Of a stretch of 64,000 bases of DNA, positions 1-64,000 are shown piece by piece (position 1 is the stretch's first letter; each line of letters begins with the position of its first letter). This stretch comes from Pseudomonas guariconensis (GTDB lineage Bacteria; Pseudomonadota; Gammaproteobacteria; Pseudomonadales; Pseudomonadaceae), in contig NZ_JAMYBK010000002.1 in assembly GCF_024127895.1 (NCBI RefSeq), positions 310,001-374,000 of the forward strand. The letters are read 5' to 3'. A program made the position numbers and the translations under genes. The notes beneath the pieces are model-generated. The model worked only from the letters and a program-made list of their open reading frames with translations. It did no database searches and was not told where the DNA came from.

Positions 1-1082
1 CGCCGGCCAGCCTGCGCGCGCAACTGCTGGCCTACCTGCGCCAGTTCGAAGAGCGTGCCGAGGCCGCCGGGGTGCCGCGCAACGAGGTGCTGCTGGCGCG
101 CTACGCCCTGTGCACGGCGCTCGACGAGGCGGTGCTCAGCACGCCCTGGGGCAGCGGTAGCGACTGGGGCAAGCAGAGCCTGCTGATCACCGTGCACAAC
201 GAGGCCTGGGGTGGCGAGAAGGTGTTCCAACTGCTCGAACACTGCCTGCAAAGCCCGCGCGAGCGGCTCAACCTGCTGGAGCTGCTGTACCTGTGCACGA
301 GCCTGGGCTTCGAAGGCCGCTACCGGGTCATGAACGGTGGTCGCGCCCAGCTCGAGGCCCTGCGCGAGCGCACCGCGGCGGCCATTCGGGGGGCCCGTGG
401 CGAGATCGAGCGCGAGCTGTCGCCGCACTGGCGTGGGGTCAGCGTGGCGCGTGACCGGTTGGCCCAGTTCGTGCCGCCCTGGGTCGGCCTGGCGGTGGCC
501 CTGGCGCTGTTGCTGCTGGTGCTGTTCGGCCTGCGCCTGAAGCTGGCCGCTGACGCCGAACCGGTGTTCCGGGGTATCCACGCCCTGGGCGAGATCCCGG
601 TGCAGGCCATGGACCGCCCGGTGGTGCAGCCCAAGCCGGTGGAACGCCCGCGCCTGGCCGGCCTGCTGGCCGAGGATATCCGGGCCGGGCGGGTCGCGGT
701 GGAAGATGCGGTGGACCGTTCGGTGGTGACCATCCGGGGGGATGAATTGTTCGCCTCCGCCAGCGCCAGCATCAAGGGCGACTTCCAGCCGTTGATGCTG
801 CGCATCGCCGAGGCCATCGCCAAGGTCAAGGGCAACGTGCGCGTGACCGGCCACAGCGACAACCGGCCGATCGCCACGATCCGCTTCCCATCCAACTGGG
901 CGTTGTCCCAGGCCCGTGCCGAGGAGGTGCGCCAGCTCCTCGCCGCGCGCACCGGCCAACCCGGGCGCTTCAGCGCCCAGGGCCTGAGCGACACCGAGCC
1001 GCTGGCCTCCAACGGCACCGCGCAGGGCCGGGCGAAGAATCGCCGGGTAGAGATCACCGTTCTGGCGGAGGGCGTCGAGTGA
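1..1082 (+). CDS. tssL: T6SS protein TssL (DotU/IcmH), OmpA-fused, 5' partial
   Basis: Inner-membrane subunit of the type VI secretion membrane complex, working with TssM and TssJ. The open frame runs in from the left edge (frame from base 3), so the true start is upstream. The N-terminal part is a DotU domain (ARYALCTALDEAVL, then WGKQSLL). One transmembrane helix follows around bases 470-540 (PPWVGLAVALALLLLVLFGL). The C-terminal third is an OmpA-like peptidoglycan-binding domain with TGHSDNRPI, NWALSQARA and RAKNRRVEI. OmpA-fused TssL is the extended form of the family. The stop overlaps the GTG start of tssM by 4 bases, which implies translational coupling. The OmpA domain rules out a plain type IVB DotU. 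Confidence 0.93.
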   Translation, partial: PASLRAQLLAYLRQFEERAEAAGVPRNEVLLARYALCTALDEAVLSTPWGSGSDWGKQSLLITVHNEAWGGEKVFQLLEHCLQSPRERLNLLELLYLCTSLGFEGRYRVMNGGRAQLEALRERTAAAIRGARGEIERELSPHWRGVSVARDRLAQFVPPWVGLAVALALLLLVLFGLRLKLAADAEPVFRGIHALGEIPVQAMDRPVVQPKPVERPRLAGLLAEDIRAGRVAVEDAVDRSVVTIRGDELFASASASIKGDFQPLMLRIAEAIAKVKGNVRVTGHSDNRPIATIRFPSNWALSQARAEEVRQLLAARTGQPGRFSAQGLSDTEPLASNGTAQGRAKNRRVEITVLAEGVE

Positions 1083-4000
1083 AGGCGTTTTTCAGTTTTG
1101 TCATTCGCTGGGTGATCCCGGTACTGGGCCTGCTGGCCCTGAGCCTGATCATCTGGTTCGTCGGCCCGCTGCTCGACTGGCTGGTGCCGGCCGCACCGCG
1201 CTGGGTGCTGATCGTCCTGCTGTTCGCGGCGTGGATCGCCTACCGTGTCTGGCGCATCGTCCAGGCCCGTCGCCAGGCAGCCAAGGTGATGGAAAGCCTG
1301 GCCGCCGAGACCGCCCCAGACCCGGCCAGCGTAGCCACCGCCGAGGAGCTGGCGACCCTGCGCCAGCGCATGGACGAGGCCCTGGCCCTGCTGAAGAAAG
1401 CGCGCCTGGGCGGCGACGAGCGGCGCAACCTGTACGAGCTGCCGTGGTACGTGATCATCGGCCCGCCCGGCTCGGGCAAGACCACCGCGCTGGTCAACTC
1501 CGGCCTGCACTTCCCCCTGGCGGCGCAGATGGGCGCCGGGGCGATCCGGGGCGTAGGCGGCACGCGCAACTGCGACTGGTGGTTCACCGATCAGGCTGTG
1601 CTGCTCGACACCGCCGGGCGCTACACCACCCAGGACAGCCATGCCCAGGTGGACAAGGCGGCCTGGCTGGGCTTTCTCGACCTGCTCAAGAGCCAGCGCT
1701 CGCGTCGGCCGATCGATGGCGCGTTCATCGCCATCAGCCTGTCCGACCTGCTGCTGTGCAGCGATGCCGAGCGCGCCGCCCACGCCGTGGCGATCCGCAC
1801 GCGTATCCAGGAGCTGTACACCCAGTTGGGCGTGCGCTTCCCGATCTACCTGATGCTGACCAAGCTCGACCTGCTGCCGGGCTTCATGGAGTTCTTCGAC
1901 AACCTGGGCAAGGAAGAACGTGCTCAGGTCTGGGGCATGACCTTCCCCCTGGACGACGGCCAGCAAGGCGATGGCCCGCTGGCCCAGTTCAGCGGCGAGT
2001 TCGCCTTGCTCGAGCAGCGTCTCAACCAGCGCCTGGTCGAGCGCCTGCAACAGGAGCGCGATCCAGCCCGGCGTGACCTGGTGTACGGTTTCGTCCAGCA
2101 GTTCGCCGCCCTGCGCGGCAACCTGCAGGTGTTCCTCGACGGCGTCTTCAAGCCCAATGCCTTCGAAGAGCGCGCGCTGCTGCGCGGGGTGTACTTCACC
2201 AGCGGAACCCAGGAAGGCAGCCCGATCGACCGGCTGATCGGCAGCATGGCCCAGAGCATGGGCCTGGACCGTGCGCAGTTGGCGCGCCAGAGCGGCACCG
2301 GGCGCAGCTATTTCATCGAGCGGCTGTTCACCGCCGTGGCGTTCGCCGAGCGCGGCCTGGTCGGCTGCGACCCCAAGGTCGAGCGGCGGCGCAAGTGGAT
2401 CGCCCGTGGCGCCCTGGCCCTGAGCGTGGCCCTGGTACTGGTGGTCGGCACCCTGTGGACCCTGAGCTACCGGGCCAACCAGGCCTACATCGCCGAGGTG
2501 GACAACCGCCTCAAGCCCCTGGGCCGCAGCGTCCAGGAACTGAGCCCGGCCCAGCGCGAGGTCATCGAGGTGCTGCCGCTGCTCAACGCCGTGCGCCGCC
2601 TGGCCGACGACCCGCCGGCCTGGGCCGAGGGCCTGGGGCTGTACCAGGGCGACATGCTCGAAGGCGAGTCGGCCAGCGTCTACCGCAAGCTGCTGATCGC
2701 CATCTTCGCCCCGCGCCTGGTCACCCGCATCGAGGAGCAGCTGTATGCCGGCGGCCCCTCCGACTACCTCTACGAGGGCCTGAAGGCCTACCTGATGCTG
2801 GCCGACGGCGAACACTACGACGCCGAGTTCATCAAGGCCTGGATCAGCCTCGACTGGGAGCGCAACCTGCCCCGCGACTTGGCGCCCGACCAGCGCCAGG
2901 CCCTCGACCAGCACCTGCAGGCGCTGTTCGAGCGGCGCCCGCCCAATGCCCGGCTGGACCAGCGCCTGATCGACGACATGCGCCGCCAGTTGCAACAGCT
3001 GCCGGTGGCCCAGCGCGTCTACGACCGGGTCAAGCGCCAGAAGCTACCGTCCGGGGTCGCCGATTTTCGCATCAGCGAGGCCGCCGGGCGCGACGCTGCG
3101 CTGGTGTTCCGGCGCAAGAGCGGCAAGCCGCTGGACGAACCGCTCCCAGGGCTGTTCACCGTCGAGGGTTACCGCAAGGCCTTCCTCGCCGCCAGCCTGG
3201 CCCACAGCACGACCCTGGCCGAGGAACGCTGGGTGCTTGGCCGTGAAGTGGGCGAGGCGGGCGATGCCAAGCGCCTGGCCGATGACGTGCGCCAGCTGTT
3301 CTACCAGGACTACATCCGCCACTGGGATGCCCTGCTGGCGGACCTGGACTTCGTGCCCATCACCAGCGTCGGCCAGGCTGCCGACGTGCTGCGCGTGCTG
3401 TCTGGCCCCACTTCGCCCTTGAAGAAACTGCTCCAGGCGGTGGCCAGGGAAACCGACCTGCAACAACCGACCACCCTCGACCAGGCCCAGGCCAAGGTCG
3501 AGCAGGCCGGGGTCGACCAGCTACGCCAGCGCCTCGGCGGCCTGCTCGGCGATACGCCGGTGCCCGGCGAGCGCCAGGCAACGCGCGAGGTCGACCCGGT
3601 GACCGCGCACTTCGCCGAACTGGCGGCCCTGGCCGACGGCGGCGAGGGCGAGCCCGCCGCGCTCGACGGCCTGCTCAGCGACCTCAACGCCTTGTACGTG
3701 CAGGTCAGCGCCATGGTCGGCGCCAGCGGCGAGGCCCTGCTGGGCGAGGCCAAGAACCAGGTCCAGGCTGCCTCCCAGCGTGTGTCCCTGGGCGCGGCGC
3801 GCCAGCCGAAGGTGGTCCAGGAACTGGTCGGCTCGGTGGTCGGCTCGACCAACGCGATCGTCATGGGCGGGGTGCGCAACCAGCTCAACGCGGCCTGGAC
3901 CAGCGAGGTGGTGAGCGTCTATCGCCAGTCGTTGAGTGGCCGCTACCCGCTGTCAGCCGGCAGCCCACGCGACGCGACCCTGGAAGACTTCGGCCAGTTC

Positions 4001-4585
4001 TTCGGCGTCGGCGGGGTGATGGACAACTACTTCCAGAAGTACCTGCAACCCTACGTCAACACCGCCACCTCGCCGTGGAGCTGGCAGCCGGGCGCGGCGC
4101 AGAAGCTTGGCATCAGCTCGAACGTGCTGCACACCTTCCAGCGTGCCGCGGCGATCCGCGACGCCTTCTTCCGCAGCGGCGGCGGGCTGCGCCCTGGGGT
4201 GCGCTTCGAACTCAAACCGGTAGCCATGGATGCCTCGATCACCCAGTTCTTGCTCGACCTCGACGGCCAGCAGGTCAGCTACGACCACGGCCCGAGCCGC
4301 CCGGTGGCGCTGCAGTGGCCCAACCCCAACAGCATCGGCGTGGTGCGCCTGTCGATCTCGCCGCCATTGGCCAATGGCCGCTCCGGGATGACCCTGGAAG
4401 GGCCTTGGGCCTGGTTCCGCCTGCTCGACCAGTCCGACCTGGTGGCGGGCGGCTCGCCGGAGCGCTTCAACCTGCGCCTGCGCGTGGAAGGGGCCAGCGT
4501 GTCCTACGAGCTGCGTGCCAGCAGTGCCTTCAACCCGTTCCGCAGCCGTGTGCTCAGCGGTTTCAGCCTGCCGGAGCGCCTGTGA
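1079..4585 (+). CDS. tssM: T6SS membrane subunit TssM (IcmF)
   Basis: Large inner-membrane protein linking TssL to the outer-membrane lipoprotein TssJ. It has 1168 residues, normal for the family. Two N-terminal helices (about 5-28 and 42-58) precede a cytoplasmic NTPase-like domain with Walker A GPPGSGKTT starting at residue 128 and a Walker B-like VLLDTAGRY near 174. A third helix lies near 440-465 (ALALSVALVLVVGTLWTLSY), followed by a long periplasmic part ending in the IcmF C-terminal domain. The GTG start overlaps the tssL stop, and its own stop overlaps the tagF start. In some systems the nucleotide site is dispensable; here it looks intact. Confidence 0.95.
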   Translation: MKAFFSFVIRWVIPVLGLLALSLIIWFVGPLLDWLVPAAPRWVLIVLLFAAWIAYRVWRIVQARRQAAKVMESLAAETAPDPASVATAEELATLRQRMDEALALLKKARLGGDERRNLYELPWYVIIGPPGSGKTTALVNSGLHFPLAAQMGAGAIRGVGGTRNCDWWFTDQAVLLDTAGRYTTQDSHAQVDKAAWLGFLDLLKSQRSRRPIDGAFIAISLSDLLLCSDAERAAHAVAIRTRIQELYTQLGVRFPIYLMLTKLDLLPGFMEFFDNLGKEERAQVWGMTFPLDDGQQGDGPLAQFSGEFALLEQRLNQRLVERLQQERDPARRDLVYGFVQQFAALRGNLQVFLDGVFKPNAFEERALLRGVYFTSGTQEGSPIDRLIGSMAQSMGLDRAQLARQSGTGRSYFIERLFTAVAFAERGLVGCDPKVERRRKWIARGALALSVALVLVVGTLWTLSYRANQAYIAEVDNRLKPLGRSVQELSPAQREVIEVLPLLNAVRRLADDPPAWAEGLGLYQGDMLEGESASVYRKLLIAIFAPRLVTRIEEQLYAGGPSDYLYEGLKAYLMLADGEHYDAEFIKAWISLDWERNLPRDLAPDQRQALDQHLQALFERRPPNARLDQRLIDDMRRQLQQLPVAQRVYDRVKRQKLPSGVADFRISEAAGRDAALVFRRKSGKPLDEPLPGLFTVEGYRKAFLAASLAHSTTLAEERWVLGREVGEAGDAKRLADDVRQLFYQDYIRHWDALLADLDFVPITSVGQAADVLRVLSGPTSPLKKLLQAVARETDLQQPTTLDQAQAKVEQAGVDQLRQRLGGLLGDTPVPGERQATREVDPVTAHFAELAALADGGEGEPAALDGLLSDLNALYVQVSAMVGASGEALLGEAKNQVQAASQRVSLGAARQPKVVQELVGSVVGSTNAIVMGGVRNQLNAAWTSEVVSVYRQSLSGRYPLSAGSPRDATLEDFGQFFGVGGVMDNYFQKYLQPYVNTATSPWSWQPGAAQKLGISSNVLHTFQRAAAIRDAFFRSGGGLRPGVRFELKPVAMDASITQFLLDLDGQQVSYDHGPSRPVALQWPNPNSIGVVRLSISPPLANGRSGMTLEGPWAWFRLLDQSDLVAGGSPERFNLRLRVEGASVSYELRASSAFNPFRSRVLSGFSLPERL

Positions 4586-5244
4586 ACGACGTGGGGTTCT
4601 ACGGAAAGCTGGCCTGCCGTGGCGACTTCGTCAGCCGTGGCCTGCCGACGAGTTTCATCCAGCCTTGGGACCAGTGGCTGGCCGCCGGGATCCAGGCCAG
4701 CCAGCGCCAGCTCGGCGAGCAGTGGTTGCAGGCCTACCTGGTCAGCCCCCTGTGGCGCTTTGCGCTGGCGCCGGGGGTGTGCGGGCCCCAGGCCGTGGTC
4801 GGCGTGCTGATGCCGAGCATCGACCGGGTGGGCCGGTACTTCCCGCTGACCGTGGCGCAGGTGCTGGAGCCAGGGCAACGGCTCGCCGCGGCCGTGGGCG
4901 GGGGCGAGGCGTGGTTCGAGGAGGTCGAGGCCACGTTGCTGGCCACGCTCGAGCCCGATGCCGATTTCGACGCCTTCGCGGCGGCCTTGCAGCCCTTTCG
5001 CGACACCCGGCCGCTGCCCCAGGCGATGCCTGCGCGGCTGACGGTGGGGGGGCTGCAACGGCTGGACGCGACCACGCCCGAAGGCCGCGCCCTGGCCCTG
5101 GCCGAGTGCGCCTGCGAGGGCATGAGCCTGTGGTGGGGCAGGGGCTCGGAGCGTATCGCTCCTGGCTTGATGCGCTGTGCCGGCTTGCCGCGCAGCGAGG
5201 ATTTCGCCGGGTTTCTCCTGGGTAGCGAGGCAGATTTCGGATGA
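4582..5244 (+). CDS. tagF: T6SS-associated protein TagF (ImpM)
   Basis: TagF is a cytoplasmic negative regulator of the T6SS; in P. aeruginosa it represses assembly independently of Thr phosphorylation. The 220-residue protein starts at GTG 4582, inside the end of tssM, with the characteristic N-terminus VGFYGKLACRGDFVSRGLP. The remainder matches the DUF2094/ImpM fold (PLWRFALAPGVCG, then GRYFPLTV). A longer upstream frame exists but lies within tssM and is not expected to be used. Its stop overlaps the pppA start in an ATGA, matching the HSI-I order tssM-tagF-pppA-ppkA. In some species TagF is fused to PppA; here they are separate. Confidence 0.92.
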   Translation: MNDVGFYGKLACRGDFVSRGLPTSFIQPWDQWLAAGIQASQRQLGEQWLQAYLVSPLWRFALAPGVCGPQAVVGVLMPSIDRVGRYFPLTVAQVLEPGQRLAAAVGGGEAWFEEVEATLLATLEPDADFDAFAAALQPFRDTRPLPQAMPARLTVGGLQRLDATTPEGRALALAECACEGMSLWWGRGSERIAPGLMRCAGLPRSEDFAGFLLGSEADFG

Positions 5245-5960
5245 CCGCCATGCATTACACCGCGGCCAGTTACAGCCATACCGGCATGGTGCGCCGGATC
5301 AACGAAGACGCCTGCCTGGAGCTCACCGCCGATGGCCTGTGGGCGGTGGCCGACGGCATGGGCGGTCATGCCGCTGGCGACTACGTCAGCAGCCTGACCG
5401 TCGACAGCCTGCGCCGCCTGCCGCCGTGCCAGGGCCTGGAAGAGTGCGCCCAGGCGGTGCGTGACAGCCTCGCCTGGGTCAACCGTGCGGTGCGCGACGA
5501 AACCGTCCGCCGTGGAGTGGCGATGATGGGCAGCACCGTGGTGGTGCTGGCCGTGCGCGGCGACCAGGGCATCGGCCTGTGGGCCGGCGACAGCCGCCTG
5601 TACCGCCTGCGCGATGGCCGCATCGAGCGCCTGTCCCACGATCACAGCTACGTCCAGGAACTGCAGGACAGCGGCCTGCTCAACGAGGCCGAGGCCCGTG
5701 TGCACCCGCGCGGCAACATCGTCACCCGTGCCATCGGTGTCGAGGACCGGCTGGAGTTGCAGGCGGTCGCGCTGCAGGTGCTGCCCGGCGACACCTACCT
5801 GTTGTGCAGCGATGGCCTGACCAAGACCGCCGAGGACCACGAGATCGGCGACGTGCTCGGCCACGCCGACCCCTACCAGGTGGTGCGCGGCCTGGTGCAC
5901 CTGGGGTTGACCCGTGGCGCTCCCGACAACATCACCGCCGTGGTCGTCAAGGCCGGCTGA
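5241..5960 (+). CDS. pppA: PP2C-type protein phosphatase PppA
   Basis: Metal-dependent Ser/Thr phosphatase that removes the phosphate placed by PpkA, resetting T6SS firing. At 239 residues it is a single PP2C catalytic domain without membrane segments. Visible motifs are the metal-binding RINEDA (18-23) and VADGMGGH (36-43), then GDSRLYRL, a C-terminal CSDGLT and GAPDNITAVVV. These are the expected Asp ligands of the PPM family. The start ATG at 5241 overlaps the tagF stop. The downstream kinase gene begins 11 bases after its stop, so kinase and phosphatase are co-transcribed. Confidence 0.94.
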   Translation: MTAMHYTAASYSHTGMVRRINEDACLELTADGLWAVADGMGGHAAGDYVSSLTVDSLRRLPPCQGLEECAQAVRDSLAWVNRAVRDETVRRGVAMMGSTVVVLAVRGDQGIGLWAGDSRLYRLRDGRIERLSHDHSYVQELQDSGLLNEAEARVHPRGNIVTRAIGVEDRLELQAVALQVLPGDTYLLCSDGLTKTAEDHEIGDVLGHADPYQVVRGLVHLGLTRGAPDNITAVVVKAG

Positions 5961-5971
5961 AGAACCTCACC

Positions 5972-8900
5972 ATGGACATGCAGATTCCCGGATTCGACAT
6001 CGACAGCGAGATTGGCCAGGGCGCCATGGCCAGCGTGTACCTGGCCACCCAGCGCTCGCTGGAGCGCAAGGTGGCGCTCAAGATCATGGCGGCGAGCCTG
6101 GCCGCCGACCCGACCTTCTGCGAGCGCTTCCTGCGCGAAGGGCGGACCCTGGCACGGCTGTCGCACCCACACATCGCCACCATCCATGACATCGGCAATG
6201 TCGGCGAGCTGTACTACATGGCCATGGAGTACCTGCCCAATGGCACGCTCAAAGAGCGCATCGCCGCTGGGCTGGAGCCTCGCCAGGGGCTGCTGTACGT
6301 GCGCCAGATCGCCCAGGCGCTGGGCTATGCCCACGCCCAGGGGCTGGTGCACCGCGACGTCAAGCCCGCCAACATCCTGTTCCGCGCCGACGGTACCGCG
6401 GTGCTGTCGGACTTCGGCATCGCCAAGTCGCTGGACGACCGCACCCAGTTCACCCAGGCGGGCTTCGCCGTGGGTACGCCCAGCTACATGAGCCCGGAGC
6501 AGGCCCGTGGGCTGGAGATCGACGGCCGTGCCGACCTCTATGCCCTGGGCGTGGTGCTCTACGAGATCCTCGTCGGCAAGCTGCCGTACAGCGGCAACGA
6601 TGCCCTGTCCACGGCCCTGGCCCACCTCACCGAGCCGTTGCCGGAGTTGCCCATCGAGCATGGCCGCTACCAGGACATCCTGCGCGGGCTGCTGGCCAAG
6701 GACCCCAACGAACGCTTCGCCGATGCCGCCGCGTTTCTCGCGGCCCTCGACCGCCTGCCGGCCGAGGACAGCGAAGCCACGCAGGTCCGGCCGCTGCCGG
6801 TGAGCACGCCGGTGGCCCCGACGCCATCGGACCTGGGCGGCCTGACGCCGGTTTCCATCGAGATCCCCCAGGTGCCACCGACCGCCGAACCGGCCAGGCG
6901 CCCGGCGGCCGAGGCACCGCCCGCGCCCGTACCTGCCAGGAAGAAGCCTGCCATGACGTTGCTGGCCGTGGCGGTCGCCGCCGCGCTCGGCCTTGCAGGC
7001 GTCGGCTACTGGTGGCTGGGCAGCGGCGATACGCCGGCACCCGACGCGCCGCTGGCACAGGCCACCACACCGCCCTTGCCGCAGGCGCCCGAGCAGGGTA
7101 GCGCCACGCCCGTCGCGGCTGTGGATGACCAGCGCCCGCTGCTGATGCCAGGCAAGAAGACGCTGTTCCAGCGGGTGCTGAGCCAGCCCGGCGCGCGCTT
7201 GGCCAGCGAGCCTGGGGCCGAGCCCGGCGACAGCCTGCCGGCGTTCAGCGTGCTCTACGTCTACCAGCGCAAGGACGTCGACGGCAAACCCTGGGTGCAG
7301 GTCGGCGCCTCCAGCGATGGCCAGCGCGACGGCTGGCTGCCCGCCGGGCAGACCAGCGACTGGAAGCAGAGCCTGGTGCTCAAGTTCACCGAACGCTCCG
7401 GCCGTTCGCCGGTGATGTTCCTGCGCCAGGCCGATGACGTGCAGCGCCTGCTCGACGATACCGGCATGGCCCGCGATACCCTGCTCAAGGCGCAGGGCCA
7501 GCCGGACCAGGTGCCCCAGGTGATGGCCCTGGAACCAACCGCCAGCGCGGTGCCCCAGGAGCAGTTCTACCTGATGCCGATCTTCGACTTCCGTGAAAGC
7601 TTCGATGCCGAAGGCCAGCCGGTGCAACTGCTCAACATCGCCTCCATCGACCCAGGAGCCAGTGCCCGCGACAGCGCGGCCACGGCCGCAGGCGTCGCGG
7701 CGGGCGACGACAAGGCGTTTCGCACGGCCATCGTCCTGGTGGTGGACACCTCGGTCTCCATGCAGCCCTACATCGACCGGGTCCGCCAGGTCGTCAGCGA
7801 ACTGCAGCAGCAACTGGCGGCACGCGGCGAGCTGGACAACGTCAGCTTCGGCCTGGTGGGCTTTCGCAACAGCACCCAGCGCACGCCCGGCCTGGAGTAC
7901 CTGAGCAAGACCCTGGTGAACCTCGACGAGGGCCGCGACCCGGCGCGCTTCCTGCGGGCGGCGTCGCAGGTCAAGGCCACCCAGGTTTCCAGCCATTCGT
8001 TCAACGAAGATGCCTTCGCCGGCATCCTGCAGGCGGTCGAGGGCCTGGACTGGTCCGGTTACGGCGGGCGCATCATCCTGCTGGTCAGCGACGCGGGCGC
8101 CTTGCGCAAGAACGACCCGTTCAGCAGCACCCAGATGAACGAGGCCGAGGTGCGCCAGGCCGCCCTGAGCAAGCAGATCAAGATCTACGCCCTGCACCTG
8201 CGCACCCCGGCCGGGCAAAAGAACCATGCCTCGGCCGAACAGCAGTACCGTGTGCTCAGCGCCGACAGCAACCCGCAGATCGGCGACCTCTACGTCTCGG
8301 TGCCGGGCGGCGAGGTGTCGGTGTTCGGCGAGCGGGTGCGGGAGATCGGCTCGACCTTCGCCGAGCTGGTCCACCAGGTGCGCAACAAGCAGCCACAACC
8401 GGTGCCGCTGCTGACCTCGGTGTCGAGCCTGGCGGCCAAGTCCCAGGCCATCGGCTACGCCATGCACATGGACTTCCTCGGCCGCCAGGGCGCCAGCCAG
8501 GCGCCGCGCCTGGTCAGCGCCTGGACCGCCGACCGCGACCTGACCAACCCGGCGCTGCCGACCCTGCAGGTGTGCGTGATGCTGACCAAGCTGCAGCTCA
8601 ACGACCTGCAGCAGTCGCTCAAGCTGATCGTCGATGCCGCGCGCAAGACCCGCTCGTCCCCCGGCGACTTCTTCAACGAGATCGCCAGCGCCAGCGCCTA
8701 CATGAGCCGCGACCCGGGCGAGCTGCGCAAGGGCGCCAACCTGGCCCAGAGCGGCGTGCTCGGCGAGTACCTGGAGGGCCTGCCGTACCGCAGCAAGTCG
8801 CTGAGCATGACCCAGGACCTGTGGTTGTCGCTCTCGGTGGCCGAGCAGGAGGACTTCATCGACGAGCTGGAGTCGAAGATCCGCCTGTACGAAACCTTCC

Positions 8901-8986
8901 ACAACGACATGGCCAACTGGGTGCGCTTCGGCAATGCCGAGCCGGGTGATGCCTTGTACCGTGTCCCGCTGTCGACCCTGCCGTGA
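5972..8986 (+). CDS. ppkA: T6SS Ser/Thr kinase PpkA with VWA domain
   Basis: Membrane-spanning Hanks-type kinase that phosphorylates an Fha-type partner to trigger T6SS assembly. I place the start at ATG 5972 because MDMQIPGFDIDSEIGQGAMA opens directly into the glycine loop; the frame is open further upstream but there overlaps pppA. The 1004-residue protein has the ATP lysine in VALKI (K37), catalytic HRDVKPAN (D129), and DFG at D147. A Pro/Ala-rich linker and one transmembrane helix follow (about 327-350, TLLAVAVAAALGLAGVGYWW). The periplasmic part carries a von Willebrand A domain with MIDAS VVDTSVSM at D592. This architecture is that of PpkA/Stk1. The stop is shared with the next start. 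Confidence 0.95.
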   Translation: MDMQIPGFDIDSEIGQGAMASVYLATQRSLERKVALKIMAASLAADPTFCERFLREGRTLARLSHPHIATIHDIGNVGELYYMAMEYLPNGTLKERIAAGLEPRQGLLYVRQIAQALGYAHAQGLVHRDVKPANILFRADGTAVLSDFGIAKSLDDRTQFTQAGFAVGTPSYMSPEQARGLEIDGRADLYALGVVLYEILVGKLPYSGNDALSTALAHLTEPLPELPIEHGRYQDILRGLLAKDPNERFADAAAFLAALDRLPAEDSEATQVRPLPVSTPVAPTPSDLGGLTPVSIEIPQVPPTAEPARRPAAEAPPAPVPARKKPAMTLLAVAVAAALGLAGVGYWWLGSGDTPAPDAPLAQATTPPLPQAPEQGSATPVAAVDDQRPLLMPGKKTLFQRVLSQPGARLASEPGAEPGDSLPAFSVLYVYQRKDVDGKPWVQVGASSDGQRDGWLPAGQTSDWKQSLVLKFTERSGRSPVMFLRQADDVQRLLDDTGMARDTLLKAQGQPDQVPQVMALEPTASAVPQEQFYLMPIFDFRESFDAEGQPVQLLNIASIDPGASARDSAATAAGVAAGDDKAFRTAIVLVVDTSVSMQPYIDRVRQVVSELQQQLAARGELDNVSFGLVGFRNSTQRTPGLEYLSKTLVNLDEGRDPARFLRAASQVKATQVSSHSFNEDAFAGILQAVEGLDWSGYGGRIILLVSDAGALRKNDPFSSTQMNEAEVRQAALSKQIKIYALHLRTPAGQKNHASAEQQYRVLSADSNPQIGDLYVSVPGGEVSVFGERVREIGSTFAELVHQVRNKQPQPVPLLTSVSSLAAKSQAIGYAMHMDFLGRQGASQAPRLVSAWTADRDLTNPALPTLQVCVMLTKLQLNDLQQSLKLIVDAARKTRSSPGDFFNEIASASAYMSRDPGELRKGANLAQSGVLGEYLEGLPYRSKSLSMTQDLWLSLSVAEQEDFIDELESKIRLYETFHNDMANWVRFGNAEPGDALYRVPLSTLP

Positions 8987-9702
8987 TGATCCGCTTGCAG
9001 GGGGTGCGCAAGACGCGCGGGCAGGGTGCCCAGCGCTACAGCCTGGAGATCGACCGGCTGCGGCTGGCCGCGGGTGAGCGCGTGGCCCTGGTCGGCCCCA
9101 GCGGCTGCGGCAAGAGCACCTTGCTGGACCTGCTGGCATTGGTGCTGGCGCCCGATGCCGCCGAGGGCTTCAGCCTGGGGCTCGACGGCATCGAGCAGGA
9201 CATCGCCGGGCTCTGGCGCCAGCGCCGGCTCGATCGCCTGGCCGCGCTGCGCAGCCGTCACCTGGGCTATGTGTTGCAGGCCGGTGGGCTGCTGGGCTTT
9301 CTCGACGTGCGCGGCAATATTCGCCTGCCGCGCCAGTTGCTCGGGTTGAGCGACGACGGCAGCGTCGAGCGCCTGGCCGAGGCGCTCGACGTGCACGACC
9401 AACTGGACAAGCGCCCGGCCGCGCTGTCCCTGGGCCAGCGCCAGCGGGTCAGTTGTGCCCGCGCCCTGGCGCACGGCCCGGCGCTGCTGTTGGCCGACGA
9501 GCCCACCGCGGCCCTCGACCCGGTCAATGCCGGGCGGGTCATGGACCTGCTGTTGCAGCAGGCCCAGGCACATCGGGTGACCTGCGTGGTCGCCACCCAC
9601 GACGAGGCCCTGGCGCGCAGCGCGGGCCTGTCGGTGCTGCGCATGGCGTGCCGGCGCGATGCCGACGGCGGCGTCACCGCGACCCTGGAGAGGGCAGCCT
9701 GA
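8986..9702 (+). CDS. tagT: ABC transporter ATP-binding protein TagT
   Basis: ATPase of the TagTS complex, which signals upstream of PpkA in the T6SS threonine-phosphorylation pathway. The sequence shows Walker A GPSGCGKST (37-45), signature LSLGQRQR and Walker B LLLADEPTAALD, as in LolD-like ABC ATPases. I use ATG 8986, which overlaps the ppkA stop; a GTG three bases earlier would add one residue. The 238-residue length is normal for a stand-alone nucleotide-binding subunit. It is followed immediately by the permease tagS with an ATGC overlap. Assignment to TagT rests on the fold plus HSI-I gene order. Confidence 0.88.
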   Translation: MIRLQGVRKTRGQGAQRYSLEIDRLRLAAGERVALVGPSGCGKSTLLDLLALVLAPDAAEGFSLGLDGIEQDIAGLWRQRRLDRLAALRSRHLGYVLQAGGLLGFLDVRGNIRLPRQLLGLSDDGSVERLAEALDVHDQLDKRPAALSLGQRQRVSCARALAHGPALLLADEPTAALDPVNAGRVMDLLLQQAQAHRVTCVVATHDEALARSAGLSVLRMACRRDADGGVTATLERAA

Positions 9703-10904
9703 TGCGCCCGCTGCTGATCGCCGGCCTGGCCTGGCAGGACTACCGCAACGACGGGCGCTTGTCGGCCTGCAGCGTGCTGGCGCTGGTGGCGGTGATCGCG
9801 CCGTTGCTGGTGCTGTTCGGCCTCAAGTTCGGCCTGGTCGGCAGCCTCACCGAGCGCTTGCAGCGCGACCCGGGCGTGCGCGAAATCATCCCCCTGGGCG
9901 GCGGGCGCTTCGATGCCGCCTTCGTCGCTGCGCTGGGCGCCCGTCCGGACGTGGCCTTCGCTATCCCGCGTACCCGGCAGATCGCCGCCACCGCCGAGCT
10001 GCTGCTGCCGGCCAGTGGGCGCGGAGTGACGGTGGAGATGCTGCCCACCGCCGCTGGCGATCCGTTGCTGCACGGTGTGCCGCTGCCGGGCGACTTGCAG
10101 GAGGTGGTGCTCAGTTTCACCGCGGCGGAAAAGCTCGGCGCCAAGGCCGGCGATGAGCTGCAGGCCAGCATCGGCCGCCAGCAGGCTGGCCAGGTGCAAT
10201 GGCGCCAGGCGCGCCTGCGGGTGCTCGCGGTGTTGCCGCTGGCGGCATTCGAGCGCGATGCCCTGTTCGCCCCCCTGGCGCTGCTGGAGGCCGCCGAAGA
10301 CTATCGCGACGGGCGTGCCGTGCCGGCCCTCGGCTGGCCGGGCGAGGCCCAGGCCGACCCCACGCAGCGGGTCTACCCGGCGTTTCGCCTGTATGCCCGT
10401 GGGCTCGCCGACGTGGAGCCGCTGCGCCGTTATTTCGCCGAGCGCAAGGTGCTGGTCTCGACCCAGGCGGCTCGGATCGCCCAGGTGCAGTCGTTGAGCC
10501 GCAACCTCGACCTGGTGTTCTGGATCATCGCCGCCCTGGCCGTGAGCGGCGCGGCTGCCGCCATCGCCGCGGGCGCGGTGGCGGCGGTGGAGCGCAAGCA
10601 GCGCGAGCTGGCCGTGCTGCGCCTGCTGGGCTTGGGCACCGCCGCGTTGCTGTTGTTCGTGGTGCTCCAGGCACTCTACAGCGGCGTGCTGGCCGCGGCC
10701 CTGGCCGCCGTGCTGTACCTGTTGGCCGAACACGGCCTGAACCGGCTTTTCATGCAGGTGCCCGGCGAGTACGCCAGCCACCTGTTGCCCCTGCACTATC
10801 TCGTCGCGCTGCTCGCCGTCCTGCTGGCCAGTGCTGCCGCGGCCGCCCTGGGCGGCTGGCGGGTGGCGCGGATCGACACCTGCGAAGGAATCCGTGATGT
10901 CTGA
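9702..10904 (+). CDS. tagS: FtsX-like ABC permease TagS
   Basis: Membrane partner of TagT in the T6SS regulatory arm. At 400 residues it has the FtsX/MacB-type layout: one N-terminal helix (LALVAVIAPLLVLFGLKFGL), a large periplasmic domain, then three C-terminal helices (VFWIIAALAVSGAAAAIAAG; LLLFVVLQALYSGVLAAALA; YLVALLAVLLASAAAAALGG). It starts at ATG 9702 inside the tagT stop and ends overlapping tagR by 8 bases, so expression is coupled on both sides. No substrate is known for this family; the pair is thought to sense or transduce an envelope signal rather than import a nutrient. Confidence 0.88.
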   Translation: MRPLLIAGLAWQDYRNDGRLSACSVLALVAVIAPLLVLFGLKFGLVGSLTERLQRDPGVREIIPLGGGRFDAAFVAALGARPDVAFAIPRTRQIAATAELLLPASGRGVTVEMLPTAAGDPLLHGVPLPGDLQEVVLSFTAAEKLGAKAGDELQASIGRQQAGQVQWRQARLRVLAVLPLAAFERDALFAPLALLEAAEDYRDGRAVPALGWPGEAQADPTQRVYPAFRLYARGLADVEPLRRYFAERKVLVSTQAARIAQVQSLSRNLDLVFWIIAALAVSGAAAAIAAGAVAAVERKQRELAVLRLLGLGTAALLLFVVLQALYSGVLAAALAAVLYLLAEHGLNRLFMQVPGEYASHLLPLHYLVALLAVLLASAAAAALGGWRVARIDTCEGIRDV

Positions 10905-12687
10905 ACGTCGCCTGAAGGCCGCTGCCCTGGTCATCGCCGCCCTGAGCCTGGTCGCCTGCGTCCAGGCCGACGACGATGACAAGCCCAAGGCCCAACCTGG
11001 GAACGAGGCCCAGCCTGGAAACAAGGTCGAAGCCACTGCCAGCGCCAAGCTGGACAACCCCAAGCCGCTGGCCGATGACGTCAGCCTGCCCTTGCCCTGT
11101 GGCGGCGAGATGGTGTTCCGCCACGTCTATGTGCTGGCCCAGGGCAGCCTGGACGACCGTGAGGTGAGCCTCGGCTACCCCTTCAGCGAGGGCGAGGCGG
11201 GCTACAAGCAGTCGTTCATCTCCGGCTACCGCCGCGACTTCATCAACGGCCAGTTCAGCCTGCAGGACCTGGCGCCGCAGTGGCGCGAGCAGGTCGGCCC
11301 GAGCCTGCCCAAGGTCGAGGCCGGCAGCCCGCTCAAGCCCATGATGTACTTCATCGGCAAGTACGAAGTCACCGCCCGGCAGTATGCCCAGGTCATGTCC
11401 CAGGCCCAGTCCCTGGCCAGCGGCGAGGCGCCGCCGGCCTGCGAACCGGTCACCGAGGCGGCCGGGCGCTTGCCCAAGGTCAAGCTGTCGCGCTTCGAGG
11501 CCGAGCGCTTCGCGGCGGTGTACAGTGCCTGGCTGATGAAGCATCACCGCGACCTGCTGCCGATCAGCGGCCGTGGCAGCAAGCCCGAGGATGGCGGTAT
11601 CGGCTTCGTGCGCCTGCCCACCGAAGTGGAGTGGGAGTTCGCCGCCCGTGGCGGTTCGGTGGTCAGCCGCCAGGCGCTGGAAGGTCGGCTGTTCCCGCGC
11701 AAGGTCGAGGGCAGCGACAGCGAAGGGCCGCTGGCCGACTGGGCGGTGTTCAACCAGGTGGCCGGTGGCACCGGCCAGGCTGCGCGGTTGATGCCGATCG
11801 GCACCCGGCAGCCGAACCCGCTGGGGCTGTTCGATGTGATCGGCAACGCCGCGGAGATGGTCCAGGAGTCGTTCCAGTTGGTGCATGCCGGCCGGCGCCA
11901 GGGGGCCTATGGCGGCTTCGTGGTCAAGGGCGGCAACTACCTGGAAGGCGAGGGCACGCTGTTCACCGGCATGCGCCGCGAATACCCGCTGTTCGGCGCC
12001 GACGGCACCGAGCAGCGTAACGAGACCACCGGTTTTCGGGTGGCCATCGGTGCCCTGTCGGCGCCGCGCTCACGCTACCAGGAGCTGTTCGAGCAATGGC
12101 AGAAGGAGGGCCGCCTGGCCAGCCTGACCGACGCCATCGACGATGCCCAGGACCCGACCAAGCGCCTGGACGGCATCATCGCCAGCACCGCCGACCCACG
12201 CCTGCAGGCCGAGCTTGGGCTGGTCAACGAGGAGCTCAAGCGCAACGTCTCGCTGATCGCCCAGCAACGCGAGGAAGCCGCCGGCAACCTGATCCAGTCC
12301 GCCGCCCTGGTGGCCGAGACCATCAACAACTACAACATCCGCCTGACCAACCTGCAGAACAGCCAGCGGCAGGCCGAGGCCTCGGGCGACCCGACCAGCG
12401 CCCGCATGTTCGCCGCCGCCATCGCCAATGGCCGCAACGCGCTGGACGGCGCCGTAGCGATCTACATCGACAACCTGGCCAGCGGCACGCGCTACACCGA
12501 TGCGGTGATCCAGGCGCAGTTCCAGCGGGTCAAGGAAGAACTCAACCGCAAGCCGGTCCTGGGCAGGAGCCTGGTGACCCGTGCGACCCTGTTCGTCCGC
12601 CATGTCGGGGAGTACCGCCAGAACCGGCGGGCCGACCCGGCGACGATCCTCAAGGAGCTGCTCGCCTCGGCCACCCCGAGGCCCTGA
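10897..12687 (+). CDS. tagR: T6SS regulator TagR, FGE-sulfatase domain, lipobox present
   Basis: TagR is a periplasmic activator of PpkA. The 596-residue protein starts at ATG 10897, after an AAGGAA motif and overlapping the tagS end. The N-terminus is a signal peptide ending in the lipobox-like LVAC (18-21), so Cys21 may be lipidated. A formylglycine-generating-enzyme-like domain follows, with GKYEVTARQYAQVM, RLPTEVEWEFAARGG and IGNAAEMVQES. The C-terminal 190 residues look helical and may form coiled coil (VNEELKRNVSLIAQQREEA). Members of this branch are sensory rather than catalytic. The TagR call comes from domain plus gene order tagS-tagR-tagQ. Confidence 0.88.
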   Translation: MSERRLKAAALVIAALSLVACVQADDDDKPKAQPGNEAQPGNKVEATASAKLDNPKPLADDVSLPLPCGGEMVFRHVYVLAQGSLDDREVSLGYPFSEGEAGYKQSFISGYRRDFINGQFSLQDLAPQWREQVGPSLPKVEAGSPLKPMMYFIGKYEVTARQYAQVMSQAQSLASGEAPPACEPVTEAAGRLPKVKLSRFEAERFAAVYSAWLMKHHRDLLPISGRGSKPEDGGIGFVRLPTEVEWEFAARGGSVVSRQALEGRLFPRKVEGSDSEGPLADWAVFNQVAGGTGQAARLMPIGTRQPNPLGLFDVIGNAAEMVQESFQLVHAGRRQGAYGGFVVKGGNYLEGEGTLFTGMRREYPLFGADGTEQRNETTGFRVAIGALSAPRSRYQELFEQWQKEGRLASLTDAIDDAQDPTKRLDGIIASTADPRLQAELGLVNEELKRNVSLIAQQREEAAGNLIQSAALVAETINNYNIRLTNLQNSQRQAEASGDPTSARMFAAAIANGRNALDGAVAIYIDNLASGTRYTDAVIQAQFQRVKEELNRKPVLGRSLVTRATLFVRHVGEYRQNRRADPATILKELLASATPRP

Positions 12688-12762
12688 ACGACTCGACCGA
12701 GAAAGGAATCCCGGCCGGCATGACGCTGGTCGGCCCCGTACAACCCAAGAGAGAACCTGACC

Positions 12763-13662
12763 ATGCTTTTCACACGCAAGCCCCTGATCAACGCTTCCCA
12801 GGCCCGTACCGCACTGCTGCTGGCGGCGGGTTTCAGCAGCGTACTGCTGACCGGTTGCGCCGGCTCGCCGGTGTCCAGGATCGGTGCGACCACCAAGGTC
12901 GAGTACTACCCCAACTGCTACGAGCCGGTGCAGCACCTGCGCTCCACCGACTCCGACATGACCCGTTCGGTGGCCACCGGTGCGCTGCTCGGCGCCGTGG
13001 GCGGTGCCCTGACCGGCGCTTTGGTGGACAACGACAACCGTGGCCGCAATGCTGCCATCGGCGCGGCCGGCGGTGCCCTGGTCGGCGGTGCGGCGGGCTA
13101 CTACACCGAACGCCAGAAGCAGATCAGCGATGACAAGCAGCGCATCGCCTCCTATGCCACCGACATCGACAAGAGCGCGGCGGACATGGACCGCACCACC
13201 GCCTATGCCAAGGCTTCGCAGAGCTGCTACCAGCGCGAGTTCGCCAACCTGATGGACGGGCGCAAGGCCAAGCGCATCGACGACACCGAGGGCCGCAAGC
13301 GCCTGGCCGAGATCGTCTCTGGCCTGCAGGAGTCGAACAACCTGATCACGGCGGTCAGCGGCCGTCTCGGCGAGAACCTGGACAACTACACCCAGGCCTA
13401 CGAGCAAGACCTCAAGCAGGTCGGCGTGCAGCGTTCGGACGTCACCGTGGTGGCCCAGGCCGAGACCGCGAAGAAGACCACGCCCAAGAAGCTGCCGGCG
13501 GTGCCGAAGGAGGCCGTGGCCACCGAGAAGACCTTGCAGAACGCCACCAGCAAGAAGACCGAGGCCCAGCAGGTGGCCAAGGCCGGCCAGGACCAGGTCA
13601 ACCGTATGTGCAACAGCCCGGACATGGGCGACTGGGCACCGGTGCCTTGCCCGAACGTGTGA
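12763..13662 (+). CDS. tagQ: outer-membrane lipoprotein TagQ, glycine zipper
   Basis: TagQ anchors TagR to the outer membrane in the P. aeruginosa T6SS signal cascade. The 299-residue protein has a signal peptide with lipobox LTGC (29-32). A glycine-zipper segment follows (TGALLGAVGGALTGALV, then NAAIGAAGGALVGGAAGYY). The middle is helical, and the C-terminal third is rich in Lys, Ala and Pro, ending with two Cys in a short tail. It is 75 bases after tagR, the widest gap in this gene run, with AGAGAA ahead of the ATG. It could have its own promoter, but no clear -35/-10 is visible. Confidence 0.85.
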   Translation: MLFTRKPLINASQARTALLLAAGFSSVLLTGCAGSPVSRIGATTKVEYYPNCYEPVQHLRSTDSDMTRSVATGALLGAVGGALTGALVDNDNRGRNAAIGAAGGALVGGAAGYYTERQKQISDDKQRIASYATDIDKSAADMDRTTAYAKASQSCYQREFANLMDGRKAKRIDDTEGRKRLAEIVSGLQESNNLITAVSGRLGENLDNYTQAYEQDLKQVGVQRSDVTVVAQAETAKKTTPKKLPAVPKEAVATEKTLQNATSKKTEAQQVAKAGQDQVNRMCNSPDMGDWAPVPCPNV

Positions 13663-13673
13663 GCCTGAAACCA

Positions 13674-13690
13674 GGGGCGCGCTGCGCCCC
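13674..13690. terminator. GC hairpin after tagQ
   Basis: A perfect 7-bp inverted repeat, GGGGCGC and GCGCCCC around a 3-base loop, lies 11 bases past the tagQ stop. There is no T-run after it, so it is at most an attenuating or mRNA-stabilising hairpin between tagQ and the next gene rather than a full intrinsic terminator. Confidence 0.45.
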
Positions 13691-13723
13691 TATCGCGGCA
13701 CCGAGAGTTGAGGGAATCGACCT

Positions 13724-14626
13724 GTGACAGATCTTCTGGTCAACCAATTGGGCAACACCTCGCAGTTCATGGCGCGCCAGCGCATCCAGAGCCGCATCAA
13801 CCTGCCGCAGATGTTCGCCGCCATCGATGCCGACCCGCGCATCGTTGGCGCCGGGGTGGTGTACATCGACGCCAACTACAACGTCATCACCCTGCGCGAA
13901 TTCCAGCCGATCTGCAGCATCAAGCCCAAGCGCGTGATCCTGCGCGAGATCAACAAGTACCAGACACCGGCCCAGTACACCGAGCAGTTGCAGAACAACC
14001 CCCGCGAATCGCGGGTGATCAAGGAGGCGGTCAATACCACCTTGTCCTGCGCTGGTGCGGTGCTGGGGTGGTTCGTGGTGTTCAGCGGCACCATCGCCGC
14101 GCCGTTTTCCGGCGGTACCAGCCTGGTACTGACCTACATCGGCGGGGCTGCAGCCACCGCCAGCAGTATCCAGTGCGGCATCGGCGTGATGCGCACGGTG
14201 CGTGAAACCACCAATCCGGCGGCCAACGACGCCCTGGACGAGAACGAGTGGTACCAGGCCGCGTCCAGGGTGCTCGACGGTGTCTCGCTGCTGGGCGTTG
14301 GCGCCTCGGGCCTGACCACGCTCAAGTACCTGCAGGTGCACAAGGCCGCCACCGGGCGCAGTTGGCTGGAGCTGAGCAAGACCCTTTCCCGCCAGCAGCG
14401 CAAGGCACTGACCACCGAGCTCTTGTCGATCAAGCACCCGGCGTTGACCGCCAAGCAGCTCAAGCTCGAGCAGGCGGCCGGGACCCTGGCCAAGCGCTAC
14501 ACGCCGACCCAGATCAGCCATGCCACCCAGACGTTGCTGCGCGACTCCCTGGGCGCCACCTTTGGCCTGGCGGGCAGTGCCACGGTGCAGAGCATTGCCG
14601 TTGGGCTTTATGAGGAAATCGAGTGA
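13724..14626 (+). CDS. unrecognised protein with hydrophobic hairpin; candidate T6SS effector
   Basis: I do not recognise a named family with certainty. The 300-residue protein starts at GTG 13724 behind AGGGA with good spacing. It has no signal peptide. Residues 1-100 are polar and mixed. Residues 104-157 form a long hydrophobic, Gly/Ala-rich stretch that could make two membrane helices (GAVLGWFVVFSGTIAAPFSG then LVLTYIGGAAATASSIQCGI). Shorter hydrophobic segments lie at 183-200 and 276-296. A soluble protein with an internal hydrophobic hairpin, coupled to a small polytopic membrane protein and placed directly after tagQ, suggests a pore-forming antibacterial effector. That function is inference; it could instead be a T6SS accessory protein. 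Confidence 0.6.
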   Translation: MTDLLVNQLGNTSQFMARQRIQSRINLPQMFAAIDADPRIVGAGVVYIDANYNVITLREFQPICSIKPKRVILREINKYQTPAQYTEQLQNNPRESRVIKEAVNTTLSCAGAVLGWFVVFSGTIAAPFSGGTSLVLTYIGGAAATASSIQCGIGVMRTVRETTNPAANDALDENEWYQAASRVLDGVSLLGVGASGLTTLKYLQVHKAATGRSWLELSKTLSRQQRKALTTELLSIKHPALTAKQLKLEQAAGTLAKRYTPTQISHATQTLLRDSLGATFGLAGSATVQSIAVGLYEEIE

Positions 14627-15045
14627 TGGCCGCTGGCAGTGATTTCGGTGCCTTCATGGCGCGCTACTTCCCCACGTTCCTGCTGGGGTTCTTCGCATCG
14701 CTGCTGTCGGTGGCGTTGGCGGTGACCTTGTGGGTGGACAGCCACTGGCGCGACCATCCGGACAATGCGTCGTACAGCGTATTGCTCAGCGGTGGCCTGG
14801 TGCTGGTGCTGTGCCTGGGGCACTTTCTGATGATCCGTGGGCAGGGTTGGGCGGTCAGGGTCGTGGTCGGCGTGCTGGTCATCAGCCTGCTGATGGCCCT
14901 GAGCCTGTTCGGCGGCGCGGTGCCCGCCTTGTTGCTGGCGATCAGTGCCGCGTTGCCGCTGCTGGCCTTGCTGGTGCTCAACGGCAAGCGGCATCGGGAG
15001 ATGCGCGCGAAGCTGGTGGCGCTGCGCCAGGAGCGCCGACGCTGA
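14626..15045 (+). CDS. four-helix membrane protein, candidate immunity protein
   Basis: The 139-residue protein is almost entirely transmembrane. Helices lie at about 14-37 (FLLGFFASLLSVALAVTLWV), 50-70, 74-94 and 96-118, followed by a basic tail (KRHREMRAKLVALRQERRR). ATG 14626 overlaps the TGA of the upstream gene, so the two are translationally coupled. A small polytopic inner-membrane protein encoded directly behind a hydrophobic-hairpin protein fits an immunity protein against a pore-former, as in pore-forming colicin systems and some T6SS pairs. No family was recognised. It ends 15 bases from a convergent gene. Confidence 0.6.
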   Translation: MAAGSDFGAFMARYFPTFLLGFFASLLSVALAVTLWVDSHWRDHPDNASYSVLLSGGLVLVLCLGHFLMIRGQGWAVRVVVGVLVISLLMALSLFGGAVPALLLAISAALPLLALLVLNGKRHREMRAKLVALRQERRR

Positions 15046-15059
15046 GGCGGCTGGCTCGT

Positions 15060-15278
15060 CTATGGCGCCTGTGTGCCCCTTGTGTCGGGCACCGTCTCTT
15101 CGCTGGCCTGCTCGGCCCATTGCTCCTGCTGGTACCAGTCCTCGCCGAACAACTCCGCCGGATGCATGGTCCGGTCCGCGCCGTTGCCGCAGGCCAATGC
15201 CTTCGCCGGGCAGTACAGGTCGCAACCCCAGCAGATGCGCTCGGGATGGCTGGGGTTGTGGGGAAATTTCTTGGCCAT
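15060..15278 (-). CDS. DUF3079 domain protein
   Basis: A 72-residue cytoplasmic protein starting MAKKFPHNPSHPERICWGCD, with Cys residues in WGCDLYCPAKALACGNG that could bind metal or an Fe-S centre; the function of DUF3079 is unknown. I start it at base 15278, where GGAGGG precedes the ATG, rather than at a longer upstream frame. It is divergent from moaB, and the perfect ANR/FNR box lies 59 bases upstream of its start. A small conserved gene in this position beside narXL is something I recall from P. aeruginosa, which would link it to anaerobic growth. Confidence 0.8.
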   Translation of the reverse strand: MAKKFPHNPSHPERICWGCDLYCPAKALACGNGADRTMHPAELFGEDWYQQEQWAEQASEETVPDTRGTQAP

Positions 15279-15336
15279 GGTTTCCCTCCGACAGCGGTCG
15301 TCTGCCTCCAGACTATGCCTGGTACACCCGCCAGCG

Positions 15337-15350
15337 TTGATCGACATCAA
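15337..15350. promoter_or_regulatory. perfect ANR/FNR box (divergent moaB / DUF3079)
   Basis: TTGATCGACATCAA matches the TTGAT-N4-ATCAA consensus at every defined position. Its centre is 107 bases before the moaB start and about 65 before the divergent DUF3079 start. ANR is the oxygen-responsive activator of Pseudomonas, so moaB is probably induced under low oxygen together with the nar genes. Confidence 0.82.
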
Positions 15351-15450
15351 GGTTTTTAGTCGCATACCCCGGTGGTACCTCCTTCGAGGGATGGGCGCAG
15401 GCTTCGGCCTGGCCCAGGCTGCGGGCTGTCATCCAGAGGAGGGCGCCAGC

Positions 15451-16005
15451 ATGGCTCACCTTGCATCCCGCGAATTCCAGGCACTGCGCATCGCCGTGCT
15501 GACCATCAGCGACACCCGTACCCTGGCCAACGACGGCTCGGGCCAGGCACTGGTCGATGGCCTTGAGGAGGCCGGGCACATCCTTCACGAGCGGGCGTTG
15601 GTGCCCGACGATACCTGGCAGATCCGCGCCCGCCTGTGCGCCTGGATCGCCGACCCGCAGGTGCAGGTGGTGCTGCTCACCGGTGGCACGGGCTTCACGG
15701 CCCGCGACAACACGCCCCAGGCTGTCGAGCCCTTGCTGGAGAAGGTCGTGGAAGGTTTCGGCGAGTTGTTCCGGCAGGTCTCGCTGGAAGAGATCGGCAC
15801 CTCGACGATCCAGTCGCGTGCCCTGGCGGGCCTGAGCAACGGCACCTTGGTGTGTTGCCTGCCGGGTTCTCCGGGCGCTTGCCGCACCGGTTGGGACGCG
15901 ATCTTGCGCAAGCAGCTGGACTGGCGCACCGGACCATGCAATTTCGTCCCGCACCTTAAGTGCCTGCCCGAGCAGGCCGTGGAGGTGTGCGGGGGCCGTG
16001 GGTGA
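15451..16005 (+). CDS. moaB: molybdenum cofactor biosynthesis protein MoaB
   Basis: MoaB/Mog family enzyme of molybdopterin biosynthesis, probably adenylylation of molybdopterin before metal insertion. The 184-residue protein begins at ATG 15451 after GAGGAGGG; the frame is open further upstream, but that stretch does not resemble MoaB. Motifs are VLTISDTRTLANDGSGQAL, LLTGGTGFTARDNTPQAV and LPGSPGACRTGWD, the conserved MPT-binding signatures. It lies near narXL and under a perfect ANR box, so it is likely dedicated to supplying cofactor for nitrate reductase. A REP pair follows the gene. Confidence 0.93.
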   Translation: MAHLASREFQALRIAVLTISDTRTLANDGSGQALVDGLEEAGHILHERALVPDDTWQIRARLCAWIADPQVQVVLLTGGTGFTARDNTPQAVEPLLEKVVEGFGELFRQVSLEEIGTSTIQSRALAGLSNGTLVCCLPGSPGACRTGWDAILRKQLDWRTGPCNFVPHLKCLPEQAVEVCGGRG

Positions 16006-16039
16006 GCGGGGTACTGGGGCTGCTTTGCAGCCCATCGCC

Positions 16040-16124
16040 CGCCGGCAAGCCGGCTCCCACATTGTCCGTGCAAACCGCATCATATGTGGTCGCCGCGGTC
16101 CCTGTGGGAGCCGGCTTGCCGGCG
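16040..16124. repeat. inverted REP pair
   Basis: Two copies of the Pseudomonas REP core face each other: GCCGGCAAGCCGGCTCCCAC at 16041-16060 and its reverse complement inside 16103-16124, each flanked by further GC hairpins. It sits between the convergent genes moaB and narL and occupies most of the intergenic space. Confidence 0.85.
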
Positions 16125-16157
16125 ATGGGGCGCGAAGCGGCCCCGGGAATGCAGGCC

Positions 16158-16796
16158 CTAGCGCAGGTTCTCCAGCGCCCAGACCGCCGCCTCCACCCGC
16201 GAGCGCAGCCCCAGCTTGTGCAGCAGGTTCTTCACATGCACCTTCACCGTCCCTTCGGTGATCCCCAGCTTGTTGCCGATCATCTTGTTGCTCAACCCGC
16301 CGGCGATCATCTTCAACACCTGCCGCTCCCGGTCCGTCAGGTCCTGCGAGCTGGCGCCGTGGGATGCCCGCAGCGCCTGGGCCAGCACCGTGGTCAGCGA
16401 TGGGCTGACCACCAGGCCCCCCGCCAGCACCTCGTGCAACCTGTCGATCAGCAGCTCCGGCTCCATGTCCTTGAGCAGGTAGCCATTGGCACCGAAGCGC
16501 ATGGCATCGCTCACATCCTGTTCGGCATCGGACACCGTGAACAGCAGGATCCGCCCCGCATAGCCCTGCTCGCGCAGGCGCTTGAGCGCTTCGACGCCGT
16601 TGAGCTCAGGCATGTTGTGGTCGAGCACCACCAGGTCCGGCTGCAGCCGCTCCACCAGGGCGCAGGCTTCCAGGCCGTTGTTGGCCTCGCCGACCACCAC
16701 CAGGTCGTGCTCCAGCTCGATCAACTGGCGCAGCGCGCGGCGCATCATCGGGTGGTCGTCGGCCAGCAGCAGGGTGTGAGGGGCGGTAGCGTTCAT
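16158..16796 (-). CDS. narL: nitrate response regulator NarL
   Basis: Two-component response regulator for nitrate control. Of 212 residues, 1-125 form a receiver domain with acidic pocket LLADDHP, phospho-acceptor D59 in DLVVLDHNMPELNG, and lysine in NGYLLKDM. The C-terminal LuxR-type helix-turn-helix spans about 150-210 (LTDRERQVLKMIAGGLSNKM, then ITEGTVKVHVKNLLHKLGL). Its start overlaps the narX stop by 4 bases. The partner gene and the adjacent nar operon make NarL far more likely than another LuxR-family regulator. A NarL-type palindrome is present upstream of narK1. Confidence 0.94.
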   Translation of the reverse strand: MNATAPHTLLLADDHPMMRRALRQLIELEHDLVVVGEANNGLEACALVERLQPDLVVLDHNMPELNGVEALKRLREQGYAGRILLFTVSDAEQDVSDAMRFGANGYLLKDMEPELLIDRLHEVLAGGLVVSPSLTTVLAQALRASHGASSQDLTDRERQVLKMIAGGLSNKMIGNKLGITEGTVKVHVKNLLHKLGLRSRVEAAVWALENLR

Positions 16797-18592
16797 GCGA
16801 GTACCTCGGGTTGACGCAAAAAGCTCGGCGCGAAACGTAGTCGCACCTGGGTGCCATGGGGTTCACGGGGGGCCAGGCTGAGCTGGCCGCCCAGGCTGCG
16901 GGCGCGCTCTTGCATGATGTTCAGGCCATGGTGCAGGCGGCCGTCGTAGCCGGGCTGGATGCCGATGCCATCGTCCTCCACCAGCAACTCGACCTCGCCG
17001 CCCAGCTGGCGCACGTGCACCCAGGTCTCGCTGGCCTGCGCGTGGCGGGCGCAGTTGGACAGCGCTTCGCGGGCGATCTGCAGCACGTGGATCTGTTCGT
17101 TGGCGCCGAGGCTGAAGGCCAGCGGCTGCTGTTGCAGGTGTACGCGCATCGCGCCCCGTTCGGCGAACTCGCGGGCGGTGTCCTCCAGCGCCTGCTCCAG
17201 GCCACCGTCCTGGATCTGCAGGCGGAAGGTGGTCAGCAGCTCGCGCAACTGGCGATAGCCATTGTTCAGCCCTTCGCGCAGTTCATCGCTCACCACCAGC
17301 AGGTGCTCGGCGTTCTCGCCACGGCGGATCAGGGTTTGCAGGCGGCTGACCTGCAGCTTCATGTACGACAGGGCCTGGGCCAGGGAGTCATGCAGCTCGC
17401 GGGCGATGGTGGTGCGCTCGTCGAGCAGCAGCAAGCGGTTGTCCTTCTCGCGCTGGCCTTCCAGCGACAGGCTGGTGCCGATCAGGTCGGCCAGGGCCTG
17501 GATCAGTTCGCGCTCCCATGGGTGGGCGGCATGGCCGTCGATGAAGTGGGCACGCAGGTCGCCGAGCACGGTGCCCTGGGAGCTGACCTGCAGGCTGAAG
17601 CGGTTGGCCAGGCGCTGGCGTTCGCAACCGGCGCAGTCCTGGGGGGCGCACACTTCACGGGTGTCGTTGTCGCCATGCAGGGCGATCAGTTGCCCCTGGC
17701 CGGCCTCGGCTCCGCCGCGCAGGCACAGCGACAGGCGCAGGCCGGGCAGGCGCTGCTGGAAGCTGACGATCAGTGCGTCCAGGTGCTCGGCGCTGATCGG
17801 CTGGGTGGCGATGCTGCGGCTGGCATGGCAGAGCAGGTCTAGGGCGGCGTTGCTCTGGGCCAGTTCCTGGGTTTTCTCCGCGACCCGCGAAGCCAGCGTG
17901 CGGTGGGACTGTTCGATGGCCTCGGCCATGGCGTTGAAGCTATCGGCCATCTGCCCCAGTTCGTCGCGCGAGCGATAGCGGATGCGCGCATCGAGCTTGC
18001 CGGCGCGAAAGCGCTCGGTGGCGCGGACCAGCTCCTGCAGCGGTGCGATCACACCGCTGTGCAGCTCGAACAGGCCGACCAGCAGGATGACCACGGTGAT
18101 CAGCAGCGCCGCGCCCTGGATGTTCTGTTGCCAGCCCTGGCGCCGCTCGCTCTGTTTCTGCAGTTGCAGGACGAAGTCTTCGAGATGGTCGACGAACACC
18201 TGTGCCTCGCGCTGGAACAATTGCCGGTCATTGGCCTCCAGCGCCGGCAGCAAGTGACCTTGCCATTGTCCGAGGACCTTCGAGAAGGCCTTGCCGACCG
18301 GGCTGTCGTCGCCGTCTTGCAGCGTGTGCGCCAACGTTGGGCTCGCCAGGCGCTGCTGCATGTCCTGGCGCAGTTGCTCGAGGGGGGCGGCCGAGGCATC
18401 GGACGCCAGTTGCCAATTGAGGCGGAAGGTGGCCATGCGCAGGGAGCCGGCGGTGTTCATGGCCGCGGCGTCGTTCTCGCTGACCCGGGCGATCAGCACG
18501 GCACTGAAGGTGCTGGCCAGGCTGAGGGTGGCCAGCAGGACCACGGCCAGCCCTGCCCGCGCGGGCAGCGAGCTCTTCAGCCAGTTCAGCAT
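16793..18592 (-). CDS. narX: nitrate sensor kinase NarX
   Basis: Membrane histidine kinase sensing nitrate or nitrite. The 599-residue protein has transmembrane helices at about 13-35 and 160-178. The periplasmic domain begins with a P-box-like NTAGSLRMATFRL (46-58). After a HAMP domain comes a cysteine cluster (C315, C320, C323), a NarX hallmark. The HisKA_3 site is IARELHDSLAQAL with H401, followed by an HATPase domain (EDDGIG). SD sequence GGAGGT precedes the ATG. It is divergent from narK1, sharing a 231-bp control region that holds the ANR and NarL sites. Confidence 0.94.
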   Translation of the reverse strand: MLNWLKSSLPARAGLAVVLLATLSLASTFSAVLIARVSENDAAAMNTAGSLRMATFRLNWQLASDASAAPLEQLRQDMQQRLASPTLAHTLQDGDDSPVGKAFSKVLGQWQGHLLPALEANDRQLFQREAQVFVDHLEDFVLQLQKQSERRQGWQQNIQGAALLITVVILLVGLFELHSGVIAPLQELVRATERFRAGKLDARIRYRSRDELGQMADSFNAMAEAIEQSHRTLASRVAEKTQELAQSNAALDLLCHASRSIATQPISAEHLDALIVSFQQRLPGLRLSLCLRGGAEAGQGQLIALHGDNDTREVCAPQDCAGCERQRLANRFSLQVSSQGTVLGDLRAHFIDGHAAHPWERELIQALADLIGTSLSLEGQREKDNRLLLLDERTTIARELHDSLAQALSYMKLQVSRLQTLIRRGENAEHLLVVSDELREGLNNGYRQLRELLTTFRLQIQDGGLEQALEDTAREFAERGAMRVHLQQQPLAFSLGANEQIHVLQIAREALSNCARHAQASETWVHVRQLGGEVELLVEDDGIGIQPGYDGRLHHGLNIMQERARSLGGQLSLAPREPHGTQVRLRFAPSFLRQPEVLA

Positions 18593-18697
18593 CGCGCTAC
18601 CTCCAAAGAATCCCAGGCCGTCCAGTGGCGTCGCGAAGCGTCCTGCAATATTGACTAACTTTTTGATTTAAAAGGATTAAACCGCCAAGTAAGGCTC

Positions 18698-18713
18698 TAC
18701 CACTTTGGTGGTA
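18698..18713. promoter_or_regulatory. NarL 7-2-7 palindrome
   Basis: TACCACTTTGGTGGTA fits the NarL 7-2-7 inverted heptamer pattern (TACYNMT-N2-AKNRGTA) with a single mismatch. It lies 111 bases before the narK1 start and about 106 before the narX start, so NarL could act on the nar operon, on its own operon, or both. Confidence 0.7.
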
Positions 18714-18751
18714 GATGCCGCCATGGTAAGCCCGACCCGGCCCCTGCCGCC

Positions 18752-18765
18752 TTGATGCAGGTCAA
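18752..18765. promoter_or_regulatory. ANR/FNR box upstream of narK1
   Basis: TTGATGCAGGTCAA differs from TTGAT-N4-ATCAA at one position. If it works as a class II site centred near -41.5, transcription would start near base 18800, leaving a short leader before the narK1 ATG at 18824. It fits oxygen-regulated expression of the narK1K2GHJI operon. Confidence 0.75.
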
Positions 18766-18823
18766 TCGTGGCCTGCCGGCATGCTCCTAGCCTGCGCTGG
18801 ACAAGTCGCCCTGGAGAGCGTTC

Positions 18824-20068
18824 ATGCAACGCAAGGTACAACAGGGGCTGGTGCTCGGGATGAGCACGACCGCGTTCACCGTCTGTTTCATGGTGTGGAT
18901 GATGTTCGCGGTGCTGGGGGTGCCTATCAAGGATCTGCTCGACCTCAACGAAACCCAATTCGGCCTGCTGGCCGCCACGCCGGTGCTCAGTGGCTCGCTG
19001 GTGCGCCTGCCGCTGGGCATGCTGGGCGACCGCTTCGGCGGGCGCATCGTGTTCTTCGTGCTGATGCTGGCCTGCGTGTTGCCGATCTACCTGATCGGCC
19101 ATGCGACCGCGTACTGGCAGTTCCTCGTCCTGGGCCTGTTCGTCGGCCTTGCCGGTGGTTCGTTCTCGGTAGGCATCGCCTACGTCGCCAAGTGGTTCGA
19201 CGCGTCCAGGCAGGGGCTGGCCATGGGCATCTTCGGCGCCGGCAACGCCGGCTCGGCGCTGACCAAGTTCCTCGCCCCGGCGATCATCGTCGCTGCCGGC
19301 TGGCAGATGGTGCCGAAGGCATTCGCGGCGATCCTGCTGGTCACTGCGCTGCTGTTCTGGTGCTTCACCTTCGACGACAAGTCGCACCGGGTGGCGGCCA
19401 GCGTGTCCCTGCGCGAGCAACTCGCCACCCTCAAGGACCCCCGCGTCTGGCGTTACTGCCAGTACTACTCGATCGTCTTCGGCGGCTACGTTGCCCTGGC
19501 CCTGTGGATGACCCAGTACTACGTCGCCGAATACGGCTTCAGCCTGCAGGGCGCCGCGCTGCTGGCCGCCTGTTTCTCGCTGCCGGGCGGCGTGCTGCGT
19601 GCGCTGGGCGGCTGGATGTCGGACCGCTGGGGCGCGCACAGCGTGACCTGGTGGGTGCTGTGGGTGAGCTGGGTGTGCCTGTTCTTGCTGTCGTACCCGC
19701 AGACCGACCTCACCCTGCACACCGTCGACGGCCCGCGCACCTTCCACATCGGCCTCAACGCCTGGGTGTTCACCCTGTTGATGTTCGTCGTCGGTGTCGC
19801 CTGGGCCTTCGGCAAGGCCTCGGTGTTCAAGTACATCGCCGACGAGTTCCCGGAGCGCATGGGTGCGGTGTCCGGCATCGTCGGCCTGGCCGGCGGCCTG
19901 GGCGGCTTCGTCCTGCCGATCCTGTTCGGTGCGCTGGTCGACCTGACCGGCGTGCGCAGCTCCAACTTCATGCTGCTGTACGGCGTGGTCTGGGTCTCGC
20001 TGATCTGGATGTACCTCAGCGAAGTCCGTCGGACACCCGTCCTCGGCACCCCCCGTTCCGATTCCTGA
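18824..20068 (+). CDS. narK1: nitrate/nitrite transporter NarK1
   Basis: Major facilitator protein of the NarK/NNP family, 414 residues with about 12 membrane helices. NNP-type glycine-rich motifs are visible: LFVGLAGGSFSVGIAYVAKW and GIFGAGNAGSALTKF, with MLGDRFGGR between helices 2 and 3. NarK1-type proteins are thought to be nitrate/proton symporters that begin import during respiration. The ATG follows GGAGAG. It is the first gene of the operon and is followed after 19 bases by a second, different nitrate transporter, the narK1-narK2 arrangement known in P. aeruginosa. Confidence 0.93.
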   Translation: MQRKVQQGLVLGMSTTAFTVCFMVWMMFAVLGVPIKDLLDLNETQFGLLAATPVLSGSLVRLPLGMLGDRFGGRIVFFVLMLACVLPIYLIGHATAYWQFLVLGLFVGLAGGSFSVGIAYVAKWFDASRQGLAMGIFGAGNAGSALTKFLAPAIIVAAGWQMVPKAFAAILLVTALLFWCFTFDDKSHRVAASVSLREQLATLKDPRVWRYCQYYSIVFGGYVALALWMTQYYVAEYGFSLQGAALLAACFSLPGGVLRALGGWMSDRWGAHSVTWWVLWVSWVCLFLLSYPQTDLTLHTVDGPRTFHIGLNAWVFTLLMFVVGVAWAFGKASVFKYIADEFPERMGAVSGIVGLAGGLGGFVLPILFGALVDLTGVRSSNFMLLYGVVWVSLIWMYLSEVRRTPVLGTPRSDS

Positions 20069-20087
20069 AACCTCGAGGAGACTGATC

Positions 20088-21503
20088 ATGTCGGCATCCA
20101 ACAACCCCGCTGTGGGCGGTGCGCTCCAGCCGGGGCCAGTGATCGAAGACTGGCGTCCGGAAGACCCGCAGTTCTGGGGCGCCACCGGCAAGGCCATCGC
20201 CAGCCGCAACCTGTGGATCTCCATCGCCGCGCTGTTCCTGGCCTTCGCCATGTGGATGGTATGGAGCACGGTGATCGTGCGCATGAACGCCGCAGGCTTT
20301 GCCTTCACCACCGACCAGCTGTTCTGGCTGGCGGCGCTGCCGGGCCTGTCCGGTGCGGCCTTGCGGGTGTTCTATGCGTTCATCGTGCCGGTGTTCGGCG
20401 GCCGCCGCTGGACCGCGCTGAGCACCGCTTCGCTGCTGCTGCCGGCCGTGTGGATGGGCGTGGCGCTGCAGGACACCGCCACGCCCTACAGCGTGTTCGT
20501 GATCATCGCGCTGCTGTGCGGCTTCGGCGGCGGCAACTTCGCCTCGTCGATGTCCAACATCAGCTTCTTCTTCCCCAAGGCGCAGCAGGGTACGGCCCTG
20601 GGCCTGAATGCCGGGTTGGGCAATTTGGGGGTGTCCGGGATGCAGTTCCTGGTGCCGCTGGTCATCGGCGTGGGCCTGTTCGGCGCCGCCGGTGGCGAGC
20701 CGAGCGAACTGGCCGATGGCGGGGCGATGTGGCTGCAGAACGCCGGCCTGGTCTGGGTGCCGTTGATCATCCTGGTGACCCTCGCCGCCTGGTTCGGCAT
20801 GAATGACCTCAAATGCGCCAGCGCCTCGTTCTCCGAGCAGGCGGTGATCTTCAAGCGCAAGCACAATTGGCTGATGTGCTGGCTGTACCTGGCCACCTTC
20901 GGCTCGTTCATCGGTTTTGCCGCCGCCTTCCCGCTGCTGATCAAGACTGCCTTCCCTGAGGTCAATGCGCTTCAGTTCGCTTTCCTCGGCCCCTTGGTCG
21001 GGGCCCTGGCGCGGCCACTGGGTGGCTGGATCTCGGACAAGCTTGGCGGGGCGCGGGTGACCCTGTGGAACTTCGTGCTGATGATCGCCGCCGTGCTTGG
21101 GGTCATCGCCTTCCTGCCCGGCGAAGGTGAGGCGGGGCACTTCTTCGGCTTTCTCAGCATGTTCATGGTGCTGTTCGTCACCACCGGCATCGGCAACGGC
21201 TCCACCTTCCGCATGATCCCGGTGATCTTCCGCACCCTGCACGAACGCGCCAGCGCCAAGGCCCAGCCGGCCGAACGCGAGCGGGCCCTGCGCGAGGCGG
21301 GCAAGGAGTCGGCCGCGGTGCTGGGCTTTAGCTCCGCCGTCGGCGCCTTCGGCGGCTTCTTCATCCCCAAGAGCTTCGGCAGCTCCCTGGCCCTGACCGG
21401 GGGGCCGGAAGCGGCCCTGTACGCGTTCATCGCCTACTACGTCAGCTGCATCCTGGTGACCTGGTGGTGGTACTCGCGCAAAGGCGCCGAGACCCCTTGC
21501 TGA
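20088..21503 (+). CDS. narK2: nitrate/nitrite antiporter NarK2
   Basis: Second NarK-family transporter, 471 residues, with a longer hydrophilic N-terminus (EDWRPEDPQFWGATGKAIAS) typical of NarK2-type nitrate/nitrite antiporters. Signature segments are LLCGFGGGNFASSMSNISFF and GLNAGLGNLGVSG, and a large loop near residues 385-425 (HERASAKAQPAERERALREA) is characteristic. It is preceded by GAGGAG and sits 61 bases before narG. Paired NarK1 and NarK2 would allow proton-driven entry first and nitrate/nitrite exchange later. Confidence 0.93.
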   Translation: MSASNNPAVGGALQPGPVIEDWRPEDPQFWGATGKAIASRNLWISIAALFLAFAMWMVWSTVIVRMNAAGFAFTTDQLFWLAALPGLSGAALRVFYAFIVPVFGGRRWTALSTASLLLPAVWMGVALQDTATPYSVFVIIALLCGFGGGNFASSMSNISFFFPKAQQGTALGLNAGLGNLGVSGMQFLVPLVIGVGLFGAAGGEPSELADGGAMWLQNAGLVWVPLIILVTLAAWFGMNDLKCASASFSEQAVIFKRKHNWLMCWLYLATFGSFIGFAAAFPLLIKTAFPEVNALQFAFLGPLVGALARPLGGWISDKLGGARVTLWNFVLMIAAVLGVIAFLPGEGEAGHFFGFLSMFMVLFVTTGIGNGSTFRMIPVIFRTLHERASAKAQPAERERALREAGKESAAVLGFSSAVGAFGGFFIPKSFGSSLALTGGPEAALYAFIAYYVSCILVTWWWYSRKGAETPC

Positions 21504-21564
21504 CCGAGCCCGACGACTTGACCACGAGCGCGGGCCACCGCGCTCAGCCTGAGAGGAACAGAAC

Positions 21565-24500
21565 ATGAGCCACCTACTCGACCAGATGCGCTTCTTCAAG
21601 CGCAAGCAGGGTGAGTTCGCCGATGGCCACGGCGAGACCCGCCAGGAGTCCCGCGACTGGGAGAACGTCTACCGTTCGCGTTGGCAGTACGACAAGATCG
21701 TGCGTTCCACCCATGGGGTGAACTGCACCGGGTCGTGCTCCTGGAAGATCTACGTGAAGAACGGCCTGATCACCTGGGAAACCCAGCAGACCGACTACCC
21801 GCGTACCCGCAGCGACCTGCCCAACCACGAGCCACGCGGCTGCCCGCGCGGTGCCAGCTACAGCTGGTACATCTACAGCGCCAACCGCCTGAAATACCCC
21901 AAGGTGCGCAAGCCGCTGCTCAAGCTGTGGCGTGAGGCGCGCCGCACGCTGGCGCCCGTGGACGCCTGGGCCAGCATCGTCGACGATCCGGCCAAGGCCG
22001 AGTCGTACAAGTGCCAGCGCGGCATGGGTGGCTTCGTGCGTTCGAGCTGGGACGAAGTCAACGAGATCATCGCCGCGGCCAACGTGCATACCGTCAAGCA
22101 GCATGGCCCGGACCGGGTGGTGGGTTTCTCGCCGATCCCGGCCATGTCGATGGTCAGCTACGCCGCCGGTGCCCGCTACCTGTCGCTGATCGGTGGCGTG
22201 TGCCTGTCGTTCTACGACTGGTACTGCGACCTGCCGCCGGCCTCGCCGCAGGTGTGGGGCGAGCAGACCGACGTGCCGGAGTCGGCCGACTGGTACAACG
22301 CCAACTACATCATCGCCTGGGGCTCCAACGTCCCGCAGACCCGCACCCCCGACGCGCACTTCTTCACCGAGGTGCGCTACAAGGGCACCAAGACCGTGGC
22401 CATCACCCCGGACTACGCCGAGGTGGCCAAGCTCACCGACCTTTGGCTCAACCCCAAGCAGGGTACCGACGCGGCGCTGGCCCAGGCCTTCGCCCACGTG
22501 ATCTTCAAGGAGTTCCACCTCGACACGCCCAGCGACTACTTCCGCAGCTACGCCAAGCGCTACACCGACTTGCCCATGCTGGTGCTGCTCCAGGCGCGGG
22601 ACGATGGCTACAGCGCCGACCGTTTCCTGCGGGCCTCGGACCTGGCTGGCAACCTGGGCCAGGACAACAACCCCGAGTGGAAGACCATTGCCATCGACGA
22701 CAACAGCGCCGGGCTGGTCTCGCCACAGGGCGCCATCGGTTACCGCTGGGGCGAGAAAGGCAAATGGAACATCGAGGCCCGCGAGGGCGGTGAGGGGCGC
22801 AGCACCGACTTGCGCCTGAGCCTGATCGGCGACGGCGATGTCGCCGAAGTGGCCTTCCCTTACTTCGGTGGCCAGTACCACGAACACTTCGCCGCCGCCC
22901 CGGGCGACGAGGTCCAGCTGCGCCGTGTGCCGGTGCGCACCCTGACCCTGGCCGACGGCCGCCAGGCCAAGGTCGCCACGGTGTTCGACCTGATGGCCGC
23001 CAACCTCGGCATCGACCGTGGCCTGGGTGGCGCCAACGTGGCCAGCAGCTACGACGACGCCAGCGTGCCGGGCACCCCGGCCTGGCAGGAGCGCATCACC
23101 GGCGTGTCGCGCGAAAAGGCCATCCAGGTTGCCCGCGAGTTCGCCGACAACGCCGACAAGACCCATGGCCGCAGCATGATCATCGTCGGAGCAGCGATGA
23201 ACCACTGGTACCACATGGACATGAACTACCGCGGGCTGATCAACATGCTCATGCTCTGCGGTTGCGTCGGCCAGACCGGTGGCGGCTGGGCCCACTATGT
23301 CGGCCAGGAGAAGCTGCGCCCGCAGTGCGGCTGGCTGCCGCTGGCCTTCGGCCTGGACTGGAGCCGTCCGCCCCGGCAGATGAACGGCACCAGCTTCTTC
23401 TACAACCACAGCTCGCAGTGGCGCCACGAGAAGATGAGCATCCACGAAGTGCTCTCGCCGTTGGCCGACAAGTCGCAGTTCCCCGAGCACATGCTCGACT
23501 ACAACATCCGCGCCGAGCGTGCCGGCTGGCTGCCCAGCGCGCCGCAGCTCAACCGCAACCCGCTGCAGATCACCCGCGATGCCGCCGCGGCCGGCATGAC
23601 GCCGCAGGACTACGTGCTCACGTCGCTGCAGGACGGCTCCCTGCGCTTTGCCTGCGAGCAGCCGGACAACCCGGCCAACTTCCCGCGCAACCTGTTCATC
23701 TGGCGCTCGAACCTGCTGGGCAGCTCCGGCAAGGGCCATGAGTACATGCTCAAGTACCTGCTCGGCACCCGCAACGGCGTGATGAACGAAGACCTGGGCA
23801 AGCGCGGTGGCGTCAAGCCGAGCGAAGCCGAGTGGGTGGAGGAAGGTGCCATCGGCAAGCTCGACCTGGTCACCACCCTGGACTTTCGCATGTCCTCGAC
23901 CTGCATGTACTCCGACATCGTCCTGCCGACCGCGACCTGGTACGAGAAGGACGACATGAACACCTCGGACATGCACCCGTTCATCCATCCGCTGTCCGCC
24001 GCCATCGACCCGGCCTGGGAAGCGCGTTCGGACTGGGAGATCTACAAGGGCATCGCCAAGGCGTTCTCGGCCATGAGCGAAGGCCAGCTGGGTGTCGAGC
24101 AGGACCTGGTCACCGTGCCGCTGCTGCACGACACCCCCGGCGAGCTGGCCCAGCCGTTCGGCGGCAGCGACTGGAAGACCGAAGGCGTGGCGCCGGTGCC
24201 GGGCCTGAACTGCCCGAACATGACCGTGGTCGAGCGCGACTACCCGGCCACCTACAAGAAGTTCACCTCCCTCGGCCCGCTGCTCGACACGCTTGGCAAC
24301 GGCGGCAAGGGCATCAACTGGAACACCGAGCACGAGGTGGAGTTCCTCGCCGAGCTCAACCATACCGTGCGTGACGAAGGCGTGAGCCAGGGCCGGCCGA
24401 AGATCGAGTCGGCCATCGACGCCGCCGAAGTGATCCTCAGCCTGGCGCCGGAAACCAACGGCCATGTGGCGGTGAAGGCCTGGGCCGCGCTGTCGGCGTT

Positions 24501-25335
24501 CACCGGCCGCGACCACAGCCACCTGGCCGTGCCCAAGGCGCATGAGGCGATCCGCTTCCGCGATATCCAGGCGCAGCCGCGCAAGATCATCTCCAGCCCC
24601 ACCTGGTCGGGCCTGGAGGACGAGCACGTGAGCTACAACGCCGGCTACACCAACGTCCACGAGCTGATCCCCTGGCGCACCCTCACCGGCCGCCAGCAGT
24701 TCTACCAGGACCACCCGTGGATGCAGGCCTTCGGCGAGCAGTTGCAAAGCTATCGCCCACCGATCGACACCCGCACCGTGGACTACGTGAAGGGCAAGAA
24801 GCCCAACGGCAACCCGGAGATCGCGCTCAACTGGATCACCCCGCACCAGAAGTGGGGCATCCACAGCACCTACAGCGACAACCTGATCATGCTCACCTTG
24901 AGCCGTGGCGGGCCGATCGTGTGGCTCTCGGAGATCGACGCGAAGAAGGTCGGCATCGAGGACAACGACTGGATCGAGTGCTTCAACGCCAACGGTGCGC
25001 TCACTGCCCGTGCGGTGGTCAGCCAGCGGGTCAAGGAGGGCATGGCGATGATGTACCACGCCCAGGAGCGCATCGTGAACGTGCCTGGTGCCGAGAGCAC
25101 CAAGACCCGCGGCGGCCACCACAACTCGGTGACCCGCGTGGTGCTCAAGCCCACCCACATGATCGGTGGCTATGCCCAGCAGGCCTACGGTTTCAACTAC
25201 TACGGCACGGTCGGCTGCAACCGCGACGAGTTCGTCGTGGTGCGCAAGATGAGCAAGGTCGACTGGCTCGATGGCACCGATGTCGGTGGCTTGGGCGGCG
25301 ATGCCCTGCCACAGCCACTGCCCAACGACCTCTGA
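21565..25335 (+). CDS. narG: respiratory nitrate reductase alpha subunit NarG
   Basis: Catalytic Mo-bisMGD subunit of the membrane-bound, cytoplasm-facing nitrate reductase, reducing nitrate to nitrite with quinol electrons. At 1256 residues it is full length. The FS0 cluster ligands H50, C54, C58 and C93 are in place (THGVNCTGSCSW, then PRGCPRGASYS). The molybdenum ligand is Asp222 in FYDWYCDLPPASPQ. There is no Tat signal for export, as expected for NarG. A long open frame on the opposite strand is a codon-bias shadow. It is followed by narH after 10 bases with GAGGAGA. Confidence 0.97.
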   Translation: MSHLLDQMRFFKRKQGEFADGHGETRQESRDWENVYRSRWQYDKIVRSTHGVNCTGSCSWKIYVKNGLITWETQQTDYPRTRSDLPNHEPRGCPRGASYSWYIYSANRLKYPKVRKPLLKLWREARRTLAPVDAWASIVDDPAKAESYKCQRGMGGFVRSSWDEVNEIIAAANVHTVKQHGPDRVVGFSPIPAMSMVSYAAGARYLSLIGGVCLSFYDWYCDLPPASPQVWGEQTDVPESADWYNANYIIAWGSNVPQTRTPDAHFFTEVRYKGTKTVAITPDYAEVAKLTDLWLNPKQGTDAALAQAFAHVIFKEFHLDTPSDYFRSYAKRYTDLPMLVLLQARDDGYSADRFLRASDLAGNLGQDNNPEWKTIAIDDNSAGLVSPQGAIGYRWGEKGKWNIEAREGGEGRSTDLRLSLIGDGDVAEVAFPYFGGQYHEHFAAAPGDEVQLRRVPVRTLTLADGRQAKVATVFDLMAANLGIDRGLGGANVASSYDDASVPGTPAWQERITGVSREKAIQVAREFADNADKTHGRSMIIVGAAMNHWYHMDMNYRGLINMLMLCGCVGQTGGGWAHYVGQEKLRPQCGWLPLAFGLDWSRPPRQMNGTSFFYNHSSQWRHEKMSIHEVLSPLADKSQFPEHMLDYNIRAERAGWLPSAPQLNRNPLQITRDAAAAGMTPQDYVLTSLQDGSLRFACEQPDNPANFPRNLFIWRSNLLGSSGKGHEYMLKYLLGTRNGVMNEDLGKRGGVKPSEAEWVEEGAIGKLDLVTTLDFRMSSTCMYSDIVLPTATWYEKDDMNTSDMHPFIHPLSAAIDPAWEARSDWEIYKGIAKAFSAMSEGQLGVEQDLVTVPLLHDTPGELAQPFGGSDWKTEGVAPVPGLNCPNMTVVERDYPATYKKFTSLGPLLDTLGNGGKGINWNTEHEVEFLAELNHTVRDEGVSQGRPKIESAIDAAEVILSLAPETNGHVAVKAWAALSAFTGRDHSHLAVPKAHEAIRFRDIQAQPRKIISSPTWSGLEDEHVSYNAGYTNVHELIPWRTLTGRQQFYQDHPWMQAFGEQLQSYRPPIDTRTVDYVKGKKPNGNPEIALNWITPHQKWGIHSTYSDNLIMLTLSRGGPIVWLSEIDAKKVGIEDNDWIECFNANGALTARAVVSQRVKEGMAMMYHAQERIVNVPGAESTKTRGGHHNSVTRVVLKPTHMIGGYAQQAYGFNYYGTVGCNRDEFVVVRKMSKVDWLDGTDVGGLGGDALPQPLPNDL

Positions 25336-25345
25336 GGAGATAGCC

Positions 25346-26884
25346 ATGAAGATTCGATCGCAAGTCGGCATGGTCCTGAACCTGGACAAGTGCATCGGCT
25401 GCCACACCTGCTCGATCACCTGCAAGAACGTCTGGACCAGCCGCGAAGGCATGGAATACGCCTGGTTCAACAACGTCGAGAGCAAGCCCGGTATCGGCTA
25501 CCCCAAGGAATGGGAGAACCAGGACAAGTGGAAAGGCGGTTGGGTGCGTAACCGCGATGGCTCGATCAACCCGCGCATCGGCGGCAAGTTCCGGGTGCTG
25601 GCGAATATCTTCGCCAACCCCGACCTGCCGGCCATCGACGACTACTACGAGCCGTTCGACTTCGACTACCAGCACCTGCACAGCGCGCCGCAGGCCAAGC
25701 ACCAGCCGGTGGCGCGGCCGCGTTCGCTGGTGTCTGGCCAGCGCATGGAGAAGATCGAGTGGGGGCCGAACTGGGAGGAGATCCTCGGCACCGAGTTCGC
25801 CAAGCGGCGCAAGGACAAGAACTTCGACCAGGTCCAGGCCGACATCTACGGGGAGTACGAGAACACCTTCATGATGTACCTGCCGCGCCTGTGCGAGCAC
25901 TGCCTGAACCCCGCCTGCGCGGCGTCTTGCCCCAGCGGGGCGATCTACAAGCGCGAGGAAGACGGCATCGTCCTGATCGACCAGGAGAAATGCCGTGGCT
26001 GGCGCATGTGCATCAGCGGCTGCCCGTACAAGAAGATCTATTTCAACTGGAAGAGCGGCAAGTCCGAGAAGTGCATCTTCTGCTACCCGCGCATCGAGGC
26101 GGGCATGCCCACGGTGTGTTCGGAAACCTGCGTCGGGCGTATTCGCTACCTCGGCGTGCTGCTGTACGACGCCGACCGCATCCACGAGGTGGCCAGCACC
26201 CCGGGCGAGCAGGACCTGTACCGCAAGCAACTGGAGATGTTCCTCGACCCTAACGATCCGCAGGTCATCGAGCAGGCCCTGAAGGATGGCGTGCCGATGT
26301 CGGTGATCGAGGCGGCGCAGCAGTCGCCGGTGTACAAGCTGGCGGTGGACTGGCAACTGGCCCTGCCGCTGCACCCGGAGTACCGCACCCTGCCGATGGT
26401 CTGGTACGTGCCGCCGCTGTCGCCGATCCAGAACGCCGCCGCTGCCGGCAGCGTGAGCCTGGATGGCGTGCTGCCCGATGTCGACAGCCTGCGCATCCCG
26501 GTGCGCTACCTGGCCAACCTGCTCACCGCCGGCGACGAAGCGCCGGTGCGCCTGGCCCTCAAGCGCCTGCTGGCGATGCGCGCCTACAAACGCGCCGAGC
26601 AGGTGGACGGCGTGCGCGACCTGGACGTGCTGGCCTCGGTCGGCCTGACCCAGGCCCAGTGCGAGGACATGTACCGCTACCTGGCCATCGCCAACTACGA
26701 AGACCGCTACGTCGTGCCCTCGGCGCACCGCGAGGAGGCCATGAGCGACGCCTTCGCCGAGCGTTCCGGCTGCGGCTTCAGCTTTGGCAGCGGGTGTGGC
26801 GGCAGCTCCGACATCAACCTGTTCGGGGCGAAGAAGGCCAACCGCCGCGATGTGCTCAAGACCGTCCAGCTGTGGGAGAAATGA
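25346..26884 (+). CDS. narH: respiratory nitrate reductase beta subunit NarH
   Basis: Iron-sulfur electron-transfer subunit between NarI haems and NarG. The 512-residue protein starts at ATG 25346 after GAGGAGA; the frame stays open upstream only inside narG. The first cluster is CIGCHTCSITC (C16, C19, C22, C26). Three more Cys groups follow: CEHCLNPACAASCP; CRGWRMCISGCPYK, where Trp replaces one Cys and marks the [3Fe-4S] site; and CIFCYPRIEAGMPTVCSETC. All are as in known NarH. The stop overlaps the narJ start in an ATGA. Confidence 0.97.
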   Translation: MKIRSQVGMVLNLDKCIGCHTCSITCKNVWTSREGMEYAWFNNVESKPGIGYPKEWENQDKWKGGWVRNRDGSINPRIGGKFRVLANIFANPDLPAIDDYYEPFDFDYQHLHSAPQAKHQPVARPRSLVSGQRMEKIEWGPNWEEILGTEFAKRRKDKNFDQVQADIYGEYENTFMMYLPRLCEHCLNPACAASCPSGAIYKREEDGIVLIDQEKCRGWRMCISGCPYKKIYFNWKSGKSEKCIFCYPRIEAGMPTVCSETCVGRIRYLGVLLYDADRIHEVASTPGEQDLYRKQLEMFLDPNDPQVIEQALKDGVPMSVIEAAQQSPVYKLAVDWQLALPLHPEYRTLPMVWYVPPLSPIQNAAAAGSVSLDGVLPDVDSLRIPVRYLANLLTAGDEAPVRLALKRLLAMRAYKRAEQVDGVRDLDVLASVGLTQAQCEDMYRYLAIANYEDRYVVPSAHREEAMSDAFAERSGCGFSFGSGCGGSSDINLFGAKKANRRDVLKTVQLWEK

Positions 26885-27639
26885 ACATGCGCATTCTCAA
26901 GGTGATTTCCCTGCTGCTCGACTACCCCGAGGCGCCGCTGTGGCAGGCCCGTGCCGAGCTGGCCCAGGCGATCGACGCCGCCCGCCAGATCAGCCCCGCC
27001 CAGCGCGCGGCGTTGCGCTGCCTGCTCGACGAACTGACCGGCGCCGAGCCAATGGATGTCCAGGAGCGCTACGACGCGCTGTTCGAACGGGGCCGGGCGT
27101 TGTCCCTGCTGCTGTTCGAGCACGTGCATGGCGAGTCCCGCGACCGTGGCCAGGCCATGGTCGACCTGATGGCCCAGTACGAAGCCGCCGGCTTTGCCAT
27201 CGGCGTGCGCGAGCTGCCGGACTACATCCCGCTGTACCTGGAGTACCTCGCGACCTGCGACGACCTGGGCGCCCGCGAGGGCCTGGCCGATGTAGCGCAC
27301 CTGCTGGCACTGCTGGCTGCGCGCCTGGAGGAGCGGGGCAGCCGCTACGCGGCGTGTTTCCGGGCCCTGTTGCAGATCGCCGGGGTGCAACCGGGCCAGG
27401 TCATGGAGGCTGCCCGCGAACGGGTGGCCGACGAGCCACGCGACGACTCGTTGGAAGCGATGGACAAGGTCTGGGAGGAAGAGGCCGTGGACTTTCTCAA
27501 GGCCGAGCAGCAGGAGCGCTGCGCCAGCCAGCCACGTGCGCCTGGCAAGGCGCGCGAGGAGGTGCCGGTGCCGTTGCACTGGGTGGATTTCAAGCATGAG
27601 GGGGCGGATGCCCAGGCTCGGGAGGTGCGCAATGTCTAA
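26881..27639 (+). CDS. narJ: nitrate reductase assembly chaperone NarJ
   Basis: Dedicated cytoplasmic chaperone that holds NarG while the molybdenum cofactor and FS0 cluster are inserted and controls docking to NarI. The 252-residue protein starts MNMRILKVISLLLDYPEAPL. The conserved TorD/NarJ helical core includes LFEHVHGESRDRGQAMVDL and LPDYIPLYLEYLA. The C-terminal 60 residues are charged and more variable. Its start overlaps the narH stop, and its stop overlaps the narI start by 8 bases, so stoichiometry is probably set by translational coupling. Confidence 0.95.
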   Translation: MNMRILKVISLLLDYPEAPLWQARAELAQAIDAARQISPAQRAALRCLLDELTGAEPMDVQERYDALFERGRALSLLLFEHVHGESRDRGQAMVDLMAQYEAAGFAIGVRELPDYIPLYLEYLATCDDLGAREGLADVAHLLALLAARLEERGSRYAACFRALLQIAGVQPGQVMEAARERVADEPRDDSLEAMDKVWEEEAVDFLKAEQQERCASQPRAPGKAREEVPVPLHWVDFKHEGADAQAREVRNV

Positions 27640-28327
27640 CGTCGATCTGCTGGTGTTCGGGGTCTACCCGTACATCGCCCTGGCCATCTGCCTGGTCGGC
27701 AGTTGGGCGCGCTTCGACCTGTCGCAGTACAGCTGGAAGGCCGGCTCCAACCAGATCTTCAGCCAGACCCCGGCCGACCGGCGCTACATGCGCATCGCCA
27801 GCAACCTGTTCCACGTCGGCGTGCTGTTCATCCTCGCCGGCCACTTCGTCGGCCTGCTGACGCCCGAGGCGGTGTACCACCATGTCATCGGCACTGCCGA
27901 GAAGCAGTTGCTGGCCATGGTGTCGGGTGGTTTCTTCGGCGTGCTGTGCTTCATCGGCCTGGTGATGTTGCTGCATCGGCGCCTGTTCAACCCACGGGTA
28001 CGTGCCAGCTCGAGCGTCTCCGACATCCTGATCCTGGTGGTGTTGCTGACCCAGCTGTCGCTCGGCCTGCTGACCATCGTCGCGTCCACCCAGCACCTGG
28101 ACGGCTCGGTGATGGTGATGCTGGCCGACTGGGCGCAGTACACCGTGACCTTGCAACCGCAACGGGCGGCCGCGGCGATCGCCCAGGTGGGCCTGGTGTA
28201 CAAGCTGCACGTGTTCCTCGGCCTGACCCTGTTCGTGCTGTTCCCCTTCACCCGCCTGGTGCATTTCGTCAGCGCGCCGGTGTGGTACCTGGGCCGGCGC
28301 TACCAGATCGTGCGCCAGAAAGGTTGA
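27632..28327 (+). CDS. narI: respiratory nitrate reductase gamma subunit NarI
   Basis: Cytochrome b membrane anchor that oxidises quinol and feeds electrons to NarH. At 231 residues it has about five helices. Haem-binding histidines are visible in FHVGVLFILAGHFVGL near the N-terminus and in KLHVFLGLTLFV and TRLVHF near the C-terminus, the paired His pattern of NarI. The start ATG 27632 lies inside the end of narJ; upstream codons in the same frame encode an Arg-rich stretch unlike NarI. A GC hairpin follows its stop, then the isomerase gene. Confidence 0.95.
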   Translation: MSNVDLLVFGVYPYIALAICLVGSWARFDLSQYSWKAGSNQIFSQTPADRRYMRIASNLFHVGVLFILAGHFVGLLTPEAVYHHVIGTAEKQLLAMVSGGFFGVLCFIGLVMLLHRRLFNPRVRASSSVSDILILVVLLTQLSLGLLTIVASTQHLDGSVMVMLADWAQYTVTLQPQRAAAAIAQVGLVYKLHVFLGLTLFVLFPFTRLVHFVSAPVWYLGRRYQIVRQKG

Positions 28328-28334
28328 TGACCGT

Positions 28335-28350
28335 GGGGGCGCGAGCCCCC
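28335..28350. other. GC hairpin between narI and the isomerase gene
   Basis: GGGGGC and GCCCCC flank a GCGA loop 7 bases after the narI stop, with no following T-run. It may protect the narGHJI message end or reduce read-through into the isomerase and moaA genes. Confidence 0.4.
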
Positions 28351-28374
28351 GCACTGGATGAAGGAGGCCCGAAC

Positions 28375-29220
28375 ATGGGCATTGCAAATACCCACGAGCA
28401 GCTGCCGGATGCCGCGACGCTGATCGCGACCAGCGAGCTGCAGTGGCCGCGTATCACGGTCAATGGCGTGGCCCTCGAAGGGGCGGCGATCGCCCGCGAG
28501 CTGCAGTACCACCCGGCGCCGAGCCGCGAGGAGGCGATCTTCCTGGCCAGCCAGGCGTTGGTGGTGCGTGAACTGCTGCGCCAGCGCATCGCGCAACTGG
28601 GCTTGCAGGCGCAGTGCGCGCAGGGCGAAAGCGAGGAAGAGGCGCTGACCCGGATGCTGATCGAGCAGGAGCTGCAACTGCCGGGTGCCGACGAAGCCAT
28701 TTGCCGGCACTACTACGACAACAACCGCGAACGCTACACCAGCGCGCCGCTGCTGGCCGTGCGGCATATCCTGCTGGCCTGCGCCCCGGACGATGCCGAG
28801 GCGCGCAGCCACGCCAGGGCCTTGGGCGAACGCCTGATCGCCCAGCTGGCCGAGGATGGCGCGCGTTTCGCCGAGCTGGCGCTGGCCCACTCGGGGTGCC
28901 CGTCGAAAGAGCAGGGCGGGGCGCTGGGGCAGATCAGCCTGGGGCAGACCGTGCCTGAGTTCGAGCGGCAACTGCTGCGCCTGCCGCCAGGGCTGGCGCA
29001 GCAGCCGCTGGAAAGCCGCTATGGCGTGCACCTGGTGTGGATCGACCAGCGTGTCGAAGGCCGTGCGTTGCCGTTCGCGGTGGTGCACGAGGCGATTCGT
29101 GCCGAGCTCGATCAGCGCGTGTGGCAGGTGGCGGTGGCGCAGTACCTCAAGAACCTGGTCGGCCAGGCTGATATCCGCGGCATCTTGCTCGATGGCGCGG
29201 ATTCGCCGTTGGTTCAATAG
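28375..29220 (+). CDS. parvulin-type peptidyl-prolyl isomerase of the nar operon
   Basis: A 281-residue NifM-like protein whose C-terminal half is a parvulin (PpiC) rotamase domain: LLAVRHILLACAP, then FAELALAHSGCPSKEQGGAL and LESRYGVHLVWIDQ. The N-terminal half is a helical SurA/NifM-like region. No signal peptide is visible, so it should act in the cytoplasm. It starts at ATG 28375 behind AAGGAGG. P. aeruginosa carries a similar gene between narI and moaA1, so a role in folding nitrate reductase is plausible but unproven here. Confidence 0.85.
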   Translation: MGIANTHEQLPDAATLIATSELQWPRITVNGVALEGAAIARELQYHPAPSREEAIFLASQALVVRELLRQRIAQLGLQAQCAQGESEEEALTRMLIEQELQLPGADEAICRHYYDNNRERYTSAPLLAVRHILLACAPDDAEARSHARALGERLIAQLAEDGARFAELALAHSGCPSKEQGGALGQISLGQTVPEFERQLLRLPPGLAQQPLESRYGVHLVWIDQRVEGRALPFAVVHEAIRAELDQRVWQVAVAQYLKNLVGQADIRGILLDGADSPLVQ

Positions 29221-29286
29221 CGTTTTGCGCGCCTCTTCGTGGGCTTGCCGGCGATGGGCTGCCAGGCAGCCCCAAGGACTCTCCGA

Positions 29287-30276
29287 ATGAACACCCTGCT
29301 GCTCGACGGCCACGGCCGGAAAATCGACTACCTGCGCATCTCGGTCACCGACCGCTGCGATTTGCGCTGCGTCTACTGCATGGCCGAACACATGCATTTC
29401 CTTCCCCGCCAGCAGGTGCTGAGCCTGGAAGAAATCGAGCGTGTGGCGCGGCTGTTCGTCAGCCAGGGCGTGCGCAAGATCCGCCTCACCGGCGGCGAGC
29501 CGTTGGTGCGCCCTGGCATCGTCGGCCTGTGCGAGCGTATCGCGACGCTGCCGGGCCTGCGCGAACTGGTGATGACCAGCAACGGCTCGCAACTGGCCAA
29601 ACTGGCCCATCCGTTGGCCCAGGCTGGCGTCAAGCGCCTCAACATCAGCCTCGACACCCTCGACCCCAAACGCTTCCGTGCCATCACCCGCACCGGTGAG
29701 CTCGACCGTGTGCTGCACGGCATCGAGGCGGCACGCTCGGCAGGTTTTGCCGCCATCAAGCTCAACACCGTGGTGATGCATGGCCGCAATAGCGACGAAG
29801 TGCCCGCCTTGGTCGAGTTCGCCATCGCCCACGGCCTGGATATCAGCTTCATCGAGGAAATGCCGCTGGGGGACGTGGGCCGCTCACGCCACGAAAGCTA
29901 TTGCGCCAGCACCTGGGTGCGCGAGCGCATCGCCGAACGCCATGCACTGATCGACAGCGCCGAGCAGAGCGGCGGCCCTGCCCGTTACGTGCGGGTGAGC
30001 GGGCATCCTGGTACGCGCATCGGTTTCATCTCGCCGATCAGCCAGCACTTCTGCGACACCTGCAACCGCGTGCGCATGACCGCCGAGGGGCGCCTGCTGC
30101 TGTGCCTGGGCCATGAGCACGCGCTGGACCTGCGCGGGCTGCTGCGGCGTCATCCTGGTGATGACGCGCCCGTGCTCGAGGCGATACGCCAGGCCGTGCT
30201 GCGCAAGCCTGCCCGGCACCGGTTCGACAGCGATGAGGTGCAGGTGCTGCGGTTCATGAATGCCAGCGGGGGATAG
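29287..30276 (+). CDS. moaA: GTP 3',8-cyclase MoaA
   Basis: Radical SAM enzyme for the first step of molybdopterin synthesis, cyclising GTP. The 329-residue protein has the N-terminal SAM cluster C24-x3-C28-x2-C31 (RCDLRCVYC) and the C-terminal second cluster [20 protein letters not shown], both intact. The GGEP-like motif is LTGGEPLVR. One oddity: MoaA proteins usually end in GG, and this one ends in ASGG, so the activating tail is preserved. It is the last gene of the nar operon and a separate copy from any housekeeping moaA. A hairpin follows the stop. Confidence 0.95.
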
Positions 30277-30304
30277 GGTTTGTACGAACTGGCCAGATGC
30301 TGGC

Positions 30305-30321
30305 GGGCTGCAAGACAGCCC
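30305..30321. terminator. hairpin after moaA
   Basis: GGGCTG and CAGCCC flank a 5-base loop 29 bases past the moaA stop, followed only by AATT. It is a weak terminator candidate marking the likely end of the narK1-to-moaA transcript. Confidence 0.45.
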
Positions 30322-30440
30322 AATTAGAGAGGCCTTTCGTGTAGGGGCGGCGAGTGTCGATCGCAAAAGCTGGGCAGGACCTGCCGATTCGTTCTAGGTT
30401 TATTGGCGCAGGAAAAAGAACAATAAGTGGAGACTTCGCC

Positions 30441-31391
30441 ATGAACCGAGCCCTTCGACTGGCATTGGCCAGCACCGTTTTTGCCGTCTGCGCCACGGCC
30501 CAGGCCGCGCCCACCTTCATCAACATCCTCACGGGCGGCACCAGCGGTGTCTATTACCCCATCGGTGTGGGGATATCGCAGATCTACAGCCATGGCATCG
30601 AGGGCAGCAAGACCTCGGTCCAGGCCACCAAGGCCTCGGTGGAGAACCTCAATCTCCTGCAAGCCGGGCGGGGGGAGCTGGCTTTCGCGCTCGGTGACTC
30701 GGTGGCCGATGCCTGGAAAGGCGACGCCGAGGCGGGTTTCAAGACGCCGTTGAAGAAGCTGCGGGCCATCGCCGGTACCTACCCCAACTACATCCAGATC
30801 GTCGCCAGCAAGGAGTCGGGGATCGAATCCCTGGATGACCTCAAGGGCAAGCGCATCTCGGTGGGCGCGCCCAAGTCCGGCACCGAGCTCAACGCCCGCG
30901 CCATCTTCAAGGCCGCAGGGCTCAGCTACCAGGACATGGGTAAGGTCGAATACCTGCCCTATGCCGAGTCCGTCGAACTGATCAAGAACCGCCAGCTCGA
31001 CGCCACGCTGCAGTCCTCCGGGCTCGGCCAGGCAGCTATCCGCGACCTGGCTGCCACCTTGCCGGTGGTGTTCGTACCCATTCCCGCCGATGTGGTGGCC
31101 AAGATCGGCAACAACGCCTACCAGCAGGCCGCTATCCCCGCCGGGACCTACGATGGGCAGGATGCCGAGGTACCTACCGCAGCCATCAACAACATCCTGG
31201 TCACCCATGAAGGCATCAGCGACGACCTGGCCTACCAGATGACCAAGCTGATCTTCGAAAACCTCCCGCGACTGGTCACGGCCCATGCCGCGGCGAAGGA
31301 CATCCGCGTGGAAAATGCCGCGACGAACCTGCCGATCCCCCTGCATCCTGGCGCGGAGCGTTACTACAAGGAAAAGAACCTGCTCCCCTGA
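30441..31391 (+). CDS. TAXI-family TRAP transporter substrate-binding protein
   Basis: Periplasmic binding protein of a TRAP transporter. The 316-residue protein has a signal peptide (LALASTVFAVCATAQAAP). The TAXI signature follows: INILTGGTSGVYYPIGVGI, LGDSVADAW, and SVGAPKSGTELNARAIF. The start at ATG 30441 follows GTGGAGA. It is followed after 28 bases by the fused permease. TAXI transporters import small organic acids such as 2-oxoglutarate or glutamate in the few studied cases; the substrate here cannot be told from sequence. Confidence 0.9.
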   Translation: MNRALRLALASTVFAVCATAQAAPTFINILTGGTSGVYYPIGVGISQIYSHGIEGSKTSVQATKASVENLNLLQAGRGELAFALGDSVADAWKGDAEAGFKTPLKKLRAIAGTYPNYIQIVASKESGIESLDDLKGKRISVGAPKSGTELNARAIFKAAGLSYQDMGKVEYLPYAESVELIKNRQLDATLQSSGLGQAAIRDLAATLPVVFVPIPADVVAKIGNNAYQQAAIPAGTYDGQDAEVPTAAINNILVTHEGISDDLAYQMTKLIFENLPRLVTAHAAAKDIRVENAATNLPIPLHPGAERYYKEKNLLP

Positions 31392-31419
31392 AACCATCGT
31401 CGAACCGTGGGAGCAGCGC

Positions 31420-33447
31420 ATGAGCGATACCACCCAAGGCCTGCAGGCCAGCACCGATCGATGGCCTGCCACTCTCTTCGCCGTCGCCCTGGCGTTTTCG
31501 ATCTTCCAGGTCGCCACCGCGGCCTTCCCGTTGATCTCCACCCAGGTACTGCGGGCGGTCCATGTGGGGTTCCTGCTTCTGGTCGTATACCTGAGCTACC
31601 CGCTCGCCGGCCATCGCCGGCCCTGGCAGCCCATGGCCTGGCTGCTGGGGCTCGCGGGCATGGGCACCGCGTTTTACCAGTGGTATTTCGAAGGTGAGCT
31701 GATCCAGCGCTCTGGCGAGCTGACCACAGGCGACCTGGTGATCGGGCTGGTGCTGATCGGCCTGGTGTTCGAGGCGGCGCGACGTGTCATGGGCATTGCC
31801 CTGCCGATCATCTGTGCGTTGTTCCTGGCCTATGGCGTGTTCGGCCAGTACCTGCCGGGAGAGCTGGCTCACCGGGGCTACGGCCTGGACCAGATGGTCA
31901 ACCAACTGGCCTTCGGTACCGAGGGGCTCTACGGTACGCCGACCTATGTGTCGGCCACCTACATCTACCTGTTCATCCTGTTCGGTGCCTTCCTCGAGCA
32001 GGCGGGGATGATCCGTCTGTTCACCGATTTCGCGATGGGGCTGTTCGGCCACCGCAGCGGTGGCCCGGCCAAGGTCTCGGTGTTTTCCTCGGCGCTGATG
32101 GGCACCATTACCGGCTCCGGAGTCGCCAATGTGGTCACCACCGGTCAGTTCACCATCCCCCTGATGAAGCGCTTTGGGTACGCGCCAGCCTTTGCCGGTG
32201 GCGTCGAGGCGACGGCCAGCATGGGGAGCCAGCTGATGCCGCCGGTCATGGGGGCAGTGGCTTTCATCATGGCCGAGACGATCAACGTGCCTTACGCCGA
32301 GGTGGCCAAGGCGGCGCTGATCCCGGCCTTGCTGTATTTCGGCTCAGTCTACTGGATGGTCCATCTGGAGGCCCGGCGCAGCCAATTGCACGGCCTGCCA
32401 CGCGAGCAGTGCCCAAGCGCCTGGGGGGCGTTGCGTGAGCGTTGGTTCCTGCTGGTGCCGCTCATCATCCTGGTGGTCTTGCTGTTCTCCGGGCGCACGC
32501 CGCTGTATTCGGGAATGGTCGGGCTGGCCCTGACAGCCATCGTCATCCTGGGTTCGGCGATCATCCTGCGCGCTGGCAAGACCTGGCTGCGGGTGGCCTT
32601 CTGGATCGCCCTGGGTGTGCTTTGCTCGGGTTTCTTCCGCATGGGCATCGGCGTCATCCTGCTGGTGATCGCCGCACTCGCTTTGGCGTGCTGCTTCGTC
32701 CAGGGCGGCCGGGCGACGCTTCGCGCTTGTGTCATGGCACTGGTCGAGGGCGCGCGCCATGCGGTACCGGTGGGCATCGCCTGCACACTGGTCGGGGTGA
32801 TCATTGGCGTCATCTCGCTGACTGGCCTGGCCACTACCTTTGCCGGCTACATTCTGGACTTGGGGCGCGACAACCTGTTCTTGTCGTTGGTGCTGACCAT
32901 GTTCACCTGCCTGGTGCTGGGCATGGGCATCCCGACCATTCCCAACTACATCATCACCAGCTCCATTGCCGCCCCGGCCTTGCTGGAGCTTGGGGTGCCG
33001 CTGATCGTCTCGCACATGTTCGTGTTCTACTTCGGCATCCTCGCCGACCTTACCCCGCCGGTGGCGCTGGCATGTTTCGCCGCCGCGCCCATCGCCAAGG
33101 AAAGGGGGCTGCTGATCAGCATCTGGGCAGTGCGCATCGCACTGGCCGGGTTCGTCGTGCCGTTCATGGCGGTATACGATCCGGCGCTGATGATGCAGGG
33201 CGACAGCTGGAGCGCCACCCTGTACATGCTGGTCAAGGCCATGTTCGCGGTGACGCTCTGGGGCTGTGCCTCGATCGGCCACCTGCGAGGGCCCATGCCC
33301 TGGTGGGAGCGCCTGTTGGCATTTGCCGCTGGTGTGTCGTTGATCCTTGCGCTGCCTATCAGCGACGAAGCGGGCTTCGCCCTGGGGGCGATCGTGCTGG
33401 GCTGGCATTGCTGGCGACAGCGTCCGCCTACCCAGCAGCCGGCATGA
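31420..33447 (+). CDS. TRAP transporter fused permease (DctQM)
   Basis: Membrane component combining the small (Q) and large (M) TRAP subunits in one 675-residue polypeptide with many helices. TRAP M-type signatures include GTITGSGVANVVTTGQFTI, TASMGSQLMPPVMGAVAF and LGMGIPTIPNYIITSSIAAP. I place the start at ATG 31420 (MSDTTQGLQASTDRWPA) after GGGAGCAG. Transport is driven by an ion gradient rather than ATP. The stop overlaps the DUF1850 start in ATGA, so the three genes form one operon. Confidence 0.92.
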   Translation: MSDTTQGLQASTDRWPATLFAVALAFSIFQVATAAFPLISTQVLRAVHVGFLLLVVYLSYPLAGHRRPWQPMAWLLGLAGMGTAFYQWYFEGELIQRSGELTTGDLVIGLVLIGLVFEAARRVMGIALPIICALFLAYGVFGQYLPGELAHRGYGLDQMVNQLAFGTEGLYGTPTYVSATYIYLFILFGAFLEQAGMIRLFTDFAMGLFGHRSGGPAKVSVFSSALMGTITGSGVANVVTTGQFTIPLMKRFGYAPAFAGGVEATASMGSQLMPPVMGAVAFIMAETINVPYAEVAKAALIPALLYFGSVYWMVHLEARRSQLHGLPREQCPSAWGALRERWFLLVPLIILVVLLFSGRTPLYSGMVGLALTAIVILGSAIILRAGKTWLRVAFWIALGVLCSGFFRMGIGVILLVIAALALACCFVQGGRATLRACVMALVEGARHAVPVGIACTLVGVIIGVISLTGLATTFAGYILDLGRDNLFLSLVLTMFTCLVLGMGIPTIPNYIITSSIAAPALLELGVPLIVSHMFVFYFGILADLTPPVALACFAAAPIAKERGLLISIWAVRIALAGFVVPFMAVYDPALMMQGDSWSATLYMLVKAMFAVTLWGCASIGHLRGPMPWWERLLAFAAGVSLILALPISDEAGFALGAIVLGWHCWRQRPPTQQPA

Positions 33448-33860
33448 CCAGCTTGTGCATTGGGCTCGCGGGGGTGGTCTGGGTCAGCCTGCCGCTGCAC
33501 GACTTCACCCTGGCCTGGCAGCACAGCATCGAGAAGATCCGCTGGGAGGAGGATTACCAGGTGACGCCTGCAGGCTTGGTCCTGGGCGAGGCGCGCGTGC
33601 GCGGTAATGGCGCAGGCATGGACATCCCGGACGATGCCCGCCTGCGTGATGGTGCCTGGCATTACCATCGGCAACTGCCACCCTTGCAACCCCTGCGCGC
33701 CGGACGCACGCCCGAGGCTGGCGATTACCAGGTGTGTGCCGCTGGCCGATGCCAGTGGTTGTCGGACTGGTTGGGACCACCGAAACAGGACGTCGCCGCC
33801 GTGGACTTCTGGGCTTGCGAGCGACCTCAGTCGGACCCTCTGCGAGTTGCACAGCCCTGA
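33444..33860 (+). CDS. DUF1850 protein linked to the TRAP transporter
   Basis: A 138-residue protein with a short hydrophobic N-terminus (LCIGLAGVVWVSLPL) that may be a signal anchor. The DUF1850 pattern is visible: FTLAWQHSIEKIRWEEDY and ARLRDGAWHYHRQLP. DUF1850 genes are regularly found beside TAXI TRAP operons, but the function is unknown; a periplasmic accessory role is a guess. The ATG overlaps the permease stop. Two Cys in VCAAGRCQWL could form a disulfide. Confidence 0.82.
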   Translation: MTSLCIGLAGVVWVSLPLHDFTLAWQHSIEKIRWEEDYQVTPAGLVLGEARVRGNGAGMDIPDDARLRDGAWHYHRQLPPLQPLRAGRTPEAGDYQVCAAGRCQWLSDWLGPPKQDVAAVDFWACERPQSDPLRVAQP

Positions 33861-33968
33861 TGCCGGCCAGGCTGTGCAGCAGAACCGGCTTGCCATGTGT
33901 TCGCGTTCGATCGGGGGCGTTAGCGGCTCTCCTATGATCGCGACGTTCTGCCTCAGGGGGATGGGGCA

Positions 33969-34088
33969 GAAGGTGCCGCGCAGGGTCAGCATGTAGTTGC
34001 GCGGCTCGCCATACCAGTTGTTGCGGTCGATGGCGCCGATGGTCTGGTAGTACTTCTTGTCGAACAGGTTGTTGCCGTTCAGCGCCGC
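33969..34088 (-). pseudogene. C-terminal remnant of a TonB-dependent receptor
   Basis: Read on the minus strand, this stretch encodes about 40 residues that look like the last beta-strands of a siderophore receptor: LNGNNLFDKKYYQTIGAIDR, then NWYGEPRNYMLTLRGTF, ending in the aromatic residue typical of outer-membrane barrels. There is an in-frame TGA just upstream (34089-34091) and no stop after the terminal Phe, so it is a decayed fragment without a start. The rest of the gene is absent; the Abi gene starts nearby. It points to a past deletion or insertion. Confidence 0.8.
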
Positions 34089-34115
34089 TCAGGTAGGGCC
34101 CAGCCGATATGAGCT

Positions 34116-35114
34116 TCAGTTGGACAATTGCCAGAATGGGTCTTGCTGCCAGTTGGGGGGAAAGCCCATCGCTCGCAGGTTGGTTTCTGGAAAGTCCGCC
34201 AGTAAATCATGCAATCGCCTATCCCAGCTGGTGTGTGGGCTGACCCGGCGCATCAACAGGTTGAGCATGCACAACACGGGAAACACCCGTGTGTGTTGCC
34301 CAGGCTCTTGCAGATGCTGCGGCCAGGGGAAGGTGACTGTCTTTGGCAGCTCAGGTCGAATGCCCAGCTCGCGGTTCCACAGCCGCGCATGGTGCGCGCA
34401 GATGTTGCGGATGGTGGTCAGGGTATGGAGCCAGGACTGCAGCAACGGGCCAGGTAGTTCCAGGCGGCGGGCAATGGCTTTCCTGTCTGCGTCTCGCGCC
34501 AGGCCTTTGAATAAGTGCGAGAGGTCCCCTAGGGTGATTTCTTCCATGGCGGCCCAAGCGGGCATCAGGCCTGGCGCGTCATAGGTCAGCGCATAGTGGC
34601 GGGCATAGCTTTCCTTGGCGCGTAGGTTTTTCAGCTGCTCTTTGCGTCCTGTGGATGCCTTAGAGGCATCGATGCGCCGACATTCGCGCTGATGATCCTG
34701 GCATGCCTTGTCCTGCTTGCTGCGAATGCTGTCCAGCAGCTCCGGATGTCGATAGCTGCTTTGAAACAATTGGCGCTGGAGATACCAGTGAGCACCGTGG
34801 GTCGGTCCCATGTGGTTGCTGATTGCGGCGCGTGCGGCGACTTCGATGCGCTCGATGGCATCGATGACGAGCAGGCGCAAGCGTCGATCGAAGTCGTACA
34901 AACGGGTGAGGTCGCGTAGTCGGGTGCCGGCTTTGAAAGCGTGGTCAGCATCTTCCGGAATCTGGAAGGGGCGCATGTAGGGCGTCAGGCGAAAGAAGCT
35001 GACTGCTTCGAGAAAGCAATGCGCCTTGGCTTCATCCTGAATGCTCAAGCCCCGTTGTTTGAGCAGAGCCAGCTGCGCAGGAATGTCGATGGCAGGTTTT
35101 TGGAAGGGCTTCAT
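34116..35114 (-). CDS. Abi_2 (AbiD/AbiF-like) abortive infection protein
   Basis: Predicted phage-defence protein of the Abi_2 family, a HEPN-superfamily group whose members are candidate RNases. I start it at ATG 35114 (MKPFQKPAIDIPAQLALL), where the typical family N-terminus begins; the frame stays open upstream, but those residues look unrelated. The 332-residue protein has SFFRLTPYMRPFQ, the YDFDRRLRLLVIDAIERIEV core and the HEPN signature RNICAHHARLWNREL (R236, H241; R-x4-H). Base use is visibly less GC-rich than in neighbours, suggesting transfer. A poly-T tract with a possible stem lies just before the start. Confidence 0.87.
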   Translation of the reverse strand: MKPFQKPAIDIPAQLALLKQRGLSIQDEAKAHCFLEAVSFFRLTPYMRPFQIPEDADHAFKAGTRLRDLTRLYDFDRRLRLLVIDAIERIEVAARAAISNHMGPTHGAHWYLQRQLFQSSYRHPELLDSIRSKQDKACQDHQRECRRIDASKASTGRKEQLKNLRAKESYARHYALTYDAPGLMPAWAAMEEITLGDLSHLFKGLARDADRKAIARRLELPGPLLQSWLHTLTTIRNICAHHARLWNRELGIRPELPKTVTFPWPQHLQEPGQHTRVFPVLCMLNLLMRRVSPHTSWDRRLHDLLADFPETNLRAMGFPPNWQQDPFWQLSN

Positions 35115-35129
35115 GCAAAACGGCCAGGT

Positions 35130-35186
35130 AAAAAAAACCCGCTCAATTTGTGCATAGCTGCCGAGGCAACCATAGGCATGGCGGGT
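35130..35186 (-). ncRNA. possible structured leader/terminator before the Abi gene
   Basis: On the minus strand, ACCCGC (35181-35186) can pair with GCGGGT (35137-35142), followed directly by eight T residues, with an internal TGCC/GGCA hairpin between. The run ends 15 bases before the Abi start codon. This is the shape of a short RNA ending in a terminator placed upstream of the gene; an RNA motif upstream of AbiF-type genes has been described. I cannot confirm membership, and the outer stem spans a large loop. Confidence 0.35.
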
Positions 35187-35492
35187 GTGTTGTGCGCAAG
35201 GGTATGCAGTGCTGCGCAGTTTTGCAAGGTAGTTTGGCACCGTGCTGATGAGAGGGGGAGGTGAAATCGGGGCAGCAAATCACTTACTCCCTCCCGTCAA
35301 GGCCCGCTGCGGGCTCTAGCCGCTGAGGGTGCATTGCACGGTGTGTAAGGATTTGCAAAAGAAATGTCACGCGATTGTACGGCGTGACTGAGGGCACGGC
35401 GGGGTGGTTTGCGCAAGCCGCACGAGCTGCCGGATTCGAATCGTACTTGGGCTGAACCACCGCGGTTGCGGCGTGGCTTTTCAGGTTCTGGG
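35187..35492. other. intergenic stretch, no gene seen
   Basis: About 300 bases between the cysteine-peptidase-like gene and the Abi gene, both reading leftward. It is AT-richer than the surroundings in places and has no ORF resembling a protein family. The minus-strand promoter for the Abi gene presumably lies here, but no convincing -35/-10 pair was found. Confidence 0.4.
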
Positions 35493-35963
35493 CTACATTT
35501 TGCTGCATCGCGCCCGTGCGTTATGTGCCAAGGCCCTATAGTCGTCGATGATGTCTTGCCTGCAATCATCCCCATAGTCTTCGTGAAAATCCCTTTGGAA
35601 TGGCGCCGCGTGAATCACTGCGTATCTCTCATGCCACCCCCCGGGTTGGGTGATGAGCGTGTGAGGAAGAGCTGCATCGAATTGGTCGGCGGTGATATCC
35701 AGATTGTACCCTTCGAGCCTCAGCCAGATGTGCCGTTGCTCCCTATCTTCCTTCAACTCACCCGTTACCACGTCGATGGTAATGCCCTCGTGTCCCTCGC
35801 ATAGAAACCACGCCAGCAGCAAACTCGCGAATTCACAGCAGTTCGTGGGGAACATGGAGAATAGGCCGAACGCAAACCATCGCGGAGGGGTTTGCCGGAA
35901 CGCCTTTGAGAACGCCATAGCTGAATGCACAACGCCTTGCGCAAGGTTGGGGGAATTCGCCAT
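35493..35963 (-). CDS. orphan cysteine-peptidase-like protein
   Basis: A 156-residue protein I cannot name. The order of conserved elements fits a papain/transglutaminase-like fold: FPTNCCEFASLLLAWFL (candidate nucleophile C42 or C43), REQRHIWLRLEG (candidate H78), and YNLDITADQF (candidate D89). I have seen similar Cys-His-Asp arrangements in uncharacterised bacterial proteins. ATG 35963 is preferred to an upstream TTG (35990). The ribosome site is weak. It starts 26 bases after the tRNA-Thr terminator and reads the same way as the Abi gene. It might be part of a defence or toxin module, or a stray island gene. Confidence 0.6.
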   Translation of the reverse strand: MANSPNLAQGVVHSAMAFSKAFRQTPPRWFAFGLFSMFPTNCCEFASLLLAWFLCEGHEGITIDVVTGELKEDREQRHIWLRLEGYNLDITADQFDAALPHTLITQPGGWHERYAVIHAAPFQRDFHEDYGDDCRQDIIDDYRALAHNARARCSKM

Positions 35964-35988
35964 CTGAGTCACATCTCGCAGCCAAAAC

Positions 35989-36014
35989 AAAAAAGGCCCA
36001 CCTTTCGGTGAGCC
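35989..36014 (-). terminator. intrinsic terminator of tRNA-Thr
   Basis: On the minus strand GGCTCACC pairs with GGTGGGCC around a GAAA loop (one G-T pair), followed by six T. It begins 17 bases after the tRNA 3' end and should end its transcript. Confidence 0.85.
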
Positions 36015-36030
36015 TCTTGAGTACTACGTA

Positions 36031-36106
<76 letters not shown>

Positions 36107-36203
36107 ATAGGGGCGTCATTATAGCGATGGATCGGCAACTGTAAACCACTTCTTGCGATCATCGAGCAACACCCTAAGTTACCGGCTAGAAAGAAGAATT
36201 TTC

Positions 36204-36446
36204 CTACCAGCCACGGTGGATGGTGTTGACGCCCGGCTCGGGCTTGCCAGGGTTGAAGAACAGTTTGTCGTTGTCACAGCCGCGCTTGCGGCACGGGGTG
36301 TCGACCTGCAGGGGCAGGCCGTGATCTCCACCGAGTTGCATGCCGGGCATGCTCCAGCCCAGGGAAGGGGTATTGGAGGCGTCATTGGCACAACCGGCCA
36401 GGGTCAGGGCGAGGGCGAACAGGGCGAAGGACTTGGCTTGGTTCAT
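36204..36446 (-). CDS. small lipoprotein
   Basis: An 80-residue protein with a clear lipoprotein signal: MNQAKSFALFALALTLAGC, lipobox LAGC (16-19), so Cys19 should be lipidated. Asn at +2 does not fit the inner-membrane Asp rule, so outer-membrane sorting is possible. The mature part is short and includes VDTPCRKRGCDN (two Cys) and ends HRGW. No family was recognised. The upstream 357 bases have no other gene and hold its likely promoter. Confidence 0.72.
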   Translation of the reverse strand: MNQAKSFALFALALTLAGCANDASNTPSLGWSMPGMQLGGDHGLPLQVDTPCRKRGCDNDKLFFNPGKPEPGVNTIHRGW

Positions 36447-36803
36447 GGTGGTTCGTTCGTGGGTCGGTCTTCGTCGGGAGGCGCTGGAGGGGTGTCGCAG
36501 GTCATGCAATTGATGCCATACGCGCTGGGCGATGGCGAGTATCCATAGGTATGGCTCGGGCCCGGAAAACGGCATCCAGCGCGCCTGCCTGGCACGCTTA
36601 TGCACAAGCGGCATGCCGGGCTTGCGCGAAAAGCATGCCGATCGACACTGCCGTCGGTCTTTGCGCAAAGGCCTGTTTTCCTTGGTTTTCGAGCGGTGGG
36701 TGGAATAAGCCGAGCGGCTGAAATAGCGTTTGGATCCAAGATTTCGTGATTTTCATCACAAGCTTGTTCACAGAGTTATCCACAGGCTGTCAAGCATGTG
36801 CGG
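36447..36803. other. intergenic stretch with a CRP-like palindrome and one DnaA box
   Basis: No gene seen. It contains an inverted repeat GTGAT-TTTC-ATCAC at 36746-36759, similar to a CRP/Vfr half-site pair, and a single TTATCCACA (36776-36784) matching the DnaA-box consensus. One box alone does not make an origin. The region should carry the promoter for the small lipoprotein gene reading leftward. Confidence 0.4.
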
Positions 36804-38024
36804 CTATCCGCCGCGTTCGGCCAGCAACAGCAGGTTGCGTGGTGTCAGGTGGTAGTCGCAGAACACGCCCAGGCGCACGGCGTAGCCTTGTTCCTGGAGG
36901 AACAGGGCGCGATCCAGTACCAGCCAGAGCTCCAGCGGACGACGGAACAGGTTGCGCACCAGCTCCAGGTTGCGCACTTCGGCCAGGCGTCGTTGGCCTG
37001 CCGCTTCCAAAGCCGCCCAGTCCGGCTCGCCGGTGATCTCTAGCGCCTTGAGCGCGGCCAGGTCGCGGCAGTACTGGGCGAAGGGCTTCGCCAGCCAGGC
37101 GACCGGTAGCGAGGGTGTGGGCAGGTATTCGTCGCGCTGGCGCTGCTGGCGTTGCAGCAGGTCGAAACCCAGGCGTCGGGCCATGGACTCATCGCGCTGG
37201 CGGCGTACCCGGGTGCCGGCGGTGACGGTTTCGCTCAAGGGCAGGCCCAGGTCGTCCAGCGAGAGCTGCAGGTTCGAAGCCTGCGCAGCTGCGGATAACG
37301 CCTGGTAGTGCGTGCCTTGGATGCGGTTGTAGCAACAGGGGGCTACCGCCATCTGGTGGCAGCCCTGCTGGCTGGCCAGTTGCAGCAGGCGTACGTGCAG
37401 GTCTCCGCAGGCGTGCAGGGCGACCACGCTCCTGTCGCCGCCCAGGTGGCGGGCGCTGTCTTCGGCGAGCACATCCTGTCGTACGTGGGTCGCGGGTAGC
37501 CGGTGGCGATCGCTCAACGCCTGGCCGGCAGCGACCAGCTCGGCATCGTGTTCCAGGCAGGTCAGGCGCTGCCCTGCTTGCAATACACGCCGACCCAGGT
37601 GGCCTTTGCCCGAGCACCAGTCCAGCCAATGGTGCGTGTGCTCGCGAAAGCTCAGGCGGCGGCTGAAGGCTTCGATCTGTTGCCATTTGCGGCCGGGGAC
37701 GTTGGCATCGAGGCGATGGCCGGCCGAGGGGAGGCCGGCGTCTGGCAATTCGCCGACCGTGGACAGTTGCCTGGCCTGCTGGGCGAGCTGTGGATAAGGG
37801 GCGGGGGCAGGGAGCTGATCGAGGTGCTGCTGGGCTGCCTCGGCTTCCTCCAGGGAGCGCTGGCGCAGCCAGGTCGAGAGCTCGGGGTGGTCCGTTTCCC
37901 AGGCCATGCGTAGCTGGGTGAACGGGCGGGGGCGCCAGAGCTGCTGGTGCTGGGCGAGAAAGCGGTCGAGTGCGTGGAAGCGCTCGGCGAGCTGGTCGCC
38001 ATGGAGGAAGGGGATCTTGCTCAT
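36804..38024 (-). CDS. SAM-dependent methyltransferase
   Basis: A 406-residue protein with a Rossmann-type methyltransferase core in its middle. The SAM-binding motif I is HWLDWCSGKGHLGR (around 132-145), followed by LTCLEHDAEL (motif II) and SVVALHACGDLHVRLLQLA. A further motif, MAVAPCCYNRI, resembles the catalytic CCY segment of the Methyltransf_32 / GSTCD-like group, which often targets RNA or small molecules. The N- and C-terminal parts are unassigned. It stands alone on the minus strand. The substrate is unknown. Confidence 0.78.
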   Translation of the reverse strand: MSKIPFLHGDQLAERFHALDRFLAQHQQLWRPRPFTQLRMAWETDHPELSTWLRQRSLEEAEAAQQHLDQLPAPAPYPQLAQQARQLSTVGELPDAGLPSAGHRLDANVPGRKWQQIEAFSRRLSFREHTHHWLDWCSGKGHLGRRVLQAGQRLTCLEHDAELVAAGQALSDRHRLPATHVRQDVLAEDSARHLGGDRSVVALHACGDLHVRLLQLASQQGCHQMAVAPCCYNRIQGTHYQALSAAAQASNLQLSLDDLGLPLSETVTAGTRVRRQRDESMARRLGFDLLQRQQRQRDEYLPTPSLPVAWLAKPFAQYCRDLAALKALEITGEPDWAALEAAGQRRLAEVRNLELVRNLFRRPLELWLVLDRALFLQEQGYAVRLGVFCDYHLTPRNLLLLAERGG

Positions 38025-38104
38025 GGTTGCATTATGGATGGCGGTGTTGCGGCGTGTTCGGGGGCGAGGGTCGAGGGCGGTCAGTTAGCGGGCGGCGCCT
38101 TTCG

Positions 38105-38121
38105 GGGGCGCTGTGCGCCCC
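38105..38121. terminator. GC hairpin between transporter and methyltransferase genes
   Basis: GGGGCGC and GCGCCCC flank TGT, followed on the plus strand by TTT. The genes on both sides read leftward, so the T-run is on the wrong strand for them, but the stem may still stabilise the 3' end of the transporter message. Confidence 0.4.
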
Positions 38122-38170
38122 TTTCCGACCGGTCCGGCGCGCTCCCACAGCGATCTCAAGGGCAGCGCGG

Positions 38171-38196
38171 CCTGTGGGAGCGGGCTTGCCCGCGAA
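38171..38196. repeat. REP element
   Basis: One REP copy with core GTGGGAGCGGGCTTGCCCGC immediately after the stop of the last transporter gene. A degenerate partial partner, GCGCTCCCACAG, lies about 40 bases to the left. Confidence 0.75.
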
Positions 38197-38200
38197 GCGT

Positions 38201-38890
38201 TCATCGCCCTTGGCAGGCGTCGACGCGCAACCAGCGCTCGAGCAGCTTGAAGCACTGCACCAGGACGAAGGAGATCAACAGGTAGAACACCCCGGCCGCG
38301 AAGAAGATCTCCACCGGCAGGTAGGTACGGGCGATGATGGTCCGGGCCATGCCGGTCAGTTCCAGCAGGGTCACGGTACTGGCCAGGGCACTGGCCTTGA
38401 GCATCAGGATCACTTCGTTGCTGTAGGCCGGCAGGCCGATGCGCGCGGCCCGTGGCAGCATGATGTAGAACAGTGTCTTGCTCTGCGACATGCCCAGGGC
38501 GCGCGCCGCCTCGATCTCGCCCTTGGGGATGGCCTGCAGCGCGCCGCGCAGGATCTCGGCGATGTAGGCGGCGGTGTGCAGGGTCATGGTCAGCACGGTG
38601 CACCAGAATGGGTCGCGCAGGTAGGGCCACAGGGCGCTGCTGCGTACCGCATCGAACTGGGCCAGGCCGTAGTACACCAGGAACAGCTGCACCAGCAGCG
38701 GGGTGCCGCGGAAGAAGAAGATGTAGCCGTAGGGCAGGGCGCGCACGTACCAGTGGCGCGAGGCACGGGCAACGCCCAGCGGGATGGCCAGGATCAGCCC
38801 GGCGATGACCGCGATGGCCACCAGCTCCAGGGTCAGGGTCGCGCCCTGGGCCAGGCGTGGCAGCCACTTGATGATGACTTCCCAGTTCAT
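38201..38890 (-). CDS. basic amino acid ABC transporter permease (HisM/AotM type)
   Basis: Inner-membrane permease of a polar amino acid importer, 229 residues, about five helices, with the EAA-loop signature EIEAARALGMSQSKTLFYIM. Another conserved stretch is FFFRGTPLLVQLFLVYYGL. I start it at ATG 38890, overlapping the upstream permease by 4 bases, rather than at longer upstream frames that run inside that gene. It is last in an operon ordered ATPase, binding protein, permease, permease, matching the arginine/ornithine-type systems of Pseudomonas. It probably pairs with the next permease as a heterodimer. Confidence 0.9.
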   Translation of the reverse strand: MNWEVIIKWLPRLAQGATLTLELVAIAVIAGLILAIPLGVARASRHWYVRALPYGYIFFFRGTPLLVQLFLVYYGLAQFDAVRSSALWPYLRDPFWCTVLTMTLHTAAYIAEILRGALQAIPKGEIEAARALGMSQSKTLFYIMLPRAARIGLPAYSNEVILMLKASALASTVTLLELTGMARTIIARTYLPVEIFFAAGVFYLLISFVLVQCFKLLERWLRVDACQGR

Positions 38891-39582
38891 TGCTCGGCCC
38901 TCACGAAGCCGCGAGCGGCGCGTTTTTCCATGAAGTGCATGCCAACCATGGCGACGATGGTCAGGCTCAGGTAGATGCAGGCAGCGACCATATAGAAGGT
39001 GAACGGCTCCTTGCTCACGGTCACGGCGATCTGCGAATGACGCATGATTTCTTCCAGGCCGATCACCGAAACCAGTGCGGTGTCCTTCATCAGGATCATG
39101 AACAGGTTGCCCAGGCCAGGCAGGGCGATGCGCCACATCTGCGGCAGGATGATCCGCGACAGGATGCGCCCCTTGGACAGGCCCAAGGCCAGGCCGGCCT
39201 CACGATGGCCCTTGGGGATCGCCAGGATGGCGCCACGGAATACCTCCGTGGCATAGGCGCCGAAGCACAGGCCGAGGGCGATCACGCCGGCGGCGAAGGC
39301 ATTGAGTTCCAGCCCCGGTATGTTGAGGGCTTCGCCGATGCGGTTCATCAGGCTGACGGTGCCGAAGTAGATCAGCAGGACCCAGAGCAGTTCGGGCACG
39401 CCGCGCACCAGGGTCGAGTAGGTGCTGCCGAGCCATTGCAGCGGTTTGATCGAGGAGGTCTTGGCCAAGGCGCCGAGCAGGCCCAGGACCAGCCCCAGCA
39501 GCAGGGCGCAAAGCGCCAGTTTTACGGTCATCAGGGTGCCGGCCGCCAGGGCCGGACCGAATCCGTGCAGGTCGATATTCAT
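38887..39582 (-). CDS. basic amino acid ABC transporter permease (HisQ/AotQ type)
   Basis: Second permease of the importer, 231 residues, beginning MNIDLHGFGPALAAGTLMTV. It shows the RGVPELLWVLLIYFG stretch typical of HisQ proteins and the EAA loop HREAGLALGLSKGRILSRII. It reads after the binding-protein gene with a 55-base gap and ends overlapping the second permease. Together they form the membrane channel energised by the ATPase encoded upstream. Confidence 0.9.
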   Translation of the reverse strand: MNIDLHGFGPALAAGTLMTVKLALCALLLGLVLGLLGALAKTSSIKPLQWLGSTYSTLVRGVPELLWVLLIYFGTVSLMNRIGEALNIPGLELNAFAAGVIALGLCFGAYATEVFRGAILAIPKGHREAGLALGLSKGRILSRIILPQMWRIALPGLGNLFMILMKDTALVSVIGLEEIMRHSQIAVTVSKEPFTFYMVAACIYLSLTIVAMVGMHFMEKRAARGFVRAEQ

Positions 39583-39637
39583 GGGCAGGTGCGTTCAAGG
39601 GACCGACACCGCGCGAGGCGGTGCCGGTCGGGGCGTA

Positions 39638-40390
39638 TCATTCGATGCTGAACGGGAAGTACTTGTCGTTGATCTTCTTGTACGTACCGTCGGCTTTGAT
39701 TTCTTGCAGTGCGGCATTGAGCTTCTCGCGCAGGGGGTCACCCTTGCGCACGGCGATGCCGATCTTGTCGCTGTCTACCACAGGCTCGCCCTTGAACTCG
39801 AAGTTCTGGCCGTCCTTGCTCTTGAGCCACTCGTACTGCACGTACTTGTCGGCCAGGATGCCGTCGATGCGCCCGGAAACCAGGTCCAGGTAGGCGTTTT
39901 CCTGGGTGTCGTAGAGCTTGATGTCGACGTCGTCGCCGTAGTTGTCCTCGAGCCAGGTACCGGCCAGGGTGGCGCGCTGGGTGCCGATCACCTTGCCCTT
40001 GAGCGAGGCCTTGTCGGTCTTGAAGTCGACGTTCTTCGGCGCGATGAACTGCAGTTTGTTGGAGTAGTACGGGTCGGTGAAGTCGACGGCCTGCTTGCGC
40101 TCCTCGGTGATCGACAGCGAGGACACCAGGAAGTCGAACTTCTTGGCGTTCAGGGCCGGGATGATGCCGTCCCAGTCGGAGGTGACGACCGAGCACTCGA
40201 CCTTCATCTTGGCGCACAGGGCGTCGCCGATGTCCTTGTCGAAGCCGACCACGTTGCCGCTGGCGTCCTTGTTGTTGAACGGCGGGTAGGCCGCTTCGAT
40301 ACCCATGCGCAGTTTTTCCGCGGCCATGGCGTTGGCCGAGAAGACCAGGGTGGCGGCGGCGGCCAGGAGGAATTTCTTATAGGTTTGCAT
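39638..40390 (-). CDS. basic amino acid ABC transporter substrate-binding protein
   Basis: Periplasmic binding protein, 250 residues, with signal peptide KKFLLAAAATLVFSANAMAA. The SBP_bac_3 fold is clear: LRMGIEAAYPPFNNKDASG, DWDGIIPALNAKKFDFLVSS, and GTQRATLAGTWLEDNYG. These are close to lysine/arginine/ornithine or histidine binders (LAO/HisJ/AotJ type); the exact ligand cannot be fixed. The start at ATG 40390 fits the signal peptide; longer frames add residues without signal character. It sits between the ATPase and permease genes. Confidence 0.9.
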   Translation of the reverse strand: MQTYKKFLLAAAATLVFSANAMAAEKLRMGIEAAYPPFNNKDASGNVVGFDKDIGDALCAKMKVECSVVTSDWDGIIPALNAKKFDFLVSSLSITEERKQAVDFTDPYYSNKLQFIAPKNVDFKTDKASLKGKVIGTQRATLAGTWLEDNYGDDVDIKLYDTQENAYLDLVSGRIDGILADKYVQYEWLKSKDGQNFEFKGEPVVDSDKIGIAVRKGDPLREKLNAALQEIKADGTYKKINDKYFPFSIE

Positions 40391-40401
40391 GTGTTGCTCC
40401 G

Positions 40402-41175
40402 TTAGCGGTGGCTGGACATGAATTGCTTGCAACGCGCCGAGTTCGGGTTTTCGAAGACCTGCTGCGGCGTTCCTTGCTCTTCGACCAGGCCCTGGTGCAG
40501 GAAGACCACTTCGCTGGACACCTGGCGGGCAAAGTTCATCTCGTGCGTCACCAGCAGCATGGTACGGCCTTCTTCGGCGAGCGCACGGATAACGTTAAGC
40601 ACTTCCTGGACCATTTCCGGATCGAGGGCCGAGGTCGGCTCGTCGAACAGGATGACCTTGGGCTTCATGGCCAGGGTACGGGCAATGGCGGCGCGCTGCT
40701 GCTGGCCACCGGAAAGCTGGGCGGGGTAGGCATGACGCTTGTCGTAGATGCCGACCTTGTTGAGCAGCGCCTCGGCGTGCTCGATGGCCTCGGCCTTGCT
40801 CTGGCCGAGGACGCGGCGCGGCGCCTCGATGATGTTGTCGAGGATCGACATGTGCGGCCAGAGGTTGAAGTTCTGGAAGACGAAGCCGATCTCGCTGCGC
40901 AGGCGGTTGATCTGGCGATTGTCGGCAGCGATCAGGTCGCCGTTCCTCGTCGCCTTGAGCTTGAGCGCCTCGCCGGCGACGAAGATCTCGCCCTGGTGCG
41001 GGTTCTCCAGCAGGTTGATGCAGCGCAGCAGGGTGGACTTGCCGGAACCGGACGAGCCGAGGATCGAGATCACGTCACCGTCGCGGGCGGTCAGCGAAAT
41101 GCCCTTGAGAATTTCCTGGTCGCCGTAGCGTTTGTGCAGGTTGCGGATTTCCAGCGCGGGCGTGGCCTGGGCCAT
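40402..41175 (-). CDS. basic amino acid ABC transporter ATP-binding protein (HisP/AotP type)
   Basis: ATPase of the importer, 257 residues. Walker A is GSSGSGKS (40-47), the signature is [18 protein letters not shown], and Walker B is [35 protein letters not shown] insertion after the first strands is a hallmark of HisP/AotP proteins for basic amino acids. It is the first gene of the operon, with the 607-bp divergent region toward the next permease upstream. Confidence 0.92.
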
Positions 41176-41782
41176 GTGCGGTCCTCATGTGTTCGGGTGC
41201 GTTCCCAGCTGTTGGCGGCCTTCCTGGCGAGCGCCAAGCTAGCATAGCGGCGGAATGACAGCCAACCAGGTCGCAAGGGGCTCGGGTCGCTGGCGGGACA
41301 GTTTGTCGCATCGTTGCAGCGGACTGTCGCGAGGATGTCCGCGGGCGCCTTCGCCCAGCACCGGAGCCTTGATGAAAAAAGGCGCGATGGTGCCAGCTTT
41401 GGACGTGCCTGGGAAGCCGTTTTTGGCCGGGTGGCGCTTTCTTGCGCGTTATGCCTTGGCCAGGTTGCGCTGATGGGTTGCGCTTTTTCATGCAGCATTT
41501 TCGTGCGCAGGTGTTACCGAGGAGCACCTTTGGTGCGTTTGTAAGTGAGTATTTCAGTAATCCAGGCTTGGCATGGGGCAATGATGGCCTTTCGGTCAAG
41601 GGCTGGCTGAATGCCCCGCAAGGCGGTGCTACTTGGGGGCTGGGGAGTTTTCGGACGAGTGTCCTGGCCGGGTGGCTCGCTTATTGCCAGCAGGAGAGGG
41701 CCGAATGCAGCGGTGCCTGGATCGACCCCAGGGCGCGCTTGCTATCACGTTCGGACGGTCCACTCCTTACAAAGGTAGTTTT
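41176..41782. other. 607-bp divergent control region, no gene seen
   Basis: This stretch separates the leftward ABC transporter operon from the rightward amino acid permease gene. I see no credible coding sequence; the short open frames lack codon bias or homology signals. It includes a small GCACC-TTT-GGTGC hairpin near 41524. Promoters for both sides must be here, but none is clear. Confidence 0.5.
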
Positions 41783-43183
41783 ATGAGCGGTAAGCACAAT
41801 TCCAATGACCTCGCTCAGGGGCTCAAGCAACGGCATGTGACCATGCTGTCCATCGCTGGCGTGATCGGCGCCGGCCTGTTCGTCGGCTCCGGCCACGCCA
41901 TCGCCCTGGCCGGCCCGGCCGTGCTGCTCGCCTATGCCGCCGCCGGTACCCTGGTGGTGCTGGTGATGCGCATGCTCGGCGAGATGGCCATCGCCTCGCC
42001 GGACACCGGTTCCTTCTCCACCTACGCCGACCGCGCCATCGGGCGCTGGGCCGGTTTCACCATCGGCTGGCTGTACTGGTGGTTCTGGGTCCTGGTGATC
42101 CCGCTGGAGGCCAACGCCGCGGCGGCCATCCTGCACGCCTGGTTCCCTGCCGTGGACCTGTGGGCCTTCTCCTTGGTCATCACCCTGGTGCTGACCGGCA
42201 CCAACCTGTTCAGCGTGAAGAACTACGGCGAGTTCGAATTCTGGTTCGCCCTGCTCAAGGTGCTGGCGATCATCGGCTTCATCGTGGTCGGTTGCGTGGC
42301 CATGTTCGGCCTGGCGCCAGGTAGCCAGGTCAGCGGCGCCAGCCACCTGTTCGATACCCAGGGCTTCATGCCCAATGGCCTGGGCGCCGTGCTGGCGGCC
42401 ATGCTGACGACCATGTTCTCGTTCATGGGGACCGAGATCGTCACCATCGCGGCGGCGGAGTCGAAGGACCCGGGCAAGCAGATCACCCGCGCCACCAACT
42501 CGGTGATCTGGCGTATCTGCCTGTTCTACCTGGTGTCGATCTTCCTGGTCGTGGCCCTGGTGCCGTGGAACGATCCGGCCCTGGCCGAGACCGGCTCCTA
42601 CCAGACCGTGCTGAGCCGGATCGGCGTGCCCAACGCCAAGCTGATCGTCGACATCGTCGTGCTGATCGCCGTGACCAGCTGCCTGAACTCGGCGCTGTAC
42701 ACCTCCTCGCGCATGCTGTTCTCCCTGAGCAAGCGCGGCGACGCCCCGGCCCTGGCCCAGCGCACCACCAAGGCCGGCACCCCGCACTGGGCGGTGCTGC
42801 TGTCCACTGCCGCGGCCTTCCTGACCGTGTTCGCCAACTTCGTCGCCCCGGCGGCGGTGTTCGAGTTCCTGCTGGCCAGCTCCGGCGCCATCGCCTTGCT
42901 GGTGTACTTGGTGATCGCCGTGTCGCAACTGCGCATGCGCAGCCAGCGTGAGGCCCGTGGCGAGACGATCGCCTTCAGGATGTGGCTGTTCCCGGGGCTG
43001 ACCTGGGCGGCCATCGCCTTCATCGTCGCCGTGCTGGCGGTGATGGCCTTGCGTGAGGATCATCGCGCCGAGATCATCGCCACTGCGCTGCTGAGCATTG
43101 GCGTGGTCGCGGCTGGCTTGCTGGTGCATCGCAAGCGCAAGGCCGAAGGCCAGGCGGCCGGGCAGGTGGCCTTGGACAACTGA
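41783..43183 (+). CDS. amino acid permease, GabP-like
   Basis: APC-family transporter, 466 residues, about 12 helices. The APC/AAT signature is visible in HVTMLSIAGVIGAGLFVGSG and EMAIASPDTGSFSTYADRAI. The closest familiar proteins are GABA permeases of the GabP/AnsP group, so gamma-aminobutyrate or a related amino acid is likely, by proton symport. The start at ATG 41783 follows AAAGGTAG; the open frame extends upstream but is not transporter-like. A strong bidirectional terminator follows. Confidence 0.86.
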   Translation: MSGKHNSNDLAQGLKQRHVTMLSIAGVIGAGLFVGSGHAIALAGPAVLLAYAAAGTLVVLVMRMLGEMAIASPDTGSFSTYADRAIGRWAGFTIGWLYWWFWVLVIPLEANAAAAILHAWFPAVDLWAFSLVITLVLTGTNLFSVKNYGEFEFWFALLKVLAIIGFIVVGCVAMFGLAPGSQVSGASHLFDTQGFMPNGLGAVLAAMLTTMFSFMGTEIVTIAAAESKDPGKQITRATNSVIWRICLFYLVSIFLVVALVPWNDPALAETGSYQTVLSRIGVPNAKLIVDIVVLIAVTSCLNSALYTSSRMLFSLSKRGDAPALAQRTTKAGTPHWAVLLSTAAAFLTVFANFVAPAAVFEFLLASSGAIALLVYLVIAVSQLRMRSQREARGETIAFRMWLFPGLTWAAIAFIVAVLAVMALREDHRAEIIATALLSIGVVAAGLLVHRKRKAEGQAAGQVALDN

Positions 43184-43200
43184 GGTGGGCTGCTGTGAAT

Positions 43201-43236
43201 GAAAAGGCCGCGTCCTGTGCAGGGCGCGGCCTTTTC
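43201..43236. terminator. bidirectional intrinsic terminator
   Basis: AAAAGGCCGCG pairs with CGCGGCCTTTT around a CC-rich loop, giving a T-run on each strand. It lies between the rightward permease gene and the leftward 147-residue gene, so it can end both transcripts. Confidence 0.85.
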
Positions 43237-43350
43237 ATTGGGACCGCTTTATGCTCCTGTCGCGACGCAAGGCCGCTCCCGCAGGGCCTCTGCAACCCCC
43301 ATCGTTCTTGATCGGCCCAGACCTGCGTGGGGCTCGCCGGCGATAGGGTT

Positions 43351-43794
43351 TCAGCCGAACTGCTTCTGCTGTTGCTGCTGCTTGGCCACCGCTTCGGAGG
43401 CTGCCACATAGGCTTCTTGGAACTCATCGCTTTCCAGCCAGGCCATGGTGGTGTCTTCGTCGGTGCCGTCGAGCCATTTGCGGTAGGCGGTGAAGACCAT
43501 GACGATGTAGTCGGTGGCGTGCTCTTCCTTGTGGCCCTTGAGTACCAGCGCCAGCAGCGGGTCGACCAGGAATACCGAGATCATCGGCACCAGGCCGTTC
43601 TCCTGGGCTTCTTTCATCTTGTCGAACAGGCTGTTGTAGCTGCCCGAGTCCATGGCCTTGGTGAACACCTGCTCGACGCTGGCGCTCTCGCCGGTGCTGG
43701 CCTTGACCGCCTGGCCGCTGCGCACCATGCGGTTCTGCTTGGCCTTGGCGGCGGCGCGCTTGGCGCGTTTCTGTTGCTTGGTGTTGGAGGCCAT
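43351..43794 (-). CDS. conserved hypothetical protein
   Basis: I do not recognise a domain. The 147-residue protein has a very basic start (KQQKRAKRAAAKAKQNRM), then a neutral helical middle (VFTKAMDSGSYNSLFDKMKE, GLVPMISVFLVDPLLALVL), and a C-terminal glutamine run (KQQQQQKQF). No signal peptide. The basic N-terminus suggests nucleic-acid or ribosome binding, a guess only. A gene in the same place is present in P. putida as I recall. It faces a bidirectional terminator. Confidence 0.7.
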   Translation of the reverse strand: MASNTKQQKRAKRAAAKAKQNRMVRSGQAVKASTGESASVEQVFTKAMDSGSYNSLFDKMKEAQENGLVPMISVFLVDPLLALVLKGHKEEHATDYIVMVFTAYRKWLDGTDEDTTMAWLESDEFQEAYVAASEAVAKQQQQQKQFG

Positions 43795-43890
43795 GGGGTA
43801 GATCCTTGGGGGTGTCTGGAAAATGCGCGTATTGAAGCGTAGTTGCCGAAGAAACCCAAGCGTTGGCCGATTGGGGCCGCTGTGCGGCCC

Positions 43891-43971
43891 ATCGCTGGCA
43901 AGCCAGCTCCCACAGGGAGCGCGCTACTCTCAAGAGCAGCGGCGAGCCTGTGGGAGCGGCCTTGTGTCGAG
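43891..43971. repeat. inverted REP pair upstream of the hypothetical gene
   Basis: GCTGGCAAGCCAGCTCCCAC (43894-43913) faces a diverged TGTGGGAGCGGCCTTGTGTC (43949-43968). Different REP subtypes make up the two halves. It lies between ppk2 and the 147-residue gene. Confidence 0.75.
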
Positions 43972-43997
43972 AAAGGGCTGCGCAGCAGACCTGGGGT

Positions 43998-45011
43998 TCA
44001 ACTGGCCTGCGGTGCCGGCTCATCCTCCTCGAACCCCCGCGAAGCCCGCCCCACTAGCAGTGGGTCGGGTGCATGGGCCACGCTGTGGTCCTTGCCCGGA
44101 TAGTCCAGCGAATGCAGGAAGTGGCGGATGCAGTTGATCCGCGCGCGCTTCTTGTCGTCGGACTTGATCACCGTCCAGGGCGCGTCGGCGGTGTCGGTGT
44201 GGAAGAACATGGCCTCCTTGGCCGCGGTGTAGTCCTCCCACCTGTCCAGCGACTTGATGTCGATGGGCGAGAGCTTCCAGTGCTTGAGCGGGTCGTCGCG
44301 GCGGGAGATGAAGCGGCGCAGTTGCTCCTCGCGGTTCACCGAGAACCAGTACTTGAACAGCAGGATGCCGCTGTTGCACAGCATGCGCTCCAGCTCCGGG
44401 GCCTGGCGCATGAACTCCAGGTACTGCAGCGGCGTGCAGAAGTCCATCACCCGCTCGACGCCGGCGCGGTTGTACCAGGAGCGGTCGAAGAACACCATTT
44501 CGCCAGCCGTGGGCAGGTGCTGGATGTAGCGCTGGAAGTACCACTGGCCCTTTTCCTGCTCGGAGGGCTTTTCCAGGGCGACGATCCGCGCGCCACGCGG
44601 GTTCAGGTGTTCCATGAAGCGCTTGATCGTGCCGCCCTTGCCCGCCGCGTCGCGGCCTTCGAAGAGGATGACCACGCGCTGGCCGGTTTCCTTCACCCAG
44701 CTCTGCACCTTGAGCAGCTCGATCTGCAGGTTGTGCTTGGCCTTCTCGTAGTCCTGGCGGCGCAGGCGGGTGCGGTATGGGTAGTTGGCCGGCAGGCGCG
44801 CCGAGGTGCTGTCCTCGCTGCTGCCGTGGCGGGCGGTGGCCACTTCCAGGGCGGCGGGTTGCTGGCTGATGGCGCTGATGGTCGGCTCGGGCTTGATCCT
44901 GGCGGCGGGCTTGCGCGGGCGTGAGGGGCGGCGGCGAGGGATCGAGGCGATGCCTGGGCTGGCGTCCTGGGCGGGCGTGGGGGAGAGCAGGGGCGTGGAG
45001 TCGTCGCTCAT
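43998..45011 (-). CDS. ppk2: polyphosphate kinase 2
   Basis: Nucleoside-(di)phosphate kinase using polyphosphate, family PPK2, 337 residues. Walker A is GRDAAGKGG (119-127), lid region FMEHLNPRGARIVALEKPSE, and Walker B MVFFDRSWYNRAGVERVMDF. The C-terminal catalytic domain is complete. The first 75 residues are low-complexity, rich in Pro, Arg and Ser, and probably disordered. PPK2 class I (one-domain) enzymes make GTP or ATP from polyphosphate; class cannot be fixed by eye. It stands alone between REP repeats. Confidence 0.93.
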   Translation of the reverse strand: MSDDSTPLLSPTPAQDASPGIASIPRRRPSRPRKPAARIKPEPTISAISQQPAALEVATARHGSSEDSTSARLPANYPYRTRLRRQDYEKAKHNLQIELLKVQSWVKETGQRVVILFEGRDAAGKGGTIKRFMEHLNPRGARIVALEKPSEQEKGQWYFQRYIQHLPTAGEMVFFDRSWYNRAGVERVMDFCTPLQYLEFMRQAPELERMLCNSGILLFKYWFSVNREEQLRRFISRRDDPLKHWKLSPIDIKSLDRWEDYTAAKEAMFFHTDTADAPWTVIKSDDKKRARINCIRHFLHSLDYPGKDHSVAHAPDPLLVGRASRGFEEDEPAPQAS

Positions 45012-45131
45012 GGAAGTCCCTTCGGGTCGATTCGAGTGTCCACCCGATATGCTAGGACTCGCTGATTGATGGCTTTTTGATGTCGGTCAATGCTGGGCTG
45101 ATCGTCCGGGCCAGGGGCCGCTTCGCGCCCC

Positions 45132-45155
45132 ATCGCTGGCAAGCCAGCTCCCACA
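45132..45155. repeat. single REP element
   Basis: ATCGCTGGCAAGCCAGCTCC and four more bases match one arm of the REP pair near 43.9 kb, preceded by a GGGGCCGCTTCGCGCCCC hairpin. It lies in the 210 bases between the ppk2 start and tRNA-Phe. Confidence 0.75.
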
Positions 45156-45183
45156 GAGGGCGCTTGCGCCGACTGACAGGCAC

Positions 45184-45212
45184 AAAAAAACCCTGGATCT
45201 TTCGATCCAGGG
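45184..45212 (-). terminator. intrinsic terminator of tRNA-Phe
   Basis: CCCTGGATC and GATCCAGGG form a perfect 9-bp stem around a 4-base loop; the minus-strand transcript ends in seven T. It starts 10 bases past the tRNA 3' end. Confidence 0.92.
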
Positions 45213-45222
45213 TTTCGGTATT

Positions 45223-45298
45223 TGGTGCCCAGAGACGGAATCGAACCGCCGACACGGGGATTTTCAATCCCCTGCTCTACCGACTGAGCTATCTGGGC
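45223..45298 (-). tRNA. tRNA-Phe (anticodon GAA)
   Basis: A 76-base cloverleaf with encoded CCA. The D-arm is AGCTCAGTCGGTAGAGC, and the T-arm GGTTCGATTCC. The anticodon stem GGGGA/TCCCC with loop TTGAAAA gives GAA, phenylalanine. A strong terminator follows. Confidence 0.97.
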
Positions 45299-45388
45299 AA
45301 CGGGGCGCATTAAAAGGGTTTTTCAGGATCACGTCAACGACTTTTTGAAAATTTTTTAAATTAATTCCGTCGCTTACGTTTCCGAGGC

Positions 45389-45661
45389 TCATTCGCTGGG
45401 GGGAACGTAGCCTTCGGCCTTGGCGTAGTCTTCGCCGGAGAAGAACTTGTCCATCTCCGCCTGGAGGAACTTGCGGTCCTCGGCGTTCATCATGTTCAGG
45501 CGCTTTTCGTTGATCAGCATGGTCTGGTGCTTCTGCCATTCGTCCCAGGCCTGCCTTGAGATGTTGTCGAAGATGTCCTGGCCCTTGGCGCCGGGGTAGG
45601 GCGGGCGCTCAAGGCCGGGCAGTTCTTCTTTGTACTTGCGGCACATCACGGTGCGGGTCAT
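45389..45661 (-). CDS. yggX: Fe(2+)-trafficking / oxidative damage protein YggX
   Basis: A 90-residue cytoplasmic protein linked to iron trafficking and protection of Fe-S clusters. It has the family N-terminus [20 protein letters not shown] with conserved Cys7, then [20 protein letters not shown]. The length is typical. Its start overlaps the mutY stop by 4 bases, so YggX and the Fe-S enzyme MutY are translated from the same message, the usual arrangement in gammaproteobacteria. Confidence 0.95.
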
Positions 45662-46725
45662 CGGGGCTCTCCTGCAATCAATTCGTCGGCCGCGCGTTTG
45701 AGCAGTTTCTTGACCGGGGCAGCCAGGCCCAGGCGCGGCGGGGTGGCCAGGTTATACCAGAGCCAGTCGGGCTCGGCCACGTGCGAGCCGGCCGGGTCGA
45801 CGCGCACCAGCCAGGGCTCGATGGCCAGCTGGAAATGGCTGAAGGTGTGGGTCAGGCCTTCCAGGGCGTGGCTGGCGGTCATGCGCAGGCCATGCTGGTA
45901 GGCCAGGTCGTCGAGCTGCTCCAGGCTGTCCAGCTCCGGCAGGCTCCACAGGCCACCCCACAGGCCGCTGGAGGGGCGGCGGTAGAGCAGGATGGCGCCT
46001 TGCTGGTTGGCCAGGATCGGCATCAGCGTGCGGCGCTGGGGCAGGGCCTTGCGCGGCTTGGGCTCGGGGTAGTGGGTTTCCTGGCCGAGCAGGTGCGCCT
46101 GGCAACCTTGCTGCAGCGGGCAGATCAGGCAACTGGGCTTGCTGCGGGTGCACAGCGTCGCCCCCAGGTCCATCATCGCCTGGGTGTAGTGGTTGACCCG
46201 GGTCATCGGCGTGAAGCGCTCGGCATTGGCCCACAGGGCATTGGCCACCTTCGGCTCGCCCGGGTAGCCGGCCTGGGCGGTATAGCGGGCCAGCACGCGC
46301 TTGACGTTGCCGTCGAGGATCGGTGCACGAATGCCCATGCTGATGCTGGCGATGGCGCCAGCGGTGGAGCGGCCGATGCCGGGCAGCTCGGTGAGCTGCT
46401 CGACGCTGCGTGGGAATTCGCCGCCGTGCTTTTCGACCACGATCTTCGCCGCCTTCTGCAGGTTGCGTGCGCGGGTGTAGTAGCCCAGGCCCGTCCACAG
46501 GTGCAGTACCTCGTCCTCTGGTGCCTCGGCCAGGGCCCGTACTGTGGGCAGGGCCTGCATGAAACGGTCGAAATAGTTGAGCACGGTGCTGACCTGGGTC
46601 TGCTGCAGCATGATTTCCGAGACCCAGACACGGTAGGGGGTGATGCCCTGTTGCCAGGGCAGGTCGTGGCGGCCGTGCTGGTCGTACCAGTCCAGCACGG
46701 CGCTGGAGAACTGCTCGGGACTCAT
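45658..46725 (-). CDS. mutY: A/G-specific adenine glycosylase MutY
   Basis: DNA repair enzyme removing adenine mispaired with 8-oxoguanine. In 355 residues it has catalytic E37, the helix-hairpin-helix [12 protein letters not shown] (114-125) and catalytic D138 in [11 protein letters not shown]. The [4Fe-4S] ligands are C192, C199, C202 and C208. The C-terminal NUDIX-like domain for 8-oxoG recognition is present ([19 protein letters not shown]). It overlaps the asmA-like gene before it and yggX after it. Confidence 0.96.
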
Positions 46726-48965
46726 CGTTTGAACAGCCCCTTGAGTGCCTCTTTGACTTCCGGGCTCACCTTGTCACCGAGCTTTTCGTCGAGCTTGTCA
46801 TCCAGTTTCTCCTTCAGGCGATTGCCGGCCAGCTTGGCGGCGACCTTGCCCAGGCCGTCCTGGTCCAGGCGGCAGGCCTTGGCACCCAGCTCCAGCGGGC
46901 CGCGACAGCGCAGCGGCAGTTCGACGCCAACGTAGCGCTCGTTGACCTGGCAGGCCGGGTCAGGCATGGCGCGCTGGTCGCCTTCGACGATCACGCCGAT
47001 GTTGTAGTCCATGCCCAGCACGCGCAGGTCGACGTCACCATGGCCGTTGACGGCCAGGCCGGGGATGCGCGCCTTCAGGTCCGGGTTGCTGGCCACGCCG
47101 TTGCGTATCACCAGGCTGCCGCGCAGTTCCTGGAAGGGCGTGTCCTTGCCGCGCGGCTCGCCGCTGAGCGTCTTGCGGTTGAGGGTGGCGATGGCCTGGC
47201 ACAGTTGCTGTTCCAGGTTGGCGTTGACCAGCACGCCATCGTTGATGGTGAAGCTGGCTTTGCCGTTGAGGGTATCGACCAGGGCCTTCTGGCTGTTGCC
47301 GGTGGCGGTCAGGTCGCTGGAGAGGGTCAGCAGGCCCTTGACCGGCGGGGCCTGGTCCGGGCTTTCGCGCTTGATGAAGTGCTCCACCGGCACGCGAGTG
47401 ATCTTCGTGTTGACGCCGATCTGTGGTACGGCCGGGCGTACATCGACGGTGCCCTTGGCCTCGAAGCTGCCGTTGTACAGGCTGCCGCGCAGGGTCTGGA
47501 GGGTCACCAGGCCGCCCTGGCCGCTGGCCTTGAGCTGGGCGTCGGCGATCGGCAGCTTGTCCAGCGTCAGGGCGCCGAACGACAGGTCGGCCTGCAGGTC
47601 GAGTGCGCGCAGGCGGTCCACCGGCAGCAGCTTGTCGTTGCTCCAGGCCACCTGGGTCGGGGCGTTGGGTAGCGGGGTGGTGCCAGTCACCGCGCGGGCT
47701 TCCTGCTGCTTGACCTCGGCCTGGCGGGCGGCCGTGGCGCCCTTGGCCTCCTCGCTCTTGGCCGGGAAGTAGCGATCGGCGTCGAACTTGTCGGCTTTCA
47801 GGCGCAGGCGCAAGGCCTGCTTGGCGACGTCTTCGACGGCCACGCGGCCGCTGAAGGTGCTGTCGTCCAGTTTCACCGCCAGGTCTTCCAGGGCCAGGCT
47901 GTTCGGGTTGCCCTGCAGGCGGCTGACCAGCTCCAGCTTGCCGAACGCGGCCGGGTCGGCGGTGGCCGGCAGCGGGTGGCCGATGCTGTCGAGGAAGGTG
48001 CGCAGGTCGAACTGGGCCACGGACAGGCCACCGCTCAGTTGCGGGGTCTTGTCCAGGTCGCGCAGGTTCAGTTCGCCCAGGGCGCGCAGCTGGTTGGCCG
48101 ACAGCTTCAGGCCGTTCCACGAGGCGACGTTGGCTGCCAGGTCGACCAGCAACTGGCCCTGGGCGGCGAAGGTCATGGTCTTGCCGGCCAGCGGCTCGCC
48201 CGAGGTCTCGCCGGAAAGGCGCATGTCCTCGAAGTTGTAGCGCTTGAGCCGACGGTCGAAGCGCAGTTCGCCGGTCAGCTCGGTGCGGGCCTTGAGGTTC
48301 GGTTGGCTGGCGCTCAGGAAGGCGCTGGCCTTGAGCGGGATGTTCACGCCCTCGCGCACCGCGCCGGTGCTCAGCTGGATGCTTTCGGCGCTGAAGCTCT
48401 GGCCGCTGCGGGCATCGGTGTACTGCACCCGGGCGTTGTTCACGGTCAGGCTGTCGATGTCCAACTTGACCTGGCGCTCGTTGGCACCTTGCTGGCTGGC
48501 CGGGGGCTCGCTGGCGGTGGGCTCGGCGGGCTTGGCGCCGCTGCTGGCGCTCTGCTCGGGCAGGGGCTTGCCGATGTCTTCCCAGTTGCCGTGGCCCTGT
48601 TCGTCGCGGGTCAACGTCAGGTTCAGGCCCTCGACGCGCACGTCGCTCATCTGCACTTCGCGGCGCAGCAGGGGCAGTACGCGCACCGACAGGCCGAGCA
48701 TCTGCAGGTCGGCGAACGGCGCCTTGGGGTTGTTCAGCGTGGCGACGCTGACGTCATGCAGCTCCAGGCCCAGCCACGGGAACAGGCTCCAGCCGATTTC
48801 ACCGTTGAGGGTCAGCTCGACGTGGGCCTTGTCGCGGGCCAGCTGGCGAATCTCGTCTTTATAGTCGTTGGGATCGAAGAGGTGGGTCAGGGCGAAGCCC
48901 AGCGCCACGATGATCAGCAGCAACCCGAGAAGCCCCAGCCCCAGGATTTTGCCGAACGCTTTCAT
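46722..48965 (-). CDS. AsmA family protein
   Basis: Large envelope protein, 747 residues, first in the operon with mutY and yggX. One N-terminal helix ([20 protein letters not shown]) anchors a long periplasmic region. AsmA N- and C-terminal patterns are visible ([20 protein letters not shown] near the start; [19 protein letters not shown] near the end). AsmA-like proteins are thought to bridge the envelope and move phospholipids. A Pro/Ala/Ser-rich linker occurs near residue 145. The last 30 residues are charged repeats of Leu and Lys. Confidence 0.9.
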
Positions 48966-49210
48966 GGGCGAGTCCTTGTAGTCCGATTTTGAAATTCAAG
49001 CGGCAAAGTATAGCGCCGCGGCGATGGCTCCTGCGTATCAGACAAGCGATACAGGGCATTTCTTACGAATGTTGAAGAAGGCGCCGATGGTTTGGCCAGT
49101 ACAGGTTTGACCTCATCCACTACCGCAGTTCCTTGGACGGGGCGGCGGGCGCAAAAATGGCCTGGCGCTGCCATATGTCATCCGCGTTCCAAGCCGGCGC
49201 GTTCTGGGCC

Positions 49211-49216
49211 TATAAT
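49211..49216 (+). promoter_or_regulatory. candidate -10 box for the his operon
   Basis: A perfect TATAAT lies 37 bases before the hisB start in the 288-bp region divergent from the asmA-like gene. The -35 at the expected distance is poor (TTCCAA-like), so the promoter may need other help. Confidence 0.5.
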
Positions 49217-49253
49217 GGCAGCCTTTTCGCCCAATGATTTTGCGGAGCTGGTG

Positions 49254-49847
49254 ATGGTCGAACGTAAGGCTTCCGTCGAGCGCAATACCCTGGAAACCCA
49301 GGTAAAGGCCTCGATCAACCTCGATGGCAGTGGCAAGGCCCGATTCGATATCGGTGTGCCTTTCCTTGAACACATGCTCGACCAGATCGCCCGGCATGGG
49401 CTGATCGACCTGGACATCGAGTGCAAGGGCGACCTGCATATCGACGACCACCACACCGTGGAAGACGTCGGCATCACCCTCGGCCAGGCCTTCGCCAAGG
49501 CCATCGGCGACAAGAAGGGCATCCGCCGCTACGGCCATGCCTACGTGCCGCTGGACGAAGCGCTGTCGCGCGTGGTCATCGACTTCTCCGGCCGCCCGGG
49601 GCTGCAGATGCATGTGCCGTACACCCGTGCCAGCGTCGGTGGCTTCGACGTCGACCTGTTCCAGGAGTTCTTCCAGGGCTTTGTCAACCACGCCCTGGTG
49701 ACCCTGCACATCGACAACCTGCGTGGCCACAACACCCACCACCAGATCGAGACGGTGTTCAAGGCCTTCGGCCGCGCCCTGCGCATGGCCGTCGAGCTGG
49801 ACGAGCGCATGGCCGGGCAGATGCCTTCGACCAAGGGATGCCTGTAA
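49254..49847 (+). CDS. hisB: imidazoleglycerol-phosphate dehydratase HisB
   Basis: Dehydrates imidazole glycerol phosphate in histidine synthesis. The 197-residue protein is the monofunctional dehydratase without a phosphatase domain. Metal-binding motifs IDDHHTVED and [10 protein letters not shown] are intact, with [18 protein letters not shown] start at ATG 49254, after GGAG; the open frame continues upstream without family resemblance. It is the first gene of the his cluster, and its stop overlaps the hisH start. Confidence 0.96.
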
Positions 49848-50485
49848 TGCAGACAGTCGCCGTTATCGACTATGGCATGGGCAACCTGCACTCGGTGGCC
49901 AAGGCCCTGGAGCATGTCGGCGCCGGCAAGGTGCTGATCACCAGCGACGCCGCGGTGATCCGCGAGGCCGACCGGGTGGTGTTCCCCGGCGTCGGCGCGA
50001 TCCGTGACTGCATGGCCGAAATCCGTCGCCTGGGCTTCGATGGTCTGGTCCGCGAGGTCAGCCAGGACCGTCCATTCCTCGGCATCTGCGTCGGCATGCA
50101 GGCGCTGCTCGAGCACAGCGAGGAGAACGACGGCGTCGATTGCATCGGCCTGTTCCCCGGCCAGGTGCGCTTCTTCGGCAAAGGCCTGCAGGAAGACGGC
50201 GAGCACCTGAAGGTGCCGCACATGGGCTGGAACGAGGTCAGCCAGGCCATCGACCACCCCCTGTGGCACGATATCCCCGACCGGGCCCGTTTCTACTTCG
50301 TGCACAGCTACTACATCAATGCCGGCAAGCCGGGCCAGGTGGTCGGCCGCGGCCACTACGGCGTCGACTTCGCGGCGGCGCTGGCCGATGGCCCGCGCTT
50401 CGCCGTGCAGTTCCACCCGGAGAAGAGCCATACCCATGGCCTGCAGTTGCTGCAGAACTTCATCGCCTGGGACGGGCGCTGGTAG
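49847..50485 (+). CDS. hisH: imidazole glycerol phosphate synthase subunit HisH
   Basis: Glutaminase subunit that supplies ammonia to HisF. The 212-residue protein is a class I amidotransferase with nucleophile C81 in [11 protein letters not shown] and the His-Glu pair H190, E192 in [10 protein letters not shown]. Start TAATG overlap with hisB. One gene (DUF2164) and then hisA separate it from its partner hisF, but all are on one strand and closely spaced. Confidence 0.96.
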
Positions 50486-50746
50486 ATGAGCAGGTCGCGG
50501 ACCAAGGCGCCGGTCCTCACCCTGGCCCCCGAGCAGGAGCGCGAGGCCCTCGACACCTTGAAGCGGTTCCTGGAGGACCGCTTCGAGCTGCAACTGGGCT
50601 CATTCGAAGTGGCCGAGGTTCTCGAACTGTTCAGCAAGGAAATTGCACCCCATTACTACAACAGGGCGATTGCCGATGTTCAGCTGCACCTCAAGGAGCG
50701 GTTCGAGAGCATCGAAAGCGACCTATGGGCGTTGGAAAAAAGCTGA
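50486..50746 (+). CDS. DUF2164 protein
   Basis: An 86-residue cytoplasmic protein starting directly after the hisH stop with no gap. It matches DUF2164 (DTLKRFLEDRFELQLGSFEV, then KEIAPHYYNRAIADVQ). Function is unknown. It recurs inside the his operons of Pseudomonas, as I recall, but has no evident role in histidine synthesis. Confidence 0.85.
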   Translation: MSRSRTKAPVLTLAPEQEREALDTLKRFLEDRFELQLGSFEVAEVLELFSKEIAPHYYNRAIADVQLHLKERFESIESDLWALEKS

Positions 50747-50829
50747 AAGCCGCAAGCTAAAGCCTGATCGCCTATCGAACAACCACCGCGCATTGCTTGC
50801 AGCTTGTGGCTTGCCGCTTGCCGCTTGAA
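50737..50829. repeat. GCAAGC-type inverted repeat upstream of hisA
   Basis: The short intergenic gap contains AAGCTGAAAGCCGCAAGCT on the left and GCTTGCAGCTTGTGGCTTGC plus CGCTTGCCGCTTGAA on the right, which can fold back on each other. The same family recurs just after hisA. Confidence 0.6.
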
Positions 50830-50846
50830 TTGATGAAGGAAAGAGC

Positions 50847-51578
50847 ATGCTGATTATCCCCGCTATCGATCTCAAGGATGGTGCCTGCGTACGCTTGCGC
50901 CAAGGTCGCATGGAAGACTCCACCGTATTCTCCGACGACCCGGTGAGCATGGCCGCCAAATGGGTCGAGGGGGGCTGCCGTCGCCTGCACCTGGTCGACC
51001 TCAATGGCGCCTTCGAAGGCCAGCCGGTCAATGGCGAGGTGGTCACCGCCATCGCCAAGCGCTACCCACAGCTGCCGATCCAGATCGGCGGCGGCATCCG
51101 CTCGCTGGAAACCATCGAGCACTACGTCAAGGCCGGCGTCAGCTACGTGATCATCGGTACCAAGGCGGTCAAGCAGCCAGCGTTCGTCGCCGAAGCGTGC
51201 AAGGCCTTCCCGGGCAAGGTCATCGTCGGCCTGGACGCCAAGGACGGTTTCGTCGCCACCGACGGCTGGGCCGAGGTCAGCTCGGTGCAGGTCATCGACC
51301 TGGCCAAGCGTTTCGAGGCCGATGGCGTTTCGGCGATCGTCTACACCGACATCGCCAAGGACGGCATGATGCAGGGCTGCAACGTGCCCTTCACCAAGGC
51401 CCTGGCCGAAGCCACGTCGATCCCGGTGATCGCCTCGGGCGGCATCCACAACCTGGGCGACATCAAGGCCCTGCTGGACGCCAAGGCGCCGGGCATCATC
51501 GGCGCTATCACCGGCCGTGCCATCTACGAAGGCACCCTCGACGTCGCCGAGGCCCAGGCCTTCTGCGACAACTATTGA
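50847..51578 (+). CDS. hisA: HisA isomerase (ProFAR isomerase)
   Basis: Isomerises ProFAR to PRFAR in histidine synthesis. The 243-residue TIM barrel has catalytic D8 ([12 protein letters not shown]) and D130 ([10 protein letters not shown]), with phosphate-binding loops [13 protein letters not shown] and [12 protein letters not shown]. The length is standard. It is preceded by AAGGAAAG and flanked on both sides by copies of one repeat family. Confidence 0.96.
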
Positions 51579-51582
51579 CAGG

Positions 51583-51657
51583 AGCGGCAAGCTGCAAGCG
51601 GCAAGATAAAGGCAGTACGCGGTCCGGCCTTTCTCTTGCCGCTTGAAGCTTGCAGCT
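51583..51657. repeat. GCAAGC-type inverted repeat downstream of hisA
   Basis: AGCGGCAAGCTGCAAGCGGC (starting 51583) and CTTGCCGCTTGAAGCTTGCA (starting 51635) form a long imperfect stem around a 29-base loop, filling the gap between hisA and hisF. The ribosome site of hisF follows. Confidence 0.65.
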
Positions 51658-51675
51658 GCTCCCCAGGAGTCCCCC

Positions 51676-52446
51676 ATGGCTTTAGCTAAACGCATCATCC
51701 CTTGCCTGGACGTGGACAACGGCCGGGTGGTCAAGGGCGTCAAGTTCGAGAACATCCGCGATGCCGGCGACCCGGTGGAGATCGCCCGGCGCTACGACGA
51801 GCAGGGTGCCGACGAGATCACCTTCCTCGACATCACCGCCAGCGTCGATGGCCGAGACACCACGCTGCATACCGTCGAGCGCATGGCCAGCCAGGTGTTC
51901 ATCCCGCTGACCGTGGGCGGTGGCGTGCGTACCGTGCAGGACATCCGCAACCTGCTCAACGCCGGTGCCGACAAGGTCTCGATCAATACCGCCGCGGTGT
52001 TCAACCCCGAGTTCGTCGGCGAGGCGGCCGAGCGCTTCGGCTCCCAGTGCATCGTCGTCGCCATCGACGCCAAGAAGGTCAGCGGCCCCGACGAGACGCC
52101 GCGCTGGGAGATCTTCACCCACGGCGGGCGCAAGCCGACCGGCCTGGATGCGGTGGCCTGGGCGAAGAAGATGGAAGGCCTGGGGGCGGGCGAGATCCTG
52201 CTCACCAGCATGGATCAGGATGGCATGAAGAGCGGCTTCGACCTGGGCGTGACCCGCGCCATCAGCGATGCCGTGGGCATCCCGGTGATCGCCTCGGGCG
52301 GCGTGGGCAATCTGCAGCACCTGGCTGACGGGATCCTGGAAGGGCATGCCAGCGCGGTGCTGGCGGCGAGCATCTTCCACTTCGGCGAGTACACCGTGCC
52401 CGAGGCCAAGGCCTACATGGCGGCGCGGGGAATCGTCGTTCGCTGA
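51676..52446 (+). CDS. hisF: imidazole glycerol phosphate synthase subunit HisF
   Basis: Cyclase subunit that uses ammonia from HisH to make IGP and AICAR from PRFAR. The 256-residue TIM barrel has catalytic D12 ([15 protein letters not shown]) and D131 (VVAIDAKK), and phosphate loops [13 protein letters not shown] and [15 protein letters not shown] 51676 gives the normal family length. It is the last gene of the his cluster; a GC hairpin separates it from the convergent choline transporter genes. Confidence 0.96.
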
Positions 52447-52471
52447 TTCTGCGCGTGGGGCTTTGAACCCT

Positions 52472-52490
52472 GGGGCTGCAAAGCAGCCCC
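52472..52490. terminator. hairpin between convergent hisF and choV
   Basis: GGGGCTGC and GCAGCCCC form a perfect 8-bp stem around AAA. There is no T-run on either strand, so termination efficiency is doubtful, but its place between two converging operons fits a terminator. Confidence 0.55.
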
Positions 52491-52500
52491 CGATTCACGA

Positions 52501-53679
52501 TCAGCCGAGATTCTTGCCCAGCAACGCGTGATACAGCTCGCTGTCGCCAAGAATCCCCACCACCTTGTCGTTCTCTTGCAGCACCAGCTTGTTACCGGTC
52601 TGGTAGCGGATCTGCAGGGCTTCGCGCATGCCGATGTCGGCACTCACCAGGGTCGGCTTGCGCGCCAGCGTCTCCACATCCTGCCCTGGCGCCCAGTTCT
52701 GCAGGTCCAGGCCATTCTGGCCCTGGCGGGCACGTTTGATCGAACCGCCTTCGCCCAGGTCGAGCCAGGAGTCCACGCCCGGGTCCAGGCACACCGAACC
52801 GTTGATCCGCTTGCACTTGTCCAGGGTGCGCATCAGGCTGCGCCCGCACAGCACGTTGAGCGGGTTGGTGTGGGCAACGAAGGTGCGCACGTAGTCGTCC
52901 GCCGGGTTCAGGACGATGTCTTCGGGCTTGCTGTACTGGATGATGCGGCCGTCCTTCATGATGGCGATGCGGCTGCCCAGCTTGAGTGCCTCGTCCAGGT
53001 CGTGGCTGACGAACACGATGGTCTTGCTCAGCTTGCGCTGCAGCTCCAGCAGCTCGTCCTGCAGACCCTGACGGATCAGCGGGTCGAGGGCCGAGAAGGG
53101 TTCGTCCATCAGCAGGATGTCGGCATCCATGGCCAGCGCCCGGGCCAGGCCCACGCGCTGCTGCATGCCGCCGGAGAGCTCGTCGGGCTTCTTGTTGCGC
53201 CACTGGGTCAGGCCCACCAGCTCGAGCTTCTCGTCCACCAGCTTGCGCCGTTCCTTTTCCGGGCGCCCCTGCATCTCCAGGCCAAAGCTGATGTTCTCGC
53301 GCACGGTCAGCCAGGGCATCAGGGCGAACTTCTGAAACACCATGGCGATGCGCTTGGTGCGCATCATCTTCAGCTCGGCCGGGGTGCAGTGGGCGATGTC
53401 GATATGGTTGCCTTCATGCTCGACGAACAACTTGCCACGGCTGACGGTGTTCAGGCCGTTGATGCAACGCAGCAGGCTCGACTTGCCCGAGCCGGACAGG
53501 CCCATGAGCACGCAGATCTCGCCCTTGTCGATGTCCAGGTTGGCCTTTTCCACACCGACCACCAGGCCGGTCTTCTTGAGGATCTGCTCGCGGGTCTGGC
53601 CTTGGTCGAGCAGGGCGAGGGCCTCGCGAGGCTTGTTGGAGAAGATGACGTCGACGTCTTCGAAACGAATGATGCTCAT
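52501..53679 (-). CDS. choV: choline/betaine ABC transporter ATP-binding protein
   Basis: ATPase of a quaternary-amine importer, called ChoV or CbcV. Of 392 residues, Walker A is GLSGSGKS (60-67), the signature DELSGGMQQRVGLARALAM and Walker B ILLMDEPFSALDPL. A C-terminal extension ends with a CBS-like half (VLQENDKVVGILGDSELYHA); full tandem CBS domains of ProV types are not obvious. It is last in the choX-choW-choV operon and its start overlaps the choW stop. Confidence 0.92.
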   Translation of the reverse strand: MSIIRFEDVDVIFSNKPREALALLDQGQTREQILKKTGLVVGVEKANLDIDKGEICVLMGLSGSGKSSLLRCINGLNTVSRGKLFVEHEGNHIDIAHCTPAELKMMRTKRIAMVFQKFALMPWLTVRENISFGLEMQGRPEKERRKLVDEKLELVGLTQWRNKKPDELSGGMQQRVGLARALAMDADILLMDEPFSALDPLIRQGLQDELLELQRKLSKTIVFVSHDLDEALKLGSRIAIMKDGRIIQYSKPEDIVLNPADDYVRTFVAHTNPLNVLCGRSLMRTLDKCKRINGSVCLDPGVDSWLDLGEGGSIKRARQGQNGLDLQNWAPGQDVETLARKPTLVSADIGMREALQIRYQTGNKLVLQENDKVVGILGDSELYHALLGKNLG

Positions 53680-54521
53680 GCTTCACCCCTTGCCGGCAGC
53701 TCCGGTTGCTTGCAGATACGGTCGAGCATGATCGCCAGCAGTACGATCGCCAGGCCCGCTTCGAAGCCCAGCGAGATATCGGCGGTGTTCAATGCGTTGA
53801 CCACGGGTTTGCCCAGGCCGTCCGCGCCCACCAGGGCGGCGATCACCACCATCGACAGCGACAGCATGATGCACTGGGTGACGCCAGCGGCGATGCTCGG
53901 CATCGCGTGTGGCAGTTCGATGCGGGTCAGCAACTGGCGCCGGGAGCAGCCGAAGGCCTTGCCGGCGTCCATCAGCTCCTGGGGTACGTCGCAGATCCCC
54001 AGGTAGGTCAGGCGGATCGGCGCGGCGATGGCGAACACCACCGTGGAGATCAGCCCCGGTACCACGCCCAGGCCGAACAGGGTCAGGGTCGGGATCAGGT
54101 AGACGAAGGTGGGCACCGTCTGCATCAGGTCGAGGATCGGCCGCATGCCGGTGTAGAACCACGGCTTGTGCGCCGCGAGGATGCCCAGCGGCACGCCGAT
54201 GGCCACGCAGACCACGGTGGCGAAGGTCACCTGCGCCAGGGTCTCCATGGTTTCCTGCCAGTAGCCCAGGTTGAAGATCAGCAGGAACGAGAAGGCAACG
54301 AACGCGGTGAGGGCCCATTTGCGCTGGATCAGGTGCGCCAGAGCGGCGAACAGGGCGATGAGAACGTAGGGGTTGAACCAGGTCAGGGCACTGGTGACGC
54401 CATGGATCATGAACTCCAGGCCTTGGGCGATGGCGTCGAAGTAATCTGCGCCGTTCTGGGTCAGCCATTCGACGAACGACGCGATGTACTGTCCCAGGGG
54501 TATTTTCTGTTCGATAAGCAT
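53676..54521 (-). CDS. choW: choline/betaine ABC transporter permease
   Basis: Membrane subunit (ChoW/CbcW), 281 residues with about six helices. The EAA-like loop is DVPQELMDAGKAFGCSRRQL. Other ProW-type stretches are RPILDLMQTVPTFVYLIPTL and GLGKPVVNALNTADISLG. It sits between the binding protein and the ATPase gene, with a 94-base gap on the choX side and a 4-base overlap with choV. One permease serves as homodimer in this family. Confidence 0.92.
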   Translation of the reverse strand: MLIEQKIPLGQYIASFVEWLTQNGADYFDAIAQGLEFMIHGVTSALTWFNPYVLIALFAALAHLIQRKWALTAFVAFSFLLIFNLGYWQETMETLAQVTFATVVCVAIGVPLGILAAHKPWFYTGMRPILDLMQTVPTFVYLIPTLTLFGLGVVPGLISTVVFAIAAPIRLTYLGICDVPQELMDAGKAFGCSRRQLLTRIELPHAMPSIAAGVTQCIMLSLSMVVIAALVGADGLGKPVVNALNTADISLGFEAGLAIVLLAIMLDRICKQPELPARGEA

Positions 54522-54615
54522 GATAGCGAGCTTCCACCTGCAAAGATTGAAATCAGTCCGGGGCGGGCACGGTCCTGCCCCGAGGTAGTGCCTACTGCTA
54601 TTGCATCCATTACTG

Positions 54616-55563
54616 CTACTGCGTCAGCTTGGCCTTTACCGCCTCCAGCCCCGGTTCGCCGTCCACGGTCGTCACCCCGGCCAGCCAGGTGTCGAGCACT
54701 TGCGGGTTGTTCTTCAGCCACGCCTTGGCGGCCGCCTCGGGTTTCATCTTGTCGTCCAGGACGTTGCCCATCAGCGTGCTTTCCATGTCCAAGGTGAACG
54801 ACAGGTTCTTCAGCAACTGGCCAACGTTGCTGCATTCTTGCGCGTAGCCCTTGCGGGTATTGGTCAGCACCGTCGCCTTGCCGTACTCGGGGCCGAAGAA
54901 ATCGTCGCCGCCGGAGAGGTACTGCATCTTGAAGCGCTTGTTCATCGGGTGCGGTTCCCAGCCGAGGAACACCACGGCATCACCGCGCTTCTGCGCCCGG
55001 TCGACCTGCGACAGCATGCCGGCCTCGCTGGACTGCACCAGCTTGAAACCGGCGTCCTTCAGGCCGAAGGCGTTCTGGTCGATCATGTTCTGGATGGTGC
55101 GGTTGCCGTCGTTGCCCGGCTCGATGCCATAGATCTTGCCGCCCAGTTCGCGCTTGAACTTGACGATGTCGGCGAAATCCTTGAGGCCTTTGTCGTACAG
55201 CGCCTGGGGCACCGCCAGGGTGTACTTGGCGTTCTCCAGGTTGGCGCGCAGCGTCTCGACGGTGCCGGCGTCGCGGTACTGCTTGATGTCGTTCTCCATG
55301 GTCGGCATCCAGTTGCCGAGGAACACGTCGAGGTCCTTGCCGGCGGCCAGCGACTTGTAGGTCACCGGTACCGAGATCATCGTGGTGTGGGTCTTGTAGC
55401 CCAGGGCTTCGAGCACGACGCTGGTCACCGCGGTGGTCACGGTGATGTCGGTCCAGCCGACATCGGAGAACCTTACCGTTCGGCACTGCTCGGGTTCGGC
55501 GGCCTGGGCCAGCAGCGGAGCGGACAGCAACGCGGCCAGCAACAGCGAGGGTGAAGCTTTCAT
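54616..55563 (-). CDS. choX: choline ABC transporter substrate-binding protein
   Basis: Periplasmic choline binder (ChoX/CbcX), 315 residues, with a signal peptide (SLLLAALLSAPLLAQA, cleavage before AEPEQC). The OpuAC-type fold is recognisable: DVGWTDITVTTAVTSVVLEA, FLGNWMPTMENDIKQY and FLGWEPHPMNKRFKMQYL, whose Trp and Tyr residues form the aromatic cage for trimethylammonium groups. It heads the choXWV operon. The control region shared with the serine dehydratase gene carries three repeats with 21-bp period. Confidence 0.93.
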   Translation of the reverse strand: MKASPSLLLAALLSAPLLAQAAEPEQCRTVRFSDVGWTDITVTTAVTSVVLEALGYKTHTTMISVPVTYKSLAAGKDLDVFLGNWMPTMENDIKQYRDAGTVETLRANLENAKYTLAVPQALYDKGLKDFADIVKFKRELGGKIYGIEPGNDGNRTIQNMIDQNAFGLKDAGFKLVQSSEAGMLSQVDRAQKRGDAVVFLGWEPHPMNKRFKMQYLSGGDDFFGPEYGKATVLTNTRKGYAQECSNVGQLLKNLSFTLDMESTLMGNVLDDKMKPEAAAKAWLKNNPQVLDTWLAGVTTVDGEPGLEAVKAKLTQ

Positions 55564-55716
55564 GAATGGACTCCTGTGATTTTATCTTCGGGTTCGCGCG
55601 GGGCGCCGGACGTTCTCGGGGTCCGGTCGACCAGGCCTGCAGAGGGCAGGTTGCGAGGCCGTGCAATACGAGTCGCTTTCGATAATCCCCCAGTGCTCGG
55701 CAATCGCCTACTGGTG

Positions 55717-55775
55717 GGGTCGTAACCAGTACAGGACGGGTCGCATCCAGTAAGGGCGATGTCGCATATGGGGTC
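55717..55775. promoter_or_regulatory. 21-bp-spaced direct repeats, candidate GbdR operator
   Basis: GGGTCGTAACCAGTA (55717-55731) and GGGTCGCATCCAGTA (55738-55752) differ at 2 of 15 bases, and a third, weaker copy with GTCGCAT begins 21 bases later (55761). A period of two helical turns and a GTCGC-N8-purine pattern resemble AraC-type operators such as those of ArgR. The repeats lie between choX and the serine dehydratase gene, both expected GbdR targets. Confidence 0.55.
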
Positions 55776-55994
55776 TTCCACCCGTTCCCCCGTCTTTTTG
55801 CGTCATCCGAGCGCCTGGAAGCGTCGGTCGGTGACCGGGCCAGGGCGGCGCTGCCGGACAAAATGGCGTCGGTTGCAGACGCCGGGAGGTGGGGCAAAAG
55901 CCCGATGATGCGAGCATTCACGGCGTTCAGCCTAGCAGCTGTGCGACCTCACGCCTGGCGTGGGGAGACAAGCCCATCAAGAGGTGATTCGACA

Positions 55995-57371
55995 ATGGCC
56001 ATCAGCGTGTTCGACCTGTTCAAGATCGGTGTCGGGCCTTCCAGCTCCCACACCGTCGGCCCCATGCGCGCCGCCGCCCTGTTCGTCCAGGGCCTGCGCG
56101 AGCGCGGCGAGCTGGAGCGGGTAAGGCGGGTCGAGGTGCGGCTGTACGGCTCGCTGTCGGCCACCGGCATCGGCCACGGCACCGACAACGCCACTATCAT
56201 GGGCCTGATGGGCGAATGGCCCGACGCCATCGACCCCACGGTGATCGCCCCGCGTATCGCCGAGCTGCGCGAAACCAGCACGCTGCTGCTGGATGGCCGC
56301 CTGCCCATCGCGTTCGTCTGGGCCCGCGACATGCTGCTGCTCGACGAGAACCTGCCCTATCACCCGAACGCCATGACCCTGGTCGCCGAAGGCGAGCAGG
56401 GCGAGCTGCACCGTGACACTTACTACTCGGTCGGCGGCGGCTTCGTGGTCGATGCCGCCCAGGCCGCCAGCGGCGTGCTGGATGCCGACCAGACGGTGCT
56501 GCCCTACGATTTCAACAGCGCCGCCGAGCTGCTGCGGCTGTGCAAGCAAAACGACATGCGCGTGTCGCAATTGATGATGGAGAACGAAAAGGCCTGGCGC
56601 AGCGAGCAAGAGATCCGCGCCGGCCTGCTCAAGCTCTGGCACGCCATGCAGGAATGCGTGAACAACGGCCTCAAGTACGAGGGTACGCTGCCCGGCGGGC
56701 TCAATGTGCGCCGGCGCGCGGCCAAGCTGCACCGCAGCCTGCAGGAGCTGGGCAAGCCCAACGTGATCGGCTCGACCATGAGTGCCATGGAGTGGGTCAA
56801 CCTGTTCGCCCTGGCGGTCAACGAAGAGAACGCCGCCGGCGGGCGCATGGTCACCGCGCCCACCAATGGCGCGGCCGGCATCATCCCGGCGGTGTTGCAC
56901 TACTACATGCGCTTCTCCGATGCGGTGGACGAATCCAACGTGGTGGAGTTCTTCCTCGGCGCGGCGGCGGTGGGCATCCTGTGCAAGAAGAACGCCTCGA
57001 TCTCCGGCGCCGAAGTCGGTTGCCAGGGCGAGGTCGGTTCGGCCTGCGCCATGGCCGCCGCGGGCCTGGCCGAGGTGCTCGGGGCGACCCCGGCGCAGTT
57101 GGAGAACGCCGCCGAGATCGCCCTGGAACACAACCTGGGGCTGACCTGCGACCCGGTCGGCGGCCTGGTCCAGGTGCCGTGCATCGAGCGCAACGCCATC
57201 GCCGCGGTCAAGGCGATCAATGCGGTGCAGATGGCCCTGCGCGGCGACGGCGAGCACTTCATCTCCCTCGACCAGGTGATTCGCACCATGCGCGACACCG
57301 GTGCCGACATGCACGACAAGTACAAGGAAACCTCGCGCGGTGGCCTGGCGGTCAGCGCCATCGAGTGCTGA
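55995..57371 (+). CDS. sdaB: L-serine dehydratase, Fe-S type
   Basis: Converts L-serine to pyruvate and ammonia, the last step when choline or betaine is degraded through glycine. The single-chain enzyme has 458 residues starting at ATG 55995 ([20 protein letters not shown]). The alpha-domain Cys residues C343, C385 and C396 are placed as [4Fe-4S] ligands, and the very last residue is C458, matching the tail Cys that coordinates the cluster in the studied Legionella enzyme. It is also called sdaA in some genomes. Its position between choXWV and gbdR matches P. aeruginosa. Confidence 0.94.
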
Positions 57372-57761
57372 TGCGCCGTTTTCGCCCGTTCCAGGCCGCT
57401 GTGCCACCTGTTGGCGCAGCGGCCGACACCCACCGGCCGTCGGCTGTCGCTACCAGAGGTGTCGTTGTCGGTGACACTCAAGTATGTCGCTTCTGGGCAT
57501 CTTTCCCACAAGTGCTACCGAATTGCTCAGCAGTTACACGCAAAGGCGCTGGCGCGCCTGTTTGCGTTTACCTACCACCTCGCCAGAAAAGCTCTACACG
57601 TCGCATGACGACGTCGTTTTTGAGTTTTTTTGGATAGCCGTTCAATTTCAGGCACGGCGTTTGCGTCGAGATTGGCAAAGCCCCTGCATCCGAATCGGGG
57701 CCATTACAAGAAACAGTGCCCGCCTGAGGCACACCCTGCATTTGTGTGAGGAGAAATCGCG
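57372..57761. other. 390-bp region upstream of gbdR, no gene seen
   Basis: No credible coding sequence. It has three GTCG motifs: TGTCGCTACCAG at 57445, TGTCGGTGACAC at 57466 (21 bases later) and TGTCGCTTCTGG at 57485 (19 later). These could be sites for an AraC-type regulator, weaker than those near choX. The leader before the gbdR ATG ends with GAGGAGAAA. Confidence 0.4.
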
Positions 57762-58868
57762 ATGACGTCGTACACCTCCGGGAATCCAACCCAGAACCGC
57801 ACAGCCCCCCAGTCCATCGGCTTTCTCCTGCTGGACAACTTCACCCTCATTTCCCTGGCGTCCGCGGTCGAGCCCCTGCGCATGGCCAACCAGTTGTCCG
57901 GTCGCGAGCTGTACCGCTGGCACACCCTGACGGTCGATGGCGGCCAGGTCTGGGCCAGCGATGGCCTGCAGATCACCCCCGATGCGGCCATGCACAGCGC
58001 GCCGCCGATGGATACCGTGATCGTCTGCGGTGGCGTCGGTATCCAGCGCTCGGTGACCCGTGAGCACGTCACCTGGCTGCAGGCCCAGGCCCGCCAGTCG
58101 CGCCGCCTGGGTGCGGTGTGCACCGGCAGCTGGGCGCTGGCCTGTGCAGGCCTGCTCGACGGTTTCGACTGCAGCGTGCACTGGGAATGCCTGGCGGCCA
58201 TGCAGGAGGCCTTCCCGCGGGTCAACATGAGCACCCGTCTGTTCACCCTCGACCGCAACCGCTTCACCAGTTCCGGCGGTACCGCGCCGCTGGACATGAT
58301 GCTGCACCTGATCAGCCGCGACCATGGCCGCGAACTGTCGGCGGCGATCTCCGAGATGTTCGTCTACGAGCGCATCCGCAACGAACAGGATCATCAGCGC
58401 GTACCGCTCAAGCACATGCTCGGCACCAACCAGCCGAAGCTGCAGGAGATCGTTGCGCTGATGGAGGCCAACCTGGAGGAGCCGATCGACCTGGACGAGC
58501 TGGCCGTGTACGTCTCGGTGTCGCGGCGCCAGCTCGAGCGCCTGTTCCAGAAGTACCTGCACTGCTCGCCGTCGCGCTACTACCTGAAGCTGCGGCTGAT
58601 CCGTGCGCGTCAGTTGCTCAAGCAGACGCCCATGTCGATCATCGAGGTGGCGTCGGTGTGTGGGTTCGTGTCCACGCCGCACTTCTCCAAGTGCTACCGC
58701 GAATACTTCGGCATTCCGCCGCGTGACGAGCGTGTCGGCTCCAATACCGCGCAACAGGTGGCGATGATGCCGATCCCGCAGGCCATGGCCCTGTCGCCCC
58801 ATGGTGGGCCGCTGGGGGCACTGAGCCAGGCGCGCAACGAGTCGACGTTTGCCAGTGTGAGGCTCTGA
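57762..58868 (+). CDS. gbdR: AraC-family regulator GbdR
   Basis: Activator of glycine betaine and dimethylglycine catabolism genes. In 368 residues, about 15-200 form a DJ-1/PfpI (class I amidotransferase-like) ligand domain keeping the nucleophile-type C120 in AVCTGSWALA. Residues about 235-335 form the AraC DNA-binding domain (VYVSVSRRQLERLFQKYLHC, ASVCGFVSTPHFSKCYREYF). A C-terminal tail of about 35 residues follows. The start ATG 57762 follows GAGGAGAAA. In P. aeruginosa GbdR turns on cbcXWV and the dehydratase gene, consistent with this context. Confidence 0.94.
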   Translation: MTSYTSGNPTQNRTAPQSIGFLLLDNFTLISLASAVEPLRMANQLSGRELYRWHTLTVDGGQVWASDGLQITPDAAMHSAPPMDTVIVCGGVGIQRSVTREHVTWLQAQARQSRRLGAVCTGSWALACAGLLDGFDCSVHWECLAAMQEAFPRVNMSTRLFTLDRNRFTSSGGTAPLDMMLHLISRDHGRELSAAISEMFVYERIRNEQDHQRVPLKHMLGTNQPKLQEIVALMEANLEEPIDLDELAVYVSVSRRQLERLFQKYLHCSPSRYYLKLRLIRARQLLKQTPMSIIEVASVCGFVSTPHFSKCYREYFGIPPRDERVGSNTAQQVAMMPIPQAMALSPHGGPLGALSQARNESTFASVRL

Positions 58869-58890
58869 GCTGTTGGGGCCGCCAATCAGG

Positions 58891-59058
58891 CTAATGCTGT
58901 TCACTTAAGCAATTGGGGCCGCCTTGCGGCCCTTCGCGGGCAAGCCCGCTCCCACAAGTACGCTGCAAATGCACGACCCTGTGGGAGCGGGCTTGCCCGC
59001 GAAGGGCTGCAAGGCAGCCCCAATCGATGTCACATCGGACTTAAGTGAACAGCATTAG
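58891..59058. mobile_element. 168-bp MITE-like element carrying a REP pair
   Basis: The ends are perfect 19-bp inverted repeats, CTAATGCTGTTCACTTAAG (58891-58909) and CTTAAGTGAACAGCATTAG (59040-59058). They are flanked by identical 9-bp direct repeats CCAATCAGG (58882-58890 and 59059-59067), a target duplication typical of a transposition event, and 9 bp is common in the IS4 family. Inside is an inverted REP pair (cores GCGGGCAAGCCCGCTCCCAC and GTGGGAGCGGGCTTGCCCGC). It has no coding capacity, so it would need a transposase in trans. The right duplication includes the stop codon of the next gene. Confidence 0.85.
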
Positions 59059-59062
59059 CCAA

Positions 59063-59320
59063 TCAGGCGCGTTTGTTGAACTGCGCCAACGCCGGCAACA
59101 GCTGCTTGTCGATGGCCTGGCGCACGGCCGGGAGGATGGTGGCGCTGCCGGTGTACATCTGCTCGACCATGCCGCGCAGGGCCCGGGCATTGGGTTCGGT
59201 CAGGCCGCGCACGGCGACCTCGCAGGCCTGTTCGGCACTGGCCCCGGCCGGCATCTCGAAGCCCAGGGCGCGCAGTTGGCCCAGCAGGTCGTCCTGATCG
59301 ATCAAATCCGCATGCATCAT
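59063..59320 (-). CDS. small conserved hypothetical protein
   Basis: An 85-residue protein starting MMHADLIDQDDLLGQLRALG after AGGGA. I recognise no domain. It looks helical, with no signal peptide or membrane segment, and ends QFNKRA. A gene of this kind sits between gbdR and the carnitine genes in related genomes, as I recall. The MITE-like insertion lies directly at its 3' end, and the stop codon (59063-59065) is inside the 9-bp duplicated target, so the protein is not altered. Confidence 0.68.
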   Translation of the reverse strand: MMHADLIDQDDLLGQLRALGFEMPAGASAEQACEVAVRGLTEPNARALRGMVEQMYTGSATILPAVRQAIDKQLLPALAQFNKRA

Positions 59321-59548
59321 GGCTGTTGTCCCTTTTATCGCTAAGAGAGTGCTGCTGTGATTCACGACCGATTCTGTGTCCACGGCGACATGCCCGCAAG
59401 GGCAGTGTGTCGCAATGGCTGCTTTGGCTAAGAACAGGTCGTTCCCGGCTAAATCGACGGCCCGCAGAGGCCGCACACTGGCGTCATTCACGGCAACGGA
59501 GGGTTTGGTCACCCTCGCTCATGCAAAGTGGATGTTGCTCGCTCTTGG

Positions 59549-59584
59549 CCCCGGATGCTCACGGCTTTCCGGGGTTATTTTTTT
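59549..59584 (+). terminator. plus-strand intrinsic terminator, possible small RNA end
   Basis: CCCCGGA and TCCGGGG form a 7-bp stem around a 12-base loop, followed by TTATTTTTTT on the plus strand. Both flanking genes are on the minus strand, where the A-run lies on the wrong side. It may end a small plus-strand RNA. Confidence 0.6.
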
Positions 59585-59601
59585 CTGCGGTACATACCTT
59601 C

Positions 59602-59639
59602 GGGGCCGCTGTGCGCGCCTTTCGCGACACAGCGGCCCC
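59602..59639. terminator. 12-bp stem after cdhB
   Basis: GGGGCCGCTGTG and CACAGCGGCCCC form a perfect 12-bp stem around a 14-base loop, 12 bases past the cdhB stop. There is no immediate T-run, so it may act as a 3' stabiliser or weak terminator of the carnitine operon. Confidence 0.55.
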
Positions 59640-59651
59640 AACTGGCATCGG

Positions 59652-60122
59652 TCAACCAGGCAATCGCATCACGCGCCCGACGAACTCGGCAGGCGGCAGG
59701 TCTCGTTGTGCCTCCCGCAACCCTTGCAGCAACGCCACGCTGCGCTCGCCAAACGGCGCCGACTTCGGCCCCGCCAGGTCCACATGCAGCAGCATCTGCT
59801 CGCTGGCCGCCAACGCCTCGTCGAACCCTACCCGGTGCAGGCTGTGGTACACATGCAGGCGCTTCTTGTCGAAGCCGACGATCTGCGTCTGCACCCACAC
59901 CTCGGTGCCGAGCTTCACCTCATGCAGGTAGTTGATGTGCGCCTCCAGGGTGAACAGCGAATGGCCGCTCTGCCCACGGCTGTCGGCATCCAGGCCGATG
60001 CGCTCCATCAGCGCATCGGTGGCGTAGCTGAAGATCAGCAGGTAATAGGCATCGCGCAGATGGCCGTTGTAGTCGACCCAGCCCTCCTGGACTGGAGTGC
60101 GGTAGGTGGTCAGTGCTGGCAT
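59652..60122 (-). CDS. cdhB: carnitine catabolism thioesterase CdhB
   Basis: Hot-dog fold thioesterase, 156 residues, thought to hydrolyse betainyl-CoA to glycine betaine in carnitine degradation. The acyl-CoA thioesterase signature WVDYNGHLRDAYYLL has candidate catalytic D17, as in 4-hydroxybenzoyl-CoA thioesterases. The rest matches FYATDAL-type hot-dog helices (YATDALMERIGLDADSRGQS). It is the last gene of the caiX-cdhC-cdhA-cdhB operon, 10 bases after cdhA, with GAGGAG as ribosome site. In P. aeruginosa this position is occupied by cdhB. Confidence 0.85.
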   Translation of the reverse strand: MPALTTYRTPVQEGWVDYNGHLRDAYYLLIFSYATDALMERIGLDADSRGQSGHSLFTLEAHINYLHEVKLGTEVWVQTQIVGFDKKRLHVYHSLHRVGFDEALAASEQMLLHVDLAGPKSAPFGERSVALLQGLREAQRDLPPAEFVGRVMRLPG

Positions 60123-60132
60123 CAGGTGCTCC

Positions 60133-61098
60133 TCAATCGCCGAAGGCCATGCCGTGCTGGGCCTTGCTGTGCTTCACCGCCTCCAGTACCGCCAGCAGGG
60201 TGTCGTCACGGTAGCGCTCCAGCGCGGCGATGCTGTGCTCGCCCAACTGCTCGGCGGTGCCCTCGACCACATCGTCGATCAGCTTGTCGGTCAGTTCCGG
60301 GGCCGGCAGGTAGGTCCAGGGCAGCTTGAGCGCCGGGCCGAACTGCGACATGAAGTGACGCATGCCGGCATCGCCACCGGCGAGGGTGTAGGTCAGGAAG
60401 GTGCCCATGAACGACCAGCGCAGGCCGGCGCCGAAGCGGATCGCGTCGTCGATCTCGCCCGTGCTGGCCACACCATCGTTGACCAGGTGCAGGGCCTCGC
60501 GCCACAGCGCTTCGAGCAGGCGGTCGGCGATGAAGCCGGGAACCTCCTTGCGCACGTGCAGCGGGCGCATGCCCAGCGCGGTGTAGATGGTCTTCGCGGC
60601 TTCGATGGCCTCGGGGGCGGTGCGCTGGCCGCCGACGATCTCCACCAGCGGCAGCAGGTACACCGGGTTGAACGGGTGGCCTACCACGCAGCGCTCGGGG
60701 TGGGTGGACGACTCGTAGAACTCGCTCGGCAGCAGCCCCGAGGTGCTGGAACCGATGATCGCGTTGGGTTTGGCCGCGGCACTGATCCTGGCATGCAGGT
60801 CGAGCTTGAGGTCCAGGCGCTCCGGGGCGCTTTCCTGGATGAAGTCGGCGTCGCGCACGCACGCCTCGATGGTGCTGACGAACGTCAGCCGGTCCTGCGC
60901 CGCGCCGGGCGCCAGGCCTTGTTTCTCAAGGGCTGGCCAGGCATTGGCGATGCGCTTGCGCAGGGCCTGCTCGGCGCCGGGGGCCGGGTCCCAGGCGACC
61001 ACGTCCAGGCCGTGGGCCAGGGCGCGGGCGACCCAGCCGCTGCCGATGACGCCGCTACCCAGGGCGGCGAAGGTCTTGATCTCGGTGATGTAAGGCAT
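60133..61098 (-). CDS. cdhA: L-carnitine dehydrogenase CdhA
   Basis: NAD-dependent enzyme oxidising L-carnitine to 3-dehydrocarnitine. The 321-residue protein has a Rossmann motif GSGVIGSGW (14-22) and the 3-hydroxyacyl-CoA dehydrogenase active-site region [20 protein letters not shown]. The [20 protein letters not shown] stretch opens the C-terminal helical domain. ATG 61098 ([10 protein letters not shown]) gives the known length of the family; a much longer open frame upstream runs through cdhC on another reading and is not coding. It lies 17 bases downstream of the cdhC stop. Confidence 0.92.
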
Positions 61099-61115
61099 GT
61101 CGAACGGCTCCTGAA

Positions 61116-62000
61116 TTAGCGGCGCTTGAGGTTCATCTTTTCCCGGCCTTCTGCCGGGCTGAGGACACGGCCGCCCATGCGGGTGATGATTTCCGCCGCG
61201 CGTTCGACCAACTGGCCGTTGCTGGCCAGCACGCCACGGTCCAGGTACAGGTTGTCTTCCAGCCCCACCCGTACGTTGCCGCCGAGCAGCACGGCCTGGG
61301 CCGCCATGGGCATCTGCATGCGGCCGATGCCGAAGCCGGCCCAGGTCACACCGGCGGGCAGGTTGTCGACCATGGCCTTCATGGTGGTGGTGTCCGCCGG
61401 CGCGCCCCACGGGATGCCCAGGCACAGCTGGAACAGCGGGTCGTCCAGCAGGCCTTCCTTCATCATCTGCTTGGCGAACCACAGGTGGCCGGTGTCGAAG
61501 ATTTCCAGCTCGGCCTTCACGCCCAGCTCGGTGATGCGCTTGGCGCCGGCACGCAGTTGGCTCGGGGTGGAGACGTAGATGGCGTTGCCGTCGCCGAAGT
61601 TGAGGGTGCCGCAGTCGAGGGTGCAGATCTCTGGCAGCAGCGCCTCCACGTGGGCCAGGCGCTCCAGTGGGCCGATCAGGTCGGTGCCCGGGCCGAAGGC
61701 CATGGGTGTTTCGCCAGGGCCGATCTCCAGATCGCCGCCCATGCCGGCGGTGAGGTTGACGATCACGTCCACGTCGGCCTCGCGGATGCGCTCCATCACT
61801 TCGCGGTACAGCGCCACGTCGCGGCTGAAACGGCCGGTCTCGGGGTCGCGGACGTGGCAATGGACCACGGTGGCGCCGGCCTTGGCGGCTTCCACGGCGG
61901 ATTCGGCGATCTGCTTGGGCGTGACAGGGACGAGGTGGCTCTTGGCGACCGTGTCGCCGGCGCCGGTGAGGGCACAGGTGATGATGACGTCGTGGTTCAT
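61116..62000 (-). CDS. cdhC: 3-dehydrocarnitine cleavage enzyme CdhC (BKACE family)
   Basis: Beta-keto acid cleavage enzyme that splits 3-dehydrocarnitine with acetyl-CoA, giving acetoacetate and betainyl-CoA. The 294-residue TIM barrel has the zinc ligands of the family in [15 protein letters not shown] (H47, H49) and the N-terminal [12 protein letters not shown] use ATG 62000 ([13 protein letters not shown]) after a GGAACACACC stretch; an in-frame ATG 33 bases upstream gives an unlikely His-rich leader. It is the second gene of the operon; a REP pair lies between it and caiX. Confidence 0.92.
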
Positions 62001-62034
62001 GGTGTGTTCCTTGTGGTGTCGGTGGTGGCCCAAT

Positions 62035-62112
62035 CGCCGGCAAGCCGGCTCCCACAGGGCGTGGTGAGCCCTGGTGCGTGAAGCGCCTGGGGGAGCTGGC
62101 TTGCCGGCGATG
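62035..62112. repeat. inverted REP pair between caiX and cdhC
   Basis: GCCGGCAAGCCGGCTCCCAC (from 62037) faces a slightly diverged GGGGGAGCTGGCTTGCCGGC (from 62089). Being inside a probable operon, it may stabilise the upstream caiX message and lower downstream expression. Confidence 0.8.
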
Positions 62113-62120
62113 AGGCCGGG

Positions 62121-63065
62121 TCAGTTGGCGGTGAGCTTGAGGTTCTCGGCCGCGGGCTTGCCATCGAAGGTGGTCACGCCTTGCAGCCAGCGCGCCTTGT
62201 CCTCGGGGTGGTCCTTGAGCCACTGGCGGGCCGACTCCAGCGGGTCCTTGTGGTCGAGCAGCGGCTGCATCATGCGGCTCTCGTCCTCGGCGCTGAAGCT
62301 CAGGTTGGCCAGCAGGCGGTGGGCGTTGGGGCAACGTTCGGCATAGTCCGGCGCGGTGACGGTCCACACCGTGGCACGGCCTTCGTCGGGGCCCAGGGCA
62401 TCCTGGCTGCCATCGAGGTAGGTCATGTCGATGTTGACGTTCATCGGGTGCGGCGCCCAACCGAAGAACACCACCGCCTGCTTGCGCCGTACGGCCCGGT
62501 CGACCGCGGCGAGCATGCCGGCCTCGCTGGACTCGACCAGCTGGAACTTGCCCAGGCCGAACTGGTTCTTGGCGATCATGGCCTTGATCTGGGTGTTGGC
62601 CCCGGAGCCAGGCTCGATGCCGTAGATCTTGCGGCCCAGTTCCTTCTCGAACTTGTGGATGTCGGCGAAGCTCTTCAGGCCCTTGTCGGCGAGGTACTTC
62701 GGCACCGCCAGGGTGGCCCGGGCGTCGTCCAGGCTGGGTTTGTCGAGGACCTTGACCTGCCCGGCCTGGATGAACGGGGTGATGGTCTGGGTCATGATCG
62801 GGTTCCAGTAGCCCAGGAACATGTCCAGGCGCTTGTCGCGGATCCCGGCGAAGATGATCTGCTGCGAGGCGCTGGTCTGCTTGGTCTGGTAACCCAGGCC
62901 ATCGAGCAGGACCTGGGCCATGGCGCTGGTGGCGATGACATCGGTCCAGTTGACCACGCCCAGGCGTACGTTCTTGCAAACGGCGGGCTCGGCGGCGAAC
63001 AGGGGCGTGGCAAGGGTGCTGCTCAGGGCGAGGGACAACAGGCTGCGGCGGATCAAGCTGTGCAT
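62121..63065 (-). CDS. caiX: carnitine substrate-binding protein CaiX
   Basis: Periplasmic binding protein for carnitine, 314 residues with signal peptide [20 protein letters not shown]. It shares the OpuAC fold and aromatic positions with Cho[34 protein letters not shown] and [20 protein letters not shown]. In P. aeruginosa CaiX works with the shared CbcWV permease and ATPase; no permease genes accompany it here either. It heads the carnitine operon and is divergent from cdhR, with repeats in the 146-bp gap. Confidence 0.92.
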
Positions 63066-63150
63066 GGTGGCTCTCCAACGGCAGTGCATATTGTTATGGG
63101 ATCGGCCTCTGTGGGCCGTGTGAACACGCTACGCTGCTGGCAGGGTGGAA

Positions 63151-63190
63151 AATCGCACCCTGACGACCAACAATTGCACACAAGCGACCA
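63151..63190. promoter_or_regulatory. 21-bp-spaced direct repeats between caiX and cdhR
   Basis: AATCGCACCCTGACGACCA (63151-63169) and AATTGCACACAAGCGACCA (63172-63190) agree at 14 of 19 positions and start exactly 21 bases apart. This is the layout of an AraC-type operator. They lie about 86-125 bases before caiX and 22-61 before cdhR, suiting activation of the carnitine operon and autoregulation of cdhR. Confidence 0.65.
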
Positions 63191-63211
63191 CTTCTGCCGT
63201 GGAACATATCG

Positions 63212-64000
63212 ATGCCGCAAACCATCCACTTCCTGCTGTTGCCGGGCTTCTCGGCCATGGGCTTCATTTCGGCGCTGGAGCCCTTGCGCGTGGCCAACCG
63301 TTTTCGCGGGCCGCTGTACCGCTGGCGCGTGCTGAGCCTGGAGGGTGACGCGGTGCAGGCGAGCAATGGCATGTCGGTGAACGTCGACGGCGCCCTGGGC
63401 GAGGGCGAGCGGGGCAGTATGCTGCTGGTGGTGGCCGGCTTCGAGCCGTTGGCCTGCTACGGCCCTGTGCTGCAACAGGCGCTGCGCCGTCTCGACCATG
63501 AGGGGGTGATCCTTGGCGGTATCGATACCGGCGCGGTGGTGCTGGCCGAGGCCGGCCTGCTCGACGGGTATCGGGCGACCCTGCACTGGGAGGCGCTGGA
63601 GGCTTTCAAGGAGCGCTACCCGCGCCTGCAGGCGACCCAGGAGCTGTTCGAGATCGACCGCCGGCGCATCACCTGCGCCGGCGGCACCGCCTCCATCGAC
63701 CTGATGCTCGACCTGATCGCCCAGGGCCATGGCAGCGAACTGGCGGTGCAAGTGTCGGAGCAGTTCGTGCTCGGGCGCATCCGCCCGCGCCAGGACCACC
63801 AGCGCATGCAAATCGCCTCGCGCTACGGCATCAGCAACAAGAAGCTGGTGCGGGTGATCGGCGAGATGGAGCGCAACACCGAGCAGCCGCTCAATACCCA
63901 GGTGCTGGCCGAGGCCGTGCAGGTCACCCGGCGGCAACTGGAGCGGCTGTTCCGCCTGTATCTGGACGACACGCCCAGCGGCTTCTATCTGCGCCTGCGG
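63212..64000 (+). CDS. cdhR: AraC-family carnitine regulator CdhR, 3' partial
   Basis: The frame opens at ATG 63212 and runs without a stop to the right edge (263 codons visible). It starts MPQTIHFLLLPGFSAMGFIS and has the same two-part build as GbdR: a DJ-1/PfpI-like domain (residues about 5-190) and the beginning of an AraC helix-turn-helix (LAEAVQVTRRQLERLFRLYL). The nucleophile position of the ligand domain reads GGIDTGAVVLAEAG, with Asp where GbdR has Cys. In P. aeruginosa CdhR activates the divergent caiX-cdhCAB operon in response to carnitine; position and the operator-like repeats support that. Confidence 0.92.
   Translation, partial: MPQTIHFLLLPGFSAMGFISALEPLRVANRFRGPLYRWRVLSLEGDAVQASNGMSVNVDGALGEGERGSMLLVVAGFEPLACYGPVLQQALRRLDHEGVILGGIDTGAVVLAEAGLLDGYRATLHWEALEAFKERYPRLQATQELFEIDRRRITCAGGTASIDLMLDLIAQGHGSELAVQVSEQFVLGRIRPRQDHQRMQIASRYGISNKKLVRVIGEMERNTEQPLNTQVLAEAVQVTRRQLERLFRLYLDDTPSGFYLRLR

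Follow-up and report, generated by a model that had tools for sequence, protein, structure and literature searches.

A probable IS4-subgroup MITE carrying a REP doublet between two convergent genes of Pseudomonas guariconensis

The element and its neighbouring genes

In the stretch of Pseudomonas guariconensis DNA that we analysed (64,000 nucleotides, hereafter the window), a non-coding element of 166 bp (58892-59057), whose borders were set by comparison with its copies, lies between two convergent genes. The product of the left-hand gene, gbdR, scores 658 bits against NCBIfam family NF052371 (cut-off 480, E 3.1e-198), and the 85-residue gene on the right, queried as the 149-residue open frame 59063-59512, matched no Pfam or NCBIfam family. 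The features of the locus are as follows.

57762-58868, plus strand: gbdR, AraC-type regulator of choline metabolism (NF052371), left neighbour, pointing at the element
58881-58891: left copy of the target duplication, GCCAATCAGGC, identical to the right copy at 11 of 11 positions and including the outer base of the 19-bp repeat
58892-58909, plus strand: left 18-bp terminal inverted repeat, TAATGCTGTTCACTTAAG, fitting the IS4-subgroup end signature -AATR--------WTW---- (accessible text of PMC2266710)
58912-58956, plus strand: left REP arm, 45 nt, with its tail outward and its head (CCCACA) facing the loop
58957-58979: loop between the REP arms, 23 nt, common to other genomic copies and 33 nt long in the 176-bp form
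58980-59024, minus strand: right REP arm, 45 nt, inverted
59025-59039: right subterminal spacer with a small palindrome, GATGTCACATC, common to copies
59040-59057, minus strand: right 18-bp terminal inverted repeat
59058-59068: right copy of the 11-bp duplication, holding the minus-strand stop codon 59063-59065
59063-59320, minus strand: 85-residue gene, right neighbour, pointing at the element

The perfect inverted ends, the CCAATCAGG direct repeats and the REP pair that an earlier note on this DNA had described are all present, but the 19-bp ends and 9-bp duplication given there are corrected here to 18 bp and 11 bp. The outermost position of the 19-mer is occupied by C, G, A or T in different copies, and because this base changes from copy to copy along with the flank it was assigned to the target and not to the element, which rules out the combination of longer ends and shorter duplication. 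The ends in the window had looked like a longer inverted repeat because the target is itself palindromic (GCC-N5-GGC, here GCC-AATCA-GGC). A search of the window with the 19-mer (pattern CTAATGCTGTTCACTTAAG, up to three mismatches) returned these two matches alone, where 0 were expected from 100 shuffles.

The two REP arms are 96% complementary, and the element together with its duplications is predicted to fold into a single hairpin (-149.5 kcal/mol; shuffles -66.0, z -19.8) that could act at the 3' ends of mRNAs. Two microRNA-type matches to this hairpin in Rfam fell below the gathering scores and were taken as chance.

As had been proposed from the sequence, the stop codon of the 85-residue gene (TCA on the plus strand) lies inside the right duplication copy and the end of the gene is unaltered, its reading frame being unchanged because this copy retains the stop. 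Once the insert and one duplication are removed, the stop codons of the two convergent genes are only 17 bases apart, so that a hairpin target at this place necessarily touches a gene end. That the stop codon falls within the duplication is incidental, since these elements generally target hairpins, in most cases intrinsic terminators.

The gbdR locus in relatives

The ends of the element were absent, at up to four mismatches, from the gbdR loci of all 29 relatives compared; among these, L137 and L139 could be aligned only on the side of gbdR, and L141 contains a run of N. The outcome that the earlier note had named as refuting its reading, namely no other copies of the ends together with the same 168 bp in every relative, was therefore not found. 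The comparison with relatives for an empty site, which it had proposed, is no more than supportive: the ends are missing, but a clean single GCCAATCAGGC site was not seen, as the aligned pieces of these loci are 68-92% identical and the gap is too diverged to reveal a clean single 11-mer.

Free REP pairs without IS4 ends are found in the gap 3' of gbdR in L132-L135, L146-L148, L151, L155, L159 and L160. By eye, many of the 18 gaps inspected hold such pairs; the gap therefore appears to draw repeats in general, as an insertion-prone spot.

Copies of the element in the genome

The 5.34-Mb genome, a draft of 87 contigs, contains 37 matches to the 19-mer at up to three mismatches (1 in the reversed control), and pairing and removal of duplicates left 14 elements with both ends, each at a different site. 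Their sizes are 96 bp (one copy), 164-167 bp (five), 176 bp (seven) and 245 bp (one). Direct repeats with at most two mismatches flank 12 of the 14, and the REP pair is kept in 13, the 96-bp copy having lost the REP cores. These copies, with their different flanks and their duplications, uphold the proposal that a unit bearing a REP pair has transposed. The loop and the subterminal spacers are common to the copies, beyond the REPs alone, and the unit has therefore moved whole. In its length, which leaves no room for a transposase gene, and in its terminal inverted repeats, target duplications and dispersed paired copies, the element has the properties of a MITE.

Further pieces of the element lie at the edges of contigs C9, C26, C27, C30 and C44; those at the ends of C30 and C44 have the same GCCAAATGGC beside opposite ends and fit one element. 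A variant terminal repeat, CTAATGCCGGTCAGTTAAG, bounds a 198-bp pair (C6:66552-66749) and occurs as a single end at C19:48049, and these probably represent a further family of IS4-type MITEs in this genome.

Assignment to the IS4 subgroup

The accessible text of De Palmenaer et al. 2008 (PMC2266710) characterises the IS4 subgroup by the end signature given above, direct repeats of 10-13 bp, full elements of 1400-1650 bp and a YREK motif; neither "terminator" nor "MITE" occurs in its main text. Every specified position of the signature agrees with TAATGCTGTTCACTTAAG. We collected 97 unique paired elements, while 76 loci gave no pair. Duplications with at most two mismatches were present in 78 of the 97, and 77 of these 78 are 10-13 bp long (12 bp in 36, 11 bp in 28, 13 bp in 9, 10 bp in 4 and 9 bp in 1); the 19 elements with more mismatches were excluded from the target counts.

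Other genomes contain same-ended elements of 1420-1422 bp (L061, L127, L130 and L193). The protein of L061, the one of these four for which domains and motif were tested, matches NF033592 (274 bits, cut-off 115), Nterm_IS4 and DDE_Tnp_1, and contains the motif Y-x2-R-x3-E-x6-K (Y-R-E-K). L061 is without a clear duplication (the best is 9 bp with 5 mismatches), and L127 lies at a place in G064 that has split matches to the L061 protein and one stop. The window element thus shares the end signature and direct repeats of the subgroup, and L061 fits it in ends, size and motif; unlike members of the subgroup, the window element lacks a transposase gene and has a REP pair inside. To judge from its ends, the length of its duplication and the full-length elements with the same ends, the window element is a derivative of the IS4 subgroup.

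A search of this genome for the ends with and without a transposase, as the earlier note had suggested, succeeded for the copies described above but detected no IS4 transposase, either by Nterm_IS4 (PF13006) or with the L061 protein (E 1e-20), in the 87-contig draft, so that mover and cargo are not seen side by side. Among 398 sampled genomes of the genus, the exact 18-mer is present in 84 and a match to the L061 protein in 56, with up to four candidates scored per genome. Stop-free relatives of the L061 protein with at least 83% identity are encoded in ten genomes, nine over positions 1-443 and G214 over 1-422. All ten belong to the 84 with the 18-mer, and the other 74 have the ends without such a mover, again with up to four candidates scored per genome. 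Relatives of 65-66% identity are found in G005 and G222, both of which lack the 18-mer. The 20-base end pattern also occurs in Marinomonas, Paraglaciecola, Nitrincola, Neptunomonas and Pectobacterium, often near contig ends, as is expected of multi-copy elements.

Hairpins and terminators as target sites

Joining the flanks of the elements with duplications of at most two mismatches allowed 78 Pseudomonas sites to be rebuilt, many of which have the form AAAA-GCCC-CG...CG-GGGC-TTTT, that of an intrinsic terminator able to act in both directions. About the duplication centre a mean of 4.01 of 7 Watson-Crick pairs is formed (n = 78), compared with 1.85 at 3,900 random positions in the same loci; this dyad symmetry peaks at the centre and declines to either side, to about 2.2 of 7 two half-bases away. 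The joined sites fold at a mean of -18.1 kcal/mol, against -13.1 for random positions. With a fixed centre, at least five of seven pairs are formed in 27 of the 78 sites. Because a fixed centre understates odd/even shifts, we also allowed a shift of half a base with its own control, which gave 45 of 78 sites and 215 of 4,032 random positions. An A- or T-tract lies beside 73 of the 78 sites (632 of 4,032 random positions) and both tracts are present at 42 (44 of 4,032), although the random positions, here and above, are mostly coding DNA and overstate the contrast with intergenic DNA, a bias of which the centring is independent.

Within the P. guariconensis genome itself, at least five of seven pairs are formed at only 4 of 12 sites and TTT is present at all 12. 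The site in the window makes a weak terminator: it has four of seven pairs, with TTT on the right but AAA missing on the left, and it extends into the end of a coding sequence. Instead of terminators, some copies occupy REPs (L112, L116, L167 and L205, by eye) or other sites. The orientation of neighbouring genes at the 48 sites with enough flank was 23 convergent, 21 tandem and 4 divergent, as called by a crude codon-position rule that makes these counts indicative only. These elements thus target hairpins, for the most part two-way intrinsic terminators, of which the window site is a weak example.

The IS4 of Escherichia coli has 18-bp ends similar to these and produces 11-13-bp duplications; it has reportedly been found inserted in a terminator-like attenuator, and its reported target, AAA-N20-TTT, would fit a terminator. 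The accessible text of Tobes & Pareja 2006 (PMC1525189) describes insertion sequences with REPs as their target, among them ISRm22 of the IS4 family. Both these and the window element target palindromes outside genes, but the former insert into REPs, whereas the window-type element carries a REP pair and targets mostly terminator-like hairpins and some REPs.

The REP cargo

REP cores of the window type number 370 in the genome at up to two mismatches (0 in the reversed control), and 26 of them sit inside the 14 paired elements. In most of the other doublets, among the 40 of 403 candidates that were scored, the alignment is confined to about positions 15-137 of the 166 and does not include the ends. 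At the 100 exact REP-core places listed, cores within 130 bases of each other formed, by eye, 13 free pairs with heads inward and 4 with heads outward; the cargo therefore has the usual local arrangement. Free head-inward REP doublets of related type also lie elsewhere in the window (16042-16122 and 62037-62107), and the cores of the former, at 16042/16103, are spaced by 61 bases.

The cargo of the window element has the attributes of a REPIN, in that it consists of two inverted REPs of an abundant host type, forms a hairpin and is a doublet that also occurs free. REPINs, or REP doublets, for which RAYT was proposed as the mover, are described in the accessible text of Bertels & Rainey 2011 (PMC3116915). 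The likeness extends to the genome, which has an abundant REP type and one Y1-type (RAYT-like) transposase (C31:6256-6567, L100; open frame of 161 residues), with three variant REP cores in the 3.3-kb locus of this gene. Unlike REPINs as described there, the window doublet is bounded by the ends of a DDE transposon and by target duplications, and its loop and flanks are shared across copies.

Among same-ended elements shorter than 700 bp we compared 86, a non-random set that comprises 14 from this genome and others from relatives that were taken for one exact end and partly from 60 stretches chosen among the matches listed. REP heads in both orientations were counted in 51 of the 86 (26 head-in and 25 head-out), by fixed words that include L048 and L201, each by eye a single short hairpin, and miss decayed pairs such as L177. 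The subterminal sequences of these 51 fall into 17 classes (0 links in 3,000 shuffled comparisons), and several REP types are represented in their cargo. The comparison suggests that REP pairs were acquired more than once, although the figure of 17 classes may be inflated by fast divergence of the spacers; for the lineage of the window element we infer a single founding capture.

The other 35 short elements hold other palindromic cargo, remnants, or sequence resembling the interior of the full-length element (L103, by eye). A cluster of 16 members of the CCCTCTCCC type has the same ends and a multi-hairpin cargo (L036, L051, L065, L078, L101, L102, L123, L161, L163, L194-L198, L200 and L214). 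Larger same-ended elements of 209-935 bp were also observed (L043, L180, L206 and L207, and by eye L035, L120 and L126), most of which hold a palindrome that by eye resembles TACATATCCATTTCTGCGG, L206 being linked by similarity only. Two elements of 99 bp, L111 and L175, have no REP-head pair and possess perfect duplications of their own; a REP pair is therefore not required for transposition. In plasmids, partial REP-like matches were confined to a single record, where even the best match stops short of the ends; phages yielded none.

In size, inverted ends and frequent location between convergent genes, the window-type elements resemble the repeat families R0-R200 of P. fluorescens, some of which were called MITE-like (Silby et al. 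2009, PMC2718517). The accessible text of that paper describes no IS4 ends or REP cargo for these families ("IS4" has 0 occurrences). R6 of strain Pf0-1 (177 bp, 34-bp inverted repeats; PMC2718517), likened here by description only, may be a published relative.

Origin and movement of the REP-bearing elements

It is possible that a RAYT put a REP pair into one resident IS4-type MITE and that the composite was then amplified, the frequency of REP cargo in these MITEs reflecting only that REPs are the commonest insert in such genomes; we regard this account as evenly poised between right and wrong. The occurrence of both head-in and head-out pairs and of 17 flank classes accords with it, as does the 72-bp L119, which has no REPs and a poor duplication and by eye resembles the ends of the REP-bearing L104. 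L119 may, however, equally be a deletion product, as L111 and L175 appear to be of L174, and chance would place a doublet in some 5% of 170-bp stretches, far fewer than observed, by a rough estimate that takes at most about 185 doublets and assumes 0.6 Mb of intergenic DNA.

REP pairs might instead have been captured again and again, or kept, because they favour the MITE, either as a stable spacer of transposable length or as a hairpin standing in for the terminator that is broken by the insertion. The single strong hairpin predicted for the element with its duplications is consistent with such an advantage, as are the palindromic nature of the other cargo (clusters 1-3) and the crudely called gene orientations at the target sites. 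Elements without a REP pair nevertheless transpose as well (L111, L175 and L114), and ascertainment bears on the comparison, the relatives having been sampled solely for elements with one exact end; we hold this advantage to be possible, if somewhat doubtful. The reading in which REP pairs are passive inserts is put slightly ahead of it.

It is very improbable that the REP pair is itself mobile by means of RAYT, a tyrosine transposase, and that the 18-bp ends are merely the outer part of an extended doublet family. The RAYT-like gene with variant REP cores in its locus and the hundreds of REP cores in the genome would be in keeping with such mobility, but the 18-bp ends are immediately flanked by duplications of 10-13 bp, whereas, according to the accessible text of PMC2817692, larger duplications are not made by the IS200/IS605 (Y1) family. 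The same ends also enclose transposase genes and cargo of other kinds and are missing from most of the free doublets listed (among the 40 of 403 candidates scored), and perfect duplications flank L111 and L175 in the absence of a REP-head pair. Chance inverted repeats beside a REP pair, with no element behind them, are refuted by the many copies and by the null expectation for the window.

The element is very probably an IS4-subgroup MITE with a host-type REP doublet, moved in trans and inserted at dyad-symmetric hairpins. An IS4-type DDE transposase, presumably supplied in trans, would bind the 18-bp ends and move the whole 164-176-bp unit, REP doublet included. Insertion would proceed by a staggered cut of 11-13 bp centred on a dyad-symmetric hairpin, most commonly at the loop of an intergenic two-way intrinsic terminator. 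Because such a cut would duplicate the hairpin core, each side would keep a copy, and in the window the right-hand copy also includes the stop codon with which the neighbouring gene ends. Terminators would presumably be preserved, and neighbouring transcripts might be affected.

Significance for REP dispersal

MITEs, IS4 elements, REPINs and insertion sequences that target REPs are already known. No description of an IS4-ended MITE with REP cargo was found in the literature searched, which is mostly outside subscription journals, and the same literature yielded none of terminator-loop targeting by the IS4 subgroup.

The spread of REPs is usually attributed to RAYT transposases, which are difficult to observe in the act of transposing. 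An element that has distinct ends and duplications and carries a REP pair constitutes a separate route, and an ordinary DNA transposase, in addition to a dedicated one, can apparently disperse REP repeats. The additional route envisaged in the earlier note stands as far as transposition of the unit is concerned, given the 14 copies, and it may be of quantitative importance for REPs; in this genome 26 of the 370 REP cores lie inside the paired copies. More tentatively, IS4-type MITEs may constitute in Pseudomonas a second, DDE-driven means of REP-doublet dispersal that combines repeated uptake of the host REP type with insertion guided by structure to the loops of two-way terminators; there, the duplicated hairpins and the REP hairpins would keep gene ends working at low cost to the host. 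MITE-borne REP pairs account for some of the REP pairs at gene ends, and models of REPIN copy number should treat such copies apart. At terminator hairpins an IS4-type transposase may recognise either a cruciform or the symmetry of the sequence, and the duplicated hairpin may still terminate transcription.
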